A stretch of 64,000 nucleotides of DNA. Source: Roseibium algicola (GTDB taxonomy: Bacteria; Pseudomonadota; Alphaproteobacteria; Rhizobiales; Stappiaceae). Position numbers and translations under genes: made by a program. The stretch covers positions 3,377,001 through 3,441,000 of the forward strand of contig NZ_CP019630.1 in assembly GCF_001999245.1 (NCBI RefSeq). Direction: 5' to 3'. This document shows, one piece after another, positions 1-64,000 of this stretch (its first letter is position 1; the number at the start of each line of letters is the position of its first letter). The notes beneath the pieces are model-generated. The model saw only the letters and a program-made list of their open reading frames with translations. It was not told the origin of the DNA and did not search any database.

Positions 1-1
1 C

Positions 2-733
2 TCGGCCATCGCCCCGGGTGCGTCCATCTGGGCGGTTGATCCGGAGACCGGGCAGGGTGGCATGATCGAATGTCCCGTTCCGCGAGCACTCACGGCTGAA
101 GAGATTTCTGCCATCGTCGAGGACTACCGGACAGCTGCAGCCAACGCCAGGGCAGCCGGGTTTGACGGTGTCGAGATCCATGCCGCCAATGGGTATCTGA
201 TCGACGAATTCCTGCGATCGACCTCCAATCGGCGGACGGATGCTTATGGCGGCAGTCAGGAAAACCGTATCCGGTTTGCGCGGGAAGTGGCCGAAGCCGT
301 TTCAAAAGTCATCGGGGCGGAGCGGATCGGCATTCGCTTTTCACCCTTCATCACCCAGCGTGGCATGGACGATCCGGCAGCACCTGAGACGATCCTGAAG
401 CTCGCCGGGGAACTGGACAAAATCGGTCTTGCCTATGTTCATCTTGCCGAGGCCGATTGGGACGACGCGCCTGAAACGCCCGAAAGCTTCCGGGCTGCCT
501 TGCGAGAGGCCTACTCCGGTACCGTCATTGTTGCCGGCGGCTATACCAAGGTGAAGGCAGGCCGGATCCTTGCAGATGGATATGCGGACCTCGTTGCCTT
601 CGGTCGTCCTTTCATCGCGAACCCGGACTTTCCGCGCCGCCTGGCGGACGGAGTGCCGCTTGCCGATTTCGATGGGTCGACGCTCTTCGGTGGCGATGCC
701 GCAGGATACACAAGCTATCCGGTGGCAGCATGA
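2..733 (+). CDS. Old Yellow Enzyme family NADH:flavin oxidoreductase (5' partial)
   Basis: C-terminal 243 residues of an FMN-dependent ene-reductase/NADH:flavin oxidoreductase with a TIM-barrel fold. The frame is open from base 2, so the start lies left of the window. Visible family signatures are HAANGYLIDEFL followed by STSNRRTDAYGG, which is characteristic of the family, and near the C-terminus VAFGRPFIANPDFPRR, the phosphate-binding and closing segment. The reaction is reduction of an activated C=C or similar electrophile with NAD(P)H in the cytoplasm; the substrate cannot be told. The stop overlaps the next gene's start (ATGA), so the downstream cupin is probably co-translated. Confidence 0.9.
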   Translation, partial: SAIAPGASIWAVDPETGQGGMIECPVPRALTAEEISAIVEDYRTAAANARAAGFDGVEIHAANGYLIDEFLRSTSNRRTDAYGGSQENRIRFAREVAEAVSKVIGAERIGIRFSPFITQRGMDDPAAPETILKLAGELDKIGLAYVHLAEADWDDAPETPESFRAALREAYSGTVIVAGGYTKVKAGRILADGYADLVAFGRPFIANPDFPRRLADGVPLADFDGSTLFGGDAAGYTSYPVAA

Positions 734-1068
734 CCACACCAATGAGCAAGGCAGAGATTGCAATGGCGACCGACAGGGTCGGGACGCATCTGGTGTCGGA
801 AGAAAACGGCGTGAAAGTCTGGCATCTCCGACTGGCGCCGGGCGAGACACTGCCTGCCCACCGGCACGAGCGGCCGTATTTCTGGACCGTCCTGACCGAT
901 GGCAAGGCCGTCTCACGTCAGGCGGATGGCCGCATTCTGGACGTGACCTACAGGGCGGGTGATACCCGGCATATGTCAGATCTGTCGCCGGATACGGCCT
1001 TCGTGCACGATCTCACCAACACGGGCGAAGCGGAACTTGTTTTCGTGACCGTCGAATTCGTTCGGTAA
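730..1068 (+). CDS. small cupin-domain protein
   Basis: A 112-residue single-domain cupin. The first cupin motif is visible as LPAHRHERPYFWTVL, with two histidines placed to bind a metal. The second motif is weaker, around GDTRHMSDLSPD. Proteins of this size are often small-molecule binding or isomerase-like enzymes, but no specific reaction can be assigned. It starts at the ATGA overlap with the flavin oxidoreductase, so the two are likely one operon and may act on related substrates (inference). The following 289 bases (1069-1357) hold no gene; a TATAAT hexamer at 1206-1211 could be a -10 element for the next operon, but no good -35 partner is seen. Confidence 0.75.
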   Translation: MTTPMSKAEIAMATDRVGTHLVSEENGVKVWHLRLAPGETLPAHRHERPYFWTVLTDGKAVSRQADGRILDVTYRAGDTRHMSDLSPDTAFVHDLTNTGEAELVFVTVEFVR

Positions 1069-1357
1069 ACGGGTTTCGGCGTCAGGACGAGTGGAATGAG
1101 GACGATACCTGTTGCTTTGCTGCGAGCACAGGACCGTCCTTTTCAGCGTCTGCGGCAGCATCAGGCGGCGTATACTTGTGCGTTTATTTTCAGCTTGAAT
1201 GACGCTATAATTGTGTCCTTGGGTTCCGAAGCCTGGGAGAACGTGCGGTTGGCCGTATTTTGACCGACAAGACGCATATTCTCATCCGACCGTCGGCGGT
1301 TGACTGACGTGCCGGCTCGAAGAGACAGGCTCCATTGTTTTAACGATTCTCGATACG

Positions 1358-3100
1358 GTGTTGGTCATGCCGGTAACCAGTGCAGAGCTGAAGCAGCATC
1401 TGGAGCAGAATGAAGCGGCTGTCGACAGGGTGTTGCGCCGGGTTCAGGGGTTCACGGATTCCCTGATGACGCTGGATGCCTTGCGCAGCACGGCGGGCAT
1501 CACCGGGCAGCCTCTTGAAGAACTGCTGGCTGATTTTCTGAACGAGGAAAATCTCGGCTGGGAGTTCATGTTCCACCTCACCCAACCAATCGAGCCGATC
1601 AACGCCGCCAATTTCGACCTCGAGGATCTCGGTGATTTCGCGCACAAGATGCTGGGCTTCAAGCTGTATGTTTTCGATGAAATAGGATTTTGCGGTATCG
1701 CGACACTCGTGTCTCACCGGCTCGCGCTGACCGCCTGGCATGTGACGGTCAAGGACAAGCGGAAGGAGCGCCGGTCCGGCCTCACGGTTCGCACGCAAGA
1801 AGGGAGCAAGTCGCTGCGCGTGCTTGGTGTGCGTTTCGAGATGCCTTGCCATGACGATCAATGGGATGTCGGCCTGCAGGACGGGGATATCCTGCGTGCC
1901 AACCCGGATGTCGCCTTGCTCGCCATCGAGCAACCGATGACAACGTATTACGAATTGCCGGCGAAACCTCCGGCGTGGATCACCGGGCGGAGAAAGCTTT
2001 GCCTGAGCCACAGACAGGACGACAACGGCAGGGGCGTCACCTTCGTTACCGGTCGTGCGACGATCGATGATCCGCCTCGTATCCAACTGGAATGGGAGGA
2101 CGGTGTCACCAGACCCGGGTCGTCAGGCGGGTCGGTTTTCGACACGGATCTTGCATTCGCCGGTTTCCATCAGGGACAGCTGAATGGTGTGTCCGAGATC
2201 GTTCCTTACGCCACCTTCGCCGGCATAGACGAGTTTACCCAGGCAATTGCGGAGGACCGGGCACCGCCTTACATCTATTCGTTGACGGGGCGTGTCGATG
2301 GTCATCTGATTATTGGGCGGCAACGCTATTGTCATGCCATCCATGACGTTGTGCGGGGAGCCGCCCGTCACTTGCGCGGGATCTGGATCAAGCGGATGGA
2401 GATCGACCAGACGACGGGACTGGAATTTTCCTACGATCTCTTGTGTCAGGTTCTGGCGCAGAACGGTCAAGCGGCGCAGGTGTTCAGGGTTGAACTGTCT
2501 CTGGGAATGGAAGACCTGCTGGAAACGCTGAACGAGAGATTGCATGGCGGAACGCCGCTGCTGGCGCGGCCCGGGGCTGCGGACGACGAAACCAGTGAAG
2601 GGGCGAGCGACAAGGATCGTGCCAGGCAACTGGTGGACCTCCTGGCCAAGACGACCGGCGCGACCGCGGACAGGCCGAGCTGGATCTATTTCGACAATCC
2701 GCGCGGAGGCCTGCGCAAGGCGGCACAACAGCAACTGGAACTGCTTCTGGCAATGATCCTGAGCGATACGCGTCTTCGATTTGTCATGGCCGGGGGCGAG
2801 ACCTACAGCGTTCCGGGGCCAAAGGCGGAAAATGCCAGTGCGCTGACCGGGCCGGGAGTGATGGTGGATTACATCGGCCAGTTCGACCGCGAGGATGTCC
2901 GTCATACGCTTGAGGCGATCAACCGATCGCTGGGGCTTGGCCTGCCGACGCATGTGGTCGATTTCGTTCTGATGCAGGCCCTTCACGGCGTGCAAGCCCA
3001 GGGAACGGTCTATCGCAGTGCGGAAGTGAAAACCGTGTCGGAGAATCTGCAAAGGTCTCTCGCACCGTTGCTTCCGGCCCAAGGAGCATCATCGCCATGA
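1358..3100 (+). CDS. trypsin-like serine protease with C-terminal degenerate STAND-like domain
   Basis: 580 residues, cytosolic (no signal peptide). An N-terminal helical region (about 1-95) is followed by a trypsin-fold domain (about 100-300) with a full triad: His128 in TAWH, Asp184 in NPDVALLAIE and Ser256 in PGSSGGS. Residues about 315-500 look like a nucleotide-binding STAND module that has lost its P-loop: an IIGR motif at 318-321 (compare FFGR in the next gene), a Walker-B-like WIYFDNP at 442-448 and a sensor-like RLRFVMAGG at 472-480, but no GxxxxGK. The start is GTG at 1358; ATG at 1367 is an equally good choice and neither has a strong Shine-Dalgarno sequence. The end overlaps the ATPase start (ATGA), so the two are translationally coupled. 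Role as sensor or effector protease of a conflict-type system is inference. Confidence 0.8.
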   Translation: MLVMPVTSAELKQHLEQNEAAVDRVLRRVQGFTDSLMTLDALRSTAGITGQPLEELLADFLNEENLGWEFMFHLTQPIEPINAANFDLEDLGDFAHKMLGFKLYVFDEIGFCGIATLVSHRLALTAWHVTVKDKRKERRSGLTVRTQEGSKSLRVLGVRFEMPCHDDQWDVGLQDGDILRANPDVALLAIEQPMTTYYELPAKPPAWITGRRKLCLSHRQDDNGRGVTFVTGRATIDDPPRIQLEWEDGVTRPGSSGGSVFDTDLAFAGFHQGQLNGVSEIVPYATFAGIDEFTQAIAEDRAPPYIYSLTGRVDGHLIIGRQRYCHAIHDVVRGAARHLRGIWIKRMEIDQTTGLEFSYDLLCQVLAQNGQAAQVFRVELSLGMEDLLETLNERLHGGTPLLARPGAADDETSEGASDKDRARQLVDLLAKTTGATADRPSWIYFDNPRGGLRKAAQQQLELLLAMILSDTRLRFVMAGGETYSVPGPKAENASALTGPGVMVDYIGQFDREDVRHTLEAINRSLGLGLPTHVVDFVLMQALHGVQAQGTVYRSAEVKTVSENLQRSLAPLLPAQGASSP

Positions 3101-6100
3101 GCAAGGACGGTGATCAGCTCGCGGAAGGCCTGAAGGCGGCCATGCGGTTTGCCGCAACGCGCAAAACCTTCACGCCGCGTGATGCGGTGGAGGCAGCTTC
3201 CAAGGTCTTGCAGGACAAGCTGACGCCATTGACGATTGCCCGGTTGCTGACGGAGCTCAACAAGGTCGTCCTGGAAATTTCCTCCGAGCCCGTCTGGTCA
3301 CTTCGCAACGGGCCGCGCCATGGTGTGCTCAAGACCATCGAAACACCGGAGGAAGACACACCTGTTGCCAGAGCCCTGCGTGGGGAGGAACCGTTCTCGC
3401 AGGAGACCATCGAACGACTGATTGCGGAGACACCGGATCTGCCCGAGCAGGATCAGCTCAAACGGATCGAAGAGATATCCGATGACCTCGACAGGGCCGG
3501 ACCGAGTGCGCCTGCCTATCCGTTGCTGGTGCGCCTGCGCGGAGTGATGAACCGCGTGGATGCCGCAAGGCGGGCCAATGCCATGCTGAGCCGGGAGTTT
3601 TTTGGCCGGGAGAAGGAACTGGCCCGCTTGCTCGACTGGTGCGCGCGGCCCCAGGAAAAAACACCTGTCAGCGCCTTGTTCATCACCGGCCTGCCGGGCA
3701 TCGGCAAATCCTTTCTGATTGACCGGGCAATGGCGGAATACAGGTCTGTTCAAAAGGCGCCAATCGTTCTGCGCCTGGACTTCGACCGGCGCGGGCTGAA
3801 CCTGGAAGATCCCGACAAGCTGGTGCATGAGCTCTCCCGCCAACTGGGCGATATCCTGACAGACGAAGCCCCCAGACTGCGCGATCTGAGGCTCAAGTAT
3901 TCCGGCAATGCGGAAACGACCGGCACGACGGTGAGCAGTACCCTTTTGCCGACCGAGCTGGTCGATGCCATGGGCGCTGCGGTGCGGTCGCATGGCGGGC
4001 AGGTGGTCCTGGTGCTGGATACGCTTGAAGTGTTGCGCGGTCATGGCGAAACCCGGCCCATTCTGCTGTTCGAGGTTCTGGACAATCTGGTGCGGGCCGG
4101 GCTGTCGCCGATCTCGATCATTGCGGCCGGACGGGGAGATGCGCTCGATTCCGTCCGCAAACGCATCGAGGGACCGCCTCTGGAGCTGGAAGGCCTGAGC
4201 GAGACGGAATCCCGCAATCTTCTGGACAAGTTGGGGGCTCCGCCGGATTTGCATGACAGGATCTTCGAACTTTCGCGTGGCAACCCGCTGATGCTGCGGC
4301 TTTCAGCCAAGGTAACGCAGGCGGAGGACTTCGATCCGGGCGAACTGGAATACGGCGAAGCAGGCAGCATCACGGAAGCCTATCTTTACCGGGCTATCCT
4401 TTCGCGCATTGACGACCCGCTGCTGGCGAAGCTGGCACACCCTGGTCTTGTCCTGCGCCGGATCAGCGCCGAGGCAATCCAGTTCGTTCTGGCGCCGGCG
4501 CTCGGGCTCGGTGAGCATATCGACGAAGCTGCGTCCAGGCGACTTTGGCAGGAACTCAGCAACCACCATTGGCTGGTGGCCGTTGACGGTCAGGACTGGC
4601 TGAAACACCGCAGCGACCTGCGGCGGGAAATCCTGCCTATGCTCTACGTCGAAAAGCCGGAGCTGGCCGCAAGAATAGACCGGGCGGCGGCGAACTGGTT
4701 CGCCGGGTTTGACCGTGAGACCGCGCTCTATCATGCCTTCCAGGCGACGCGGGCCGGAGACCCGATGCCCGAATTCACCGCAGCCGACGTTGCGGGCCTC
4801 AGCGAAGATGAACTGGACGAACTTCCTCTTCCGGCGACGAACGCCATTCTGCAGGAGCGCGGCGAGCGCTCACGCCGGGCGCGCTACACCAGCAGCGAGC
4901 AGGGAACATCCGAACCGGTTCCGACTTCGAAAGCGGAGGAGGTCGAGCCGGAACTGGTCCGCGAACTCGAACTGACCCTTCGGCGGGGCGATGTGTTCGA
5001 GGCCGATCATATCTTCACCCTCAACAACGCCTTTCCGCGAAATCCCTCACCTTCCCGTCCCGAGGCCGCGGCAACGCTTGCCTATTTCTGGCTCTCCGGC
5101 CAGTGGGCGCGGGCCATGTCCCTTTGGCGGAAGCTGCCGAAATCCTTGCTGGAACGATTGAGCCGGGAAGACCCGGGCCTCTACGGGCTGGTCCTGCTGG
5201 AAATCGAGGCGGAAGCGGATTTCGACGGACTTGTCGCCCGGTTGCGGGGTGATGAAAAACTGGCGGCAACAGCCTGGCAGGCGCGTTCCGAGGGTTCCAG
5301 GATTGCCCTGAAGGGGGCGCTGGAATTCGCTCTCATGGCCAGCCAGGAAGGGCGGCCGGAGTATGTGGAGATCCTGGATCCGGTTGCCATGTCCGTCTTC
5401 AGGTTCGGCGAGAGAGTTTCGGAGTACCCGGCTGACGCAATCCGGCAGGGTGCCAACCGCGCCGAGCGGTTTGCGATCATGACCGGACAGCAGCATCCCG
5501 ACACGGATCAGCACACCATTGCCCGAATGAACCCTGCGATCGCGCCCTTGAGCGTTCTTGCACGCATTCAGCACAGTCCGCGCATGGCGCAATATCTGCG
5601 CGGCTTTTACGAGGGGTTGCATGAAACGCTGGAGATGCTGGGAACGCCTGATCTCTTCGACAGTTTCGAACGCTATTCCAGCGACATCGAGATCGAAGGA
5701 CCGGAAATTCTGGGGGCACTGGGCCTTACCTGCGACTGGGTAGGGGCATTTGCAGTGTTCAATGCTGTTCCGGATGCGCCGACGGTTGCGCGGGCGGCCG
5801 AACGGTGGCGGCGCTTCAGTGGCGGTATCTGGTCCTACCCGGGTACGCCGCCGTCTTACTGGGGCAACGGCGAGAGCGATGTCTTGCTGATGGCGCGGGT
5901 CAACAGTCTGCTTTCGCGGAAGGATCCGCCGGCAACCGCCCGTGCGCTGTTGCGGCGATTGGCCTATGCGGCCGACTATCCCGACACGGAAGAAGGGGCC
6001 CGGCGTGCCCGGAGTGTTTTCGAGCGACGGCTGATGCGGCCTCTGGCAATGGCGATGACCGCGGGCTCTGCCCAGGACATTGCAGCTGCCCTTGCACCCA

Positions 6101-6195
6101 GGCTCATGGGGCCAGCCCTGACAGCGGCGTTGGCCGTGATCGGGGCTGATGCTGCGAAAAGAAACGAACCGGTCGACGCGTCGACATTGTTCTAG
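3097..6195 (+). CDS. large STAND-family NTPase (ATPase)
   Basis: 1032 residues, cytosolic. A helical N-terminal region (about 1-160) leads into an FFGREKEL motif (168-175), the usual entry to STAND/AAA signalling ATPases. The Walker A motif GLPGIGKS is at 198-205 and the Walker B stretch VVLVLDTLEVL at about 303-313. A winged-helix-like region follows, and the remaining 500 residues are alpha-helical and repeat-like (TPR-type solenoid suspected, not proven). STAND proteins act as switches that bind a ligand through the solenoid, hydrolyse ATP and oligomerise to activate an effector. No effector domain is fused here, so the coupled protease just upstream or the protease-nuclease downstream is the likely partner (inference). 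The ATGA overlap with the upstream gene fixes the start. Confidence 0.85.
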   Translation: MSKDGDQLAEGLKAAMRFAATRKTFTPRDAVEAASKVLQDKLTPLTIARLLTELNKVVLEISSEPVWSLRNGPRHGVLKTIETPEEDTPVARALRGEEPFSQETIERLIAETPDLPEQDQLKRIEEISDDLDRAGPSAPAYPLLVRLRGVMNRVDAARRANAMLSREFFGREKELARLLDWCARPQEKTPVSALFITGLPGIGKSFLIDRAMAEYRSVQKAPIVLRLDFDRRGLNLEDPDKLVHELSRQLGDILTDEAPRLRDLRLKYSGNAETTGTTVSSTLLPTELVDAMGAAVRSHGGQVVLVLDTLEVLRGHGETRPILLFEVLDNLVRAGLSPISIIAAGRGDALDSVRKRIEGPPLELEGLSETESRNLLDKLGAPPDLHDRIFELSRGNPLMLRLSAKVTQAEDFDPGELEYGEAGSITEAYLYRAILSRIDDPLLAKLAHPGLVLRRISAEAIQFVLAPALGLGEHIDEAASRRLWQELSNHHWLVAVDGQDWLKHRSDLRREILPMLYVEKPELAARIDRAAANWFAGFDRETALYHAFQATRAGDPMPEFTAADVAGLSEDELDELPLPATNAILQERGERSRRARYTSSEQGTSEPVPTSKAEEVEPELVRELELTLRRGDVFEADHIFTLNNAFPRNPSPSRPEAAATLAYFWLSGQWARAMSLWRKLPKSLLERLSREDPGLYGLVLLEIEAEADFDGLVARLRGDEKLAATAWQARSEGSRIALKGALEFALMASQEGRPEYVEILDPVAMSVFRFGERVSEYPADAIRQGANRAERFAIMTGQQHPDTDQHTIARMNPAIAPLSVLARIQHSPRMAQYLRGFYEGLHETLEMLGTPDLFDSFERYSSDIEIEGPEILGALGLTCDWVGAFAVFNAVPDAPTVARAAERWRRFSGGIWSYPGTPPSYWGNGESDVLLMARVNSLLSRKDPPATARALLRRLAYAADYPDTEEGARRARSVFERRLMRPLAMAMTAGSAQDIAAALAPRLMGPALTAALAVIGADAAKRNEPVDASTLF

Positions 6196-6351
6196 TCGCG
6201 TGCGTTTGCAGGTTCGTCAAACACGAAAGAAAGGAGAGAACCGGGCACTGTTCAGGTTCCGTGTTTCCGGCAAGGCCGCAAGCCTCGTCGATGCCCGAAC
6301 CTATGGGGAATACCGGACAATAATACAGACATTGATATTGGAGGAATTTCC

Positions 6352-8325
6352 ATGAACACGCGAGCATTATTGGAAAGTCAGGGACGGCTCGAAGCATTGA
6401 AATCGGGCGGACGGCTTGAGGCTGCGAAACGCGCCATCGAGGCAGGACACCCCTTTGTTGAGCAACTTGGACTGGACATACCGGATACGCTTGATGCGCT
6501 GGATATGTCCCTCGGCCAGCTTGAAGCCGCCGGCACGCCGTTGACGCAACTGGAAGCCATCGTGCGACTGGTTACCCGGCCGCCGATGGTTGTTGAAAAC
6601 GGCGCGGTCTCGCTGATCCCGCTGCCGGATGAGTTCGGTGCCGACATAGACATCAAGATCAAGCGGAACGAACACTGGATCGGCTCGATCGGGCGGGTTG
6701 AATTCATCAACCACTCGATGACCTGGGGCGGAACCGCCTGGGTGGTTGGAGAAGAAGCCGATGGCCGGCATCTTCTGGTCGTGACCAACCGGCACGTGGC
6801 CAAGATTGTCGCACGCCGAAACGCCAGGGGAGAGGGTGTCTTCATGCGCTCGCCCTTCACGATGGTCCGTTACGGTGCGCGCGTGGATTTCAACGAAGAG
6901 GTTGGCGCGTTGCCGTCAGACGAGCGCCCGGTCGAGATCCTTCGCTTCACCTATCTTGCAGATGATGCCAGCGCCGATGTCGCGATCGGGCGGATCGAAA
7001 AACCTGCCGGCTTCGCCGTGGCGCCCTTGCCTCTGGTGGATACGGACGCGGAAACGGACGAGATCGTTGCGGTGATCGGCTATCCGGCCTTCGACAGCCG
7101 AAACGACCGCACCGAAATGGAGAAGTATTTCAAGGGCCTCTACGATGTGAAGCGGTTTGCTCCGGGCAAGATGATGCCGGTTGAGCCGGGAACCGTGCTC
7201 AGCCACGACTGCACCACGCTCGGTGGAAACTCCGGCTCACCGATCCTGAGCCTTGATCGCAACAAGGTGGTTGGGTTGCACTTCGCCGGAGCCTATGGAA
7301 TTGCCAACAGCGCTGTCAGGGCGAGCACATTGCGGGATCTTCTGTCAGGCAACCGGCCCACGCAGGTTCTGGTCGAGGCTAGCCTTGAACAGGAGGTGGC
7401 CGACGGTTTCCACGACCCGAACCATTTTATCGGCCGGAACGGCTACGATCCCAACTTCCTGTCGAAAAAGGTCGACTTTCCGAAGTTGCCGGACGGCATG
7501 TTCAATCTGGCCAGCCCGACGGATGCGCTCGCCGGCCGTCCGCATGAGCTGCGCTATACCCACTTCGGGCTTCTCTATGATGTCGATCGCAGAAGCCCCG
7601 TGGTTACTGTCGTCAACATCGACGGCGAAAAGGCAATCAAGATCAAACGCAAGAAACCGGACAAGTGGTTTTTCGATCGGCGCATTCCTGTGGAAGCACA
7701 ACTCGGCAAAGGCGACTTCCCGGGAGATCTGGACCGGGGACACATGGTCCGGCGCGAGGACCCGAACTGGGGCGATGACCGCCCGGTGGCGCAACTGGCA
7801 AACGACGATACGTTCCACTACACGAACGCCTCGCCGCAGCATTCCTCCCTCAACCAGAACCGGTCCACCTGGCAAGGTCTGGAAAACCATATCCTCGACA
7901 GCACAAAGACCCATGCCTTCCGGGCAACGGTCTTCACAGGCCCCCTTTTCGACGACGACGAGGATCCGTTCCTCGATGGGGTCGGCATCAATCTGCCCCT
8001 GCAGTACTGGAAAGTGGTGGTGATGGATGCCTTGCAGGACGACGGCAGTCTTCGCCTGCACGCGACCGCCTATCTGTTAAGCCAGGGACAGGCCATTCAG
8101 AAATACCTGCAGGACCGCCGCGAGTCGGAAGCTGTCGAAGGGTTCGCCTTTGGTGAGTACAAGACGTTCCAGGTGTCGGTTGCCTTTCTGGAAGACCTGT
8201 CGGGCTTCGATTTCGGACCGTTGAGGGATGCAGACCCGCTGGCGGCGCTTGCAGACGAGCTTGAGCTGCCCGACAGCCGACCGCAGTTTGTCGAGATCAC
8301 GGGAGCAGATTCTCTGGTCCTGTGA
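6352..8325 (+). CDS. trypsin-like protease fused to DNA/RNA non-specific endonuclease
   Basis: 657 residues, no signal peptide. After a helical N-terminus (about 1-100) comes a trypsin-fold domain (about 108-335) with His148 in TNRHVA, Asp209 in SADVAIG and Ser294 in GGNSGSP. A second domain (about 395-620) is a NUC1-type endonuclease with the DRGH motif at 461-464 (His464 the expected general base) and the metal-binding asparagine region TNASPQ then LNQN. Both active sites look intact. Members of the nuclease family cut DNA and RNA without sequence specificity using Mg2+. The start has a strong GGAGG six bases upstream. It lies 156 bases after the ATPase on the same strand and is probably part of the same module, with its own ribosome site. 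Whether the protease domain restrains or releases the nuclease is unknown. Confidence 0.88.
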   Translation: MNTRALLESQGRLEALKSGGRLEAAKRAIEAGHPFVEQLGLDIPDTLDALDMSLGQLEAAGTPLTQLEAIVRLVTRPPMVVENGAVSLIPLPDEFGADIDIKIKRNEHWIGSIGRVEFINHSMTWGGTAWVVGEEADGRHLLVVTNRHVAKIVARRNARGEGVFMRSPFTMVRYGARVDFNEEVGALPSDERPVEILRFTYLADDASADVAIGRIEKPAGFAVAPLPLVDTDAETDEIVAVIGYPAFDSRNDRTEMEKYFKGLYDVKRFAPGKMMPVEPGTVLSHDCTTLGGNSGSPILSLDRNKVVGLHFAGAYGIANSAVRASTLRDLLSGNRPTQVLVEASLEQEVADGFHDPNHFIGRNGYDPNFLSKKVDFPKLPDGMFNLASPTDALAGRPHELRYTHFGLLYDVDRRSPVVTVVNIDGEKAIKIKRKKPDKWFFDRRIPVEAQLGKGDFPGDLDRGHMVRREDPNWGDDRPVAQLANDDTFHYTNASPQHSSLNQNRSTWQGLENHILDSTKTHAFRATVFTGPLFDDDEDPFLDGVGINLPLQYWKVVVMDALQDDGSLRLHATAYLLSQGQAIQKYLQDRRESEAVEGFAFGEYKTFQVSVAFLEDLSGFDFGPLRDADPLAALADELELPDSRPQFVEITGADSLVL

Positions 8326-8399
8326 GGAAATGTGAGCCTGCTGTGCGCGTGAGATGACCAATCGGTCCGAGCATCCGTCTCGGCAGGTCCCTGCCGTTG

Positions 8400-8434
8400 C
8401 TCCGGTCTTTGCCTTTATCGGCAGGGCCGGAGTG
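8400..8434. repeat. imperfect inverted repeat between convergent genes
   Basis: Arms around CTCCGG...TTGCC and GGCAG...CCGGAG form an imperfect hairpin in the 141-base gap between the protease-nuclease gene and the convergent ogt gene. No clear T-tract follows on either strand, so a terminator role is only possible. Confidence 0.3.
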
Positions 8435-8466
8435 GCAGGTGTTTGATATCGACGACTTGAGTTGCG

Positions 8467-8922
8467 CTAGACCAGGAACGGGTAGCCACCCTCCAGTTTC
8501 AGAAGGGCGATCTTTGTTTCCGTACCGCCCGAGCCGGAATATCCGCCAAGGCCGTTTGCCGACAGGATCCGGTGGCAGGGGATGATGATCGGTATCGGGT
8601 TGGCGCCGCAGGCCTGGCCGATCGGCTGTCCGTATGTGTCCAGTTCCCTGGCAAGGTCGCCATAGGTGCGGGTTCCGCCATAGGGGATTGCGAGCATCGC
8701 CTTGAACACCGCCTGGTGCAGCTCGCCGCCTTTCGGGGCGAGCGGCAGGTCGAAGGTTTTCAGATCACCCGCAAGATAGGCCTGTACCTGGCGTGCCGCT
8801 TCCTTGAGCAACGGTGTTTCTTCTTTGCCAGAGGGCCCGTTCCAGTGTAATTGGGTGATTGCGCCGTCAACTTCCGTAATGGAAAGGCGTCCCAGCCATG
8901 TTTCAATTTCTGCAACCGGCAT
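8467..8922 (-). CDS. ogt: methylated-DNA--protein-cysteine S-methyltransferase
   Basis: 151 residues, the usual length for the short Ogt form. It transfers the methyl group from O6-methylguanine (and O4-methylthymine) to its own cysteine in a one-time suicide reaction, repairing alkylated DNA. The active-site motif PCHRIL is clear, with Cys116, preceded by the conserved GANPIPIIIP stretch and followed by the GLGGYSGG-like glycine segment. The helix-turn-helix YGGTRTYGDLA that inserts into the minor groove is also present. ATG at 8922 fits the family start. It is divergent from the transporter at 9055 and appears monocistronic. Confidence 0.95.
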   Translation of the reverse strand: MPVAEIETWLGRLSITEVDGAITQLHWNGPSGKEETPLLKEAARQVQAYLAGDLKTFDLPLAPKGGELHQAVFKAMLAIPYGGTRTYGDLARELDTYGQPIGQACGANPIPIIIPCHRILSANGLGGYSGSGGTETKIALLKLEGGYPFLV

Positions 8923-9054
8923 AACCGCCCCCGCTTGTCTTTTAAGGTTAGGTAGTGGGTTGGTGCAATTATCTCAACCGGACCGTTCCTGCCGGGACAT
9001 GTCCGCTACTCTCTTTTTCATCTGCGGATGATCGTTTGAAAAGGGCCGCCGCCG

Positions 9055-9960
9055 ATGGCGCATGACAGTCAGCACCGTTCGACCGGCAATGCCGCCGCTG
9101 CCACGGCGCCGCTCGCCGGGATCGGTCTCATCGTGCTGGCTTGCCTCAGTTTTTCCGTTCTGGATGCAACGGCCAAATACATGTCGGCCAGCCTGCCGAC
9201 GCTGCAGATCGTCTGGATGCGGTTCGTCAGTCATGTGATCCTGTCCCTGGTCCTGTTCCAGGTCTGGAAGAAACCTTCGCTCCTGAAGACGAACCGGCCG
9301 GTCCTGCAGATCGTGCGGTCGTTCTGTCTGCTCGGCACCACCATTTTCAACTTTCTGGCAGTTCGTTACCTGCAGCTGGCCGAAACCATGTCGATCATGT
9401 TCGCCGCGCCATTCGTCATCACGGCGCTTGCCGGGCCGCTGCTTGGGGAATGGGCCGGATTACGCCGCTGGATTGCGATCATTGTCGGCTTCATCGGGGT
9501 TCTGGTGGTCACCCGGCCAGGACTTGGCGGTATGCACTGGGCGGCGATCTATTCGGTTGCGGCCATGTCCTTTTACGCGGTCTATGCGCTGCTGACACGC
9601 CAGCTCACGGCAACAGACAGCTCTGCCGGAATGCTGATCATTTCAGGTATTGTCGCAGCCATTGCCATGGCGCCGGCCGGTATCTCGGTCTGGGTCACGC
9701 CTCCGGACCTGTGGACATGGGTTCTGCTGTTCGCGACCGGCGCTTTTGGTGCGGGTGGGCATTTCCTGTTCATCATGGCGCACAGGATCGCGCCTGCACC
9801 GGTGCTGGCGCCCTTCATCTATACGCAGATTGTCTGGATGATCGCGCTTGGCTTCCTGATCTTCGACGACGTGCCCACGTATACGACCATTCTCGGGGCA
9901 GCCATCGTTGTCGCGTCAGGCCTCTACATCCTCTACCGGGAACGCGTGAAGGGGATCTGA
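9055..9960 (+). CDS. DMT-superfamily (EamA) inner-membrane transporter
   Basis: 301 residues with about ten hydrophobic helices arranged as two EamA repeats (roughly 20-150 and 165-295), the length and pattern of the drug/metabolite transporter superfamily. The stretch LDATAKYMSASLPTLQIVWMR is typical of the subgroup related to RhaT/YdcZ and S-adenosylmethionine carriers, where the first repeat carries a conserved Arg in helix 2. It most likely exports or exchanges a small metabolite across the inner membrane; the substrate cannot be inferred. Transcribed divergently from ogt with 132 bases between them. Confidence 0.87.
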   Translation: MAHDSQHRSTGNAAAATAPLAGIGLIVLACLSFSVLDATAKYMSASLPTLQIVWMRFVSHVILSLVLFQVWKKPSLLKTNRPVLQIVRSFCLLGTTIFNFLAVRYLQLAETMSIMFAAPFVITALAGPLLGEWAGLRRWIAIIVGFIGVLVVTRPGLGGMHWAAIYSVAAMSFYAVYALLTRQLTATDSSAGMLIISGIVAAIAMAPAGISVWVTPPDLWTWVLLFATGAFGAGGHFLFIMAHRIAPAPVLAPFIYTQIVWMIALGFLIFDDVPTYTTILGAAIVVASGLYILYRERVKGI

Positions 9961-10090
9961 TCAAGGCTGCATCTGCCCGTACGCTGGCCTTAGGCGGTTG
10001 ACGGGATTGGATAGTTCCCGTCTTAATACCCGCCGGGGTTAAAACAACCGCCGGTCAGGAAGGATCGCCAGCCTTTAAGGGAGGTGTGGG

Positions 10091-10735
10091 ATGGAGCTGA
10101 ACCGCCGCAGGTTCTTGACAGGGGCAGCAGCCACGGCAGGCTCATTGGCCTTGCCGCAGGTGGCGCACGCCAATGCAGCTGCAAACGCTTATTTCAGTGG
10201 CTATCAGGAAGATAGCGGGTTTCAATACAGAAGAACCAACTTCAAGAAGATCGATCCCGTCTGGCATCGGCAGATGGTGAAGTATTTCAGTGACGAGCCA
10301 CCCGGCACTGTGGTGGTCGATACCAACAATCACTTCCTGTACTGGGTATGGGAAAACAACACCGCGCTTCGTTATGGCGTTGGCGTCGGGCGTGAAGGCT
10401 TCCAGTGGTTCGGCCGCGCCCGGATTGACCGCAAGGCCCTTTGGCCGCGGTGGGTGCCGCCACCGGAGATGCTGAAGCGGCAGCCGGATCTTCCAAGAAT
10501 GGTCGAAGGCGGAGCTGCCAACAATCCACTAGGGCCACGGGCCTTGTATCTCTACCGGGATGGAAGCGACCTCGGGTACCGGCTGCACGGCACGCTGGAG
10601 CCCTGGAGCATCGGCCATGATGTGTCGAGTGGCTGCGTGCGCATGTTCCCGGAAGACATTGTCGACCTTTACCAGCGCTGCCCGAAGGGAACCGGCGTTC
10701 TGGTGCTGGAGCATCTTGGAGAGAAAGCGGGCTGA
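10091..10735 (+). CDS. L,D-transpeptidase (YkuD domain) with twin-arginine signal
   Basis: 214 residues. The N-terminus NRRRFLTG followed by a hydrophobic stretch and AHA is a twin-arginine signal, so the protein is exported folded to the periplasm. The catalytic YkuD signature is complete: His166 in RLHGTLEP and Cys182 in HDVSSGCVRM. The enzyme forms 3-3 peptidoglycan crosslinks or attaches proteins to the wall by attacking an L,D bond of the tetrapeptide. The segment ARIDRKALWPRWVPPPEM is typical of the alphaproteobacterial members. Its neighbour is a Pal/OmpA-like lipoprotein, also a peptidoglycan-binding protein. A Shine-Dalgarno GGGAGG precedes the ATG. Confidence 0.92.
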   Translation: MELNRRRFLTGAAATAGSLALPQVAHANAAANAYFSGYQEDSGFQYRRTNFKKIDPVWHRQMVKYFSDEPPGTVVVDTNNHFLYWVWENNTALRYGVGVGREGFQWFGRARIDRKALWPRWVPPPEMLKRQPDLPRMVEGGAANNPLGPRALYLYRDGSDLGYRLHGTLEPWSIGHDVSSGCVRMFPEDIVDLYQRCPKGTGVLVLEHLGEKAG

Positions 10736-10839
10736 GCCCGTTCATCCGGAGCAATTTGCAATCGACCGGCGGAGCTGCAGTCGAAAGGGCTGAGGGCTGC
10801 CGGGCGAGGGGGAAACTTAAAGAGGATTTGGGGGCTTCC

Positions 10840-11376
10840 TTGGAAAATACATTTGGCCGGATCGGCCGGGGCGCAGTCTTTGCGCTCATGATCGGATTTG
10901 GAGTGGCCGGCTGCAACAGCGCCGGTGGATTGTCGTCACCCGATGTGACCAACGCACCGGCCGCCGGTTTCGGAAATATTTCGTCGGGTTCGGAAGAGGA
11001 ATTCATCATCAATGTCGGTCGCCGGGTCTATTTCGACCAGGGCTCGGCTGTGGTCACCGATGAGGCCCGCATCACAATCGAAAATCAGGCCAAGTGGCTG
11101 AAGTCGAACAAGAAGTGGCTGGTCAAGATTCAGGGCCACGCCGACGATCCGGGCAGCGAGGCTGCGCAGAAGACATTGTCGACCCAACGGGCGAACGCGG
11201 TCATGGCCGAACTGGTCAAGCTGGGGGTCAATCCCAAGCGCATGTGGGTGAAGGGGTATGGCGTGGAGCGTCCGGTAACGGATTGCGACAAGGTCACCTG
11301 TCAGTCTCAGAACCGCAGGGTTGTCGTCAATCTACGTGAGGAATTCGACGATTCCGCTCCCGCTGGACGGCGCTGA
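10840..11376 (+). CDS. OmpA/Pal-like peptidoglycan-binding lipoprotein
   Basis: About 178 residues from a TTG at 10840, preceded by GGGGG five bases upstream; the open frame extends to a TTG at 10756. The chosen start gives a short basic N-terminus, a hydrophobic helix and a lipobox GVAGC, so the mature protein should be a lipid-anchored cysteine. The C-terminal OmpA domain (about 65-170) carries the ring-contact segment TLSTQRANAVMAELVKLGV and the closing SQNRRVVV, which bind meso-diaminopimelate in peptidoglycan. It resembles Pal but is not in a tol operon, so it is probably an accessory envelope-anchoring protein beside the L,D-transpeptidase. Confidence 0.82.
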   Translation: MENTFGRIGRGAVFALMIGFGVAGCNSAGGLSSPDVTNAPAAGFGNISSGSEEEFIINVGRRVYFDQGSAVVTDEARITIENQAKWLKSNKKWLVKIQGHADDPGSEAAQKTLSTQRANAVMAELVKLGVNPKRMWVKGYGVERPVTDCDKVTCQSQNRRVVVNLREEFDDSAPAGRR

Positions 11377-11491
11377 TCTTTGTGAGGGGCTTCGATCCCA
11401 AACTTCGGAAAAACAGAAAAACCTGTTTACCCAGAGGGGAGAGGGCTATAACGGTCTCTCCCAACGCCGCTGCGGTTATTGAGAAATAGGA

Positions 11492-12583
11492 ATGTCTGAA
11501 GACAACGGTTCCCCTCCCTCCCAGCCGGAATTTCCGCAAAAGCCTGGTAAAAGGCTCACTCTCGGGCACATTGCCGACCAGCTCGGTATTTCCACGGCAA
11601 CCGTGTCGCTGGCGCTTCGGGACAGTCCGCTTGTTGCCGAGGAAACCAGGGCGAAGGTCAAGCAGACCGCGGAGGAGATCGGATATATTTACAACCGGTC
11701 GGCGGCTTCTCTCAGAACCGCCCGCAGCCAGATTGTGGGCGTTGCCGTTCATGACATCCTGAACCCTTACTTCGCCGAAGTCTTTTCTGCGCTCGAGGAC
11801 GTTCTGGAAGAGCAGGGGCAGATGATCTTCATCTGCAACCACCGCGACGACGTCAAACGCCAGCGTGCGTTCGTCAACACGCTGCTGCAGCACCGCGCGG
11901 ACGGATTGATCCTGTGTCCTTCGGTCGGAACCTCGGCCGAAGAGATCAACAGGCTGGTGGACCAGGGGATACCCGTTACGCTGGTGGCGCGCGAGGTTCC
12001 GGGGGTCTGGGCACCGTGCGTACGCGGTGACGATCTTGCCGGCACCTATCAGATCACCAAGCACCTGATCAAACAGGGGCACAAGGACATCGCCATGGTT
12101 GGCGGTCGCCGTGGCAGCTCGACCGGCCGCTACCGCAATGCGGGCTGGCGCAAGGCGCTGGAAGAAGCGGGGATCGATCCCGCGAGCCAGCTTGACCTGC
12201 CTGAGCTGATGACTCAGGCCGATGGCCGGGCCGCAGTGCCGAAGATCCTGGAAGCCGAACATCGCCCCACAGCCATCGTCGGCTTCAACGATCTCGTCGC
12301 CCTTGGAATGATGACCACGTTCCGGCGAGCGGGGATCGAGCCGGGGCCGGACATGGCGATTACCGGTTACGACGATATCGACGGCGCCGATGCGCGTACG
12401 CCCGCGCTGACGACGGTGTCAGCCCAGCCGGACAAGATCGGGCGGTTGGCAGCACTGACCCTGCTGCGCCAGATCGCGGGTGACCGCGTGCCCAATACGC
12501 CCATCGTGATCGAACCCGATGTGCGGATCCGTGAAAGCTCGCCGCCTCCCGGCGTGCGACTGGCCCCCAAGCTGGCCGACTAG
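11492..12583 (+). CDS. LacI-family transcriptional regulator
   Basis: 363 residues. A LacI helix-turn-helix (about 25-75) reads LGHIADQLGISTATVSLALRDS, with hinge helix NRSAASLRTARS, followed by a periplasmic-binding-protein-like effector domain (about 85-345) beginning VGVAVHDILNPYFAEVF. It should act as a dimer on a palindromic operator and respond to a sugar or similar ligand. No sugar catabolic genes are adjacent, so the regulon cannot be named. ATG at 11492 is preceded by an AT-rich stretch and a weak GAGAAA. Confidence 0.9.
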   Translation: MSEDNGSPPSQPEFPQKPGKRLTLGHIADQLGISTATVSLALRDSPLVAEETRAKVKQTAEEIGYIYNRSAASLRTARSQIVGVAVHDILNPYFAEVFSALEDVLEEQGQMIFICNHRDDVKRQRAFVNTLLQHRADGLILCPSVGTSAEEINRLVDQGIPVTLVAREVPGVWAPCVRGDDLAGTYQITKHLIKQGHKDIAMVGGRRGSSTGRYRNAGWRKALEEAGIDPASQLDLPELMTQADGRAAVPKILEAEHRPTAIVGFNDLVALGMMTTFRRAGIEPGPDMAITGYDDIDGADARTPALTTVSAQPDKIGRLAALTLLRQIAGDRVPNTPIVIEPDVRIRESSPPPGVRLAPKLAD

Positions 12584-12756
12584 ACAAGTCGGCTGGCGGT
12601 CGCAGCCTGCTTTTAAGAGGCCGTCAGATCATCCTGTCGACCCTCGCCTCGCGCGGGTCTGGAACAATCCAAAAAATTTCTAGGCGGCGGTTCCCTGAAA
12701 CCGGCTCGCGCTTCGCCTGTCCGCGATGACTGCAACGTGGCTCGTCATGTTCGGAT

Positions 12757-12786
12757 GCAAAAACGGGCGGCCAGAGCCGCCCGTTC
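12757..12786 (-). terminator. rho-independent terminator of the BCCT transporter
   Basis: Arms AACGGGCGG (12762-12770) and CCGCCCGTT (12777-12785) with a six-base loop. On the minus strand the stem is followed by a run of five T. It lies just past the transporter stop codon at 12809. Confidence 0.85.
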
Positions 12787-12808
12787 CAGGTGTTCCTGCT
12801 GTTTCAGG

Positions 12809-14437
12809 TCAGCGCGGCTCGTCCGCCAGACCCTTGAAGATGGCGTAGCAGGCCAGCAACAGCACGATCGTGAAGGGGAATCCGGTCGAGACCGCCATTG
12901 CCTGCAGGGCTCCCAGGCCCCCGCCAAGCAGAAGCGCGATGGCGACCAGACCTTCGAAGGTGCACCAGAACACGCGCTGCGGCACCGGCGCATCGACCTT
13001 GCCACCTGCCGTGATCGTGTCGATCACCAGAGAGCCGGAGTCCGAGGAGGTGACGAAGAACACGATGACCAGAATGATGGCGATGAACGAGGTGATCGAT
13101 GCCATCGGCAGATCGGCAAGCATGCCGAACAGCGACAGTTCAGGGCTGTAGCTCGCGATCACGTATTCATGCACTTGGCTGTCGTTGCTGGCCAGGACCT
13201 GTTCGATGGCGGTGCCGCCGAACGCTGTCATCCAGATTACGGACACGATGGTCGGAATGATCAGGACGCAGACGATGAACTCCCGAACAGTGCGGCCACG
13301 GCTGACGCGTGCAATGAACATGCCGACAAACGGCGACCAGGAAATCCACCAGGCCCAGTAGAACGATGTCCACCCCTGGCGGAAGCTGTCGTCCTCGCGG
13401 CCGAACGGCATCGACAGCGGCACGATTTCCCTGCCGTAGGCAATAATGTTGGCGAAGAAGTCGGAGACCAGCGTTGCGGTCGGACCAGCGGCAATCACGA
13501 ACACAAGCAGCAGAGCCGCAATCAGCATGTTGATTTCCGACAGAACCTTCACGCCGCCGTCGAGACCACGCAGAACCGAGACCAGCGCAACGCCGGTGAT
13601 GCCGATGATCAACACGACCTGTGCCGTGGTGCTGACAGGAATGCCGAAGACGAAATCGAGACCCGCATTTGCCTGCTGGGCGCCAAAGCCAAGTGAGGTC
13701 GCGAGACCGAACAGGGTCGCGAACACGGCCAGGATATCGATGACATGGCCCGGCCAGCCCCAGGTGCGCTCACCGAAAATCGGGTAGAACACCGAGCGCA
13801 TGGTCAGCGGCAGGCCCTTGTTGAAGGAGAAGATCGCAAGAGCGAGTGCAACCACGGCGTAGATCGCCCAGGGGTGCAGGCCCCAGTGGAAGATGGTTGC
13901 GGCCATGCCCATGGCCTTCGCGGCCGCGACATTTTCCGGAATGATATTGCCGTCGGCGTCGAAGGGCTTTGGCACACCGATCGGCTCGGAAAAGGCCATG
14001 TGATAGACCGGTTCCAGAACGCCGAAGAACATCAGGCCAATGCCCATGCCGGCGGCGAACAGCATGGCGAACCAGCCGAAGTAGGTATAGTCGGGTTCGG
14101 CGTCCTTGCCGCCGATGCGGACGTTGCCGAGGGGAGTGACGATCAGCGCCAGGCAGACGAGGACGAAGACGTTGCCGGAGATGATGAAGAACCAGTCGAG
14201 GTTCGATGTCAGCCACTTGCGCAGATGATCGAACATCGGGCCGACTTCGGTCTGAAAGGCAAGGGTCAGAAAGACGAAGGCAACGATGGTCAGGCCAGAG
14301 ACCAGGAAAACCGGATTGTGGATGTCGAGGCTGAAAGGGCCGACAGAAGTTTCGATGTTGTCCTGGCCAATCTCGTATTCGGTGTCGATGAGATTGGCGG
14401 CGCCTTCCGGATCCGGAATGCCTTGATTGTCGCTCAT
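12809..14437 (-). CDS. BCCT-family betaine/choline/carnitine transporter
   Basis: 542 residues with twelve predicted membrane helices, the standard length for the family. Family landmarks are the DYTYFGWFAMLFAAGMGIGLMFFG run (GMGIG glycine-rich substrate-site helix), the WGLHPWAIYA segment and the aromatic-rich FYWAWWISWSPFVGMF helix that forms the substrate box. These carriers take up glycine betaine, choline or carnitine with Na+ or H+ for osmoprotection or as a nutrient. The last residues are short, so the C-terminal osmosensing extension seen in BetP is absent. It lies 29 bases downstream of a universal stress protein on the same strand, so the pair is probably an operon. A Shine-Dalgarno GGAG precedes ATG at 14437. 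Confidence 0.93.
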   Translation of the reverse strand: MSDNQGIPDPEGAANLIDTEYEIGQDNIETSVGPFSLDIHNPVFLVSGLTIVAFVFLTLAFQTEVGPMFDHLRKWLTSNLDWFFIISGNVFVLVCLALIVTPLGNVRIGGKDAEPDYTYFGWFAMLFAAGMGIGLMFFGVLEPVYHMAFSEPIGVPKPFDADGNIIPENVAAAKAMGMAATIFHWGLHPWAIYAVVALALAIFSFNKGLPLTMRSVFYPIFGERTWGWPGHVIDILAVFATLFGLATSLGFGAQQANAGLDFVFGIPVSTTAQVVLIIGITGVALVSVLRGLDGGVKVLSEINMLIAALLLVFVIAAGPTATLVSDFFANIIAYGREIVPLSMPFGREDDSFRQGWTSFYWAWWISWSPFVGMFIARVSRGRTVREFIVCVLIIPTIVSVIWMTAFGGTAIEQVLASNDSQVHEYVIASYSPELSLFGMLADLPMASITSFIAIILVIVFFVTSSDSGSLVIDTITAGGKVDAPVPQRVFWCTFEGLVAIALLLGGGLGALQAMAVSTGFPFTIVLLLACYAIFKGLADEPR

Positions 14438-14466
14438 GGGAGCGCTCCTTTTGTTCGGGAAACGGG

Positions 14467-14880
14467 TTATCTCACGAGGAAGACGGAAACATCTGCATGG
14501 CTCGCGACGCGTCCACCGTTCGACGGCCAGAAGTGATCCGGCACGTGCGGGATGTGCGTTGCCATGACCACGAGGTCCGCACCGGTATCGTGAACAGCCT
14601 TCAGAATCGCGTTTTCCAGGTCGACAGCCGGATCGTGAGAGAAAACGGCATGACCGGAAGCGGTGATTCCGTGTTTCTGCCCTTCTGCGGCAGCGTAGGC
14701 AGCCAGCTTTTCCCGAAACTCGTCCGGAGTGTGGGCAAGGGCGCTTGGGGTGTTTGAAGTTACCGCCGCAAATACCACGGGAATACTATTGGTTTTTGCT
14801 ATATAAGCACCCGTTGCGATGGCTTTTTCAAGTTTATCCGCATGACTGAGGTCAATCGGAACTAGTATTTTTGTGAACAA
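14467..14880 (-). CDS. universal stress protein (UspA family)
   Basis: 137 residues from a TTG at 14880 with GGAGG five bases upstream; a longer TTG start at 14907 would add nine residues that do not fit the family. It opens FTKILVPIDLSHADKL, the first strand and nucleotide loop. The usual ATP-binding G-2x-G-9x-G(S/T) motif is not clear at the C-terminus: after VVMATHIPHV comes SNGGRVASHADVSVFLVR, with a partly altered loop, so ATP binding is uncertain. The gene precedes the BCCT transporter. UspA-like proteins next to osmolyte carriers, such as TeaD with a TRAP transporter, are known to regulate uptake, which suggests the same here. Confidence 0.88.
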   Translation of the reverse strand: MFTKILVPIDLSHADKLEKAIATGAYIAKTNSIPVVFAAVTSNTPSALAHTPDEFREKLAAYAAAEGQKHGITASGHAVFSHDPAVDLENAILKAVHDTGADLVVMATHIPHVPDHFWPSNGGRVASHADVSVFLVR

Positions 14881-14969
14881 ATGTCCCTCCAAGATCTGTT
14901 CAGGCAAGAATATACAAGATTCAAGCCGTAGAGGTCCTTGCGCGGAGGGTCCGCTTCAGTATTGCATTC

Positions 14970-15011
14970 TAGTGTAATGTCGTCTTGTCCCGCTCCGCTA
15001 CGATTACACTA
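14970..15011. promoter_or_regulatory. 9-bp inverted repeat upstream of the stress-protein/BCCT operon
   Basis: Perfect arms TAGTGTAAT (14970-14978) and ATTACACTA (15003-15011) have centres 33 bp apart, about three helical turns. They lie in the 301-base gene-free stretch 14881-15181 upstream of the usp-BCCT operon and past the end of the cyclase gene. A dimeric repressor operator pair is possible. I see nothing else in this gap. Confidence 0.4.
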
Positions 15012-15181
15012 CTGTTGCATATACGGAGGGCGGCGTCAAAAGAACGGCAAGAATACGTCCCGATGCGACATATTGGCGCGTTGGGTTTGAATTAGCGCGC
15101 AATTTTGCGCGGGAAGCCGGGAAAACGCTACGGCATCGCGTGTCGAACGTGGCCGCGAGCAGGCCAGACGGTCTAGGCCGG

Positions 15182-17365
15182 TCAGAGGGCCGGAGCGTGT
15201 TCCGGATTCGAACTCTTGTGGGCAACGCATTTGTTGCGGCCCGTCGCCTTTGCCTCATAAAGCGCCGTGTCGGCCTTTTGCATGAGGGTCGAAAATTCCA
15301 GATCTTCGCGAGCGACGGTGGCAAGGCCCATGCTGCAGGTGACCGTCTGTTTGACGATGTCGAGCTGGCATTCCTCGATAATCTTCACCCGCAGGCGTTC
15401 ACACACCAGCATGGCATCTTCGATTTCGGCGTTGTGCAGGATCATGCAGAACTCTTCGCCGCCGACCCGGCCGAAGATGTCGACAGCACGCAGGGCGCTG
15501 CTGACGGTATCGGAAAATTTTTTCAAAACCTCGTCGCCGGTGGCATGGCCGTACAGATCGTTGATCTGCTTGAACTTGTCGATGTCCATCATCACAGCCG
15601 TGAAGGGGCGTTTTGTGCGGCGGAAGCGCTGCACTTCTGTATTGGCCCGTTCCAGGAAAGCGCGGCGGTTCAGGATCTGGGTCAGGTCGTCGATGCTGGC
15701 GACCCGCTCCAGGTTGATCTTGGCGTTCATCAGGGCCTGGTGATCGCGCTGGCGGGCGATCTCATGTCCGACCCAGTCCGCGAACTGACGCACGATCTGA
15801 AGATCCGACGGGGAAAATGCCCTTTTGCGCACGTCCGGGGCGGTGAAGTTGATTGTCCCATGAACTTCACCATCCACGAGAATCGGGGCGCCGATATACG
15901 TCTCCAACTTGAAGATCTCGTGGCAGGGATGCCTGGCGAACTCCGAGCTCGCGGCATTTGCGGTCGCGATCGGCTCTTCGGACCTCAGCGTCAACAGACA
16001 ATAGGTGTCCTGCAACGGGAACGAAGTGCCCGGAACGAGTTCTCCTTCCGGGCTCTGGGCGTGTGTGATCGTGTAGTGGTCGTCAATCACGTGACTGATA
16101 ATGCCAAAGGGAACCTCGAAATGTTCGGTCCCCAGACGCAGGATTTCGGCAATCTTGTCTTCGTGGCCGAGCTCGCGGGTCGAAGTGATGGCATAAAGTT
16201 CGGCCAACGTACGTTCCGTTTTCTTCCGGTCGGTTATATCGGATATCAGAACCACGATAGCTTCAACGGCACCATCATCGCCGAAGCGCGGGTTACAGCT
16301 CATCAGGCATTCGCGCAAAATGCCGTCGGGAAAATGGAAGCTGACTTCCGATGAAACCTTCTCACCGCTCATCGCTTCCTCGAAGATCGTGCGAACGGCT
16401 TCGCGTTCCTTCCAGGGCAAGCGGTCACGAAGCCGGGTGCCGATGAGAGTTTCCGGTTTTTCGTTGAACCAGTCACACGCGGTCTTGTTGATGAAGACGC
16501 ATCTGCCCTCCAGATCGACCTCGGTGACGCTGGCGACAATGTTGTCGGCCATGAGCGAAAGGTTCTTGTAAGCGTTTTCCGCCTTGGCCTGAGCGTGTTT
16601 GAGTTCCGTGATGTCGAACCGGATGCCGGCGATGCCGCCGGCGCGGGTGCGGGTTTCCGAAATGCGCAGCCAGCGGCCGTCACTGAGGTTTTGCTCCAGG
16701 ATCGAGCCATCGCCGGCCTGATGCCGATCGAGGCGCTCCGCCAACCATTCGTCGTCCGTCTTGCCGCCCGTCTCGTATTGCTTGCGGTTTAGGCCGAACC
16801 GCAGGATGTCCTCGAAACGATTGCCGGGGAACATGGCCGGTGCCGAATGGGCATAGATCTCGCGATAATTGTCGTTGCAGATAACCAGCCGGTCATCCTT
16901 GTCGTAGAGTGCGAAGCCTTCCGAAATCGCGTCCAGAGCATCTTCAAGCGTCAAGGCGATGTCGCTCAGTTTGCTTTCCAGCGCCTTTCGTTCCGCCTGA
17001 TCCCGCGCGATAAACAGGATGCCGGTCAATGTGTGATCTGTATCGAACAGCGGTGCGCTGACAACCTCGACGGATACGGTCGACCCGTCTTCGAGTGCCA
17101 GATCGATTGAATAGGCCTTGCGGTTCCGGTGATCCGTTGGCGATTGGTAGAGTTCCGCCATCTGGGCGAACTGGTTCGGATCGGCGAAGAACCGTTTCGT
17201 TGTCGTGCCGACGACCTTTTCGCGATCCACCTTCAGCAGTTTGGACATAGCCTTGTTTACGAAAACGATGGTGCGTTCGGGGTTGGTCACGAGGACACAT
17301 TCGTTCAAATCGCCGAACGTCTGTTCAAGATCCAAAGTGATGTTCTTGGTCATTTCCGTCCCCAT
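15182..17365 (-). CDS. PAS-PAS-PAS-GAF-GGDEF diguanylate cyclase
   Basis: 727 residues without membrane helices. Three PAS domains (about 15-125, 140-255 and 265-385) are followed by a GAF domain (about 395-540) and a C-terminal GGDEF domain (about 557-715). The catalytic motif is GGEEF at 635-639, and an RAVD product-inhibition site sits five residues upstream (about 626-629), so the enzyme should make cyclic di-GMP and be feedback-inhibited. The GAF segment opening TRELGHEDKIAEILRLG is typical of cyclases that sense small ligands or light. Start is ATG at 17365; the ATG at 17353 is an alternative. The signal sensed by the PAS tandem is unknown. The 139-base upstream region is AT-rich. Confidence 0.92.
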   Translation of the reverse strand: MGTEMTKNITLDLEQTFGDLNECVLVTNPERTIVFVNKAMSKLLKVDREKVVGTTTKRFFADPNQFAQMAELYQSPTDHRNRKAYSIDLALEDGSTVSVEVVSAPLFDTDHTLTGILFIARDQAERKALESKLSDIALTLEDALDAISEGFALYDKDDRLVICNDNYREIYAHSAPAMFPGNRFEDILRFGLNRKQYETGGKTDDEWLAERLDRHQAGDGSILEQNLSDGRWLRISETRTRAGGIAGIRFDITELKHAQAKAENAYKNLSLMADNIVASVTEVDLEGRCVFINKTACDWFNEKPETLIGTRLRDRLPWKEREAVRTIFEEAMSGEKVSSEVSFHFPDGILRECLMSCNPRFGDDGAVEAIVVLISDITDRKKTERTLAELYAITSTRELGHEDKIAEILRLGTEHFEVPFGIISHVIDDHYTITHAQSPEGELVPGTSFPLQDTYCLLTLRSEEPIATANAASSEFARHPCHEIFKLETYIGAPILVDGEVHGTINFTAPDVRKRAFSPSDLQIVRQFADWVGHEIARQRDHQALMNAKINLERVASIDDLTQILNRRAFLERANTEVQRFRRTKRPFTAVMMDIDKFKQINDLYGHATGDEVLKKFSDTVSSALRAVDIFGRVGGEEFCMILHNAEIEDAMLVCERLRVKIIEECQLDIVKQTVTCSMGLATVAREDLEFSTLMQKADTALYEAKATGRNKCVAHKSSNPEHAPAL

Positions 17366-17504
17366 TGTCCGACCTTTGTGCGGGCCGCGGTGTCATTCAA
17401 GACAATAAAAGTTTAATAAAAGGGATACGTAACGGAAGACTCCTTGAAGAAAATACGCATGTTAACCTTGGTCAGGTCTAGCGATCAGTATTTATGCCAA
17501 GTGC

Positions 17505-18698
17505 TCAGTTCTTGCGGTTTTCGTTCAGGAATTTTTCTATCCGTCCCAGGGCATCGCGTATGTTGTCTGTGGAATTCGCGTAAGACAATCTGATGTAGCC
17601 TTCGCCCAATACACCAAAGTCGGGGCCCCCGATGGTCGCAACGCCGGTTTCTTCCAAGAGGGCGGATGCAAGTGCCTTGGCCTTCCAGCCGGTCTGCTTG
17701 ATATTCGGAAAGGCATAAAAGGCACCAAGCGGAACGCGGCAGGAAATGCCCTCGATGGCGTTCAGGCCGTCAACGGTCACCTTTCGCCGGCCGTCGAATT
17801 CCCGAACCATGTCCGCCACTGCGGTTTGCGGTCCGGTAAGCGCTGCAAGAGCGCCGAACTGGGCGGGGGCGTTGACACAGGACCACGCGTTGACCGCGAG
17901 CTTGCGCGCCTTGTCGATCAGGCCTTCAGGCCAGAGGGAAAAACCCATCCGCCAGCCGGTCATGGCATAGGTCTTCGACCAGCCGTCGAGCAGGATGAGC
18001 CTGTCGCGCAGCGACGGGAACCCCAGCAGGGAGACGTGCTCCATGCCATCATAGGTCATCTGCGAATAGATTTCGTCGGACATGACGGCTACATCAGGAA
18101 AGCGTTCCAACCCGGCGACGAGCTTTTCAATTTCATCGCGGGGGGTGACGCCGCCGGTGGGGTTCGCCGGCGAATTCAGGATCAGCAGACGGGTCTTGTC
18201 GGTGATCAGCGACAGCGTCTCTTCGGCAGAAAAGGCAAAGTCGTTTTCCTCGCGGATCGGAACCGGCACGGGCCGGGCGCCGGTGAACTCGATCATCGAG
18301 CGGTAGATCGGGAAGCCCGGATCGGGATAGAGAATTTCACTTCCCGGTTCGCCGAACATCAAGATGGCCATGAACATGGTGACCTTGCCACCGGGAACGA
18401 TCAGAATGTTGCCCGGGTCAGTCTCCACTCCGTGACGTTTCAGAAGGTCGGCGGAGACTGCTTCGCGCAACGGGGCAATGCCGGTTGCGGGCGTGTAACC
18501 GTGCTGACCGTCGCGCAGGGCCTTGATGGCCGCTTCAACGATGTGATCCGGCGTTTTGAAGTCCGGCTGACCGATGCCCAGGTTGATGATGTCGCGGCCT
18601 TGTGCGGCAAGTTCCGTTGCCCGTGCCAGCACGGCGAATGCGTTTTCCTCGCCAATCCGGTCAAATCCGCCAATCGTGTGCAGCATTTTGGTCTCCAT
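17505..18698 (-). CDS. class I/II PLP-dependent aminotransferase
   Basis: 397 residues, fold-type I aminotransferase of the aspartate aminotransferase superfamily. PLP-site residues are visible: NSPANPTGG (about 175-183), [11 protein letters not shown] (about 208-218) and the Schiff-base lysine Lys242 in [15 protein letters not shown]. The N-terminal [17 protein letters not shown] is the substrate-lid signature of this group. It moves an amino group between an amino acid and a 2-oxoacid in the cytoplasm; the exact donor (aspartate, aromatic or branched-chain) cannot be told. It is divergent from the CobW GTPase gene. Confidence 0.92.
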
Positions 18699-18916
18699 GC
18701 CTTTGCGCGCTTCCTCGAGCCGACGTTAATGCGGTGGACAAGGATTTGAAAAGGCTGAAGAACGGTCAAAGCGTTCGGGCGAGTGTCCACAGGTATGCCG
18801 GGAAAAGGGAAATTTCCGTACCGCCCTCCCAATACGGAGGTGAAATGCTTATATTCGCGCCCAAGCGGCCCGCCGACCGGCGGGCGACCCTTTATCTTCT
18901 GCCAGGAAAGCGCGCA

Positions 18917-20005
18917 ATGACTGCGACCCAGGACAGCCAGGCACAGATCCCCGTTACCGTTTTGACGGGGTATCTGGGTGCCGGCAAGACCACACTTCTC
19001 AACCGGATCCTGACCGAAAACCACGGTCAGCGTTACGCGGTCATCGTCAACGAGTTCGGCGAAGTCGGTATCGATAACGATCTGCTCGTGGAATCCGACG
19101 AAGAAATCTTCGAAATGAACAACGGCTGCATCTGCTGCACCGTGCGCGGTGACCTGATCCGCACTGTGCAGAACCTGATGAAGCGCAAGAATGCCTTTGA
19201 CGCGATCATCGTCGAAACCACCGGTGTTGCCGATCCGGCTCCGGTCGCACAGACCTTCTTCATGGACGACGATGTGCGTGCTGCCGCGAAACTCGACGCG
19301 GTTGTGGCCGTTGTCGATGCCCGCCACGTGCTGCAGCGTCTGGAAGACACCGAAGAGGCCGAAGATCAGATCGCCTTTGCCGACGTCATCCTGATCAACA
19401 AGACCGATCTCGTCTCGGGCGAAGAGCTTGCCACCGTCGAGGCGCGTATCCGTTCGATCAATCCGTATGCCGTGCTCCACCGGAGTGAGCGTTGCGGCAT
19501 CGAGATCGCCAAGGTGCTGGATCGGGGGGCGTTCGATCTCGACAGGATCCTGTCGCTCGATCCGCATTTCCTCGAGCATGGTCATCACGCCGACGAATGC
19601 GGTCCGGACTGCGACCATGACCACCATCATCACGGCCACGACCATCATCATGACCATGGACACGATCATGGACATGGGCATCACCATCATCACCACGATG
19701 AGGATCCCCATTCGGTGAAGAGCATTTCCCTTAAGGCAGGCGACCTTGATCCCAACATGTTCTTTCCCTGGATCAACCAGGTCACGCAGGTTCAAGGCCC
19801 AAACATTCTGCGCCTGAAGGGCATCATTGCCTTCAAGGGGGATCCGCAGCGCTATGTCATCCAGGGGGTGCACATGATCGTGGAAGGCGATCATCAGCGC
19901 GACTGGAAAGAGGATGAGCCGCGAGAAAGCCGCCTGGTCTTCATCGGACGCGATCTCAACTGGGATGTCCTGAGAGACAGTTTCCAGGCCTGCGCCGCGC
20001 AATAA
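18917..20005 (+). CDS. CobW/COG0523-family GTP-binding metallochaperone with His-rich loop
   Basis: About 362 residues from ATG 18917. The P-loop [12 protein letters not shown] is close to the N-terminus, followed by the family signature [13 protein letters not shown] with its CxCC metal site, then the GTP base motif NKTDL. A segment at about residues 220-262 is a dense run of His with Asp and Gly (18 or more His), the expected zinc or cobalt reservoir; a CobW C-terminal domain ends the protein. COG0523 GTPases deliver metal ions to target enzymes and are often Zur-regulated under zinc shortage. An upstream in-frame ATG at 18845 has a much better ribosome site (GGAGG four bases before) and would add 24 residues with no homology to the family, so translation start is not certain. 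It is followed after 12 bases by a WD40 gene. Confidence 0.9.
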
Positions 20006-20017
20006 GGAAGAAGAGAC

Positions 20018-20995
20018 TTGCCGACAGTTGCTCCCGTGGAGGTGGACGGCTTCGTCGTCCGCGCCGGCTATCTGAAAGAAACGGCCTTTTTTGCGTCCGG
20101 AGAAGGCGACATCGTCCTGTCCGGACAGGGTGAAACGAAACTGAAGCCGCACAAGGCCGGGCTTCTGGCTGCCGAGCCGACAATCGACGGCAAGGGGCTG
20201 ATCACATCGGGTGACGACGGCTGCATCTTCCTGAGTGCGGCGGACGGATCGAGCGAATGCGTTGCTGAACGGCCGCGCAAGTGGATCGACCTGATCGCTG
20301 CCGGACCGTCCGGTGCGCTTGCCTTTGCCAGCGGCCGCACCGCCTGGGTGCGGTTCGCGGACGGGCGCGAAAAAGAATTTGCGCATGAACGGGCCGTCGG
20401 CGGTCTTGCCTTCGCGCCCAAGGGCATGCGGCTGGCGGTCGGACGCTACGATGGAGCGACGCTTTGGTGGGCCGGCACGGACGGCGCACCGGTCGAACTC
20501 AGCTGGAATGGCGCGCATCTGGGCGTGAGCTTTTCGCCCGACGGCAAGTATGTTGTTACCGCCATGCAGGAAAACGCTTTGCACGGCTGGCGCCTGTCGG
20601 ACAGCCAGGACATGCGCATGACCGGCTACCCGGCCAAGGTCAAGTCGTTCAGCTGGTCGGTCAAGGGGCGATATCTGGCGACCTCCGGTGCCAATGCCGC
20701 CATCCTCTGGCCGTTCTTCGGCAAAACCGGGCCGATGGGGCAGACACCGCTGCAGCTGGGCACAAGGGGTGACAACCTGGTCAGCGCCGTTGCCTGCCAT
20801 CCGAAGGAGGATGTCGTTGCTGTCGGCTACCAAGACGGCATGATCCTGATGTGCCGGTTCGAGGACAATGCCGAGGTGCTGCTGCGGCGTCCGGGCCTGG
20901 GGCCGGTGTCTACAATGGCCTGGGATGCCGATGGTGTTCGGCTGGTCTTCGGAACGGAAACCGCGGAAGCCGGGATCATCAGTCTGCAGGACTGA
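20018..20995 (+). CDS. WD40-repeat protein paired with CobW GTPase
   Basis: 325 residues made of WD-like repeats, for example ISFSPDGKYVVTAMQEN-type units around 150-200 and KSFSWSVKGRYLATSGANAA near 205. No signal peptide or enzymatic domain. The protein should form a beta-propeller scaffold in the cytosol. Start is TTG at 20018, 12 bases after the CobW stop. The pair is commonly seen in Hyphomicrobiales, which suggests the propeller assists metal delivery, but its binding partner is not known. Confidence 0.85.
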   Translation: MPTVAPVEVDGFVVRAGYLKETAFFASGEGDIVLSGQGETKLKPHKAGLLAAEPTIDGKGLITSGDDGCIFLSAADGSSECVAERPRKWIDLIAAGPSGALAFASGRTAWVRFADGREKEFAHERAVGGLAFAPKGMRLAVGRYDGATLWWAGTDGAPVELSWNGAHLGVSFSPDGKYVVTAMQENALHGWRLSDSQDMRMTGYPAKVKSFSWSVKGRYLATSGANAAILWPFFGKTGPMGQTPLQLGTRGDNLVSAVACHPKEDVVAVGYQDGMILMCRFEDNAEVLLRRPGLGPVSTMAWDADGVRLVFGTETAEAGIISLQD

Positions 20996-21031
20996 CGGGC
21001 CGTAACCTGGAAAGGGAGATCCTGACACGAG

Positions 21032-21532
21032 ATGGCACGTATCATGATGCTGATTGTCATGTTGCTGAGTGGAACCGCGACGTCCCAGTTGCCGGAGTTC
21101 ACGCAGCAATATCGTCAGCGACTTGGTGGGGCCATCGACGCTCTGGAGGAAATTCTGGCCGATTTCAATCGTGACGCCGCTCGTTACGGACTGACGTCGG
21201 CAGAAGCCATAGCGCGTCAGAAATCCTCGGAAGATCCCTTTATCAGAGCGCGCGGCGACAGCATGCTGAACGCCGAAATCCGCTTGAGCAGGCTAAAACT
21301 GCAGAGGGAAGAGCTGGAAACGGCCGGGCCGCTGGATCGCATGATCATCTTTGCGCGCGGCTTCGACCCAACCCTGGCGCAGGCAACGGCCGAAGACTAC
21401 GAGCCCGCCGTTCCGGTTACGCCGGCCGGCTTTGCCAGTGCAGGTTTCGGTGCACTTGGCGGGCTCCTTGTCATGCGCCTGCTGATCGGCGCCGCGCGCC
21501 TTGGGCGCCGCACCAGACCTGCCCGTCCCTAA
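21032..21532 (+). CDS. DUF2937-family membrane protein
   Basis: 166 residues with an N-terminal hydrophobic helix (about 4-18), a soluble helical middle rich in Arg and Glu, and a C-terminal helix around GFGALGGLLVMRLLIGAAR. The segment SQLPEFTQQYRQRLGGAIDALE is the hallmark of the DUF2937 family, whose function is unknown. It follows the WD40 gene by 36 bases on the same strand with a GGGAG before the ATG, so may be in the same transcript. Confidence 0.75.
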   Translation: MARIMMLIVMLLSGTATSQLPEFTQQYRQRLGGAIDALEEILADFNRDAARYGLTSAEAIARQKSSEDPFIRARGDSMLNAEIRLSRLKLQREELETAGPLDRMIIFARGFDPTLAQATAEDYEPAVPVTPAGFASAGFGALGGLLVMRLLIGAARLGRRTRPARP

Positions 21533-21630
21533 ACGCCCCGCCAGGCCGGCCTTTGGCGAAGCCTTTGACCGGCCGCCGGAAAATACGCTAAGCAGGGTTT
21601 CTGGAATGGCCCCAACGGGAAGGATGCCGG

Positions 21631-22530
21631 ATGGACGCAATCACGCGGATGCGCTGCTTCATTCAAGTTGTCGATTCAAACGGATTTTCCGCAGCGGCCC
21701 GTGAAATGGGGCGTTCCAAGGCGCTGGTCTCGAAATATGTCGGCGAGCTGGAAGACGAACTGGGCGTGCGTCTGTTGAACAGGACCACCCGTCAGGTGTC
21801 GCTCACCGAAGTCGGCGAAGCCTATTACAAGGAAGCTGCCGAAATCCTGCAGCGGATCGATGATCTGCAAGCCTCGGTTCAGTCCTCGCACCAGGAAGTC
21901 CGTGGGCGTTTGCGTGTTTCGGCTCCCCGTTCGATGGGCGACGACCTGCTGAACCAGGCCATGATGCATTTTCTGGTGAAGTATCCGGAAATCAATCTGG
22001 ACCTCAGGCTGGAAGACCGCTTCGTCGATCTCGTGGAAGAAGGTTTCGATCTTGCGGTCCGGGTCACCCAACTAGAAGATTCCAGCCTGATCGCCCGCAA
22101 GATTGCTCCCTTTCGCACCGTGGTATGCGCCACGCCTGAAGCGATCGAGGCCTATGGGGCGCCGAATGTGCCCGCCGATCTTTCCACACGGCCTTGCATC
22201 ATCGATACGAACTACCGCTTCAAGCAGAACTGGGCCTTCTACACGAATGGAGAGCGTTCGTCGGTGGCAGTGAAGGGCCCGCTGGAAGTCAACAGCGCTG
22301 CCGCAGCGCGCGAAGCGGCGTTATGTAACCTCGGTTTCCTTCGTACGCCGCTGTTTTTTGTGTCCAAAGATATCCGCGACGGCAAACTGGTTACGCTACT
22401 GGAGGCCTATGAGGAGCCGATGCGCGGTATTCATGCAGTTTATCCGCACCGCCGGCACTTGAGCGCAAAGGTGCGCGCCTTTGTTGATTTTCTGGTCGAA
22501 TGGTATTCGTCAGGTCAAAACGACTGCTGA
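21631..22530 (+). CDS. LysR-family transcriptional regulator
   Basis: 299 residues. The N-terminal winged helix-turn-helix (about 1-60) reads MRCFIQVVDSNGFSAAAREMG then SKALVSKYVGELEDELG and LLNRTTRQVSLTEVG, a typical LysR signature of the CrgA/PtrR-like clade. The effector domain spans about 90-290. LysR proteins usually regulate a divergent gene; none is adjacent here. The region 22531-22726 downstream is AT-rich and carries no gene. Confidence 0.92.
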   Translation: MDAITRMRCFIQVVDSNGFSAAAREMGRSKALVSKYVGELEDELGVRLLNRTTRQVSLTEVGEAYYKEAAEILQRIDDLQASVQSSHQEVRGRLRVSAPRSMGDDLLNQAMMHFLVKYPEINLDLRLEDRFVDLVEEGFDLAVRVTQLEDSSLIARKIAPFRTVVCATPEAIEAYGAPNVPADLSTRPCIIDTNYRFKQNWAFYTNGERSSVAVKGPLEVNSAAAAREAALCNLGFLRTPLFFVSKDIRDGKLVTLLEAYEEPMRGIHAVYPHRRHLSAKVRAFVDFLVEWYSSGQNDC

Positions 22531-22726
22531 TTTTTTTTAGCTGGTTCAGCTATTTCCCATTCCTTTGAGAATACGTTTTCGGATTTTATTTTCCGTTTCG
22601 TTTTTCTTGGTTAAATGAATGTAATCTGTAAATTTCTATCTATGGTTATTTAAGGGAAATTACTTACAATAAGTTTCGGTGAAGGTTTTCCTTGAAAAGC
22701 CGATGTATAAATCCCAAGGTTTACTC

Positions 22727-23266
22727 ATGGAAAACGCGCAGGAACATATTGCCGCTCGCCTGGAAGAGGTTTTCTGGAGCCGGGGTTTCGCCGAGCCGAG
22801 CGTTCCCGAACTCAGGGCCGGGGCAGGTGTCAGTATGCGCACGCTTTACCGTCATTTTCCCTCGCGCGAGGCGATGGTGCTGGGCGCCCTTGAATACCGG
22901 CATCGGCGCTATCTCTCCTATGTTCGCGAAGGTGTGACGTCGCCCGGGCTTGAGGCCGCCGTTCAGCTTTTTGACAAGCTGGGAGGCTGGATGCGCATGA
23001 CGGCGGGCAAGGAGTGTCTGTTCCGCCAGGCGCTTGCAGCAAATCCCGGCAGCACCGAAATAGCGGCGATGGTCAAGCGCCACAAAGGCGAGCTTCTGCG
23101 TTTCTTCGGCGAATTGAGCGGGCAGGAAAGTTTCGCCTCGCGTCTTTACCTCCTGCATGAAGGCGTCACCGCCTGTTATGCGGAAATGGGGGAAAGAGCC
23201 GTTGAGGACGCGAAGAACCTTGTGAGGCAGATGTTCAAGGCAGCCAACGAAAGCCAGCTTTCCTGA
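22727..23266 (+). CDS. TetR-family transcriptional regulator
   Basis: About 179 residues from ATG 22727, which has an AAGG seven bases upstream; GTG at 22679 or ATG at 22703 would add 16 or 8 residues. The helix-turn-helix VPELRAGAGVSMRTLYRHFPSREAMVLGALEYR (residues about 25-55) is classical TetR. The C-terminal ligand-binding domain is divergent, so the ligand cannot be guessed. Target genes are not evident; the aminotransferase-like neighbour downstream is on the other strand. Confidence 0.88.
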   Translation: MENAQEHIAARLEEVFWSRGFAEPSVPELRAGAGVSMRTLYRHFPSREAMVLGALEYRHRRYLSYVREGVTSPGLEAAVQLFDKLGGWMRMTAGKECLFRQALAANPGSTEIAAMVKRHKGELLRFFGELSGQESFASRLYLLHEGVTACYAEMGERAVEDAKNLVRQMFKAANESQLS

Positions 23267-23352
23267 CCTGAGCATTAAATCAGGTGCACTGTTGCGGTGC
23301 TTTCTTCTTCTGCCGACCGTATGCAGGCCCGACAACCGGAAACAGGCAAAGC

Positions 23353-23381
23353 AAAAAAACGGCGGCTCAAGGCCGCCGTTT
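23353..23381 (-). terminator. rho-independent terminator of the leucine-dehydrogenase-like gene
   Basis: Ten-base arms AAACGGCGGC (23357-23366) and GCCGCCGTTT (23372-23381) with loop TCAAG. On the minus strand the stem is followed by a run of seven T. It lies just past the gene stop at 23404; on the plus strand it sits downstream of the TetR gene and may act in both directions. Confidence 0.85.
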
Positions 23382-23403
23382 CCGTTTGTCGTGAAAGTTT
23401 TAA

Positions 23404-24477
23404 TCAGGCCGACTTCGCTTTAGCCAGACGCTCTTCCGCCATTGTGTCGGCCACGCGTTCCGGGGTGCTGCCTTCGCGGGCGGCCCGCTCGAAAATCGTT
23501 GCCAGGGTTTCGCCGATGGCGATCGTCTTTTCACGCACCAGCTTGTCGCCGCTGTCCGCTGTTGCCAGGGCAATGGAGATCACGCCGCCGGCATTGATCG
23601 CGTAGTCGGGAGCGTAGAGGATGCCGCGTTTCTTCAGGGCCTCGCCGTCCGCCGGCGTCTGCAGCTGGTTGTTGGCAGCCCCTGCAACGATCTTCGCCTG
23701 GATTTGCGGAACGGTGCGAGCATTGAGGCCTGCGCCGAGCGCGCAGGGAACGAAGATATCCGCCTCCACCATATGAGCTTCGGCCGGATCAACCGCTGTG
23801 GCTCCGAACGCATCGATGGCACGCAGCACAGCCGGTGCATGAATGTCGGAAACAATGAGCCTTGCACCGGCTTCGTGAAGCTGGCGGGCAACGTCATGCC
23901 CCACGTGGCCCAGTCCCTGCACGGAGACAGTCTTTCCGGAAAGGTCGCTGCTGCCGTAGACAAATTTTGCGGACGCCTTGATACCTTCGAAGACACCGAG
24001 AGCCGTATAGGGCGACGGGTCGCCGAGGCCGGTTGCCTTGGTGCCGCGCACATGGGCGGTCTGGCGGGCAACGGCTTCCATGTCGTCTGGCGACACGCCA
24101 ACGTCTTCTGCGGTGATGTAGGTGCCGGACAGGCGCTCCACATGGCGGCCGAATGCCTCCATCAGGGCTTCGGACTTGTCCTTGCGGGGGTCGGCAATGA
24201 TGACGGCCTTGCCGCCGCCGAGATCAAGGCCTGCCAGAGAGTTCTTGTACGTCATGCCGCGGGACAGGCGCAGGGCATCCGTCAGCGCATCCGCCGGGTT
24301 CTCGTAGGGCCAGACGCGGCAGCCGCCAAGTGCCGGGCCGAGCGTGGTGTCGTGGACGGCGATGATTGCCTTCAGGCCGGTGGCCTTGTCCTGGACGAAA
24401 ACGATGTCTTCGTGATCGCCCATCTCCGGATGATCGAAAACGGCACTGTGGTGAACTGGTTTATGCAAGGCGTTCAT
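23404..24477 (-). CDS. Leu/Phe/Val dehydrogenase-family amino-acid dehydrogenase
   Basis: 357 residues of the Glu/Leu/Phe/Val dehydrogenase superfamily. The catalytic segment GLDLGGGKAVI (about 84-94), with its lysine, and the following Rossmann motif VQGLGHVG (about 195) are intact. The enzyme deaminates a branched-chain or aromatic L-amino acid to the 2-oxoacid with NAD+, or runs in reverse. The closest families are Leu and Val dehydrogenases; substrate choice cannot be told from sequence. Its start GATGAACGC is supported by GAAT-rich upstream sequence. It is transcribed divergently from the metal exporter gene. Confidence 0.87.
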   Translation of the reverse strand: MNALHKPVHHSAVFDHPEMGDHEDIVFVQDKATGLKAIIAVHDTTLGPALGGCRVWPYENPADALTDALRLSRGMTYKNSLAGLDLGGGKAVIIADPRKDKSEALMEAFGRHVERLSGTYITAEDVGVSPDDMEAVARQTAHVRGTKATGLGDPSPYTALGVFEGIKASAKFVYGSSDLSGKTVSVQGLGHVGHDVARQLHEAGARLIVSDIHAPAVLRAIDAFGATAVDPAEAHMVEADIFVPCALGAGLNARTVPQIQAKIVAGAANNQLQTPADGEALKKRGILYAPDYAINAGGVISIALATADSGDKLVREKTIAIGETLATIFERAAREGSTPERVADTMAEERLAKAKSA

Positions 24478-24689
24478 GGCTGGCTCGGTGCAGTGGTTAT
24501 TGTTGTGAATATTTTAGGCTGCATCCCGGGAATATTGTCTTTTTTCTCCTAAGTTTGAACGTTGGATGAGTTGAAACATTCCTCATTTGATTTCTATGGG
24601 TGAAAATTGTTCCTCGGGCGTTTTGCGCCGCGAAATTGTCGCGGTCATCTTCCTGCCGTCTTCTCTGGTCAAACAACGCACTGCGTGTC

Positions 24690-24706
24690 ATGTAAACATA
24701 TTACAT
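24690..24706. promoter_or_regulatory. 17-bp palindrome upstream of the metal exporter
   Basis: Perfect arms ATGTAA and TTACAT separated by five bases (24690-24706), only 11 bases before the proposed GTG start. The geometry fits a Fur/Zur-superfamily or similar dimeric operator, but I cannot match it to a collection. If it is an operator it would overlap the promoter or the start of the transcript. Confidence 0.5.
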
Positions 24707-24717
24707 CTGATCAGTGG

Positions 24718-26637
24718 GTGATCCCGTTGCGCTTGCTTTCCACCTTTCGAGCCAAGGTTCTTCCTGCGGCCTCTCGCCGTTTCCTGTTGGGTCTGGGTTT
24801 TCTGTTGGCTGCTCTTGCCGGAGCCAGTGCGCACCCGCATGTCTTTGTCGAGGCACGAAGCAAGCTGGTTTTCGACGATGCCGGACAGGCGATTGCGCTT
24901 CAGCACGTGTTTCGTTTCGATGATGCGTTTTCCGCTTTCGCCATCCAGGGCTTCGACAAGGATGGCGACGGTCACTATTCGCGTGAAGAGCTGAGTGAAC
25001 TGGCAAAGGTCAATGTGGAGAGCATGGCCGATTACGGCTATTTCACGTTCGGTGACAATAGCCGGGTCGAATTCGATTTCGATGACCCGACGGATTACTG
25101 GCTGGAAGTGGTCAAGGTTCCCCTCAAGGACTACTGGGTGATGAAACCCGAGGACTTTGAGGCCATGGAGGAAGATGTCCGCATGAATGGCGGCTCCATG
25201 CCGGAGGATGTGAACCTGCTGGAACTGCATTTCACGTTGCCGTTCAAACAGCCTAGCGATACCAAGAGCCTGATCACGCTCGACGTTTACGACCCGACCT
25301 ATTACGTCGATTTCCGCTTTGGTGCGGGGGACGATGCGCTGGGAACGGAAAACGCACCGGGCACTTGCCGTGTGAGCCGCAAGGAACCGCCGCCGCTGGA
25401 TGATGCCGAAGCCTATGCACTTGCACAGATCGGTGCAGACCAGCGTGACCTGCCGCCCGAGCTTCAGTCCGCTGCCGCCTCGCAGGTCAATCAGATGCTG
25501 GTTGCCTGTGGTGATGCAATGGCCGCCGCGAGCTCCTCGTCCGGAACTTCGGAAGCCGCAACGCCCGAAACCACGTCCACGGACACTGCTGCCAGCTCGC
25601 CCGCCGATGCTGCCGCCGCAATTACGGCTGCACTCGATACGGCGAAGGCTTCAGAAGAAGCGGTTGCCGCGCCTAAGGCGGGTTTCCTCGATACTGTTTT
25701 CGGGACAATTGCAGTCAAGCAGAAGGAATTCTACCAGGCGCTGGTCGCCAGTCTCAGGGCCTTCCGCAACAATCCGCATGCGGCCTGGCTGCTGATGGGG
25801 CTTTCCTTCGCGTATGGCATCTTCCATGCCGCAGGGCCTGGGCATGGCAAGGCCATCATCACGTCCTATGTGGTTGCCAACAACGAGACCCTTCGCAAGG
25901 GTATTTATCTCTCCTTTGCCTCGGCATTCGCACAGGCGGTGACCGCGATCCTTCTGGTTGGAGGTCTGGCCGTCGTTTTCAATCTCACCAGCATCGCGAT
26001 ACAGGATACGGCGCGGTGGTTCGAGATCGGATCTTATGTGCTGATCACCGGTCTGGGCGGCTGGCTGTTGTGGCAGAAAGCCCTTCGTCCGCTGGCCATG
26101 AATGTGGCGCCCCGTCTGTCAGGCTCGCAACTCGCGCTCGCGGGCGCTTCGGCGGCCGGTCATCACGGTCATGGCCACAGTCACGATGGCCACCATCATC
26201 ATGGTCACGATCATCACCACCATGACCATCACCATCACGAGATCGGTGCAGATGGCGTGTGCACCACATGCGGTCATGCCCATGCCCCGACGCCGGACAT
26301 GCTTCAGGGCAAGATCACCCTTGCCCGGGCCGTGTCGATCATTTTTGCAGTTGGTCTTCGGCCCTGTACCGGTGCGCTGGTGGTGCTGGTCTTTGCTCTT
26401 TCGCAAGGCATGATCGCCGCCGGCATCGCTTCCACCCTGGCGATGGCGGTTGGCACCGGTATAACCGTCTCGCTGCTTGCAGGCATGGCAGTCGGGGCCA
26501 AGGAACTTGCCGTGCGGCTTTTCGGCGAAGGCAGTCCGATGGCGGTGAAGGTTCACCGGACGATCGAAATCGTCGGGGCAGCCATCGTCTTCCTGCTGGG
26601 TCTCACGTTGCTGATCGCAACTCTCGGCTGGGGCTGA
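24718..26637 (+). CDS. fused DUF1007 and NicO/RcnA-type metal exporter
   Basis: About 639 residues from GTG 24718 (TTG 24727 is an alternative). A signal-like helix ending ASA precedes a DUF1007 domain (about 45-230), opening HPHVFVEA with a pair of His, as in periplasmic metal-binding DUF1007 proteins. A Ser/Thr/Ala-rich linker (about 255-335) leads to a NicO/RcnA domain with about six helices (about 360-630), including GPGHGKAIITSYVVA with the His-containing metal motif and a second GLRPCTGALVVLVFA. Between them a cytoplasmic-type loop (about 475-515) is almost entirely His, Gly and Asp. The protein should export Ni2+, Co2+ or Zn2+. Family members are usually two separate genes; here they are one. 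The stop is adjacent to the stop of the convergent amidotransferase gene. Confidence 0.88.
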   Translation: MIPLRLLSTFRAKVLPAASRRFLLGLGFLLAALAGASAHPHVFVEARSKLVFDDAGQAIALQHVFRFDDAFSAFAIQGFDKDGDGHYSREELSELAKVNVESMADYGYFTFGDNSRVEFDFDDPTDYWLEVVKVPLKDYWVMKPEDFEAMEEDVRMNGGSMPEDVNLLELHFTLPFKQPSDTKSLITLDVYDPTYYVDFRFGAGDDALGTENAPGTCRVSRKEPPPLDDAEAYALAQIGADQRDLPPELQSAAASQVNQMLVACGDAMAAASSSSGTSEAATPETTSTDTAASSPADAAAAITAALDTAKASEEAVAAPKAGFLDTVFGTIAVKQKEFYQALVASLRAFRNNPHAAWLLMGLSFAYGIFHAAGPGHGKAIITSYVVANNETLRKGIYLSFASAFAQAVTAILLVGGLAVVFNLTSIAIQDTARWFEIGSYVLITGLGGWLLWQKALRPLAMNVAPRLSGSQLALAGASAAGHHGHGHSHDGHHHHGHDHHHHDHHHHEIGADGVCTTCGHAHAPTPDMLQGKITLARAVSIIFAVGLRPCTGALVVLVFALSQGMIAAGIASTLAMAVGTGITVSLLAGMAVGAKELAVRLFGEGSPMAVKVHRTIEIVGAAIVFLLGLTLLIATLGWG

Positions 26638-27396
26638 TTACAAACCCAGGCGTTTGACGCGGTAGGCCCGGACGGCATCACCGAAGGCGGCAAACAGCTT
26701 CTTCGACGGGCCGTCCGTCGACACCCAGTATTCCGGGTGCCACTGTGTCGCGAGGACGTAGCCGGCACTATCCTTGACGGAGGCCGCTTCGATGGTCCCG
26801 TCTTCAGCTTCCGCTTCCGTGATCATGCCATTGCCCAGCCTGCCGACAGCCTGGCGGTGGAGTGAATTCACCTCGAAAGGCTCGCTGCCGACAACGGTGG
26901 CCAGACAGCTGCCTTCGGCGACTTCCACCGGATGGGCAATCCGGAAACGTTCGTCCTGCCGTTCTGATGTCGGCGCGCGGTGATCGGCGCGACCTTCAAG
27001 GGACTGGATCTCGGTCAGCAGCGTACCGCCAAGGGCAACATTCAATTCCTGCATGCCGCGGCAGATGGCAAAGACGGGAATGCCGCGTTCGACGGCGCGC
27101 TTGAGCAGCGGCAGTGTCGTGGAATCGCGGGACGGATCGTATGGACCGTTCTCTTCCGTTGGCACTTCGCCATAAAGTTCCGGATTGACGTTGGATCGGG
27201 AACCGGTCGCCAAAACGCCGTCGACCTGGTCCAGAGCCGCATCCAGATCCAGATCCGCCCCCAGGGACGGCAGGATCATCGGGATGGCATCGGAGCCTTT
27301 CAGCACGGCCTGCAGATAGGTTGAGGTCGCGGCGTGCCAGTTGTAGCCCTCGATGGTTTTCACATCGGCGGTTACCAGGACAAGTGGTTTGGTCAT
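26638..27396 (-). CDS. class-I glutamine amidotransferase / gamma-glutamyl hydrolase (PuuD-like)
   Basis: 252 residues. ATG at 27396 is chosen; the frame is open further upstream but begins with low-complexity sequence. The nucleophile is Cys112 in AICRGMQEL, and the His-Glu partners appear in QWHPEYW. The subfamily, peptidase C26, includes gamma-glutamyl-gamma-aminobutyrate hydrolase PuuD of putrescine catabolism. It removes the gamma-glutamyl group from a substrate; which one is not shown. Convergent with the exporter with no intervening base, and upstream of the response regulator gene (same strand, 82 bases apart). Confidence 0.85.
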   Translation of the reverse strand: MTKPLVLVTADVKTIEGYNWHAATSTYLQAVLKGSDAIPMILPSLGADLDLDAALDQVDGVLATGSRSNVNPELYGEVPTEENGPYDPSRDSTTLPLLKRAVERGIPVFAICRGMQELNVALGGTLLTEIQSLEGRADHRAPTSERQDERFRIAHPVEVAEGSCLATVVGSEPFEVNSLHRQAVGRLGNGMITEAEAEDGTIEAASVKDSAGYVLATQWHPEYWVSTDGPSKKLFAAFGDAVRAYRVKRLGL

Positions 27397-27478
27397 TTCA
27401 TGCCTGTCAGATGGGAGACCCATGTCTCCGGAAGTGTTTGGCCAGGGTGTGGACCCAAACAGATTTAGCCGAGCCGGA

Positions 27479-28147
27479 TCAGTCCAGCAATCCCAGATCC
27501 TGCGCGACCTTGTAGAGCTGAGCGGCATTCTTGTTGCCGACCTTTTCCCGCAGGTTCAGGCGGTGGGATTCGACGGTGCGCACGCTGATACCCAGTTCCT
27601 TGGCGACTTCCTTGTTGGGCTGGCCTTTGGCAATGGCTGTCAGCACCTGGCGCTCCCGATCAGTCAGCCCGTATGGGTCTTCCACCGGTGCGGATGTGCC
27701 GGCACCAACCAGCGTCGGGCCGACCGCGGAGGAGAAATAGTACCCGCCATTGGCAACACTGGTGATCGCGGTAATCATTTCGGCTGCGGAGATATCCTTC
27801 AGGATGTAGCCGCGGGCACCTGCCTGAACGACGCCGCGCACATACTCCGGGTTGTCGTAGACCGACAGGATCAGCACCGCGATTTCAGGCAGCGTCTTGC
27901 GCATCTGCGTCGCCGCTTCCAGCCCGTTCATGACCGGCATGGAGACATCCATCAGGAGAACGTCGGGGCGCAGGTCTCGTGCGAGAGCCAAGGCATCGCG
28001 GCCGTTTGTCGCTTCACCGACCACTTCCAGTTCGGCCACCTTTTGCAGCCGGGCCCGGATACCGTCCCGTACCAGCTCATGGTCGTCTGCCAGAAGAACG
28101 CGGATGGGCCTGGTAAATGACCGGGGTGAAGGTGAATGCACTGTCAT
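27479..28147 (-). CDS. NarL/FixJ-type response regulator
   Basis: About 222 residues from ATG 28147; an ATG at 28177 would overlap the kinase gene. A receiver domain (about 15-130) has the phospho-acceptor Asp in LLMDVSMP, the Thr/Ser switch in VLILSVY and Lys in YILKDIS. A LuxR helix-turn-helix (about 165-220) reads LTDRERQVLTAIAKGQPNKEVAKELGIS. It should activate genes after phosphorylation by the kinase encoded directly upstream, most likely the divergent TRAP transporter (inference). Confidence 0.93.
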   Translation of the reverse strand: MTVHSPSPRSFTRPIRVLLADDHELVRDGIRARLQKVAELEVVGEATNGRDALALARDLRPDVLLMDVSMPVMNGLEAATQMRKTLPEIAVLILSVYDNPEYVRGVVQAGARGYILKDISAAEMITAITSVANGGYYFSSAVGPTLVGAGTSAPVEDPYGLTDRERQVLTAIAKGQPNKEVAKELGISVRTVESHRLNLREKVGNKNAAQLYKVAQDLGLLD

Positions 28148-28154
28148 CTTTGCA

Positions 28155-29516
28155 TCATGCCGCTTTTGCCGCCGCATTGTCGAGCGGCATCTGGACTTTA
28201 ATACGGGTTCCGCCGGAAGCTCGTCTGCTCAGGGTTAACCGGCCGCCGTAGGTCTCGATCCGCTCGCGCATGTTGCGGAAGCCGAGGCCGCCGGATTTCG
28301 GCAGCGGGCGAGGGAGGCCGACGCCGTTGTCTTCCACCGAGAGAACAAGCTGCTGCATGCCGACCTTGAGGGAAATCGCGACCTCGCTGGCGTGGGAATG
28401 GCGCGCTACATTGGTCATGCATTCCTGAACCACACGGTAGAGGGCGGTCTTGGCACCTTCCGACAAGCGGGCGTGGCATTGCTCCGCCTGAACGTTGACG
28501 GTGATGCCCGACTGGTTCTGGAACTCCTTGCCGAGACTGCCGAGCGCCGCCGCAAGGCCCATGTCATCAAGGACACTGGGTCTGAGATCTCGCGATATCC
28601 GCCGGACCTCGGCAATGGTTCCATCCAGTGTCTTGAGGCATTTGGCTGCCTGCACCTGAAGATCCGGATCCCGGTTGGCCTCGCTATGGATCATTTCGAC
28701 GCCATAGCGCACGGACACCAGAAGTTGGGAAATACTGTCGTGCAGTTCGGTGGAAACGCGTTTGCGCTCCTGTTCCTGCACCTGGAAGATCCTGTTGGTC
28801 AGTTCCTTCAGCTTGGTGTCCGCAAAGCGCTGTTCGGAGAACCGCACACCGGCGATGAGGAAACCCGCAATGACGATGGCCGCAAGCGTGATCATGAAGG
28901 TGACGAACAGTGTCTGGCGGATGGAGCGGGCAAAGTCGGTGCGGATCGCGGTGACCTCGCGGGCGATGTCATCGGTGTAAAGGCCGGTGCCAAGCATCCA
29001 GCCCCACTTGTCGAGCAGGATTGCGTAGCCGAGCTTTTCCTCGACCGTGCCTGTCGAGGGCTTGTGCCAGACATACTGGTGGAAGCCGCCGCCGTTCTGG
29101 GCCGCCTCGATCAGGTTGCGGATGACGTAGTCGCCGTTGTCATCCTGGAGCTGCCACCAGTTTCCCCCCACCAGGTGCGGCAGCTTGGGATGGACCAGGT
29201 TGGTACCGTCGAGCGTGTAAACGAAGAAATAGCCGTCGTAGTCGAAGGTCAGATGCTGCAGGATCATCTTGACCTTTTGCTGCGCTGCTTTGCGACCTCC
29301 CGGTTCTTCCTTGTAGATCTGCTCGATCGAGGTGAGAGCAAGACTGACGTAGTTCCGGATTTCCTGGCGCTTGGAGGACAGGATGCGCTGTTCCACTGCC
29401 TGGGTCTGCGTGTTGATCAGTTCCCGAGACTGATAGTACGTGGCCGCACCGATGAGTACGGAGACGGCGATCAATGGCAGGATCGTGATGAGCAGCAATT
29501 TGGTCTTGAAGGTCAC
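28155..29516 (-). CDS. sensor histidine kinase with periplasmic cache domain
   Basis: 453 residues. Two membrane helices (about 6-26 and 203-226) bracket a periplasmic single-cache domain (about 35-195) with the aromatic run GYFFVYTLDGTNLVHP and YAILLDKWGWMLGTG. A cytoplasmic HisKA_3 dimerisation helix holds the phospho-acceptor His in ELHDSISQLL, followed by an HATPase_c domain (N box CMTNVARHSHA, G1 box VEDNGVGLP). These kinases sense small carboxylates outside the membrane. The gene starts with GTG at 29516, 8 bases from the regulator that follows, and is divergent from the TRAP genes. The arrangement strongly suggests that this kinase controls the TRAP transporter. Confidence 0.93.
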   Translation of the reverse strand: MTFKTKLLLITILPLIAVSVLIGAATYYQSRELINTQTQAVEQRILSSKRQEIRNYVSLALTSIEQIYKEEPGGRKAAQQKVKMILQHLTFDYDGYFFVYTLDGTNLVHPKLPHLVGGNWWQLQDDNGDYVIRNLIEAAQNGGGFHQYVWHKPSTGTVEEKLGYAILLDKWGWMLGTGLYTDDIAREVTAIRTDFARSIRQTLFVTFMITLAAIVIAGFLIAGVRFSEQRFADTKLKELTNRIFQVQEQERKRVSTELHDSISQLLVSVRYGVEMIHSEANRDPDLQVQAAKCLKTLDGTIAEVRRISRDLRPSVLDDMGLAAALGSLGKEFQNQSGITVNVQAEQCHARLSEGAKTALYRVVQECMTNVARHSHASEVAISLKVGMQQLVLSVEDNGVGLPRPLPKSGGLGFRNMRERIETYGGRLTLSRRASGGTRIKVQMPLDNAAAKAA

Positions 29517-29567
29517 GAATTTTGCTCTCTTGTTGCGCGAACATGCGGCAAACGATTATCTCTCTTG

Positions 29568-29610
29568 CGTGGTTCTCGGTAGTATTACTGAGAAGCTGCG
29601 CAGAACCACG
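29568..29610. promoter_or_regulatory. nested inverted repeats in the kinase/TRAP divergent promoter
   Basis: An outer pair, CGTGGTTCT (29568-29576) and AGAACCACG (29602-29610), is perfect. An inner 22-bp imperfect palindrome (29573-29594, 9 of 11 pairs) opens TTCTCGGTA and closes TTACTGAGAA. They lie in the 189-base region between the kinase start and dctP. The best candidate is an operator for the NarL-type regulator encoded next door. Confidence 0.5.
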
Positions 29611-29705
29611 AATAGCGCTTCAGACACTCGGTCAACTAGACATACCTCGAGATCGGTGCAAGTGTGTACCCGGTCCGAAATCGGGTCCGATTAGGGAGGA
29701 AACTA

Positions 29706-30806
29706 ATGGATCGTCGTTCGTTTATCAAAAAGGCTGGTATTGGTGCCGGCGGTGTTGCCGCTGGATCCTTGCTGGCTGCTCCGGCAATTGCGCAGGGCAC
29801 CAAGGAAATGGTCATCGTGTCCACATGGCCGCGCGACTTTCCGGGTCTCGGTATTCCGGCACAGCGCCTCGCAGCCCGTATTGCAGAGCTGACCGCAGGC
29901 CGCCTCAACGTTCAGTATTTCGCCGCTGGCGAACGCGTTGGTGCCTTTGACTCCTTCGACGAAGTCGCTTCCGGTAACGCGCAGGCCTATATCGGCGCCG
30001 ATTACTACTGGAAAGGCAAGCATCCGGGCTGGGCAGCATTCACTGCCGTGCCGTTCGGTCTGACCCAGGCTGAAATGGACGCCTGGATCAAGTACGGCGG
30101 CGGCCAGGAACTGTGGGATGAGCTGGCTGGTGAATTCGGCCTGAAGAACTTCGCCATGGGCAATACCGGTGTCCAGATGGGCGGCTGGTTCAACAAGGAA
30201 ATCGAAACCGCTGACGACCTTAAGGGTCTGAAGATGCGTATTCCGGGTCAGGGCGGCGACGTCATGGCGAAACTCGGCGCGTCTCCGGTGTCCCTGCCGG
30301 GTGGCCAGATCTACGAAAACCTTGTTTCCGGCGCGATCGATGCAACCGAGTGGGTTGGTCCGTTCAACGACTACTTCATGAAGTTCTACGAAGCTGCCAA
30401 GTACTACTACTATCCGGGCATGCACGAGCCGGGCGCCATGCTTGCTCTGGGCATGAACAAGGCATTCTGGGATAGCCTCGACAAGGTCGATCAGCAGATC
30501 ATCGTTGCAGCGTGTGCGGAAGAAAACTCCAACACGATGGCTGAAACCAACGCCAACAACGGTAAGTACCTGACCCGCCTGATCAACGAGCACGGCGTTG
30601 AGCTGCGTGAATTCTCCGACGAGATCTACGACAGCTTCGGTGAAGCCGCTCAGGAAGTTCTGGAAGAAGCGATGGATCATTCCCCGCTGTCCAAGAAGAT
30701 CTTCGAGAGCGTCATCAACGCACGTCAGGAAATCGGCAGCTACATGGCGATCGCCGACATTGCCTACAGCAACAAGCGTAACCGTTACCTCGGCATTCCG
30801 AAGTAA
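29706..30806 (+). CDS. TRAP transporter solute-binding protein (DctP, TakP-like)
   Basis: 366 residues from ATG 29706, with GGGAGGAA just upstream. A twin-arginine signal MDRRSFIKKAG with cleavage after AIA exports the protein to the periplasm. The mature part is a TRAP-type substrate-binding protein. The conserved Arg-containing segment LKMRIPGQGGDVM and the ATEWVGPFND run match the subfamily that includes TakP, which binds 2-oxoacids with a cation. Substrate assignment to oxoacids or related carboxylates is inference. It is followed by a stem-loop and then by the two permease genes. Confidence 0.92.
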   Translation: MDRRSFIKKAGIGAGGVAAGSLLAAPAIAQGTKEMVIVSTWPRDFPGLGIPAQRLAARIAELTAGRLNVQYFAAGERVGAFDSFDEVASGNAQAYIGADYYWKGKHPGWAAFTAVPFGLTQAEMDAWIKYGGGQELWDELAGEFGLKNFAMGNTGVQMGGWFNKEIETADDLKGLKMRIPGQGGDVMAKLGASPVSLPGGQIYENLVSGAIDATEWVGPFNDYFMKFYEAAKYYYYPGMHEPGAMLALGMNKAFWDSLDKVDQQIIVAACAEENSNTMAETNANNGKYLTRLINEHGVELREFSDEIYDSFGEAAQEVLEEAMDHSPLSKKIFESVINARQEIGSYMAIADIAYSNKRNRYLGIPK

Positions 30807-30824
30807 TCGGTTGAGCAAATAAAA

Positions 30825-30854
30825 GGGGCGGGAGAAATCCCGTCCCTTCTTCTT
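30825..30854 (+). terminator. partial terminator between dctP and the permease genes
   Basis: Stem GGGGCGGGA (30825-30833) and TCCCGTCCC (30838-30846) with a GAAA loop and one G-T pair, followed by TTCTTCTT. Leaky termination here would give more binding protein than permease, a common arrangement in TRAP and ABC operons. Confidence 0.7.
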
Positions 30855-30881
30855 AGACAAAGATAAAAAGGCACAGCCACG

Positions 30882-31916
30882 ATGACGGCCTTGGACAATG
30901 TTCAAGACGGCTCGCCTGTTATGAATTCCGGTGGTAAAGCCTCGCCGGAGAGCGCCCGCTTCTTCCGCCTGTGCGGCTGGATCGTATTGGCGATCATGAC
31001 GGCGTTTCTGCTCAACAACTACCTGACCTATTGGCAAGACCTTCCAGGCATTGCGCCCATCTTCGGTGGCGCGGCCAATGGATCCATGCCGATTCTCTGG
31101 TCCTGGTTGCAATTGGCGCTCTATGCGGCGTTTGTCCTGTTGGCCTTCGGCTATGTGCGGACGAACGGAAACACGCTGCGTGAAGACAGCGTCCGGATCA
31201 CCAACATCAACGCCTATCTCATCAGGGCCTGCTTCTTCGCGGTGCTGATCGTCGGGTTGGTCGACAGCGCGATCTCGTTCCTGCGCATCGAGGGCTTTCT
31301 GCCCGATGTCGTCGGGCAGGCGCTTGCCGACGATCTCGGCAAATCGCAGTTCCGGGGCCCTTATGTGCACATGCCGCTGATCGCGCTTTCATTCGTGATC
31401 GCAGCCTTCACCCGCACGCTCGGCTTCACCTGGCTTGCGCTTCTGGTGGTTGCCGCCGAACTGATGATCGTGATCGGCCGTTTCGTCTTCTCCTACGAGC
31501 AGGCTTTCCTCGCTGATCTCGTGCGGTTCTGGTACGCGGCGCTGTTCCTGTTCGCCAGTGCCTACACGCTGCTTGAAGAAGGGCATGTTCGGGTCGACAT
31601 CTTCTATGCGGGCCTGTCCTCGAGAGCCAAGGGCATCGTCAACGCGGTCGGTTCCGTTGTGCTCGGCATCAGCCTTTGTACCGTCATCCTGGTCATCGGC
31701 ATGGGCGGCAAGCAGAACATCATCAACAGTCCGATCCTGACCTATGAGACCACGCAGGCCGGCTTCGGTCTTTACGTGAAATATCTCATGGCGGGTTTCC
31801 TGGGCGTGTTCGCCGTTTCCATGATGATCCAGTTCGTGGCCTATTTCCTGGACGCGGTTGCCGATATTCGCGGCGAACCGGGTGGCCGGGATCATGACAG
31901 CCACACTGTTCAATAG
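30882..31916 (+). CDS. TRAP transporter small permease (DctQ)
   Basis: 344 residues, longer than the usual 160-200 for DctQ, with about eight hydrophobic segments, including four in the C-terminal half that match the DctQ core (FWYAALFLFASAYTLLEEGHVRVDIFYA, with the typical HVRVDIF motif). The extra N-terminal half adds further helices, as in the large-Q form found with TakP-type binding proteins. It sits in the inner membrane with DctM. The gene starts with ATG at 30882, preceded by AAGG, and is followed after 21 bases by dctM. Confidence 0.88.
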   Translation: MTALDNVQDGSPVMNSGGKASPESARFFRLCGWIVLAIMTAFLLNNYLTYWQDLPGIAPIFGGAANGSMPILWSWLQLALYAAFVLLAFGYVRTNGNTLREDSVRITNINAYLIRACFFAVLIVGLVDSAISFLRIEGFLPDVVGQALADDLGKSQFRGPYVHMPLIALSFVIAAFTRTLGFTWLALLVVAAELMIVIGRFVFSYEQAFLADLVRFWYAALFLFASAYTLLEEGHVRVDIFYAGLSSRAKGIVNAVGSVVLGISLCTVILVIGMGGKQNIINSPILTYETTQAGFGLYVKYLMAGFLGVFAVSMMIQFVAYFLDAVADIRGEPGGRDHDSHTVQ

Positions 31917-31937
31917 AGCCTGACGAGACCGCTTGAT

Positions 31938-34604
31938 ATGGAACTTTTCTTCCTTCTTCTCCTGGTCGTCCTGATGGCGATTGCGCTTGGGTCGGGTTTC
32001 CCCGTCGCCTTCGCGCTCCCCGGATCGGCCATCCTGACCATCGGCATCGCTGCCGGATCGGGTTACCTGTTTGCCGGCGACCCCGGCGCGTATTTCTCTC
32101 ACGGTGGCCCAAGCCAGTGGCTCAGCGCGGGGGTGACGAACTTCCGTGGCATCTACTGGGAGGCCGAGCGAGATACGCTCATAGCCATTCCGCTGTTCGT
32201 CTTCATGGGCATCATGCTTCAACGGTCCAAGATCGCTGAAGACCTGCTGGTGACGATGGCACGGCTGTTCGGCCCGGTGCCGGGTGGTCTCGGTATCTCC
32301 GTGGTGTTCGTGGGGGCTCTTCTGGCAGCCACCACAGGCATCGTCGGCGCAACCGTTGTCGCCATGGGCCTGATCTCGCTGCCGGCCATGCTGCGCAACA
32401 AGTATTCGGTGCCGCTGGCTACGGGAACGATTGCCGCTTCCGGGACACTGGGACAGATCATTCCGCCGTCGATCGTTCTGATTATTCTGGCCGACCAGCT
32501 TGCCAGCGCGGTCGATCAGGCCGGTTCTCTGCGCCAGACACTTTACAAGGCGAGCACCGGCGAGCTGTCGATGCCGTCGGACTACTCTGTCGTGTCGACC
32601 AGTGCCGGCGAAATGTTCCTGGGTGCCTTCCTGCCGGGTCTTGTCCTGGTTGGCCTCTACATGCTGTTCATTCTGGGTTTCGCGCTGTTGAATCCGAAGT
32701 CGGCACCGGCAGTCCATGAAGAAGGCACCTTCACGCGTGCGTTCGCAGGCAAGGTGGTCCTGACCCTGGTGCCGCCGCTGGCCCTGATCTTCCTGGTGCT
32801 TGGCTCGATCATTGCCGGTGTCGCTACCGTGAACCAGGCCGGCGCCATCGGTGCCGTCGGAGCGATGGTCATGGCCGGTTATCGCCTTCGTGATGGCAAG
32901 CGCGGAGCCTACAGCCCGGCGATCCTGGCCATTCTGGCCTTGCTGGGGCTGGCCGTGGTTGTCAGTTTCTTCGGCTCGGTCAATATCAAGCTGATCCAGA
33001 CCAGCGACGATGTTCTCGCCCTGGTGCTGGCTATCATCGCCGTTTCGCTACTGCTGATCGCGATCCTTTGGTCCGGTTGGCGTACGCTGAAGTTCGAAGA
33101 CACCATGCGCGGAGTGATGGTGGAAACCGCCAAGACCACCGCGCTTGTGTTCATCATTCTTCTCGGCGCTGCCATGCTGACTTCTGCCTTCCGTGCCTTC
33201 GGCGGGGAAGAGCTGGTCAAGAACTTCCTGCAAGGCCTGCCGGGCGGGTTCTGGGCTCAGTTCCTGATCGTGATGCTTGTGATCTTCATCCTCGGCTTCT
33301 TCCTCGATTTCATCGAGATCGCCGTTGTGGTGGTGCCGATCGTTGCACCGATCCTGCTTGCCGATCCGGAAGCAAACGTCACCGCCGTGTGGCTTGGCGT
33401 GATGATCGGTCTCAACATCCAGACCTCGTTCCTGACACCGCCCTTCGGCTTCGCGCTGTTCTATCTGCGCGGCGTTGCACCGGCCGTGGTCAAGACGCTG
33501 GACATGTACAAGGGCGTGGTTGCGTTCATCTGCCTGCAGTTGCTGGCACTCGGCATCGTCGGGCTCTATCCGCAGCTTGTGAACTATCTGCCGAACCGCT
33601 CGTCGCTGCTGTCCGAGACAGCTCCTCCGCCGAAGAACCCGCGTCTGCAGTACTGCATGGAGACCCTCATCTACGAGGACTTCCAGCAGAACGGCGACAA
33701 GATCCTGTCGGCAATCCAGTCGGTCGAATCCATCGACATGAGCTATCTGCCGGAAGATCTGCGCGATGATGTCATGGACGGTCTGGAAAAGGCGAAGGAA
33801 GCCATGCCGCAGATGGAGGCAATCCATCAGGCTGAAGCTGAAGTAGCAGCAGCAGCGGGTGCCTACAAGCCGGTGCACACACAGGTTCGTGCCATCGAAC
33901 GCGATGCCCGCCGTCTTGATGACCGGATCGCCGACCTTCAGGTCATCGTTGACCGGTCGGGAGAAACCGGCATCTACACGGCTGCACAAGGTGAGCGTGC
34001 TCAGGCTCGCATCGACGAGCTGAAAGCCCGACATGAAGCCCTGATGGCTCAGATCCCGTCCGATTGGCAGGATACCTACACAACCTTTGCCAAGATCCAG
34101 AAGGCAGAGGATGTGGCCCGGATGACCTATCGTCGGACTGTCGATCAGGCTTACGAGCCGATCGCGGAGCTGAAGGCTATCCTCAACGGTGCTGATCTTG
34201 TTGCAAGCTTCAAACCGGAACTCGAAGCCCTGAAGGCAGAAGTGCCGACGCTTGATCCGAAAGCGGCCGAAGAAGCGATTTCGGCCATGCGTTCACGGGT
34301 TGGAGATGCGGAAGGCACGAGCGATATCCGCGATGGCCTGAACGAAGCCCGCAAGATCATGCGCAGCCGTCAGCCGAACGCGGAAGAAGCTGTTGCTGAA
34401 ATCGACAAGTCGATTGCCGCTCTGGATGCGGATCTTGCCTGGCGCCGCAAAGGGGCCGAGGAAATCCTGCCGCAGCTGGAAACCTTCGATGACGCCGTGG
34501 CTGCCAATATCGGTGTGAGAGCCCAGAACCGTTTGACGACGGATATGGCTCTGGATGTTGCCGGATGTCTGTCCGGGCATCGGGATATTTCCCTGAGCTT
34601 CTGA
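31938..34604 (+). CDS. TRAP transporter large permease (DctM) with long coiled-coil extension
   Basis: 888 residues. The first 550 are the DctM channel: about twelve or more helices, with GVTNFRGIYWEAERDTLIAIPLFVFMG, TGIVGATVVAMGLISLPAMLR and the GTLGQIIPPSIVLIIL motif typical of the family. Residues about 560-888 are soluble, strongly helical and charged (KAKEAMPQMEAIHQAEAEVAAAAG; EIDKSIAALDADLAWRRKGAEE), and likely form a coiled coil in the cytoplasm. An ordinary DctM ends near 430-620. The extension may tether, gate or sense something; nothing else in the gene is broken. Terminated by a strong stem at 34628-34659. Confidence 0.9.
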   Translation: MELFFLLLLVVLMAIALGSGFPVAFALPGSAILTIGIAAGSGYLFAGDPGAYFSHGGPSQWLSAGVTNFRGIYWEAERDTLIAIPLFVFMGIMLQRSKIAEDLLVTMARLFGPVPGGLGISVVFVGALLAATTGIVGATVVAMGLISLPAMLRNKYSVPLATGTIAASGTLGQIIPPSIVLIILADQLASAVDQAGSLRQTLYKASTGELSMPSDYSVVSTSAGEMFLGAFLPGLVLVGLYMLFILGFALLNPKSAPAVHEEGTFTRAFAGKVVLTLVPPLALIFLVLGSIIAGVATVNQAGAIGAVGAMVMAGYRLRDGKRGAYSPAILAILALLGLAVVVSFFGSVNIKLIQTSDDVLALVLAIIAVSLLLIAILWSGWRTLKFEDTMRGVMVETAKTTALVFIILLGAAMLTSAFRAFGGEELVKNFLQGLPGGFWAQFLIVMLVIFILGFFLDFIEIAVVVVPIVAPILLADPEANVTAVWLGVMIGLNIQTSFLTPPFGFALFYLRGVAPAVVKTLDMYKGVVAFICLQLLALGIVGLYPQLVNYLPNRSSLLSETAPPPKNPRLQYCMETLIYEDFQQNGDKILSAIQSVESIDMSYLPEDLRDDVMDGLEKAKEAMPQMEAIHQAEAEVAAAAGAYKPVHTQVRAIERDARRLDDRIADLQVIVDRSGETGIYTAAQGERAQARIDELKARHEALMAQIPSDWQDTYTTFAKIQKAEDVARMTYRRTVDQAYEPIAELKAILNGADLVASFKPELEALKAEVPTLDPKAAEEAISAMRSRVGDAEGTSDIRDGLNEARKIMRSRQPNAEEAVAEIDKSIAALDADLAWRRKGAEEILPQLETFDDAVAANIGVRAQNRLTTDMALDVAGCLSGHRDISLSF

Positions 34605-34627
34605 TCTTCAGAAGCTTTCCAAGATGC

Positions 34628-34660
34628 AAAAAGGGCTGTCCCGGTGGACAGCCCTTTTTT
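34628..34660. terminator. bidirectional rho-independent terminator
   Basis: Fourteen-base arms AAAAAGGGCTGTCC (34628-34641) and GGACAGCCCTTTTT (34646-34659), loop CGGT. Flanking A and T runs serve both strands, so it ends both the TRAP operon and the convergent DUF4336 gene. Confidence 0.92.
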
Positions 34661-34685
34661 AGTTGTCTGATTGGTCTTGCGGAAG

Positions 34686-35375
34686 TCAGGCGAAGCGCTG
34701 CCAGGCGGACGTGAAAATACCGGCGGCTTCGGGCGCTTCAATAATTCGGCCATGACACATGACGATCCGTTTCACGGGCCAGCTGCCAACGGCTTCCTGA
34801 AAGGGGGCGATGCCGGATTTGTCGCGGATCGCGTAGCGGTGATAGAAGGCCACTCCCGGCACGCCGTAGCAACCGATTGCCCTGAAGAACAGTTTTTCTG
34901 TGAAATTGTGTTCCGGTTGATAGTTATAGAGCAGGTCAGCCGTTACCAGCGTGCCCGAACGCCGGTGAAAGAGAACCGTTTCATTCAAGTCGTGCCCGCT
35001 CAGTGTCGCATGCTCGATTTCTCCATCAGCCACGACTGTTTTATCAGTGACAATTTCCGAGTTCGCGATCTTGCCGATCTTCCGTTCAAGCCCTTTGGGA
35101 ACAAGTACACGGGCATTGGGAAAATGGTCCTGTGCGGCGTGCAGATACATGTGATGGAAAAGGTTCGGCGCAAAGAGCACCGCGATCTCGCCCAGGCTGC
35201 GGAGGGCGTTCCTGACATCCTTGCCCAGTGCCACCGGAGAGTGGAGCACCAGTCCGCCGGAGGTTTCCAGAACGGTCATGCGAAGGCTGCCCTTGCAGCC
35301 GAGCCTGGTAAAGGTGGTATCGAGCGTCCAGAGCCCTTCGTCGAGTTTTCGGAGTTCCTGTGCGGAGTTGCTCAT
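34686..35375 (-). CDS. DUF4336 (metallo-beta-lactamase-fold-like) protein
   Basis: 229 residues from ATG 35375, which overlaps the response regulator stop (ATGA). The family is related to metallo-beta-lactamase-fold proteins; APNLFHHMYLHAAQDHFPNA places the His that would lie near a metal site, but a full HxHxDH motif is not present, so catalytic activity is doubtful. No signal peptide. Translational coupling to an OmpR-type regulator suggests a shared stimulus, but no function is known. Confidence 0.8.
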   Translation of the reverse strand: MSNSAQELRKLDEGLWTLDTTFTRLGCKGSLRMTVLETSGGLVLHSPVALGKDVRNALRSLGEIAVLFAPNLFHHMYLHAAQDHFPNARVLVPKGLERKIGKIANSEIVTDKTVVADGEIEHATLSGHDLNETVLFHRRSGTLVTADLLYNYQPEHNFTEKLFFRAIGCYGVPGVAFYHRYAIRDKSGIAPFQEAVGSWPVKRIVMCHGRIIEAPEAAGIFTSAWQRFA

Positions 35376-36094
35376 GACCACTTCACATCACAGGCCAGCA
35401 TATAGCCGGAACCGTAGATGGTGCGAATGTGGGCGGGCTCGTTCTTGCGGTTGAGCTTCTTGCGGATGCGCGAGATGCGCACGTCGATGGACCTGTCGAG
35501 GCTCTCGTCACGGCCGCCATGTTCAAGCAGGTAGTCTCGCGACAGCACGCGTTTGGGAGCTCTCAGCAGAGCTTCCAGCAACGTGGCCTCTCCAGTGGAC
35601 AGAAAAGTTTCCTCGCCTTCCGGAGAGGTCAGGCAATGGGAAGCGGGTTGGTAGGTCCAGCCTTCGAACCGGGCGCAGTCGACGCTGGCCTTCACCGGTG
35701 CCTGGTCGGACGAGCGACGCAGAATGGAGCGGATACGTGCAACCACTTCGCGCGGGTCAAACGGTTTGACCACGTAATCATCCGCGCCAAGTTCCAGCCC
35801 CATGACACGGTCGGTGGAATGTCCGCGCGCCGACAGAACGATGATCGGCACTGATGACCGGCGTCTGATCTCGTTGATGAGTGCCATGCCCTCCATATCA
35901 GGCAGGCCGAGATCGACGATGCAGGCATCCGGTGTTTCCAGGCCGAGTGCGATCAGCATCTGTGAGGCCGTGGAAAAGACCTTGCCTTCCATCTCGAACT
36001 GGAGAAGGGCATCCAGCAGCAAGTTGCCGATTTCCGGTTCGTCGTCGACGATGAAAACCGTGCGTTTGGTTGCCTGGAGGGAGCGTGTCTGCAA
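35372..36094 (-). CDS. OmpR-family response regulator
   Basis: 240 residues. The receiver domain (about 10-125) has acidic residues DDE after the first strand, phospho-acceptor Asp in ACIVDLGLPD and Lys in YVVKPFDP. A winged-helix DNA-binding domain (about 145-236) follows, with RVLSRDYLLEHGGRDESLDRSIDVRISRIRKKL. It begins at TTG 36094. The hybrid kinase gene lies 152 bases upstream on the same strand and is the likely phospho-donor (inference). The stop overlaps the DUF4336 start. Confidence 0.92.
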   Translation of the reverse strand: MQTRSLQATKRTVFIVDDEPEIGNLLLDALLQFEMEGKVFSTASQMLIALGLETPDACIVDLGLPDMEGMALINEIRRRSSVPIIVLSARGHSTDRVMGLELGADDYVVKPFDPREVVARIRSILRRSSDQAPVKASVDCARFEGWTYQPASHCLTSPEGEETFLSTGEATLLEALLRAPKRVLSRDYLLEHGGRDESLDRSIDVRISRIRKKLNRKNEPAHIRTIYGSGYMLACDVKWS

Positions 36095-36246
36095 GGCGCG
36101 TTCCTGTGTCCTAGATCAAGGGTTACTGATTTCGATCCGTCTGTGGGATCGTTTGAGCGGAGAAGCCTGGCAACTGAGACCGGCAAGTTGGAAAGGGGCT
36201 CGGGACCAGACCAGATGGGTCAATCGCAATTCTCTTTGCATAACCT

Positions 36247-38253
36247 TCAGGCCGGATCTGGTGTGGGGCTGAGAATCTTTTGCAGGGTGTCTGCAAGTTG
36301 AGCATCTGCGAAGGGTTTCGCCAAGACCGGAAATTCGCAGGCGTATTCCTGTCCTGCAAGATCGGACCAGTCGGCGTAACCGGACATCAGTGCAATGCCC
36401 AGATCATGACGCTTCTGCTGGATCTCGCGTGCGAGGGCCAGACCATTGATCTGCCCCGGCATGATGATGTCGCTCAGCACTCCCCGCAATTCGGGAAGGT
36501 CCAGCGCCAGGCTTCGCGCGTCTTCCGCGTTTTCGGCTCTCAGCACCGCGTATCCGAGGTTCTGCAACTGGTCCGTCACCGTGTTGGCAACATCCGGGTC
36601 ATCCTCCACCAGAAGCAGAAGTTCACCCTGACCCGGTTTCAAGGGGAGCGTTTCGCCCTCGTCCGTGTCCCGGCCAGTAGATGGCGTGATACGCTGATAG
36701 GGCAGATAAAGGGTCAGATAGGTGCCGACGCCCAGGGCGCTGGAGATGTGGATCGCGCCGCCTGACTGGCGAATGAATCCATAGACCATGGACAGGCCGA
36801 GCCCGCTGCCCGTGCCGAAGTTCTTGGTGGTGAAAAAGGGTTCGAAGACACGCAGTTGCGTGTCCGGATCCATGCCGCCGCCAGTGTCGCCGACGGTGAT
36901 ACGCGCAAACCTGCCGGATGGAATGCCCAGGTCATCGGCTTCGCGAGTGTCCAACTCGCATGCATCCAAAGTGATGGTCAGCGTGCCGCCTTCCGGCATC
37001 GCATCGCGTGCGTTGAAGGCCAGGTTGATCAGCGCTGTTTCCATCTGCGTCGGGTCGATGCAAGCGCCGATTTCCTTGTCCTGAGCGGTAATCGTCACGT
37101 CGACCGAAGGCGGCAGGGAGCCTTCCAGCAACCGGCCGGCACTGGCGATGACCTTGGCAAGCGACACATTCTGGGGATCGATCGCCTTGCCACGGCTGAA
37201 GGCAAGCAGGCGCTGGATCAGATCCGAGCCGCGCTTGGTCGCTTCGAGCATTGGTGACAGCTTGCCGTCGAGGGTTTCCCGGTCGAGCGGCGTTTCCATA
37301 CGCCCGAGAGACAGAAGATTGCCCATCAGGATCGCAAGCAGGTTGTTGAAGTCGTGGGCGAGCCCGCCGGTGAGCTTGCCGACGGCATCCATGCGCTGAG
37401 ACTGCACAAGCGCTGCTTCCGCCTGCTTCTGGTCCGTGGCATCGAGCGACAGCACAAAAATGCCCAGGGTCCTGCCGTCCTTGGTCATGTCCGGAATGAG
37501 GGTCGAGCGCATGTAGGCGGTACTGCCGTCCGAACGATTGCGCTGATATTCGTAGCTGACGGCATTGCCTTCAAAGGAGCGGTTGATATGAGGCTCCAGC
37601 TCCTTGAACAGGTCCTCGCCAACCACTTCCGGTGCCGGCCGTCCCGCGATCGAGGCAACCGAGTGGCCGAACCAGTCGGCGTAGCGGCGGTTGGCGAAGC
37701 GGAAGACGGGGCCGGGAGACAGATAGGCAATCAGGGCAGGGATGTTGTCCGTCACCAGACGGAGCCAGTCTTCCGACTGCTGCAGTGCCCGTGTGCGCTC
37801 TTCCACCGTTCGTTCCAGCTTTTCCTGCCGGCGGCGATCCTCGGTGACGTCGGAATAAGTTGTGACGAACCCTCCCTTCGGCAGGGGGGTGCCCGAAACG
37901 GCGATCACCTGGCCATTTGGACGGATGCGTTCGAAATAATGCGGTTCGAACAGCTTGGCCCGTTCCAGTCGGCGCTGGATCTTGCCTTCGATATCGCCGG
38001 GCCCATATTCGCCGCGCTCGGCGTTGACACGCAAGAACGCTTCCAGATGCGTGCCGCGACGAGCCAGTTCCTGAGGAAAATCAAGCATTTCCCAAAGGCC
38101 TCGATTCCACGCGACAAGTCTGAGATCGGCGTCGAAGGCCGAAAAGCCCTGATTGATGTGGTCAAGCGCGGCCTGCATCAGATCGAGCTGCGTCTTGAGC
38201 TGTTGTGTCTCCTCCATGGGGTGAGAGTAAGCCCGAAAAGCAGGTTTGACCAT
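36247..38253 (-). CDS. PAS-containing hybrid histidine kinase with receiver domain
   Basis: 668 residues, no transmembrane helix. Two PAS domains (about 30-145 and 165-285), a HisKA helix with the phospho-acceptor in GGLAHDFNNLLAI, an HATPase domain (GDTGGGMDP; GSGLGLSMVYG) and a C-terminal receiver with Asp in VLSDIIMPG. Signal relay is therefore His to Asp inside the protein, and then to the separate regulator. The first PAS begins DHINQGFSAFDADLRLVAWN, a PAS_7 style. ATG 38253 is used; ATG 38217 would remove 12 residues. Confidence 0.92.
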   Translation of the reverse strand: MVKPAFRAYSHPMEETQQLKTQLDLMQAALDHINQGFSAFDADLRLVAWNRGLWEMLDFPQELARRGTHLEAFLRVNAERGEYGPGDIEGKIQRRLERAKLFEPHYFERIRPNGQVIAVSGTPLPKGGFVTTYSDVTEDRRRQEKLERTVEERTRALQQSEDWLRLVTDNIPALIAYLSPGPVFRFANRRYADWFGHSVASIAGRPAPEVVGEDLFKELEPHINRSFEGNAVSYEYQRNRSDGSTAYMRSTLIPDMTKDGRTLGIFVLSLDATDQKQAEAALVQSQRMDAVGKLTGGLAHDFNNLLAILMGNLLSLGRMETPLDRETLDGKLSPMLEATKRGSDLIQRLLAFSRGKAIDPQNVSLAKVIASAGRLLEGSLPPSVDVTITAQDKEIGACIDPTQMETALINLAFNARDAMPEGGTLTITLDACELDTREADDLGIPSGRFARITVGDTGGGMDPDTQLRVFEPFFTTKNFGTGSGLGLSMVYGFIRQSGGAIHISSALGVGTYLTLYLPYQRITPSTGRDTDEGETLPLKPGQGELLLLVEDDPDVANTVTDQLQNLGYAVLRAENAEDARSLALDLPELRGVLSDIIMPGQINGLALAREIQQKRHDLGIALMSGYADWSDLAGQEYACEFPVLAKPFADAQLADTLQKILSPTPDPA

Positions 38254-38385
38254 TCATCCGAGAAGAGAATGGCAGTCCTTGCTGACAAGACCCGACGAGG
38301 GTTACGTGCAGGCCGAAAAACTTCGCCTTTCATGATATGCTGGCCAAGTATTTTTGACTTTGTTTTTCCTGCGATGGAGGGATCC

Positions 38386-40299
38386 ATGCAACTAAAGAAA
38401 CTTGACCCGAGGCTGCGCCGGTATGCGGCCGAGGCAGAACTGAAATCATTTGACGACGAAACCGCCCTCGACACCATTCCGTCCGCTCCCGCGTCCCTGG
38501 AGAGCACTTCTGCCGGGTCGCCGCCGCTTGGGGAGGTCCGACGCGTTCTGGTCGAACTGCAGGCGGATCAACCGCCCGCGGCCTTTGCTGACTTTCATTG
38601 GGTACATGTGGCCGGGAAGATCTATTCCGTCTCGCTTCCGATGAACAGGCTGGCGGAGCTGCATGCGCATCCGTCGGTGGAAACTGTCGAAGCCGGGCGG
38701 CGCTGGTTTCCGATGCTCGAAACCTCCCTTGCCGAAACCAGGGCGAACACGGTCCATCAGGGCAGTACCGGCGTTCCGGGCCGCACAGGGGCCGGTGTTC
38801 TGGTGGGCATCATCGATTACGGAATGGATTTCACGCTCGACGATTTCCGCAAGGCGGACGGCACCACAAGGCTGGCCTTTCTCTGGGACCAGCGCCTCGA
38901 CGCCCGTCCGGGCGAGAGCGCGCCGGATGATTTCGCCTATGGCGTGGAGTATGGGGCCAACCAGATTGACGAGGCACTGAATGCGTCTGATCCGTTCAGT
39001 GTTGTCCGGCACAGGCCGGATGCGGCTTCACACGGCACACATGTTGCGGGAATCGCGGCAGGCAATGGCAGATCGCACGATTCCGACTTCGCAGAAGGAG
39101 CGCATCTTGGAGCAGCGCCCGAAGCCACGCTGATCTTTGTTCAGCCGGATACGCGCGACGGGTCCGGCACATTTACCGATTCCAGCCACGTGGTCGATGC
39201 AGTTGCCTACATCATGAACAAGGCGGATGCGCTCGACATGCCCTGTGTGATCAACATGAGCCTCGGGCAGAATGGCGGTAGCCATGATGGGGAGAGCCTT
39301 GTCGAAAGGGCGATCGACCGTCTGCTGGAGCCTCTGGGGCGGGCGTTCGTGAGCGCGGCGGGAAATGAACATGTCTGGCATGGGCATGCCGCCGGGAACA
39401 TCAAGACGGGCGAAAGCCGGGAACTGCGCTGGAAAACGGGTGGTGGCATGCCTTTGCCCGATGGCACCATCACCCAGACCGGAACGGACAGGACGTCGAG
39501 CGAGCTGGAGATCTGGTATTCGAGTGTCGACAGGTTTGCCGTGACACTGACTGCACCGGATGGAACACAGTACGGACCGGTCACCCCTGGTAAATCCCTG
39601 CTTCAGGACGAGGTCTTTATCGATTCGGAGCGCTTTTCGAGCTTGAACGGACAAGCGCGGATCTACATGCAACTGGAAGCACCATTCGGGCTCGGGATGC
39701 TGAGGTCCGGTGTCTGGACCTTGAAACTGGAGGCACTGGAAGGAGAAAACGGCCGGTTCGACGCCTGGATCGAGCGTGATCTGCGTGACCGGGACAACAA
39801 TTATGCCGATCAGTCTTTCTTCCAGGGCGGCGATTTCGACCCTGTCCGCACGCTCGGCACTCCGGCAACAACTCGCAGGGCAATTGCGGTTGCCAATTAC
39901 AGCCACTATTCACTTTCGCCGGCGGCTTCCTCCAGCCGCGGGCCCACACGCGACAATCGGAACAAGCCAGAGGTTGCCGCCCCTGGAACAAATATTGTTG
40001 CGTCCTGTGCACAAGGCGGACGGAACAACGGCAACGGCGGGGTCCACCCGATGCGTGTGCTGAAATCCGGCACCAGCATGGCTGCCCCGCATGTTGCCGG
40101 TATCGTTGCCCTGCTGTTTCAGGAAGCACGCTCCTTGTCGGCGCCCCAGATCGCAAACATCCTGATGGCGACGTCGGATAATCCGGACGGCATACCGGGG
40201 TTCGATGTTGCCTGGGGCTTTGGCCGGGTGAACGCGGCGCGTGCTCTGCGGCTGTTGCGCGATCCCGATCAGCCCGGGCGCACCGATGCGGTGATTTGA
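38386..40299 (+). CDS. intracellular subtilase (S8 family serine protease)
   Basis: 637 residues from ATG 38386, with GGAGG five bases upstream. There is no signal peptide. The triad is Asp144 in GIIDYGMDF (an unusual DYG in place of DTG), His216 in SHGTHVAG and Ser564 in SGTSMAAPHVAG. Residues about 52-106 look like an inhibitor I9-type pro-region (RRVLVELQA then PMNRLAELHAHPSVETVEAG). An insertion domain of about 200 residues sits between the His and Ser segments. Cytosolic subtilases usually process proteins or serve in defence and phage-related roles. A convergent small gene 33 bases downstream resembles the pro-region. Confidence 0.88.
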   Translation: MQLKKLDPRLRRYAAEAELKSFDDETALDTIPSAPASLESTSAGSPPLGEVRRVLVELQADQPPAAFADFHWVHVAGKIYSVSLPMNRLAELHAHPSVETVEAGRRWFPMLETSLAETRANTVHQGSTGVPGRTGAGVLVGIIDYGMDFTLDDFRKADGTTRLAFLWDQRLDARPGESAPDDFAYGVEYGANQIDEALNASDPFSVVRHRPDAASHGTHVAGIAAGNGRSHDSDFAEGAHLGAAPEATLIFVQPDTRDGSGTFTDSSHVVDAVAYIMNKADALDMPCVINMSLGQNGGSHDGESLVERAIDRLLEPLGRAFVSAAGNEHVWHGHAAGNIKTGESRELRWKTGGGMPLPDGTITQTGTDRTSSELEIWYSSVDRFAVTLTAPDGTQYGPVTPGKSLLQDEVFIDSERFSSLNGQARIYMQLEAPFGLGMLRSGVWTLKLEALEGENGRFDAWIERDLRDRDNNYADQSFFQGGDFDPVRTLGTPATTRRAIAVANYSHYSLSPAASSSRGPTRDNRNKPEVAAPGTNIVASCAQGGRNNGNGGVHPMRVLKSGTSMAAPHVAGIVALLFQEARSLSAPQIANILMATSDNPDGIPGFDVAWGFGRVNAARALRLLRDPDQPGRTDAVI

Positions 40300-40309
40300 G
40301 CTTTTTGAT

Positions 40310-40345
40310 GTGAAAAACAGGATGCGGCGTCGTTAACGCCGCATC
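40310..40345 (-). terminator. rho-independent terminator of the small protein gene
   Basis: Arms GATGCGGCGT (40321-40330) and ACGCCGCATC (40336-40345). The loop contains the stop codon of the minus-strand gene ending at 40333. On the minus strand the stem is followed by CTGTTTTT. Confidence 0.7.
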
Positions 40346-40608
40346 GCACCGCCGACCTGGATATAGGTGACAGCGGTATCCTCAGCGAGCGAGTTGAGGT
40401 TTTCTGCGGTGACGAGCAACGTCATCAGGTGGCTTTGAGGGCTCCAGGACAATAATTCAGGAGTGCCCGCGCTGGTGGTGCGCATAGCCAGGTCGTCCGG
40501 GGTCTTGCCCGGTGCAAGTTCGACCATCGCCTTCATTTGCGCCGAGGGATCGTTTCTCATGATCGCCTTGCGCGCCTGCGGGCTGAGTTTCATCTGCCTG
40601 AAGTCCAT
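40333..40608 (-). CDS. small protein resembling a subtilase pro-region
   Basis: 91 residues from ATG 40608, or 86 from ATG 40593 (AGG four bases before). No signal peptide. The sequence reads KLSPQARKAIM then, after a short linker, MKAMVELAPGKTPDDLA and SHLMTLLVTAENLNSLAEDTAVTYIQVGG. This follows the same order and spacing as the N-terminus of the neighbouring subtilase: KLDPRLRRYA, then RRVLVELQADQPPAAFA, then VSLPMNRLAELHAHPSVETVEAG. It looks like a free-standing copy of the pro-region, a candidate inhibitor or folding helper for the protease. I cannot name a family. Confidence 0.65.
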   Translation of the reverse strand: MDFRQMKLSPQARKAIMRNDPSAQMKAMVELAPGKTPDDLAMRTTSAGTPELLSWSPQSHLMTLLVTAENLNSLAEDTAVTYIQVGGAMRR

Positions 40609-40649
40609 ACCTGGAATATAGCACTGCGCTGTCGGTCTTCAAAACCGGG

Positions 40650-41072
40650 TCAGCGTTTCCGATGCCCCAGTTTTGCGGCCTTGGCCATTTCGGCCCGTTT
40701 TTGCGCGTAGTTGGGTGCAACCATCGGGTAATCCGCGCTCAGGCCCCATTTGCGCCGATACTCGGCGGGGGTCAGGTTGAACTTCGTCTTCAGGTGGCGT
40801 GTCAGAAACTTGAATTTCTTGCCGTCCTCGAGACAGACGATGAACTCCGGAGTGACCGAGTGCTTTATAGGCACAGCCGGCACGAGGGGAGCCCTGAATA
40901 CGGTCGGGGTATTGTTGGTCGCGGTTTCCAGGGCAACGTGGACATCCAGAATCAACTCGATCAGATCCTGCTGCGGGACCGGGTTGTTCGTCACGTAGTT
41001 GGAAACAATTCCCGCGGTGAGCGCCATCAGGTTCGGCGAATCGAAGCTCTCGCCTTCTTCTGGTTCAGCCAT
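40650..41072 (-). CDS. mucR: MucR/Ros-family zinc-finger regulator
   Basis: 140 residues from ATG 41072 (AGGA six bases upstream). The Ros/MucR zinc-finger domain (about 75-130) reads VCLEDGKKFKFLTRHLKTKFNLTPAEYRRKWGL, with a Cys-Asp pair in place of the two Cys in part of the family and conserved His. MucR binds AT-rich DNA and silences exopolysaccharide, motility and virulence genes in alphaproteobacteria. An AT-rich island lies directly upstream, consistent with autoregulation (inference). Confidence 0.93.
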   Translation of the reverse strand: MAEPEEGESFDSPNLMALTAGIVSNYVTNNPVPQQDLIELILDVHVALETATNNTPTVFRAPLVPAVPIKHSVTPEFIVCLEDGKKFKFLTRHLKTKFNLTPAEYRRKWGLSADYPMVAPNYAQKRAEMAKAAKLGHRKR

Positions 41073-41800
41073 GGGAGTTCCTTTTCCGAAATTGGGGACT
41101 GGAGAGGGCCGTGGGCGGGGCGGTGCCGGGCGCGCAGGCAAACCGTGCCAAATAGATTTGTTTTACGACTTCTCTTTTCAAGTAGCGATCACGTTTTTAT
41201 CAAATAAAAAAATGTATGAGGAAATTTCGCCGATTTGGGAAACCCGAGAGTTTTCCATTGGCGCAATCTCAACTGTAGTTCTCAAGAAATACTGGACTAA
41301 AAATTCTGGTTGTTCCAAAAACCGCTGAAATCTGCAGGAAAAATAGACAAAATCGAAAATGCTATTTCTTCTCTATAGAAAAACTTGCTTTTCAAATCTG
41401 TAAACTGAACAGTGTAGTCATGAAGTTCGCATCTGCAGCAAAAGCAAATGTAAGAAAAACAGCATAAATAAACACAAAGTATTTAAAGTAGTGCGAGGGC
41501 GGGGGATATGGGGATGCGGTTTCGGGAGTTCAAGGGCAAAAATGAAAAAGTGAAAAATTGTAAAAAATGATGGATTATCAATGTGTTGCAAAAATATGAC
41601 TCCAAATGTCAATGTGCGCCAGAGAAAAATTCTGGCTTGAATTCCGGCGTCGGAACTGGCTTTTTGATGCGGAGACGGCCAACGGGGTGCAAGTAAACGC
41701 TTGTTGTTGGTAGTCTAAAGGTTAGTTTGAAGGGGTCGCGTTAAAGTATTCGAATCCGTTCCTTCAGCCTTCCGACTGAATTTGAAACTGGAGTAATGTA
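41073..41800. other. AT-rich intergenic region between mucR and porin
   Basis: This 728-base stretch is clearly AT-richer than its surroundings, with many A and T runs from about 41160 to 41640. I find no supported gene; the 64-residue frame at 41418-41612 is low complexity. It probably holds the mucR promoter, the porin promoter (near 41690-41760) and MucR binding sites. Confidence 0.55.
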
Positions 41801-42931
41801 ATGAAACTCAAGAGTTTGATGCTCGGCGCGGCCGCAGCTGCTGCTGCAACCACCGCCCAGGCGGCTGACCTTCCGGTCGCTCCGGAGCCGGTCGACTATG
41901 TTCGCGTTTGTGACGCATACGGCGCGCGCTTCTACTACATCCCGGGCACCGAAACCTGCCTCCGCGTTGGCGGCCGTGTTCGTACCCAGGTTGTCGTCAA
42001 CAACGTTCTGGAAGACGGTGCCTTCAGTGACCGTGACTCCGACGGCTACTCCTGGCTGTCTCGCGGCTACCTGTACCTGGACGCTCGCACGGCTACCGAA
42101 TTCGGTACCCTGCGCACCTACGTGTCCATCTACTCCACCGTGACCAACGGCGAAAACAGCACCACGCTGGAAAACGCCTACATCCAGTGGGGCGGTCTGA
42201 CAGCTGGTCGTCTGACCTCGAACTTCGACATCTTCACCGGTCAGGCCTTTGTCGGTGTCGTGGATCGTGACTGGTCCGACGTGACGTCCAACCAGATTGC
42301 CTACACCGCTGCTTTCGGCAACGGCTTCTCCGCGACCATCGCTCTGGAAGACCGTTCCGATCGTGAATATGGTGATTACGGCGGGACCCGTGCTCCGGAC
42401 TTCGTTGCCGCTCTCGGCGTTTCCCAGGGCTGGGGTTCTGCACAGCTGTCCGGTGCTCTGCACCAGGTTTACCCGGATGCAGCTGCCAACCGCACCAACA
42501 ATGGTGGTGAAGACTCCCTGGGTTGGGCAGTCGGTGGTGGTGCTGCCATCAACCTGCCGATGCTCAACTCCGGTTCGAACATCTTCTTCCAGGGCTTCTA
42601 CGCTGATGGCGCACTGTCCTACATCACCACGTATGACGGCGTAGCCGACTACAACGGCGGCGACACCTCCACCGGTTACTCGCTGTCTGCTGGTGCCTAC
42701 ATCCAGGCAACTTCCACGATCGGCCTCGCGCTTGACGGTTCCTATGCCGACATCGACGCCGCAACTGGCCTGAACGACGTAACCCGTTACGCAATCGACG
42801 GTTCGGTTCAGTGGGAGCCGGTCTCCGGCTTCGTCATGGGTGCAGACGTAGGTTACGCAAACACCGACATCGACACCCAGGGTGACCAGGACGAACTCCT
42901 CTTCGGTGTTCGTATGCAGCGCACCTTCTAA
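41801..42931 (+). CDS. alphaproteobacterial porin (RopA/Omp2 type)
   Basis: 376 residues. A signal peptide ends TAQA, so the mature protein starts ADLPVAPEPVDYV. The N-terminal pair of cysteines is visible in VRVCDAYGARFYYIPGTETCLRVGGRVR, the hallmark of Hyphomicrobiales porins, and the C-terminus ends in Phe as for beta-barrels. About 16 amphipathic strands should form a trimeric pore in the outer membrane that passes small solutes. It is a likely major outer-membrane protein. A hairpin follows at 42982-43009. Confidence 0.93.
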   Translation: MKLKSLMLGAAAAAAATTAQAADLPVAPEPVDYVRVCDAYGARFYYIPGTETCLRVGGRVRTQVVVNNVLEDGAFSDRDSDGYSWLSRGYLYLDARTATEFGTLRTYVSIYSTVTNGENSTTLENAYIQWGGLTAGRLTSNFDIFTGQAFVGVVDRDWSDVTSNQIAYTAAFGNGFSATIALEDRSDREYGDYGGTRAPDFVAALGVSQGWGSAQLSGALHQVYPDAAANRTNNGGEDSLGWAVGGGAAINLPMLNSGSNIFFQGFYADGALSYITTYDGVADYNGGDTSTGYSLSAGAYIQATSTIGLALDGSYADIDAATGLNDVTRYAIDGSVQWEPVSGFVMGADVGYANTDIDTQGDQDELLFGVRMQRTF

Positions 42932-42981
42932 TCTTACGGTTAGACTCTGACTGACTAAAAATGACCTCCAGTCAGTCAATC

Positions 42982-43022
42982 GGCCCGGCAGACTCCAAAC
43001 TGCCGGGCCTCCCCCGTTTTTG
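42982..43022 (+). terminator. rho-independent terminator of the porin gene
   Basis: Ten-base arms GGCCCGGCAG (42982-42991) and CTGCCGGGCC (43000-43009), then CCCCCG and five T. Confidence 0.85.
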
Positions 43023-43170
43023 GGGGACCCGCAGTCGCCAAGAGGAAAAGCGCCGTGTCTGCTGTGCTGTGGTTTCCACGGCAACACCGAGCCGGTGCAG
43101 CTGAAATTTCTTTGCCTCTCCAATTGAAAAGACGTGCGACGCCAGAATGTTCTCGGCTAACATTCGCGGA

Positions 43171-44199
43171 ATGCCAAAGTCTGAATACAAAAAGAAAAAT
43201 CCGACGGTTCAGGACGTCGCCCGCGCCGCCAATGTGTCGACGGCAACTGTCAGCCGCGTTTTGACGACACCCGACAGGGTGTCCGCGGAAACCCGGCGCC
43301 GCGTGTCGGAAGCGGTCGAAAAGACCGGCTACGTCCTCAATCATGCCGCGCGCAATCTTCGCCGCCGGGACACGGGAACGATCGTTGCGCTCGTTCCGGA
43401 CATCGGCAATTCCCACTTTTCGAACATTCTCCAGGGCATTGAAACGGTCTGCGCGGAAAGACAGCTGAAAGTGCTGATTGCCGACACGCGCAAGCCGTCC
43501 ATGTCGCATTCGAGCCTGAGTGACTATTTCAGCAAGAACAATTGCGACGGGATCGTTATCCTGGACGGGCATTTCTCGATTTCCCGAATCAGATCTTCCA
43601 ATCCCAAGTCCCCGCCCATCGTGCTGGCCGGCGAATGGAGCGACGATCCGGCGGTGCCAATTGCCGTTGTCGACAATCTGATGGGGGCGGATCTGGCAGT
43701 GTCGCACCTCCTCGAACTGAAGCACTCCAATATCGGCCACGTTACGGGCCTCCTGTCGCACAAGCCGGGAAGGGACCGGCTCGACGGATTCCGAGCCACG
43801 TTGGGCGGTGCGGGTCTCGATCCGGCCAGTGCCTGGATCTTCGAGGGGGACTACACGCTGGAAGCCGGCGTCAGGGCCGCAAAGGCATGGCTGGACCTGC
43901 CGAACCGGCCGACCGCCGTCTTCTGTGCCAGCGACCGGTCCGCCTTCGGCTTCATTTCATTCCTGAGCGAAGCCGGCATCCGTGTGCCGCAAGATGTTTC
44001 GGTTGTCGGGTTTGACGACATCGACATTGCCGGACATTTCGTGCCGCCACTGACAACAATCCACCAGCCTCGCCGGGCAGTTGGCGAGCAGGCAGCGAAA
44101 CTGTTGCTCAACCTGCTGGGTGGTGCAAAGCCGGACAACGGCAGCGTTCAACTGGAGCCCTGGCTGGTGGTCCGCAAGAGTGCAGTCGAGCTGGTCTAG
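43171..44199 (+). CDS. LacI-family transcriptional regulator
   Basis: 342 residues from ATG 43171; ATG 43147 would add eight residues. The helix-turn-helix reads VQDVARAANVSTATVSRVLTTPDRVSAETRRRV (about 12-45), with hinge LNHAARNLRRRDTG, then a periplasmic-binding-like domain starting IVALVPDIGNSHFSNIL. The ligand and target are unknown. The next gene, 222 bases downstream on the same strand, belongs to the fatty/aromatic acid cluster, but no link is shown. Confidence 0.9.
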   Translation: MPKSEYKKKNPTVQDVARAANVSTATVSRVLTTPDRVSAETRRRVSEAVEKTGYVLNHAARNLRRRDTGTIVALVPDIGNSHFSNILQGIETVCAERQLKVLIADTRKPSMSHSSLSDYFSKNNCDGIVILDGHFSISRIRSSNPKSPPIVLAGEWSDDPAVPIAVVDNLMGADLAVSHLLELKHSNIGHVTGLLSHKPGRDRLDGFRATLGGAGLDPASAWIFEGDYTLEAGVRAAKAWLDLPNRPTAVFCASDRSAFGFISFLSEAGIRVPQDVSVVGFDDIDIAGHFVPPLTTIHQPRRAVGEQAAKLLLNLLGGAKPDNGSVQLEPWLVVRKSAVELV

Positions 44200-44421
44200 G
44201 CATCAGTCATTCGCACATGCAGCGCAAATGAAACAATTCGACACGATTGAAACATATTGCTGAAAATCCGCCGTCCTAGCCTGATTTTCAACGGGTTGGG
44301 ACAGCGTCCTTCTTCGCCTTTAACAATTTACCGGTTGAAGGTTCGGTCGGCACGGCGTTTCATAGCCCCACAGGAAACGACCCTGGAAAACCGGGGCGCC
44401 TTCTAAAGGGAAGAAACATCT

Positions 44422-46407
44422 ATGGTAGGGTCGGCCAGCGCTACATCGCGCGGGGAGGACACCTTTCCGAAGATTCTCATGCGCAACGCGCAAGTCTTCG
44501 GAGACCGGACGGCGTTCCGGGAAAAGGATTTTGGGATCTGGCAAAGCTGGACCTGGTCCGAGGTGTGTGAAGAAATCCGCGCATTCTCCATCGGTTTGAA
44601 ATCTCTGGGCCTGAAGGCTGGAGACAAGATCGCCATCGTCGGTGCGAACCGTCCAAGGCTCTATTGGGCGATGGTGGCCGCCCAGGCACTCGGGGCCGTT
44701 CCGGTGCCTGTCTATTCGGACAGTGTTGCCGAGGAAATGGCCTTCGTGCTCGGCCATGCCGAAGTCACCTTCGCGGTGGTCGAGGATCAGGAGCAGGTCG
44801 ACAAGCTCCTGTCGATGGCGGACGAGGTAAAGTCGCTCACCGAGATCATCTATGATGAAGTGCGCGGCCTGCGCGACTACGATCATACCCACCTGCACGG
44901 CTATTCCTCGGTACAGGAAAAGGGACGCGAGCTGCTTGCGGCAACGCCGTCCCTGGCAGCCGAGTGGGAAGCCGGATTCCGTGACGCCAAGGGCTCAGAC
45001 ATTGCGGTGATGCTGTACACTTCAGGCACCACCGGGAGACCGAAGGGCGTGATGCTGTCCTTCGACAATCTCGTCATTTCGGCGCGCAACGGTAACAAGT
45101 TCGATCATCTGGACGAGACCGAAGAAGTGCTCGCCTACCTGCCGATGGCCTGGATCGGCGACCACGTGTTCTCCCTGGCGCAGGCTTTCACGGCGGCCTA
45201 CTGCGTCAACTGTCCGGAAAGCATGGACACGATCGACGTGGACCGGCTTGAAATCGCGCCGACCTATTTCTTCGCACCGCCGCGTGTTTTCGAGAACATG
45301 CTGACCCGCATCATGGTGCGCATGGAAGATGCGGGGAAAACCAAGCGTGCGATCTTTGACTATTTCATGGAAGTTGCCCGCAAGGTGGGCGAGAAGATCC
45401 TGAATGGCGAAACGGTCGGCCTGAAGGACCGGATGCTTTACGCCCTCGGCGAATTCTGCGTCTACGGACCTCTCAAGAACCGCATGGGTCTTACCCGCAT
45501 GAAAGTCGGCTATACGGCCGGCGAGGCCATCGGGCCAGAGATCTTCCGGTTTTTCCGCTCGCTGGGCCTCAACCTCAAGCAGCTCTACGGCCAGACCGAG
45601 GCCAGCGTCTACATAACGCTGCAGCCGGATGGCGAGATCTACGGCGATACGGTCGGCAAACCTGCTCCCGATGTTGAGCTCAAGATCGCCGACAGCGGTG
45701 AAGTGATGTATCGCTCGCCGGGTGTCTTCGTCGGCTATTTCAAGAATGACGAGGCTACCGCAAGCACCAAGACGCCGGACGGCTGGGTGCATACGGGTGA
45801 TGCCGGCATCATTGCCGAGAACGGCCACCTGAAGATCATCGATCGCGCCAAGGATGTGGGCAAGCTCAATGACGGGGCACTGTTCGCGCCGAAATACATC
45901 GAGAACAAGCTGAAGTTCTTCCCGAACATCAAGGAGGCGGTCGCCTTCGGTCACGAGAAGGACATGGTGGGGGTTTTCATCAACATCGATCTGACCGCGG
46001 TCGGCTCCTGGGCGGAACGCAACAACGTCAACTATGCCTCCTACCAGGAACTTGCCGCGCATCCAGATGTCTACGGCATGATCGAAAGCCATGTCGATCA
46101 GGTGAACCGGGACCTTGCCCGCGAACCGATGATGGCGGGTGCGCAGATCAAGCGGTTCCTGATCCTGCACAAGGAACTGGACGCGGATGATGGTGAGCTC
46201 ACGCGCACGCAGAAGGTTCGCCGGAGCTTCATCGCCGAACGCTATGGTCCACTGATCGACGCGCTTTACGACGGATCCACCTCCAAGCATGTGCGTACCG
46301 AAGTAACCTTTGAAGACGGCCGCAAGGGCGCAATCGAAGCCACCGTCGAGATCCGCGACATGTCCACCCATGACGCCGGAGCGGGCGTACAGGAGGCCGC
46401 CGAATGA
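44422..46407 (+). CDS. AMP-binding acyl-CoA synthetase (long-chain type)
   Basis: 661 residues. The ATP/AMP signature YTSGTTGRPKGVM is intact (about 197-209), as are YGQTEASVYIT and the hinge region KIIDRAKDV. It should form an acyl-adenylate and then acyl-CoA in the cytoplasm. The length and the N-terminal NAQVFGDRTAFREKDFG run fit long-chain fatty-acid-CoA ligases. It is the first gene of an operon with a Liv-type ABC importer (overlapping ATGA with the ATPase), so the transporter likely brings in the substrate. Start ATG 44422 follows AAGGGAAG. Confidence 0.92.
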   Translation: MVGSASATSRGEDTFPKILMRNAQVFGDRTAFREKDFGIWQSWTWSEVCEEIRAFSIGLKSLGLKAGDKIAIVGANRPRLYWAMVAAQALGAVPVPVYSDSVAEEMAFVLGHAEVTFAVVEDQEQVDKLLSMADEVKSLTEIIYDEVRGLRDYDHTHLHGYSSVQEKGRELLAATPSLAAEWEAGFRDAKGSDIAVMLYTSGTTGRPKGVMLSFDNLVISARNGNKFDHLDETEEVLAYLPMAWIGDHVFSLAQAFTAAYCVNCPESMDTIDVDRLEIAPTYFFAPPRVFENMLTRIMVRMEDAGKTKRAIFDYFMEVARKVGEKILNGETVGLKDRMLYALGEFCVYGPLKNRMGLTRMKVGYTAGEAIGPEIFRFFRSLGLNLKQLYGQTEASVYITLQPDGEIYGDTVGKPAPDVELKIADSGEVMYRSPGVFVGYFKNDEATASTKTPDGWVHTGDAGIIAENGHLKIIDRAKDVGKLNDGALFAPKYIENKLKFFPNIKEAVAFGHEKDMVGVFINIDLTAVGSWAERNNVNYASYQELAAHPDVYGMIESHVDQVNRDLAREPMMAGAQIKRFLILHKELDADDGELTRTQKVRRSFIAERYGPLIDALYDGSTSKHVRTEVTFEDGRKGAIEATVEIRDMSTHDAGAGVQEAAE

Positions 46408-47231
46408 ACGCGATCGTTTCCGACAAGACACTGTCGCCGAATGGTGCGCAGGAACCGGCTGAGCGCGAGGTACTGCTGCGGGTCGACAACGTGTCGCTGT
46501 CCTTCGGCGGCGTGAAGGCGATCACCGACATTTCGTTCGACATCCAGAAGGGCGAGATCCGCGCGATCATAGGTCCGAACGGGGCCGGCAAGACGTCGAT
46601 GCTCAATGTCATCAACGGATTTTATCATCCGCAGGAAGGCACGATCACCTGGCAGGGCCAAGTGCGCCGCAAGATGAAGCCTTACGAGGCAGCCAGCCAG
46701 GGGATTGCCCGGACCTTCCAGAACGTGGCGCTGTTCAAGGGCATGACCACGCTGGATAACATCATGTCCGGCAGAACCTTGAAGATGCACAAGAACTTCT
46801 TCTGGCAACTTCTGTGGCGCGGCCCGGCGGAGCGCGAGGAAATCGAACATCGGCGCAAGGTCGAGGACATCATCGATTTCCTTGAAATTCAGGCAATCCG
46901 CAAGACACCGGTCGGGCGTCTGCCCTACGGGCTGCAAAAGCGGGTCGAGCTTGGCCGCGCGCTGGCGATGGAGCCGGACCTGTTGCTGCTCGATGAGCCG
47001 ATGGCCGGTATGAACCTTGAAGAAAAAGAAGACATGAGCCGGTTCATCATCGACGTGAATCAGGAATTCGGCACGACGATCGCCCTGATCGAACATGACA
47101 TGGGCGTCGTCATGGATCTCTCCGACCGGGTGGTCGTGCTCGACTACGGCAAGAAGATCGCCGACGGGCCACCGGAGGAAGTGCAGGCCAGCCAGGCCGT
47201 TATCGACGCTTATCTCGGTGTGAGCCACTAG
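46404..47231 (+). CDS. livG: branched-chain-type ABC transporter ATP-binding protein (LivG)
   Basis: 275 residues. Walker A is GPNGAGKTS, Walker B LLLLDEPMAG, and the signature region reads LPYGLQKRVELGRALA, as expected for LivG, which departs from the LSGGQ consensus. It overlaps the acyl-CoA synthetase stop by four bases. It pairs with LivF (50785) to energise the importer. The cluster context suggests import of a carboxylic acid rather than an amino acid. Confidence 0.93.
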   Translation: MNAIVSDKTLSPNGAQEPAEREVLLRVDNVSLSFGGVKAITDISFDIQKGEIRAIIGPNGAGKTSMLNVINGFYHPQEGTITWQGQVRRKMKPYEAASQGIARTFQNVALFKGMTTLDNIMSGRTLKMHKNFFWQLLWRGPAEREEIEHRRKVEDIIDFLEIQAIRKTPVGRLPYGLQKRVELGRALAMEPDLLLLDEPMAGMNLEEKEDMSRFIIDVNQEFGTTIALIEHDMGVVMDLSDRVVVLDYGKKIADGPPEEVQASQAVIDAYLGVSH

Positions 47232-47243
47232 GAGGGACGAACC

Positions 47244-48197
47244 ATGCTCTACGACATTTTTATCGATCCCTTCGTACAGATGTACCAGATGCCGGATTTC
47301 TTCCTGCAGGTCCTGTGGGAAGGTTTCGTCGCCGGAATTCTGTATGCGCTGATCGCGCTGGGTTTCGTGCTGATCTTCAAGGCTTCCGGCGTGTTCAACT
47401 TCGCCCAGGGCATCATGGTGGTGTTCGCCGGCCTGACGCTGGTGGGCCTCAACGAAAACGGTGTGCCTGCCTATCTGGCACTGATCCTGACCATCGGCGT
47501 GATGGGGGTTCTGGCATACGGAGTGGAACGGGTGGTCATGAGACCCCTGGTCAACCAGCCGGAAATCATCCTTCTGATGGCGACCATCGGCCTGACATAT
47601 TTCCTCGTTGGCTTCGGTGAATTCGTCTTCGGCGGCGAGCCCAAGCAGATGATTACCGAGCAACTGGGACTGCCAACCGGCTCGACCGCGTTCGAATTCG
47701 GTGACCGGGGGCTCGTGATCCTGCAGCATATCGATATTGCGGCAGCCGTGATCGCGGTGGTGATGGTGACGGCGCTCGGCATCTTCTTCAACAAGACGCG
47801 GATCGGCCGAGCCTTGCGGGCCGTTGCTGATGACCACCAGGCTGCCCTTTCCGTCGGTATCTCTCTCAACCAGATCTGGGCGATCGTCTGGTTCGCAGCA
47901 GGCCTCGTGGCCCTGGCGACCGGCATCATGTGGGGGGCGCGGTCCGACGTGTCCTTCGCGCTGGAAATCGTAGCGTTCAAGGCGTTGCCGGTGCTGATCC
48001 TCGGCGGCTTCACGTCGATCCCGGGTGCCATTGTCGGCGGCCTGATCATCGGCTTCGGCGAGAAGATCGGCGAACTGTACTGGGGTGGTCTTGTGGGGGG
48101 CGGGATTGAATCCTGGCTCGCCTATATCATCGCCCTGATCTTCCTTCTGTTCCGGCCACAAGGCCTCTTCGGCGAACGTATCATCGAGCGGATCTAG
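47244..48197 (+). CDS. livH: branched-chain-type ABC transporter permease (LivH)
   Basis: 317 residues with eight to nine membrane helices. Family landmarks are ALGFVLIFKASGVFNFAQG (the conserved FNFAQG) and the C-terminal GAIVGGLIIGFGEKIGE run. It should form the heterodimeric membrane pore with LivM. Spaced 12 bases from livG, start ATG 47244 with GGAGGG before it. Confidence 0.92.
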   Translation: MLYDIFIDPFVQMYQMPDFFLQVLWEGFVAGILYALIALGFVLIFKASGVFNFAQGIMVVFAGLTLVGLNENGVPAYLALILTIGVMGVLAYGVERVVMRPLVNQPEIILLMATIGLTYFLVGFGEFVFGGEPKQMITEQLGLPTGSTAFEFGDRGLVILQHIDIAAAVIAVVMVTALGIFFNKTRIGRALRAVADDHQAALSVGISLNQIWAIVWFAAGLVALATGIMWGARSDVSFALEIVAFKALPVLILGGFTSIPGAIVGGLIIGFGEKIGELYWGGLVGGGIESWLAYIIALIFLLFRPQGLFGERIIERI

Positions 48198-48210
48198 GGA
48201 TATCTGACCC

Positions 48211-49287
48211 ATGTTTTATCGCGAAGCTGGCCAATTCAAGACGAGCTACAAGGCGGATCAGGCGCTGTTCCCGATTCTCCAGGACCGCGTCGGCCTGGCC
48301 GTCATACTCATCACGGCGTTTGCAGTCATTCCGGCCCTTGCAAACGACTTCTTCCTGACCTCCATCATGATCCCGTTCCTGGTATTTTCGCTGGCGGCGA
48401 TCGGGCTGAACATCCTGACCGGGTTCTGCGGACAGTTGTCCCTGGGAACCGGTGCGTTCATGGGGGTCGGCGCCTATGCCGCCTACAAGCTGACGTCGAT
48501 CTTTCCCGATGCCAATGTCATCGTGATGGTTCTGGTGTCCGGCGTGTTCTCGGCTGCCATCGGCGCGGTCTTCGGACTGCCGAGCCTGCGCATCAAGGGG
48601 CTTTACCTGGCGGTGACGACGCTCGCCGCGCAGTTCTTCCTGGAATGGTGTTTCATCCGTATTCCGTGGCTCTACAACTACAACGCCTCCGGCGCGATCG
48701 AAGTGCCGCGCCGCGAAGTTTTCGGCATTATCGCCACAGGGGCGGAAGCAACGCCGCTGGCGCGCTACTTCATCGTTCTCGGTATCACGGTGCTGATCGC
48801 CTTTTTGATGGCGAACGTCCTGCGCGGCCGGATCGGCAGATCTTGGATGATGATCCGCGACATGGACATTGCGGCTGAACTCATAGGCGTTCGCCCGCTG
48901 CAGACCAAGCTGATGGCCTTTGCCGTGTCGTCCTACATCTGCGGCGTGGCCGGTGCGATGATGGTGTTCTTCTGGCTGAATGCCGCCGAGCCGTCGTCCT
49001 ACTCCATCCGGTTGTCCTTCCAGGTGCTGTTCATGGTGATCCTGGGCGGCCTGGGCAGCCTCGGCGGAGCCTTCATGGGAGCCGCTTTCATCTGGATCCT
49101 GCCTGTTGTTCTGAAATTCGTACCCGGCCTCCTCGGCATCGACCTGGCCGCGGAGACCGTGGAGCACGCGACCTTCATGATCGTTGGCGCTCTCATCATT
49201 TTCTTCCTGATCGTCGAACCGCACGGCTTTGCGCGGCTCTGGCAGATCGCGAAGCAGAAGCTCAGGGTCTGGCCGTTCCCTTACTAG
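48211..49287 (+). CDS. livM: branched-chain-type ABC transporter permease (LivM)
   Basis: 358 residues with about ten helices. The LivM signature is GLNILTGFCGQLSLGTGAFMGVGAYA and VLGGLGSLGGAFMGAAFI. Partner of LivH in the same operon, 13 bases downstream. Confidence 0.92.
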   Translation: MFYREAGQFKTSYKADQALFPILQDRVGLAVILITAFAVIPALANDFFLTSIMIPFLVFSLAAIGLNILTGFCGQLSLGTGAFMGVGAYAAYKLTSIFPDANVIVMVLVSGVFSAAIGAVFGLPSLRIKGLYLAVTTLAAQFFLEWCFIRIPWLYNYNASGAIEVPRREVFGIIATGAEATPLARYFIVLGITVLIAFLMANVLRGRIGRSWMMIRDMDIAAELIGVRPLQTKLMAFAVSSYICGVAGAMMVFFWLNAAEPSSYSIRLSFQVLFMVILGGLGSLGGAFMGAAFIWILPVVLKFVPGLLGIDLAAETVEHATFMIVGALIIFFLIVEPHGFARLWQIAKQKLRVWPFPY

Positions 49288-49391
49288 GGGCTGCCAGCCT
49301 TTTCGCCCGCCATCCGGACATGGACCGATCCGGTGAGGAATGGCGCAACCGGTCCGGCGGTATTCATTTCGATGCCGCGTGGGAGGAGAAT

Positions 49392-50723
49392 ATGAAAAGC
49401 ATTAAGCAATTTGCGCTGGGAACCGCTGTTGCGCTCGGGGTCGGTCTCTCCGGCGCCATGACGACCGCGGTCCAGGCACAAGATACCAACTATGTGCCGC
49501 TCCTGACTTACCGGACAGGGCCTTACGCCGGCTCCGGCATCCATATCGCCAACGGCATGCATGACTACCTGCAGATGCTGAACGAGCGCGATGGTGGCAT
49601 CGGCGGCGTTAAGCTGGCGCTGGAAGAGTGTGAAACCGGCTACAACGCCCAGAAAGGCGTCGAGTGCTACGAAGCCACCAAGGGCAAGGGCGCGCTGGTC
49701 TACAACCCGTATTCCACCGGTATCACGCTTCAGCTGATCCCCAAGGCCGGTGTCGACAAGATCCCGGTTCTTTCGATGGGCTACGGCCTGTCGGCTGCCG
49801 CTGTCGGTTCCACGTTCCCGTGGATCTTCAACGTGCCGGACACCTATTGGGACGGCGCTTCCGTGGTCATCAAGTACATCGGTGAGCAGGAAGGCGGTCT
49901 TGAGAACCTCAAGGGCAAGAAGATCGGTTACATCTTCCTTGACGCCGGTTACGGCCGCGAGCCCCTGCCGCTTTTGGAGCAGCTGGCCGAAAAATACGGC
50001 TTCGAACTGCTGCAGTACCCGGTTCCGGGTGCGGAAATGCAGAACCAGTCTTCACAGTGGCTCAACGTACGCCGCGACCGTCCGGACTACATGATCATGT
50101 GGGGCTGGGGTGCGATGAACCCGACCGCCGTCAAGGAAGCCGTCAAGATCCGCTTCCCGATGGACAAGTTCATCGGTGTGTGGTGGTCCGCAGGTGACGA
50201 CGATGCTGCCGCCGGTGGTGAAGGTGCCAAGGGCTACAAGGCACTGAACTTCTCCGGTGTCGGCGCCGACTTCCCAGCTCTCGATGACATCAAGAAACAC
50301 GTCATCGATACAGGCAAGTCCTCCACCGATGCGGAGACGATCGGCAGCACGCTCTATAACCGTGGCGTCCTGAACTCGGTCATCATCGCGGAAGGCATTC
50401 GCAGCGCCCAGCAACTGACCGGCAAGACTGTCATCACGGGCGAAGACATGCGTCTTGGTCTCGAGGCTCTCAACCTGGACGAGGCTCGTCTGGCTGAGCT
50501 CGGTCTGAAGGGCTTTGCCCATCCGATGAAAGTGACCTGCGATGACCACGCCGGCAGCCATCCGGTGTTCATCCAGGAGTGGGACGGCAAGAAGTGGCGT
50601 CAGGTTTCTGACTGGATCGAGCCGATGACCGATGTGGTCCGTCCGCTGCTGGAAGCAGCCGCTGCGGAATACGCAGAAAAGAATGCGCCGTGGCCGGCGC
50701 GCACCGAACCCTGCCCGAACTGA
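49392..50723 (+). CDS. ABC transporter substrate-binding protein (LivK-like)
   Basis: 443 residues from ATG 49392, with GGGAGGAG upstream; a signal peptide ends VQA. The mature domain is a type I periplasmic binding protein (Peripla_BP_6), with LLTYRTGPYAGSGIHIANG and a Tyr-rich binding cleft. Members of this subgroup in operons with acyl-CoA ligases bind aromatic or acyl acids rather than leucine (family knowledge, substrate not shown). Confidence 0.9.
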   Translation: MKSIKQFALGTAVALGVGLSGAMTTAVQAQDTNYVPLLTYRTGPYAGSGIHIANGMHDYLQMLNERDGGIGGVKLALEECETGYNAQKGVECYEATKGKGALVYNPYSTGITLQLIPKAGVDKIPVLSMGYGLSAAAVGSTFPWIFNVPDTYWDGASVVIKYIGEQEGGLENLKGKKIGYIFLDAGYGREPLPLLEQLAEKYGFELLQYPVPGAEMQNQSSQWLNVRRDRPDYMIMWGWGAMNPTAVKEAVKIRFPMDKFIGVWWSAGDDDAAAGGEGAKGYKALNFSGVGADFPALDDIKKHVIDTGKSSTDAETIGSTLYNRGVLNSVIIAEGIRSAQQLTGKTVITGEDMRLGLEALNLDEARLAELGLKGFAHPMKVTCDDHAGSHPVFIQEWDGKKWRQVSDWIEPMTDVVRPLLEAAAAEYAEKNAPWPARTEPCPN

Positions 50724-50784
50724 TAGGCAGTCCGCTCCGCCGCGCCGCATAAACGTGCGGCGGAGCAACCAGGGAGAAGAGGGA

Positions 50785-51639
50785 ATGGCATTGCTGGATG
50801 TAGAACAGCCTGGTTCGCAGGGCGCTCGGGATGCTGCCGGGACAATCCTGTCGGTCAACAATATCGAGGTCATTTATGACCACGTGATCCTGGTGCTGAA
50901 GGGCGTGTCGCTGACGATTCCCAAAGGCGGGATCGTGGCGCTGCTCGGCGCGAATGGAGCGGGCAAGACGACCACGCTGAAAGCGATTTCGAACCTGCTT
51001 GGTGCCGAACGTGGCGAAGTGACAAAGGGCAAGATCCTTTTCGATGGCGAAGAAGTCCAGGCCCTGTCGCCAAACGATCTGGTTCGCCGGGGATGCATCC
51101 AGGTGATGGAGGGCCGGCATTGTTTCGGTCACCTGTCCATCGAGGAAAACCTGCTCACGGGCGCCTATACCCGCAAGGACGGGTACAGCGCCGTGAAGGC
51201 GGACCTGGAGATGGTCTACAATTATTTTCCGCGTCTGCGCGAGCGGCGTGGCAGTCAGGCGGGTTACACCTCCGGCGGCGAACAGCAGATGTGCGCTATC
51301 GGCCGTGCCCTGATGAGCCGGCCGAAGATGATCCTGCTGGATGAACCGAGCATGGGGCTGGCGCCTCAGCTTGTGGAGGAAATCTTCGAGATCGTCCGCC
51401 AGCTCAACCAAAAGGAAGGCGTGTCCTTCCTGCTTGCCGAACAGAACACCAACGTGGCGCTGAAATACGCGACCTACGGCTACATTCTGGAATCCGGCCG
51501 CATTGTGCTCGACGGCGACGCCAAGGCGTTGCGCGAGAACGAGGACGTCAAGGAATTCTATCTGGGCGTTGGCGGTGAGGGCCGTCGGTCGTTCCGGAAT
51601 GTCAAACATTATAAGCGAAGGAAGCGCTGGCTGGCCTGA
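50785..51639 (+). CDS. livF: branched-chain-type ABC transporter ATP-binding protein (LivF)
   Basis: 284 residues. Walker A GANGAGKTTT, signature TSGGEQQMCAIGRAL and Walker B MILLDEPSMGL are intact. ATG 50785 is preceded by AGGGAGAAGAGGGA. The C-terminal ~25 residues are basic. Sits between the binding protein and the second adenylating enzyme. Confidence 0.93.
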   Translation: MALLDVEQPGSQGARDAAGTILSVNNIEVIYDHVILVLKGVSLTIPKGGIVALLGANGAGKTTTLKAISNLLGAERGEVTKGKILFDGEEVQALSPNDLVRRGCIQVMEGRHCFGHLSIEENLLTGAYTRKDGYSAVKADLEMVYNYFPRLRERRGSQAGYTSGGEQQMCAIGRALMSRPKMILLDEPSMGLAPQLVEEIFEIVRQLNQKEGVSFLLAEQNTNVALKYATYGYILESGRIVLDGDAKALRENEDVKEFYLGVGGEGRRSFRNVKHYKRRKRWLA

Positions 51640-51679
51640 CGGGGTTTCAGACACAGGGCCGAAACAGGCGGAGACGACC

Positions 51680-52918
51680 ATGAGCGACATTCAGTTTGAC
51701 GCGCGCGAGCGGCAAGACGCCGCTCAGCGCGAACGGGATCTTTTTGCCCGATTGCCGGATCTTCTGGTCCATGCGACCGGCAAATCCTCCGGGTGGGCCG
51801 CACATCTGGACGGATGCGATATTGCTGGCGTTACCGACCGGACAGCGCTTGCGGGACTGCCGGTCCTGCGCAAGTCTGACCTTTTGGAAAAGCAGCGGGC
51901 ACAGCCGCCCTTCGGCGGATTTCTGGCAGGTGAGCTTTCCGGTGCTGCAAGGGTTTTCATGTCGCCAGGACCTATCTGGGAACCGCAGGCGCCCGGGCTC
52001 GATCCCTGGAACGGTGCGCGAAGCCTGTTCGCAGCCGGTTTCCGCAAGGGCGATGTGGTTCTCAACGCGTTTTCCTATCACCTGACACCGGGTGGCTTCA
52101 TTCTGGATCAAGGTGCCATTGCACTTGGATGCACGGTGTTTCCCGCCGGCGTTGGCAATACGGACAGTCAGGTCGAAGCGATCGAGGTGCTCAAACCGTC
52201 CGGTTTCGTCGGCACGCCGGACTATCTGAAGATCCTCCTCGATCGTGGCCGGGACCAGGGCCGGGATGTCTCCTCCATCAAGAAGGCCTTGGTCTCGGGT
52301 GGCGCGCTGTTTCCATCCCTGCGCGAGGAATACGAGGCAGGCGGAATTCGTGTCGGACAGTGCTACGCGACAGCGGACCTCGGCGTCATCGCCTATGAAA
52401 GCGAGGCAAGGGAGGGCATGGTCGTCAACGAGGACTATATCGTGGAGATCGTGCGCCCGGGCACCGGCGAGCCGGTGGCAGATGGTGAGGTCGGCGAACT
52501 GGTGGTCACCAACTTCAACAGCCTCTATCCGCTGATCCGCTTCGCGACCGGCGATCTGTCCAAGATCATTCCCGGACAGTCGCCCTGCGGACGCACCAAC
52601 ATGCGGCTTGCCGGCTGGATGGGACGGGCAGATCAGCGCACCAAGGTCAAAGGCATGTTCGTCGACCCGGCGCAGATCGCGCAGATCGTTGCCGCGCATC
52701 CCGAAATCAGCAAGGCCCGCCTTGCCGTCAGCCGCATTGGCGAGGCCGATGCCATGACACTGACCGTGGAAACCGACGCCTCCGGCAACGGCTTGCCGGA
52801 ACGGGTTGCAGAAACACTGCGTGAAGTGACCCATCTGAAGGGGGACGTCCTGACCGTTGCTCCGGGTGGTTTGCCGAATGACGGCAAGGTGATTGCGGAT
52901 GAACGGGAGTACGGTTGA
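51680..52918 (+). CDS. PaaK-like adenylate-forming enzyme with altered P-loop
   Basis: 412 residues, similar in layout to phenylacetate-CoA ligase. The central region FVGTPDYLKILLDRG and the C-terminal RADQRTKVKGMFVDP (hinge and AMP-binding) match PaaK. In place of the usual ST/SG-x-TG-x-P loop the sequence has VFMSPGPIWEPQ, so ATP binding may differ. It could activate an aromatic or similar acid, or have lost the adenylation step. It closes the operon, 40 bases after livF. No recognised terminator follows; 52919-53216 holds no gene. Confidence 0.82.
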   Translation: MSDIQFDARERQDAAQRERDLFARLPDLLVHATGKSSGWAAHLDGCDIAGVTDRTALAGLPVLRKSDLLEKQRAQPPFGGFLAGELSGAARVFMSPGPIWEPQAPGLDPWNGARSLFAAGFRKGDVVLNAFSYHLTPGGFILDQGAIALGCTVFPAGVGNTDSQVEAIEVLKPSGFVGTPDYLKILLDRGRDQGRDVSSIKKALVSGGALFPSLREEYEAGGIRVGQCYATADLGVIAYESEAREGMVVNEDYIVEIVRPGTGEPVADGEVGELVVTNFNSLYPLIRFATGDLSKIIPGQSPCGRTNMRLAGWMGRADQRTKVKGMFVDPAQIAQIVAAHPEISKARLAVSRIGEADAMTLTVETDASGNGLPERVAETLREVTHLKGDVLTVAPGGLPNDGKVIADEREYG

Positions 52919-53216
52919 GGCTCGGAGCAACGCGCAGGCATGCCTCCGGAGTTAATGCAAGTTTCAGTCTCATCCCGAGGAAGCGCGCAAGCGCTGTGTC
53001 GAAAGATGGCTGCATACTCCGGGGCAAGTTGCCCATCCGACGGGACGAAGCTGGCGGCTCTCCTCAGTTTGAGGTCTTTTGTTGTTGCACTTCCGCCTGA
53101 AATTCGGTGATCTGCCTGCTCAAATCTGCGTATGACAAATGCCGCATTGGCCTCGGCATGTGCTTGGCCTATGTATGGCGTCAGACAGACAGATCGTTTT
53201 AGGACCAATCCCGCAG

Positions 53217-54296
53217 ATGACCGTTCAACCGACCGCGCCGATCGCAGCCGACCAGGAAGCCGCATTCAGAAAACTCGACCTGCCGAAGGACCATCCTTCG
53301 GTCAAGAGCGGCAAGGTGGGCGTGCTTCTGGTCAATCTGGGCACACCGGACGGCACGGACTATTGGCCGATGCGCCGGTATCTGCGCGAATTCCTGTCCG
53401 ACAAGCGCGTTATCGAGTGGCCCCGGGCAATCTGGTATCCGATCCTCTATGGCATTGTTCTGATGACCCGGCCGGGAAAGTCCGGCAAGGCCTACGAGGA
53501 GATCTGGAACAAGGAAAAGGACGAGTCGCCGCTGCGCACGATCACGCGCAGCCAGTCGGACAAACTGTCCGAGATGCTGGGCGATGCGGGCGGCAAGCTG
53601 AAGATCGACTGGGCGATGCGCTATGGTCAGCCGTCGATCCCGGACAGGTTGAAGGCGCTCAAGGACGAGGGCTGCGACCGGATCCTGATCTTCCCGCTTT
53701 ATCCGCAGTATTCGGCAACCACCACGGCGACCGTCAATGACGTTGTCTGCAAGACACTATTGAAGATGCGCTGGCAACCGGCGATCCGGACCGTGCCGCC
53801 CTATCACGACGACCCGGTCTATGTGACTGCCCTCGCAAAATCAGTTGAGCGGCATCTGGAAAGCCTCGATTTCAAGCCGGACGTGGTGCTGACATCCTAC
53901 CATGGCATTCCGCAGTCCTATTTCAAACGCGGCGACCCCTATCATTGCCACTGCATGAAGACGACCCGTCTCATGCGCGAGGTCCTGGGCTGGGACGCCG
54001 AGAAACTGCGGGTGACCTTCCAGTCCCGGTTCGGTCCGGAAGAATGGTTGCAGCCCTACACGGACAAGACCGTCGAACAGCTGGCCAAGGACGGCGTGAA
54101 AAACGTTGCTGTGATGAACCCGGGTTTCGTTGCAGACTGTCTCGAGACGCTTGAGGAAATTGCCGGCGAGGCCGGGGAGATCTTCGAAGAGAGCGGCGGC
54201 GAGAATTTCAGCCATATTCCCTGTCTGAACGACAGCGATCTTGGCATGGATGTGCTGTCCCATATCGTGCGGCGGGAACTTGGCGGCTGGATCTGA
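53217..54296 (+). CDS. hemH: ferrochelatase
   Basis: 359 residues from ATG 53217; ATG at 53175 would add 14 residues. The reaction inserts Fe2+ into protoporphyrin IX, the last step of haem synthesis. Signatures are VLLVNLGTPDGTDYWPMRRYL near the N-terminus, LTSYHGIPQSYFKRGDPYHCHCMKTT with the catalytic His, and the long FQSRFGPEEWLQPYTDKT segment. Monocistronic in appearance, soluble or peripheral at the inner membrane. Confidence 0.96.
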   Translation: MTVQPTAPIAADQEAAFRKLDLPKDHPSVKSGKVGVLLVNLGTPDGTDYWPMRRYLREFLSDKRVIEWPRAIWYPILYGIVLMTRPGKSGKAYEEIWNKEKDESPLRTITRSQSDKLSEMLGDAGGKLKIDWAMRYGQPSIPDRLKALKDEGCDRILIFPLYPQYSATTTATVNDVVCKTLLKMRWQPAIRTVPPYHDDPVYVTALAKSVERHLESLDFKPDVVLTSYHGIPQSYFKRGDPYHCHCMKTTRLMREVLGWDAEKLRVTFQSRFGPEEWLQPYTDKTVEQLAKDGVKNVAVMNPGFVADCLETLEEIAGEAGEIFEESGGENFSHIPCLNDSDLGMDVLSHIVRRELGGWI

Positions 54297-54523
54297 CCAC
54301 CCGCAAATCCACAGGCGTTTAACCTTGCCGGTGGAAAATACTCGTAAAATTTCGCGATACTGCCCATAAGTCACGGCACTGTTTCACGAGCGCCTTAAGT
54401 GTTTGTGCGAACAGGGCTAGCGGACGCGTGTCCGTATCGGCTCAACGCCGCGAATACGCTGGAAACGCTCTGGTATTCGGCGCATAGTGACGGTGCTATT
54501 TTAGAAAATTACGGGAGACGTAT

Positions 54524-55513
54524 ATGCCAATCGCGGGATTTGACATTTTCCTGATCGGCCTTGTCGTGCTGGTCATTCTGGTCTTTTTCGCCGGCGTAAA
54601 GACGGTGCCGCAAGGCTACAATTATACGGTCGAACGTTTTGGCAAGTACCGGAAGACGCTGACGCCGGGTCTGAACTTCATCATCCCATTCATCGACAGG
54701 ATCGGCCACAAGCTCAACATGATGGAGCAGGTGCTGGATGTTCCGACCCAGGAAGTGATCACCCGCGACAATGCGACGGTGAGCGCGGACGGCGTGACCT
54801 TCTACCAGGTGCTCGATGCTGCCCGTGCTGCCTACGAAGTGCTTGGTCTTCAGAACGCTATTTTGAACCTGACCATGACCAACATCCGCTCGGTGATGGG
54901 GTCGATGGATCTCGACAACCTTCTGTCCAACCGCGATGAAATCAATGCCCAGATCCTGCGCGTCGTTGATGCGGCTGCAGAGCCATGGGGCATCAAGATC
55001 ACCCGCATCGAGATAAAGGATATCAATCCGCCGCGCGATCTGGTGGATGCCATGGCCCGCCAGATGAAGGCGGAACGCGAGAAGCGTGCCTATATCCTTG
55101 AGGCCGAGGGCAAGCGCCAATCGGAAATCCTTAAAGCCGAAGGCCAGAAGCAGTCGCTTATCCTGGAAGCGGAAGGCCGCCGCGAATCCGCGTTCCGTGA
55201 TGCGGAAGCCCGTGAACGCGAGGCGGAAGCGGAAGCCAAGGCAACGCAGCTCGTCAGTGCGGCCATCGCTTCCGGTGACGTCCAGGCAATCAACTATTTC
55301 GTTGCCAACAAATACGTTGAGGCGTTCAAGGAACTGGCAACCTCGCGCAATCAGAAGACGCTCATCCTCCCGATGGAAGCGACCTCGCTGCTGGGGGCCT
55401 TGAGTGGCATAGGCGCCATTGCCAAGGAAGCGTTCGGTGAAGACGGCTCTTCCAAGCGCTCGTCGGCGCGCATTCCCAATACAAGCAGTGATGAGGGAGA
55501 CGAGAACCGGTGA
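54524..55513 (+). CDS. qmcA: stomatin/prohibitin-like SPFH membrane protein (QmcA type)
   Basis: 329 residues. An N-terminal helix (about 5-25) anchors it, followed by a Band 7 domain (about 28-190) starting [22 protein letters not shown]. The C-terminal part is a charged helix rich in ERE and EAE repeats. QmcA-type proteins form rings with NfeD-family partners. GTGA overlap with the following NfeD gene supports a complex. Confidence 0.92.
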
Positions 55514-55965
55514 GCCTGATTGAAAGCACAATCGCGGCCCTCGGGCCCTGGAGCTGGTTCGTTCTGGGGCTTCTGCTGCTGGGACTCGAGATTCTGGCGC
55601 CTGGCACGATTTTTCTCTGGTTTGGCCTGTCGGCGCTTGTCGTCGGTGTTGTGGCTCTGTTGTTCGATTTCGCCTGGCAGGTGGATGTTGGGCTGTTCCT
55701 CGTGCTGTCACTCGTCAGCCTGCTGATAGGACGCCGGCTGATGCAGAAGCTTGCGTCGGAAAAGGGCGATCCGGGGCTGAACCAGCGCGGAAGCCGTTAC
55801 GTCGGCCGGGAATTCACCCTTGCCGCGCCCTTGAACGAGGGTGCCGGAAACCTGTCCATCGATGACACGATCTGGCGCATTACCGGACCGGACATGCCGG
55901 CTGGCACGAAAGTTCGTGTCGAGGCAATTGACGGGGCGCGGCTGGTGGTCTCGCGGGTCAGCTAG
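55510..55965 (+). CDS. NfeD-family membrane protein
   Basis: 151 residues. Three to four N-terminal helices (about 13-85) are followed by a small beta-barrel (OB-fold) domain (about 95-148) reading [17 protein letters not shown]. Short NfeD proteins partner with stomatin-type SPFH proteins in membrane quality control. The GTG start overlaps the qmcA stop (GTGA). The stop precedes a convergent gene at 56019. Confidence 0.9.
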
Positions 55966-56018
55966 ATCTCACCGGCATCGTACGTGTTTCCTTAGCAGGG
56001 GGCTGTTGCCGTACCGGA

Positions 56019-56876
56019 CTAAAGTTTGTGGCCGGCCGGCAGCGGCGGTTCTTCAGCCTTGAGCAGAATGCCGATCCTGCGGTTTGCCGCCAAGTAGGGG
56101 TCGTTGGGGAACAGCGGTTCGGTGTCGGCCTTGCCAACCACTGAGTAGAACTGATTATCCGGCACGCCGTATTCGGACAGGATCTGCCGGGCGACATTGG
56201 CGCGTTCGCTGGACAGCTCCCAGCCGGTATAGCTTGGATCGATGGACTGTCGGCCAGCAGTCGTGTGACCTGTAATCTCGATGCGATTTGGCATCTGCGA
56301 CAGCACAGGTGCCATCTTGGCGATCAGGCGGCGGGTGGTCTCGTAAGGATACTTCGAGCCTTCCCGGAACATTGAGCGCCCGTCCTGATCGACGAGCATG
56401 ATGTTCAGTCCGTCCTCGGATTCTTCCAGAATGATGTTGCTGGAAATCTCGGTGATTTCCGGCATCTCCTGCCAGGCCTGGCGCAGCGAGGCTGCCGCCG
56501 TCGCGAATTGCCGCGGTTTTTCGATATCGGCTTCCAGCGTGTCGTGCGTGTTGGCTTCCGGGCCCTGTTTGCGCCGCTGTTCATGGCGCACCTGGGAGAA
56601 GTCGGAATCCATTTCCTGTTCGACCTGGCTGATATCCTTCATGTAATCGCGGATCGGAATGCCCTCGACCTCGATGATACCGGTCTTGCGGGACGTGTCC
56701 TTCACACCGAAGGCTTCGCGCATGGACCCGGCGACCACCTGAAGCTTTTCCTTGTCCTGAATGGAAAAGGAAATGATCAGAACGAAGAAGCAGACGAGCA
56801 GGGACATCAGATCGGCAAAGGTCACCAGCCAGTCCGGTGCGCCGCCGCCGCCTTGAGGTTTCTGTTTCTTTGCCAT
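56019..56876 (-). CDS. PomB/MotB-like motor stator protein
   Basis: 285 residues. An N-terminal helix PDWLVTFADLMSLLVCFFVLIISFS carries the ion-binding Asp in TFAD, with the ADLM style of sodium-type PomB. The C-terminal half (about 155-270) is an OmpA-like peptidoglycan-binding domain with NRIEITGHT and SSERANVARQILSEYGV. It should pair with the PomA-like protein encoded just upstream. No flagellar structural genes are seen in this window. Confidence 0.9.
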   Translation of the reverse strand: MAKKQKPQGGGGAPDWLVTFADLMSLLVCFFVLIISFSIQDKEKLQVVAGSMREAFGVKDTSRKTGIIEVEGIPIRDYMKDISQVEQEMDSDFSQVRHEQRRKQGPEANTHDTLEADIEKPRQFATAAASLRQAWQEMPEITEISSNIILEESEDGLNIMLVDQDGRSMFREGSKYPYETTRRLIAKMAPVLSQMPNRIEITGHTTAGRQSIDPSYTGWELSSERANVARQILSEYGVPDNQFYSVVGKADTEPLFPNDPYLAANRRIGILLKAEEPPLPAGHKL

Positions 56877-57002
56877 CGCGCTGTGGTCGCTCTTTTGTCA
56901 GTTCCGGATCAGACTTGGTACGATCGATTGCGATTGAGCCCTTACCAATCGCTTCCAGGGTTGGCGAACAATCTGCCCGGGTTCATCTGAACGCTTCCTG
57001 CT

Positions 57003-57770
57003 CTAGGCCGCGTCCGCCAGTTCGGCGCGCAATTTGTCCGGCAGGTATGCAATCAGCATTTCCTTGATCAAGGCCGGGCTCTTGGATTCGCGGATCTGGC
57101 AAACACCGTCGATGATCAGCGTCTGGTTGAGATCGTCGACGTCGAATTTCGCATCCAGCTTGTCCACCAGTGGCAGACAAAGGATGTTGGAGATCAACGC
57201 GCCGTAAAGGGTCGTCAGAAGGGCGACAGCCATGGAAGGGCCGATTGCCGCAGGGTCGTCCATGTTGGCAAGCATCTGCACCAGGCCGACCAGCGTCCCG
57301 ATCATGCCGAAGGCGGGAGCAGAATCGCCAAGTGCCTTGAAAACGCGCTTGCCTTCCGCGAGCCGGGAAAGTTGCAGGTCGCGCTCGCGTTCCATCGATT
57401 CCTTGATGAATTCCAGCTCATAGCCGTCCGCAATATATTGCACACCCTTGGCAAGGACCGGATCGGAGACGTCCACGTTCTCCAGGCCAAGCGGGCCGGA
57501 CTTGCGGACGATTTCACCCAGGTTGCTGATTTCGGTAATCAGGTCGCGAGGGCTTGCGTTCTTGCCCGCAAGCGCAACCTTGAAGCCTGTGACGAAAGCA
57601 GTGGCGATGTCGGTAAGCTGGAAGCGGATCAGCGTGGCGGCGAGACCGCCGCCGACCACGATGAGGACCGACGGCACGTCAATAAACTGACCGAAACTGC
57701 CACCAAGAAAAATAGCGGTCGTCACGATGCCAAAGGCACCCACAATGCCGATTAATGTCGCCAGATCCAT
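57003..57770 (-). CDS. PomA/MotA-like motor stator protein
   Basis: 255 residues from ATG 57770; the GTG at 57779 would add three residues. Four helices with the MotA_ExbB core GDSAPAFGMIGTLVGLVQMLANMDDPAAIG (about 155-185). The helix 3-4 segment ALLTTLYGALISNILCLPL is typical of PomA. Gap to the PomB gene is 126 bases. The pair could drive flagellar rotation with Na+, or act in another energised envelope process. Confidence 0.9.
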   Translation of the reverse strand: MDLATLIGIVGAFGIVTTAIFLGGSFGQFIDVPSVLIVVGGGLAATLIRFQLTDIATAFVTGFKVALAGKNASPRDLITEISNLGEIVRKSGPLGLENVDVSDPVLAKGVQYIADGYELEFIKESMERERDLQLSRLAEGKRVFKALGDSAPAFGMIGTLVGLVQMLANMDDPAAIGPSMAVALLTTLYGALISNILCLPLVDKLDAKFDVDDLNQTLIIDGVCQIRESKSPALIKEMLIAYLPDKLRAELADAA

Positions 57771-57927
57771 TCTGTACACACACCAAGGTCTGCGGCGTCA
57801 AGCCGATGAAACTTCGGGGCAGTGTAAGAGGCTTATGGCTAATCAAATCCTAATGACGCGCCACTTGCGGGTCGGAAAAGAAACTTTTTCGACCCTGTGA
57901 GGCAATATTGCCTGCTTCGGTGAAAGA

Positions 57928-58947
57928 TCAGGCTGCGCCGATGCGAAGAAGATCGTGCAGATGGACAATGCCGACGGGGCGACCGTCCTCGATCACGAAC
58001 ACGGAGGTGATCGACAGGCTGTTGGCCAATTCAAGAATTGAAGCCGACAATGTGTCCGGAGAAACGGTCTTTGGAGCACGCGTCATGATTTCACCGGCAG
58101 ATTTTGCCAGGAGATTTGACGAAACATGGCGGCGCAAGTCACCGTCGGTGATGATGCCGATCAACTGTTTCAGCTCGTCGACGACACCCAGCACACCGAA
58201 ACCGCGCTGGGTCATCAGGACGATGCCTTCGCTCATCGAGGTGTTTGCGGACACCAGCGGCATGCGTTCGCCAGTGTGCATGATGTCCTTGGCCGTTTTC
58301 AGGCTGGCGCCCAGGCGGCCGCCCGGGTGGAATACGCGGAAGTCCTGCGCGGTAAACCCACGTCCTTCCAGAAGAGCCACAGCGAGTGCATCACCGACGG
58401 CCAGCTGAATGAGGGCGGAGGTTGTCGGGGCGAGGCCATGCGGGCAGGCCTCGGTGACAGCAGGCAGGTTCATGACGATATCAGCTGCACGGCCGAGGGT
58501 GCTGTCCTTGCGCGAGGTGATCGCGATCAAGGGCACCTTGAAGCGACGGGTGTAGCTGACGATGCCTGCCAGTTCCTGGGTTTCACCCGACCAGGACAGG
58601 GCGATCACGACGTCGTCTTCGGTGATCATGCCCAGGTCGCCGTGACTGGCTTCACTGGCATGAACGAAGAAAGACGGCGTTCCCGTTGACGCAAGGCTTG
58701 CTGCGATCTTGGTGCCGATATGACCACTCTTGCCGATGCCGGTGATGACAACGCGTCCCTTGCTCTTTTGAATGAGATCGAAGGTCTTCTGGAACGGGAT
58801 GGCAAGTCCGTTCTTCAGCGCTGCGCGAACGGCACTCAGGCCGGCAATTTCCGTTTCCAGGGTCCGCTCTGCGGAGACGAGGCACAGGGACGTCATGTCT
58901 GTATTTTCTTCGGAAACCGGGTCGCGCAGAACGGTGGTCATGAACAT
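57928..58947 (-). CDS. kdsD: D-arabinose-5-phosphate isomerase (SIS plus CBS domains)
   Basis: 339 residues. The SIS domain (about 50-185) opens GRVVITGIGKSGHIGTKIAASLASTGTPSFFVHASEA, and two CBS domains (about 215-335) end it. The enzyme converts ribulose-5-phosphate to arabinose-5-phosphate for KDO and lipopolysaccharide or capsule synthesis. The family is KpsF/GutQ/KdsD. ATG 58947 is used; ATG 58896 is a shorter alternative. The upstream gap holds short repeats. Confidence 0.92.
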   Translation of the reverse strand: MFMTTVLRDPVSEENTDMTSLCLVSAERTLETEIAGLSAVRAALKNGLAIPFQKTFDLIQKSKGRVVITGIGKSGHIGTKIAASLASTGTPSFFVHASEASHGDLGMITEDDVVIALSWSGETQELAGIVSYTRRFKVPLIAITSRKDSTLGRAADIVMNLPAVTEACPHGLAPTTSALIQLAVGDALAVALLEGRGFTAQDFRVFHPGGRLGASLKTAKDIMHTGERMPLVSANTSMSEGIVLMTQRGFGVLGVVDELKQLIGIITDGDLRRHVSSNLLAKSAGEIMTRAPKTVSPDTLSASILELANSLSITSVFVIEDGRPVGIVHLHDLLRIGAA

Positions 58948-59011
58948 AATTCTTTTTTTATTTAGGATCGCCTAGCTCTATGCCAGTCGCCGACGGGGAT
59001 CAAGAACCCGT

Positions 59012-59060
59012 GATCTATTAAATGCATTAGATCAGGTGACTTTATGTAACTTTGTGTAAC
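59012..59060. promoter_or_regulatory. palindrome and direct repeat in the kdsD/beta-barrel gap
   Basis: A palindrome with perfect six-base ends GATCTA (59012-59017) and TAGATC (59028-59033) is followed by TGTAAC twice, at 59045-59050 and 59055-59060, ten bases apart. The two elements lie between divergent genes. A regulator binding one face of the DNA is possible. Confidence 0.4.
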
Positions 59061-59146
59061 CTTCCAAATTGCGAAAAAGAAACGAAGGATTAACCATCAT
59101 TCGTCAGGTTGGACCGGACATTCCACGTCGACTGGTCCCGGAATTC

Positions 59147-60610
59147 ATGCGCAGCTTTCTGCCTCTGATCACTTTTCTTGCCGTTTTGCAGGCCGTTTCC
59201 GCGGCTGCACAAACGACGCTTGACGATTTGCGTGGATCGGACGACCCAGGCGGGGCGCAAGAATCAGCAGACCCTTCCGATCAGGCAGCCCAGGCGGCAG
59301 ACCGAAATCCTACGCAGGCAAATGTCTTTTCCCTTCGTTCGACACTGAATTCGGCAACGGCGGAAACCGGATCGAGCGGCCTTGGAACCAATGGCAGAGC
59401 CACTCCTGTCAGGCCATTTGCCGACAGGATTGCAGCTGTCGACAGGGCGGTTCCTCTATCGGACAGCGGTATCGACGACAGCGTTTTTGGCGGAGATACG
59501 ACCTTCGATGCGGCACAAGGGATCCGGCTCGGGTCCTTCACGCTGACGCCCCAACTGACCGTGTCGACAGGTTGGACCGATAACCGGTCACAGGCGGCAG
59601 ATGGAACCTCTGGCAAGTTCTACCGGATTTCACCCGATGTTTCGCTGACCTCGAACTGGTCACGCCATCAGCTGGACACGTCGCTGCGAGGTTCCTTCAC
59701 CGGATATCCCGGTGATACCGACGACAACGAGGCGAACGTCTTTGCGGCGGCAAACCTGCGGCTCGATATCAGCGAAGCGACACAGGTCACGACCAGTATA
59801 GCCTACACGCTCAGCCAGGAGGACGACGGCAGCGCAGAATCGGCTTCCGGGACCGACTACGATCACGAACTTTCGGGAAGCCTCAGTGGTACGCGCGCAG
59901 TCGGCATCGTTGCCGCAACAGCTTCGCTCGGCGTCGACCGGAATTTCTATACGTCGGAAAGCGGCTCGGAATCCGGACGTAACAACACGCTCTACTCCGC
60001 CAGCCTGCGGCTGGACGGCAATACCGGCAGCGTGTTTTCCCCGTTCGTTGAGGGGGCGCTGCTTCTGCGGCGCTATGACGATACCTGTAGCGACGCCTTG
60101 TGCGAAAAACGAAATGCCAATGGCTATCAGGTCATGGGTGGTGTCACCATCGCATCCGGCCCCAAACTGACCGGGGAACTCGGTGCGGGGTGGCGGATCG
60201 AGGACATTGAGGATGAGAGGCTTGAAAACCTGTCAGGCCTGATCGCCGACGCCTCCCTGGTCTGGTCGCCAAGCCGCCTGACGACGGTTACCGCTGGTCT
60301 TGGCACCTCCTTCGAGGCAACCGATATCGACGGTGCCAGCGGTTCGATCATCTACTCCGGCGACCTGCGCCTCGCTCATGCCTTCAGTGATCGTCTGGTG
60401 GGCGAGACCGGTGTCGGTTACAGTTACCGGACCTATGAAGGTGTTTCGATCGAAGAGCGTACCCTGACAGGGTTTGGTGGTCTGACCTTCGCTGTGACGA
60501 AGAACATTGCGGTGACGGCGGATTATACCCATCGTCGTTTCGACAGTTCCCAGCAGGGGAACGACTATTCCGAAAACGCTGTTGAAGCCGGGTTTAGATT
60601 GCGGCATTAA
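59147..60610 (+). CDS. outer-membrane beta-barrel protein
   Basis: 487 residues from ATG 59147, which gives a signal peptide ending SAAA; a TTG at 59069 would add 26 residues. The first ~100 mature residues are disordered and rich in Asp, Gln and Ala. The rest alternates hydrophobic and polar residues with many Tyr/Phe/Thr-rich strands (SIAYTLSQED, AATASLGVDRNF, AVTADYTHRRF) and ends RLRH. It resembles the BBP2_2 family of outer-membrane barrels associated with exopolysaccharide export, but has no linked polysaccharide genes other than kdsD. Confidence 0.78.
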   Translation: MRSFLPLITFLAVLQAVSAAAQTTLDDLRGSDDPGGAQESADPSDQAAQAADRNPTQANVFSLRSTLNSATAETGSSGLGTNGRATPVRPFADRIAAVDRAVPLSDSGIDDSVFGGDTTFDAAQGIRLGSFTLTPQLTVSTGWTDNRSQAADGTSGKFYRISPDVSLTSNWSRHQLDTSLRGSFTGYPGDTDDNEANVFAAANLRLDISEATQVTTSIAYTLSQEDDGSAESASGTDYDHELSGSLSGTRAVGIVAATASLGVDRNFYTSESGSESGRNNTLYSASLRLDGNTGSVFSPFVEGALLLRRYDDTCSDALCEKRNANGYQVMGGVTIASGPKLTGELGAGWRIEDIEDERLENLSGLIADASLVWSPSRLTTVTAGLGTSFEATDIDGASGSIIYSGDLRLAHAFSDRLVGETGVGYSYRTYEGVSIEERTLTGFGGLTFAVTKNIAVTADYTHRRFDSSQQGNDYSENAVEAGFRLRH

Positions 60611-60686
60611 CGTCACGGTAACCAAATCAACATCATTCATGGGGCGGGGGCAGAAACTTACGGACCTGGGCATCGAGGAGGCCCTG

Positions 60687-61958
60687 ATGCGGAACCTTGC
60701 GCAGCTGACTGCGAACGTGAAAACCATATTGCCCTTTTCAGGAAGACTGAGAACCCTCGGGCGCCGGCTGCTTTTGACTGCCGCGGCGACGGGCACTTTG
60801 CTGGCCGTTTCTGTGCCGGCACAGGCCGATCAGGGGTTCAGCCAGTTCGTTTCCGGCTTCTGGCCGACGGCCAAGGCAGCCGGCATTTCTTCCCAGACCT
60901 ACAACGCGGTCTTCACTGGCATGCAGCCGGACGATGACACCTTGCGCCTGATGAGCAAGCAATCCGAGTTCGTGAAACCGATCTGGGATTATCTCGATAG
61001 CGCCGTTTCAGACACGCGGGTCGAAAAAGGCCGCGAGATGCTGAAGGAGTACAGCCAGGTTCTTGCGGTCATCGAAAACCGCTACGGCGTCGATCGTGAA
61101 GCCGTCCTGGCGATCTGGGGCATGGAAACCAACTATGGCGGCTTCATGGGGCGTCATAACGTGATCCAGGCACTGGCGACGCTGGCCTATGCGGCGCCGC
61201 GCCGGAAGAGCTTCTGGGAAAAGGAACTTGTTACCGCGCTGGCGATCGTCCAGGCAGGTCATGTGCGTTTTCAGGACATGGAAGGTTCCTGGGCCGGCGC
61301 CATGGGGCACACCCAGTTCATGCCCTCTAGCTGGAAGGCCTATGCCGCCGACTATGACGGTGACGGCCGCCGGGATATCTGGACGTCCATACCCGATGCA
61401 CTCGCCTCAACCGCTGCCTATCTGCAAAAGCACGGCTGGCAGACAGGCAAGACCTGGGGATACGAGGTAGCCCTGCCCAGCGGGTTCGACTATCACATGG
61501 CCGACGGCGAAAAGACGCTGACGCTAGGCGAATGGGGGCGATACGGAATTCGCCGGTCAAACGGCAAGGATTTTCCGCGGCCGTCCGACAACGCCATCCT
61601 GGTTCTGCCTGCCGGAGCAAGCGGACCGGCGTTCCTGATGCTGAAGAACTTCTACGTGATCAAGCGTTACAACAACGCGACTGCTTATGCGCTTGCCGTC
61701 GGCCATCTTGCCGACCGGATCATTGGCGGCGGACCGATCGAGGGCGACTGGTCGCGCGAGCACCTTCCGCTCAATCGCTCTGAAACCGCGGAATTGCAGG
61801 CGCTTTTGAACCAGCGTGGATTTTCTGTCGGTACGGCGGACGGCAGGATCGGACCTGCTACCCGAAAGGGTATCCGAGCCTACCAGCGCTCACGTGGGAT
61901 GGTTCCCGACGGTTATGCATCCATTGTTTTGCTGGCACGCCTGAAGCTGGACGGCTAA
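60687..61958 (+). CDS. mltB: membrane-bound lytic murein transglycosylase B
   Basis: 423 residues from ATG 60687 with GAGGAGG upstream. A signal peptide ends AQA. The catalytic Glu is in IWGMETNYGGFMG. The fold is MltB, with TQFMPSSWKAYAADYDGDGRRDIW. A peptidoglycan-binding domain (about 355-420) reads ELQALLNQRGFSVGTADGRIGPATRKGIRAYQ. It cuts the glycan strand to a 1,6-anhydro end. It is followed after 34 bases by a DUF459 gene, a pair common in Hyphomicrobiales. Confidence 0.95.
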   Translation: MRNLAQLTANVKTILPFSGRLRTLGRRLLLTAAATGTLLAVSVPAQADQGFSQFVSGFWPTAKAAGISSQTYNAVFTGMQPDDDTLRLMSKQSEFVKPIWDYLDSAVSDTRVEKGREMLKEYSQVLAVIENRYGVDREAVLAIWGMETNYGGFMGRHNVIQALATLAYAAPRRKSFWEKELVTALAIVQAGHVRFQDMEGSWAGAMGHTQFMPSSWKAYAADYDGDGRRDIWTSIPDALASTAAYLQKHGWQTGKTWGYEVALPSGFDYHMADGEKTLTLGEWGRYGIRRSNGKDFPRPSDNAILVLPAGASGPAFLMLKNFYVIKRYNNATAYALAVGHLADRIIGGGPIEGDWSREHLPLNRSETAELQALLNQRGFSVGTADGRIGPATRKGIRAYQRSRGMVPDGYASIVLLARLKLDG

Positions 61959-61992
61959 ACTGGGCGCAGTGCAGCTGCAGCAGGAGCACAGC

Positions 61993-63270
61993 GTGAGAGT
62001 TCAGACACGGCAACGGGAAGGGAAGGGGACACGCGCCGCCTCGCTTCGGGTTGTCGTATCCCTTGGCCTTGCACTTGTTGCCTGCTCTGCCGGAATCTCT
62101 GCCGCACAGGACGCGCAACGCGGTGAAATCGTGGTTGCGCAGAACGGGCCCTTCCGGGGGTTCAATCCGTTTGCTCCATTGCAGCGGCTATTTGGCGGTG
62201 GGGGCGAGAAGCGCAGAAAGCAGCCACAAAAGACACAGCAGAAGCCGCGGGTTTCCCGGCCCGCGGGTGCACCGCCCAAATTCGACGTTCTCGAAAAGGA
62301 CCCCAATGCCGGCCTGATCCTGGTCGTTGGGGACCGCATGGCACGCGGTGTCGCCGACGGTTTGAAATACACACTCGCGCAAAAACCACAGATCCGTGTC
62401 GAAGCCATTACCGAGGACAAGGAAGGCTTTGTCGGGGAAGGTTCGCCGGACTGGGCGACGCAGGTGGTTTCCAGGATCCGGGGGGCGGACGTTCAGGCCG
62501 TTGTGGTGATGATCGGCCGGCAGGACCTGGGTAAATCCTTTTCCGGTGAACCGCCCGTTGAATTCATGACTGCAGAGTGGCTGGAGAGCTACCGCAGGAA
62601 GGTCGACGGGCTTGTGCGTGTGGTGCGACAGGAAAAGAAACCGCTTGTGTGGGCCGGCCTGCCGCCCACGGGCGACGAACTGGTAAACGCGGATTTCACG
62701 CAGCTCAACTCGATCTTCCAGGGCGCGTCAGAGGACAGACGGGTCCGCTATGTCGACATATGGGATATCTTCCTGGCTGAAGACGGCAGCTTTTCCTCTT
62801 ACGGACCAGATGTTGACGGCAAGAACACGCGTCTGCGCACGAACGACAAGATCGATTTCACATGGGCAGGCTATCGGAAAGTCGCATTCTTCGTGGAACG
62901 CGAACTGTCCCGCCTGCTCGGAGGCTATGGCGGGCTAGCTTTCGAAGGCGTGGAGGATGATCCGAACTTCATCGTCCTGACCGGACGTACGACGTCGCCG
63001 GAAGCACTGCTTCTGGGTGGTGAGGATGAAGAAGAGATCAATTCGGCCAGCAGGACCTATCGTTTCTTTGTCAAAGGCGAGCCCTTGCCACCCATGCAGG
63101 GACGTGTGGACGATCCAAGGATGCCTGCCGTAGCGGTATCTGCGCCGGCTGCCGCTGTTGAGGAAGTGTTTGCCCCGACGAGCGCCGATTTGCGTGAGAG
63201 CTTGAGCTCAACAGCCAGCCAGGATGCGCAAGGCCGCGTTTCTGTGACTGTGCGCCCGGGATCGCAATGA
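61993..63270 (+). CDS. DUF459/SGNH-fold periplasmic protein
   Basis: 425 residues from GTG 61993 (AGGAG six bases upstream); GTG 61969 would add eight. A hydrophobic signal ends ISAAQ. A proline- and lysine-rich linker (about 60-90) is followed by an SGNH-like domain (about 100-300): ILVVGDRMARGVADGL in place of GDS, VVVMIGRQDLG in place of GxND, and DKIDFTWAGYRK in place of DGxHFT. The expected Ser and His are therefore not in their usual places, so the classical hydrolase triad looks absent. The pair with MltB suggests a peptidoglycan-related binding role. Confidence 0.8.
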   Translation: MRVQTRQREGKGTRAASLRVVVSLGLALVACSAGISAAQDAQRGEIVVAQNGPFRGFNPFAPLQRLFGGGGEKRRKQPQKTQQKPRVSRPAGAPPKFDVLEKDPNAGLILVVGDRMARGVADGLKYTLAQKPQIRVEAITEDKEGFVGEGSPDWATQVVSRIRGADVQAVVVMIGRQDLGKSFSGEPPVEFMTAEWLESYRRKVDGLVRVVRQEKKPLVWAGLPPTGDELVNADFTQLNSIFQGASEDRRVRYVDIWDIFLAEDGSFSSYGPDVDGKNTRLRTNDKIDFTWAGYRKVAFFVERELSRLLGGYGGLAFEGVEDDPNFIVLTGRTTSPEALLLGGEDEEEINSASRTYRFFVKGEPLPPMQGRVDDPRMPAVAVSAPAAAVEEVFAPTSADLRESLSSTASQDAQGRVSVTVRPGSQ

Positions 63271-63297
63271 GCCTTTGAAATAGGTTTGAAAAACACA

Positions 63298-63331
63298 AAA
63301 CCCCGCAGGCGTTTGCCGGCGGGGTTTTTTC
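63298..63331. terminator. bidirectional rho-independent terminator
   Basis: Arms AAACCCCGC-GGC and GCC-GCGGGGTTT with a GTTT loop, followed by six T on the plus strand and preceded by A runs that serve the minus strand. It separates the DUF459 gene from the convergent gltD. Confidence 0.88.
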
Positions 63332-63348
63332 ATTTCCGGATGAAGAGT

Positions 63349-64000
63349 TCAGCGCGGCAGGTCGGTCGAGCCGGTCAGGAACTCGTCAACAGCGCGCGCT
63401 GCCTGACGGCCTTCGCGGATCGCCCAGACAACCAGGGACTGACCCTTGCGCACGTCGCCGGCAGCATAGACCTTGTCCAGGCTGGTCTTGTAATCGTCGG
63501 TGTTGGCCTTGACGTTGGTGCGGCCATCCAGCTCCAGCTTGTCGCCGGCTTCGGCGATGTAGGTTTCCAGCAGCGGGCCGGAGAAGCCGATAGCCGCCAG
63601 AACGAGGTCGGCGCGCAGGATGAATTCGGTGCCTTCGATCGGGCGGCGTTTTTCATCCACGCGGGCGCATTTGACGCCGGTAACCTTGCCGTCTTCGCCG
63701 ACTAGGGCAAGTGTTGCTGCGGAGAACTCACGTTCAGCGCCTTCAGCCTGCGACGACGAGGTGCGGAACTTGGTCGGCCAGTACGGCCAGATCGCCAGCT
63801 TGTCTTCCTTCAGCGGCGGGATCGGGCGGATGTCGAGCTGCGTCACCGACAGGGCTCCCTGACGGAATGCGGTGCCGACACAGTCGGATGCGGTGTCGCC
63901 GCCGCCGATGACGACGACATGCTTGCCACCGGCCCAGATCGGGGCCTCGTCGCCTTCCGGCTCACCGCCGACCCGGCGGTTCTGCTGGACCAGGTAAGGC
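63349..64000 (-). CDS. gltD: glutamate synthase small subunit (5' partial)
   Basis: C-terminal ~216 residues of the NADPH-dependent small subunit; the start lies right of the window. The visible part holds GGKHVVVIGGGDTASDCVGTAFRQGA (NADPH-binding Rossmann motif), ADLVLAAIGFSGP and the closing FAD motif KVYAAGDVRKGQSLVVWAIREGRQAARAV. It transfers electrons from NADPH to the large subunit, which makes two glutamates from glutamine and 2-oxoglutarate. The gene is read leftward and ends at a shared terminator. Confidence 0.95.
   Translation of the reverse strand, partial: PYLVQQNRRVGGEPEGDEAPIWAGGKHVVVIGGGDTASDCVGTAFRQGALSVTQLDIRPIPPLKEDKLAIWPYWPTKFRTSSSQAEGAEREFSAATLALVGEDGKVTGVKCARVDEKRRPIEGTEFILRADLVLAAIGFSGPLLETYIAEAGDKLELDGRTNVKANTDDYKTSLDKVYAAGDVRKGQSLVVWAIREGRQAARAVDEFLTGSTDLPR

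Follow-up and report, generated by a model that had tools for sequence, protein, structure and literature searches.

A LypABC-type protease, STAND ATPase, and protease-nuclease operon in Roseibium algicola, a probable suicide module

In this work, we have analyzed a 64,000-nucleotide stretch of Roseibium algicola contig NZ_CP019630.1 (referred to here as the window) and found that it carries three genes that, as judged by sequence comparison, are a LypABC-type set, a combination already published for Caulobacter crescentus (Banks et al. 2026, PMC13236601). We consider it probable that this operon is a CARD-NLR-like suicide module whose output is most likely abortive infection, in which a cell infected by a phage or element dies, and not the release of particles. 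Orthology to LypABC, the conserved gene order, the existence of LypB-LypC fusions, the patchy distribution, the proximity of a related operon to CBASS genes, and the conserved nuclease residues all point to this reading. A preliminary description had viewed the genes as one module reminiscent of prokaryotic conflict systems, and they are indeed a single conserved module of the STAND-gated conflict or suicide class; its impression that the combination was unfamiliar does not hold, since the set is published as LypABC and also fits "System 3" as described by Kaur et al. (2020, PMC7159879).

Gene organization and predicted products

The locus comprises the following features.

1069..8466, no strand: stretch holding lypABC, with a cupin gene (730-1068) on one side and ogt (8467-8922, minus strand) on the other
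1367..3100, plus strand: lypA homologue, 577 aa, with an N-terminal helical domain of ~75 aa, a trypsin-like protease, and a C-terminal domain without Walker A
1367..1600, plus strand: LypA N-terminal helical domain, in the position of the CARD-like, LypB-binding LypA domain of C. crescentus
1739..2125, plus strand: LypA catalytic triad, H125 (codon 1739-1741), D181 (codon 1907-1909), and S253 (codon 2123-2125)
3097..6195, plus strand: lypB homologue, 1032-aa STAND ATPase (AAA_16) with a C-terminal extension
3688..4020, plus strand: LypB Walker A (GLPGIGKS) and Walker B, K204 (codon 3706-3708) and D308 (codon 4018-4020)
6352..8325, plus strand: lypC homologue, 657-aa trypsin-like protease fused to an Endonuclease_NS (NucA/EndoG-type) nuclease
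6793..7233, plus strand: LypC protease triad, H148, D209, and S294, the last equivalent to C. crescentus S296
7741..7854, plus strand: LypC nuclease residues H464 and N501, equivalent to C. crescentus H471 and N505

The open reading frames previously placed at 1358..8325 were confirmed, with all three genes running in one direction, as in LypABC; lypA and lypB overlap by 4 bp, and a 156-bp gap separates lypB from lypC. Opened from a GTG codon, the lypA frame spans 1358-3100 (580 aa) and gains 3 aa relative to the ATG at 1367; the ATG start, as found in homologues, is the more likely one. Residues are therefore given in 577-aa numbering, and the codon coordinates of the LypA triad were calculated from 1367. 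Comparison with two relatives gave dN/dS values of 0.12 to 0.15 for lypA and 0.08 to 0.09 for lypB and lypC; all three genes are under purifying selection. Because these ratios are low and the A-B-C order recurs in other taxa, the operon is not a chance arrangement.

The first gene had been described as a trypsin-like protease with a degenerate ATPase domain, and the protease part of that assignment stands. Although its Pfam match to Trypsin_2 fell below threshold (E=1.1e-4), the protease fold is supported by structure prediction (mean pLDDT, 64), with HtrA/DegS/elastase-type proteases as the closest PDB matches. The H/D/S triad is aligned in 6/6 LypA proteins, the window's LypA counted; identity to Caulobacter radicis LypA, in which the triad aligns, is 26%. 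Inspection of the LypA sequence showed no Walker A motif; in a profile alignment its "TTGLEFS" stretch aligns with the P-loop-like GCGKT of a sister protein, direct profile comparison of LypA with LypB gave no match, and the predicted model is weak in this C-terminal part. The assignment of this domain as a degenerate ATPase is thus supported by the profile alignment but not proven. At the N terminus, the model predicts helices at residues 5-14, 16-27, 36-46, 50-60, and 64-72, with pLDDT values of 65 to 90 per ten-residue block. Neither a PDB sequence profile search nor Pfam gave a CARD match for this domain, and its putative CARD-like character is drawn by analogy from its position and the published LypA. 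There was likewise no Pfam match to bDLD2 and no profile match to the bDLD2 detected in a sister operon (L174), though the two may still be related at the level of fold.

The second gene was confirmed as a 1032-residue STAND ATPase, with Pfam matches to AAA_16 (2.5e-11) and NPHP3_N (5.7e-6) and intact Walker residues. Both K204 and D308 are conserved in 6/6 LypB proteins (again counting the window's own) and invariant across a 20-sequence alignment (A1); identity to C. radicis LypB is 31%. Natural LypB-LypC fusions were also found (P0132 and P0170).

The third gene proved, as described, to be a trypsin-nuclease fusion (Trypsin_2, 3e-14; Endonuclease_NS, 6e-45) with all five catalytic residues present. 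Its product shares 53% identity with a protein of C. vibrioides CB15 that we took as LypC, which matches the published LypC in length (662 aa, from an internal start) and in S296, H471, and N505. PADLOC recognized the protease part only, with non-Avs models (nacht, 1.6e-9; weaker matches to LmuA, PDC-S45, and PDC-M35A). As to the reported lack of signal peptides, a crude hydropathy scan saw no strongly hydrophobic N terminus.

Distribution and chromosomal context

Full-length LypB was found in 3 of 151 relatives, which agrees with the earlier expectation that the module is not housekeeping-like. The A-B-C order recurs in Roseibium/Stappia, C. radicis (named as lypABC bearing by Banks et al., PMC13236601), Methylobacterium, Nocardioides, Paraburkholderia, and Paracoccus. 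As to whether the homologues stay together, all three genes were present at five of the six LypC loci found in genome contigs, but among the relatives 28 of the 31 with LypC-like matches (of 151) had no full-length LypB. The one exception among the six loci, in Nonomuraea (L014), gave a match to the nuclease half only, with no LypA or LypB match in the ~9 kb before or the 10 kb after it. Between the best 120 LypB and the best 120 LypC homologues there were 21 coincidences of identical longest-contig size, suggesting that LypB and LypC lie on shared contigs.

It can be envisioned that LypC is an independent trypsin-nuclease enzyme whose position beside lypAB is incidental. Trypsin-nuclease proteins without a listed LypB neighbor are encoded on a Pseudomonas plasmid (L042), on a Sinorhizobium meliloti plasmid (L041), and in six Roseibium genomes (37 to 38% identical; gene contexts were viewed for three), and the Nonomuraea locus fits the same idea. 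Against this, the A-B-C order is conserved across phyla, LypB-LypC fusions exist, and all three genes are needed for lysis of C. crescentus (PMC13236601); we consider such independence extremely unlikely.

In Roseibium, genome comparison showed the operon to be rare, sporadic, and located in a variable chromosomal slot. Genome G038 (locus L069) has the flanking oxidoreductase (77% identical), cupin (67%), ogt, EamA, and LDtrans genes, with the oxidoreductase and cupin genes adjoining ogt; no lyp match was found in that locus, and ~24 bp separate the cupin and ogt alignments. The slot genes of other strains, read by eye, are chaperonin-, transporter-, and kinase-like. No defense island was seen at the Roseibium slot, the ten window proteins scanned belonging to metabolic, transport, signaling, or unknown-function families. 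On a Paraburkholderia conjugative plasmid, the lyp operon lies ~7 kb from CBASS genes, and in a congener (G011) a sister bDLD2-trypsin/STAND operon lies ~3 kb from Vsr and DNA methyltransferase genes, as read by eye.

This setting bears on a second alternative, in which the operon, as a lysis or programmed-death module linked to a prophage or to stress, serves development or nutrition and is not aimed at invaders. Such a role would suit a slot outside any defense island and the reported lysis of C. crescentus cells upon LypABC overproduction by itself (PMC13236601). It sits less well with a rare, patchy operon in a variable slot, with the nearby CBASS genes in Paraburkholderia, or with a make-up of STAND, death-like, protease, and nuclease parts that is that of described conflict systems (PMC7159879). 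On balance, we regard it as unlikely.

Gene transfer agents

A third alternative follows from homology to LypABC of C. crescentus, for which gene transfer agent (GTA) release is the demonstrated role (PMC13236601): the operon could be a lysis switch, such that GTA production triggers LypABC, the cell lyses, and the particles are freed. We searched for the GTA tail TIM-barrel (GTA_TIM), the GTA capsid, and the DUF6456 activator in the three Roseibium genomes that carry lypABC (G000, G002, and G026), and none of the three markers gave a match, in a data set in which GTA_TIM was present in 107/151 genomes and, among 45 congeneric genomes, the capsid in 19 (two being weaker matches) and DUF6456 in 17. 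The window's genome is 99.98% complete. Since none of these capsid, tail, or activator markers turned up, GTA release is unlikely in these strains, and abortive infection is favored as the output in the window's strain. The shared absence could be a coincidence: the chance that all three genomes lack the markers is about 0.23 if they are treated as independent, and they are close relatives. The full operon is also present in an actinobacterium (L013), and RcGTA-type agents are not known from that phylum. Two lypABC carriers outside the genus, Methylobacterium (L011) and C. radicis (L012), do have GTA_TIM. In Caulobacter itself, complete lypABC is reported for only 4/11 species predicted to encode GTAs (Banks et al., PMC13236601). 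Barring a diverged or unrelated particle system, the GTA switch is largely contradicted for the window's strain, and we judge it very unlikely as the role of the Roseibium operon.

Counting against the suicide-module reading are the absence of a defense island from the Roseibium slot, GTA_TIM in the Methylobacterium and C. radicis carriers, the Nonomuraea locus, the lack of a CARD match for LypA, and the chance that the missing GTA markers are a coincidence among close relatives.

Proposed mechanism and LypC variants

Under the suicide-module reading, LypB would stay inactive until it is switched by a signal that comes from an invader or from damage. Switched LypB would then assemble and cluster LypA through their N-terminal domains, and the clustered LypA protease would cleave and unleash LypC. 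The LypC protease may in turn activate some lytic target or the domain tethered to it, and the nuclease would degrade DNA.

The protease-nuclease had been proposed as the toxic effector. For C. crescentus lysis, this is contradicted where the nuclease is concerned, H471 and N505 being dispensable; S296 of the protease is essential (Banks et al. 2026, PMC13236601). The two nuclease residues are nevertheless kept in 118/120 and 119/120 of the best LypC homologues, which suggests a nuclease role beyond lysis; such strong conservation of residues that GTA lysis can spare is a puzzle.

The LypC C terminus varies. Some LypC proteins (Methylobacterium and Sinorhizobium) have a C-terminal lysozyme-fold-like domain that is shared with viral contigs and, in Methylobacterium, includes an invariant Glu; LypC from a Roseibium metagenome genome has an alpha/beta hydrolase after the nuclease, and Paracoccus LypC has lost the catalytic residues of the nuclease. 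The first two kinds of C terminus are candidates for the LypABC lytic effector. A more speculative possibility, to which we give limited credence, is that the C terminus is a swappable warhead freed by the LypC protease; LypABC would then be, at root, a phage-triggered suicide system, Caulobacter GTA release would be secondary, and the C. crescentus lytic effector would be a hydrolase of the cell wall or membrane that LypC activates by cleaving it. The warheads so envisioned are a nuclease alone (as in the window), a nuclease with a lysozyme-fold-like domain, a nuclease with an alpha/beta hydrolase, and a catalytically lost nuclease.

What is new here is the three lypABC Roseibium genomes in which no GTA marker was found, the conservation of the nuclease residues, the rarity and variable slot of the operon together with the CBASS proximity, and the C-terminal variants of LypC. 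The Roseibium strains offer a natural test of a primarily immune LypABC, and the lysin-like and hydrolase-bearing variants give definite candidates for the kind of effector that is missing.

Relation to known systems

The closest relative is C. crescentus LypABC, as described in the parts of PMC13236601 drawn on here. The two share gene order, domain layout, the LypC S296/H471/N505 equivalents, the LypB Walker motifs, the LypA protease, similar sizes (LypA and LypC of 592 and 662 aa there versus 577 and 657 aa here), and a location outside a defense island. In C. crescentus, the N-terminal domain of LypA interacts with the N terminus of LypB, lysis requires both peptidases and the LypB ATPase, and the ATPase was placed in the CARD-NLR clade by Banks et al. 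(PMC13236601). Unlike that system, the Roseibium operon resides in a host genome in which no GTA markers were found, its lypA and lypB have diverged (26% and 31% versus C. radicis), and a 156-bp gap precedes lypC.

Likened by description, the CARD-NLR antiphage systems of Lysobacter and Azospirillum (Wein et al. 2025, as cited in PMC13236601) also have a protease and NLR-like ATPase pair, an N-terminal helical domain, and an inferred death on activation; unlike them, the three Roseibium genes include a trypsin-nuclease and no gasdermin.

"System 3," as outlined by Kaur et al. (PMC7159879), likewise has a NucA (Endonuclease_NS)-trypsin fusion, a STAND protein, and another trypsin that bears an N-terminal domain; it is mostly alphaproteobacterial, and lysozyme-like and papain-like partners are already recorded for it. 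The window's LypA differs from the bDLD2 subset of that system in having no Pfam bDLD2, a domain that the sister operon L174 does carry.

AVAST type 1 (an Avs1-type STAND, an MBL nuclease, and a trypsin) was ruled out as the identity of the operon, with no PADLOC match for LypA or LypB and a nuclease of the Endonuclease_NS type. The principle of a nuclease switched on by a protease is nonetheless shared with the nuclease-protease pairs of Hachiman, AVAST, and canu in the account of Tuck et al. (2025, PMC12799240), in which the nuclease is an MBL-fold proenzyme with a gene of its own, whereas here an EndoG-type nuclease is fused to its own protease.

Distribution and genomic setting of lypABC

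The LypC scan of the genome contigs returned six loci (L009 to L014), five of which contained all three lyp genes; complete operons were also present on two plasmids.

Loci carrying complete lypABC operons
L009, R. aggregatum (LypC scan)
L010, Stappia sp. BW2 (LypC scan)
L011, Methylobacterium (LypC scan)
L012, C. radicis (LypC scan)
L013, Nocardioides (LypC scan)
L039, Paraburkholderia phenoliruptrix plasmid
L040, Paracoccus sp. MA plasmid

The sixth locus, from Nonomuraea (L014), matched only the nuclease half of LypC, and no LypA or LypB match was found within some 9 to 10 kb on each side of it. Full-length LypB was encoded by 3 of 151 relatives (the window's genome, G002, and G026), all within one genus, assigned to Roseibium by near-identical loci that carry names, with partial, weaker matches in three more of these genomes (G011, G034, and G130); the class-wide rarity estimate was at least 2 of 385. 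LypB and LypC were joined as a single chain in two homologues (P0132 and P0170). P0133, a 1508-aa protein from a Ruegeria sp. metagenome, had a tandem double LypB match (residues 18 to 601 and 591 to 1461) and probably holds two STAND ATPase modules.

In Roseibium, lypABC is flanked by a MarR-like gene on one side and by ogt, EamA, and LDtrans on the other. The slot between the MarR-like gene and ogt (to the left of ogt, which is at window 8467-8922, minus strand) also holds other genes in the window genome, including those for an oxidoreductase and a cupin; in G038, which has no lyp genes, homologues of these two directly adjoin ogt, and seven further genomes viewed had different genes, or nearly none, in the slot (gene names by eye). 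This interval is a variable site in Roseibium. Ten further window proteins that were scanned belonged to transport, metabolic, signaling, or unknown-function families. Based on the differing slot contents and these families, it is concluded that the window lypABC is a variable insert, outside any defense island here.

In other Roseibium strains, the genes in this interval resemble, by eye, those for a chaperonin, a transporter, a histidine kinase, or a carboxypeptidase. Elsewhere in the window, positions 15182-17365 (minus strand) encode a PAS/GAF diguanylate cyclase (GGDEF) of 726 to 727 aa. On the conjugative Paraburkholderia symbiosis plasmid (L039:1-19875), two TcmP genes lie upstream of lypABC and a CBASS pair about 7 kb downstream, beyond IS elements and transposases.

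Related operons and architectures

Genome G011 carries a sister operon (L174:5601-15951) whose products are a protein that combines trypsin, NucA, and S8 peptidase domains, another of 372 aa, one with bDLD2 (E=3.6e-42) and trypsin domains, and a STAND protein that shares 28% identity with LypB across 377 aligned positions; Vsr-like and DNA C5-methyltransferase-like genes (by eye) lie some 3 kb away. The LypB-like match in G034 is partial, as in G011. In genome G018, a single 1221-aa protein (L173:5594-9259) combines an alpha/beta hydrolase, a trypsin-like protease, and an Endonuclease_NS nuclease. A trypsin-nuclease protein 37 to 38% identical to LypC was present in six Roseibium genomes; at L172:7696-11727 it adjoins a papain-like (Peptidase_C1) gene, and L170 and L171 contain similar pairs (by eye).

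The Methylobacterium locus also encodes a lysozyme-fold-like domain (L011:11918-12697), whose family recurs in IMG/VR loci L089-L168 and is encoded by 153 IMG/VR stretches. Members that were scanned had no match in Pfam, NCBIfam, or PDB sequences and one weak PHROG match; this is possibly an endolysin family absent from the libraries scanned.

Function of the module

The GTA tail gene GTA_TIM was present in 107 of 151 genomes, and the GTA capsid gene in 19 of 45 congeneric genomes, including two weaker matches. DUF6456, which we take to be a marker for the GafA/GafY activator, was found in 17 of the 45 and, among 14 control genomes, only in Caulobacter vibrioides. None of the three lypABC-bearing Roseibium genomes had a match to GTA_TIM, GTA capsid, or DUF6456. 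Since all three would fall among the GTA-less genomes by chance alone with a P of about 0.23, and since they are close relatives, this is an existence argument and not a correlation; however, the lypABC-bearing Methylobacterium and C. radicis genomes have GTA_TIM, which counts against it. GTA release is best read as one of the uses to which the module is put, though not the one it serves in the window strain.

Among the best 120 of 3241 LypC homologues, the protease H was kept in 119, the D in 119, and the S in all 120; nuclease H464 was kept in 118 and N501 in 119. The window protein's own cluster counts among the 120, as do P0009 and P0032, which are partial or damaged, and because the query contains the nuclease, the list is biased toward nuclease-bearing proteins. 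N492 was variable. The Paracoccus LypC (L040:8986-10962), added to the count beside these 120, has S and G in place of the nuclease H and N, with the protease triad intact. Such strict conservation of the nuclease residues suggests that the nuclease serves a purpose beyond GTA lysis.

In C. crescentus, according to Banks et al. 2026 (PMC13236601), LypA and LypB bind through their N termini, the peptidases and ATPase are essential, the LypC nuclease is dispensable, and Lyp overproduction is lethal. For the window strain it is inferred that a phage or other element acts as the trigger, upon which LypB would assemble and activate LypA, which in turn would activate LypC, ultimately resulting in cell death.

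Comparison with known systems

According to Banks et al. 2026 (PMC13236601), C. crescentus LypA combines a CARD-like bundle with a trypsin-like peptidase and an ATPase domain that lacks Walker motifs, LypB is an ATPase with TPR-like repeats, and LypC is a 662-aa trypsin-endonuclease; the CARD fold, however, was not confirmed for the window LypA. The CB15 protein P0089, which shares all three mutated residues with the published LypC and, counted from an internal start, its length, is 53% identical to the window LypC; the window counterparts of C. crescentus S296, H471, and N505 are S294, H464, and N501. C. radicis, listed among lypABC carriers by Banks et al., has the three genes in the same order (L012), with 26%, 31%, and 52% identity to the window LypA, LypB, and LypC, respectively. 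Kaur et al. 2020 (PMC7159879) had earlier reported NucA-trypsin systems from alphaproteobacteria that include STAND and death-like components. Given these systems and the match to C. crescentus LypABC, the window operon is of a known kind and is itself one more example of it.
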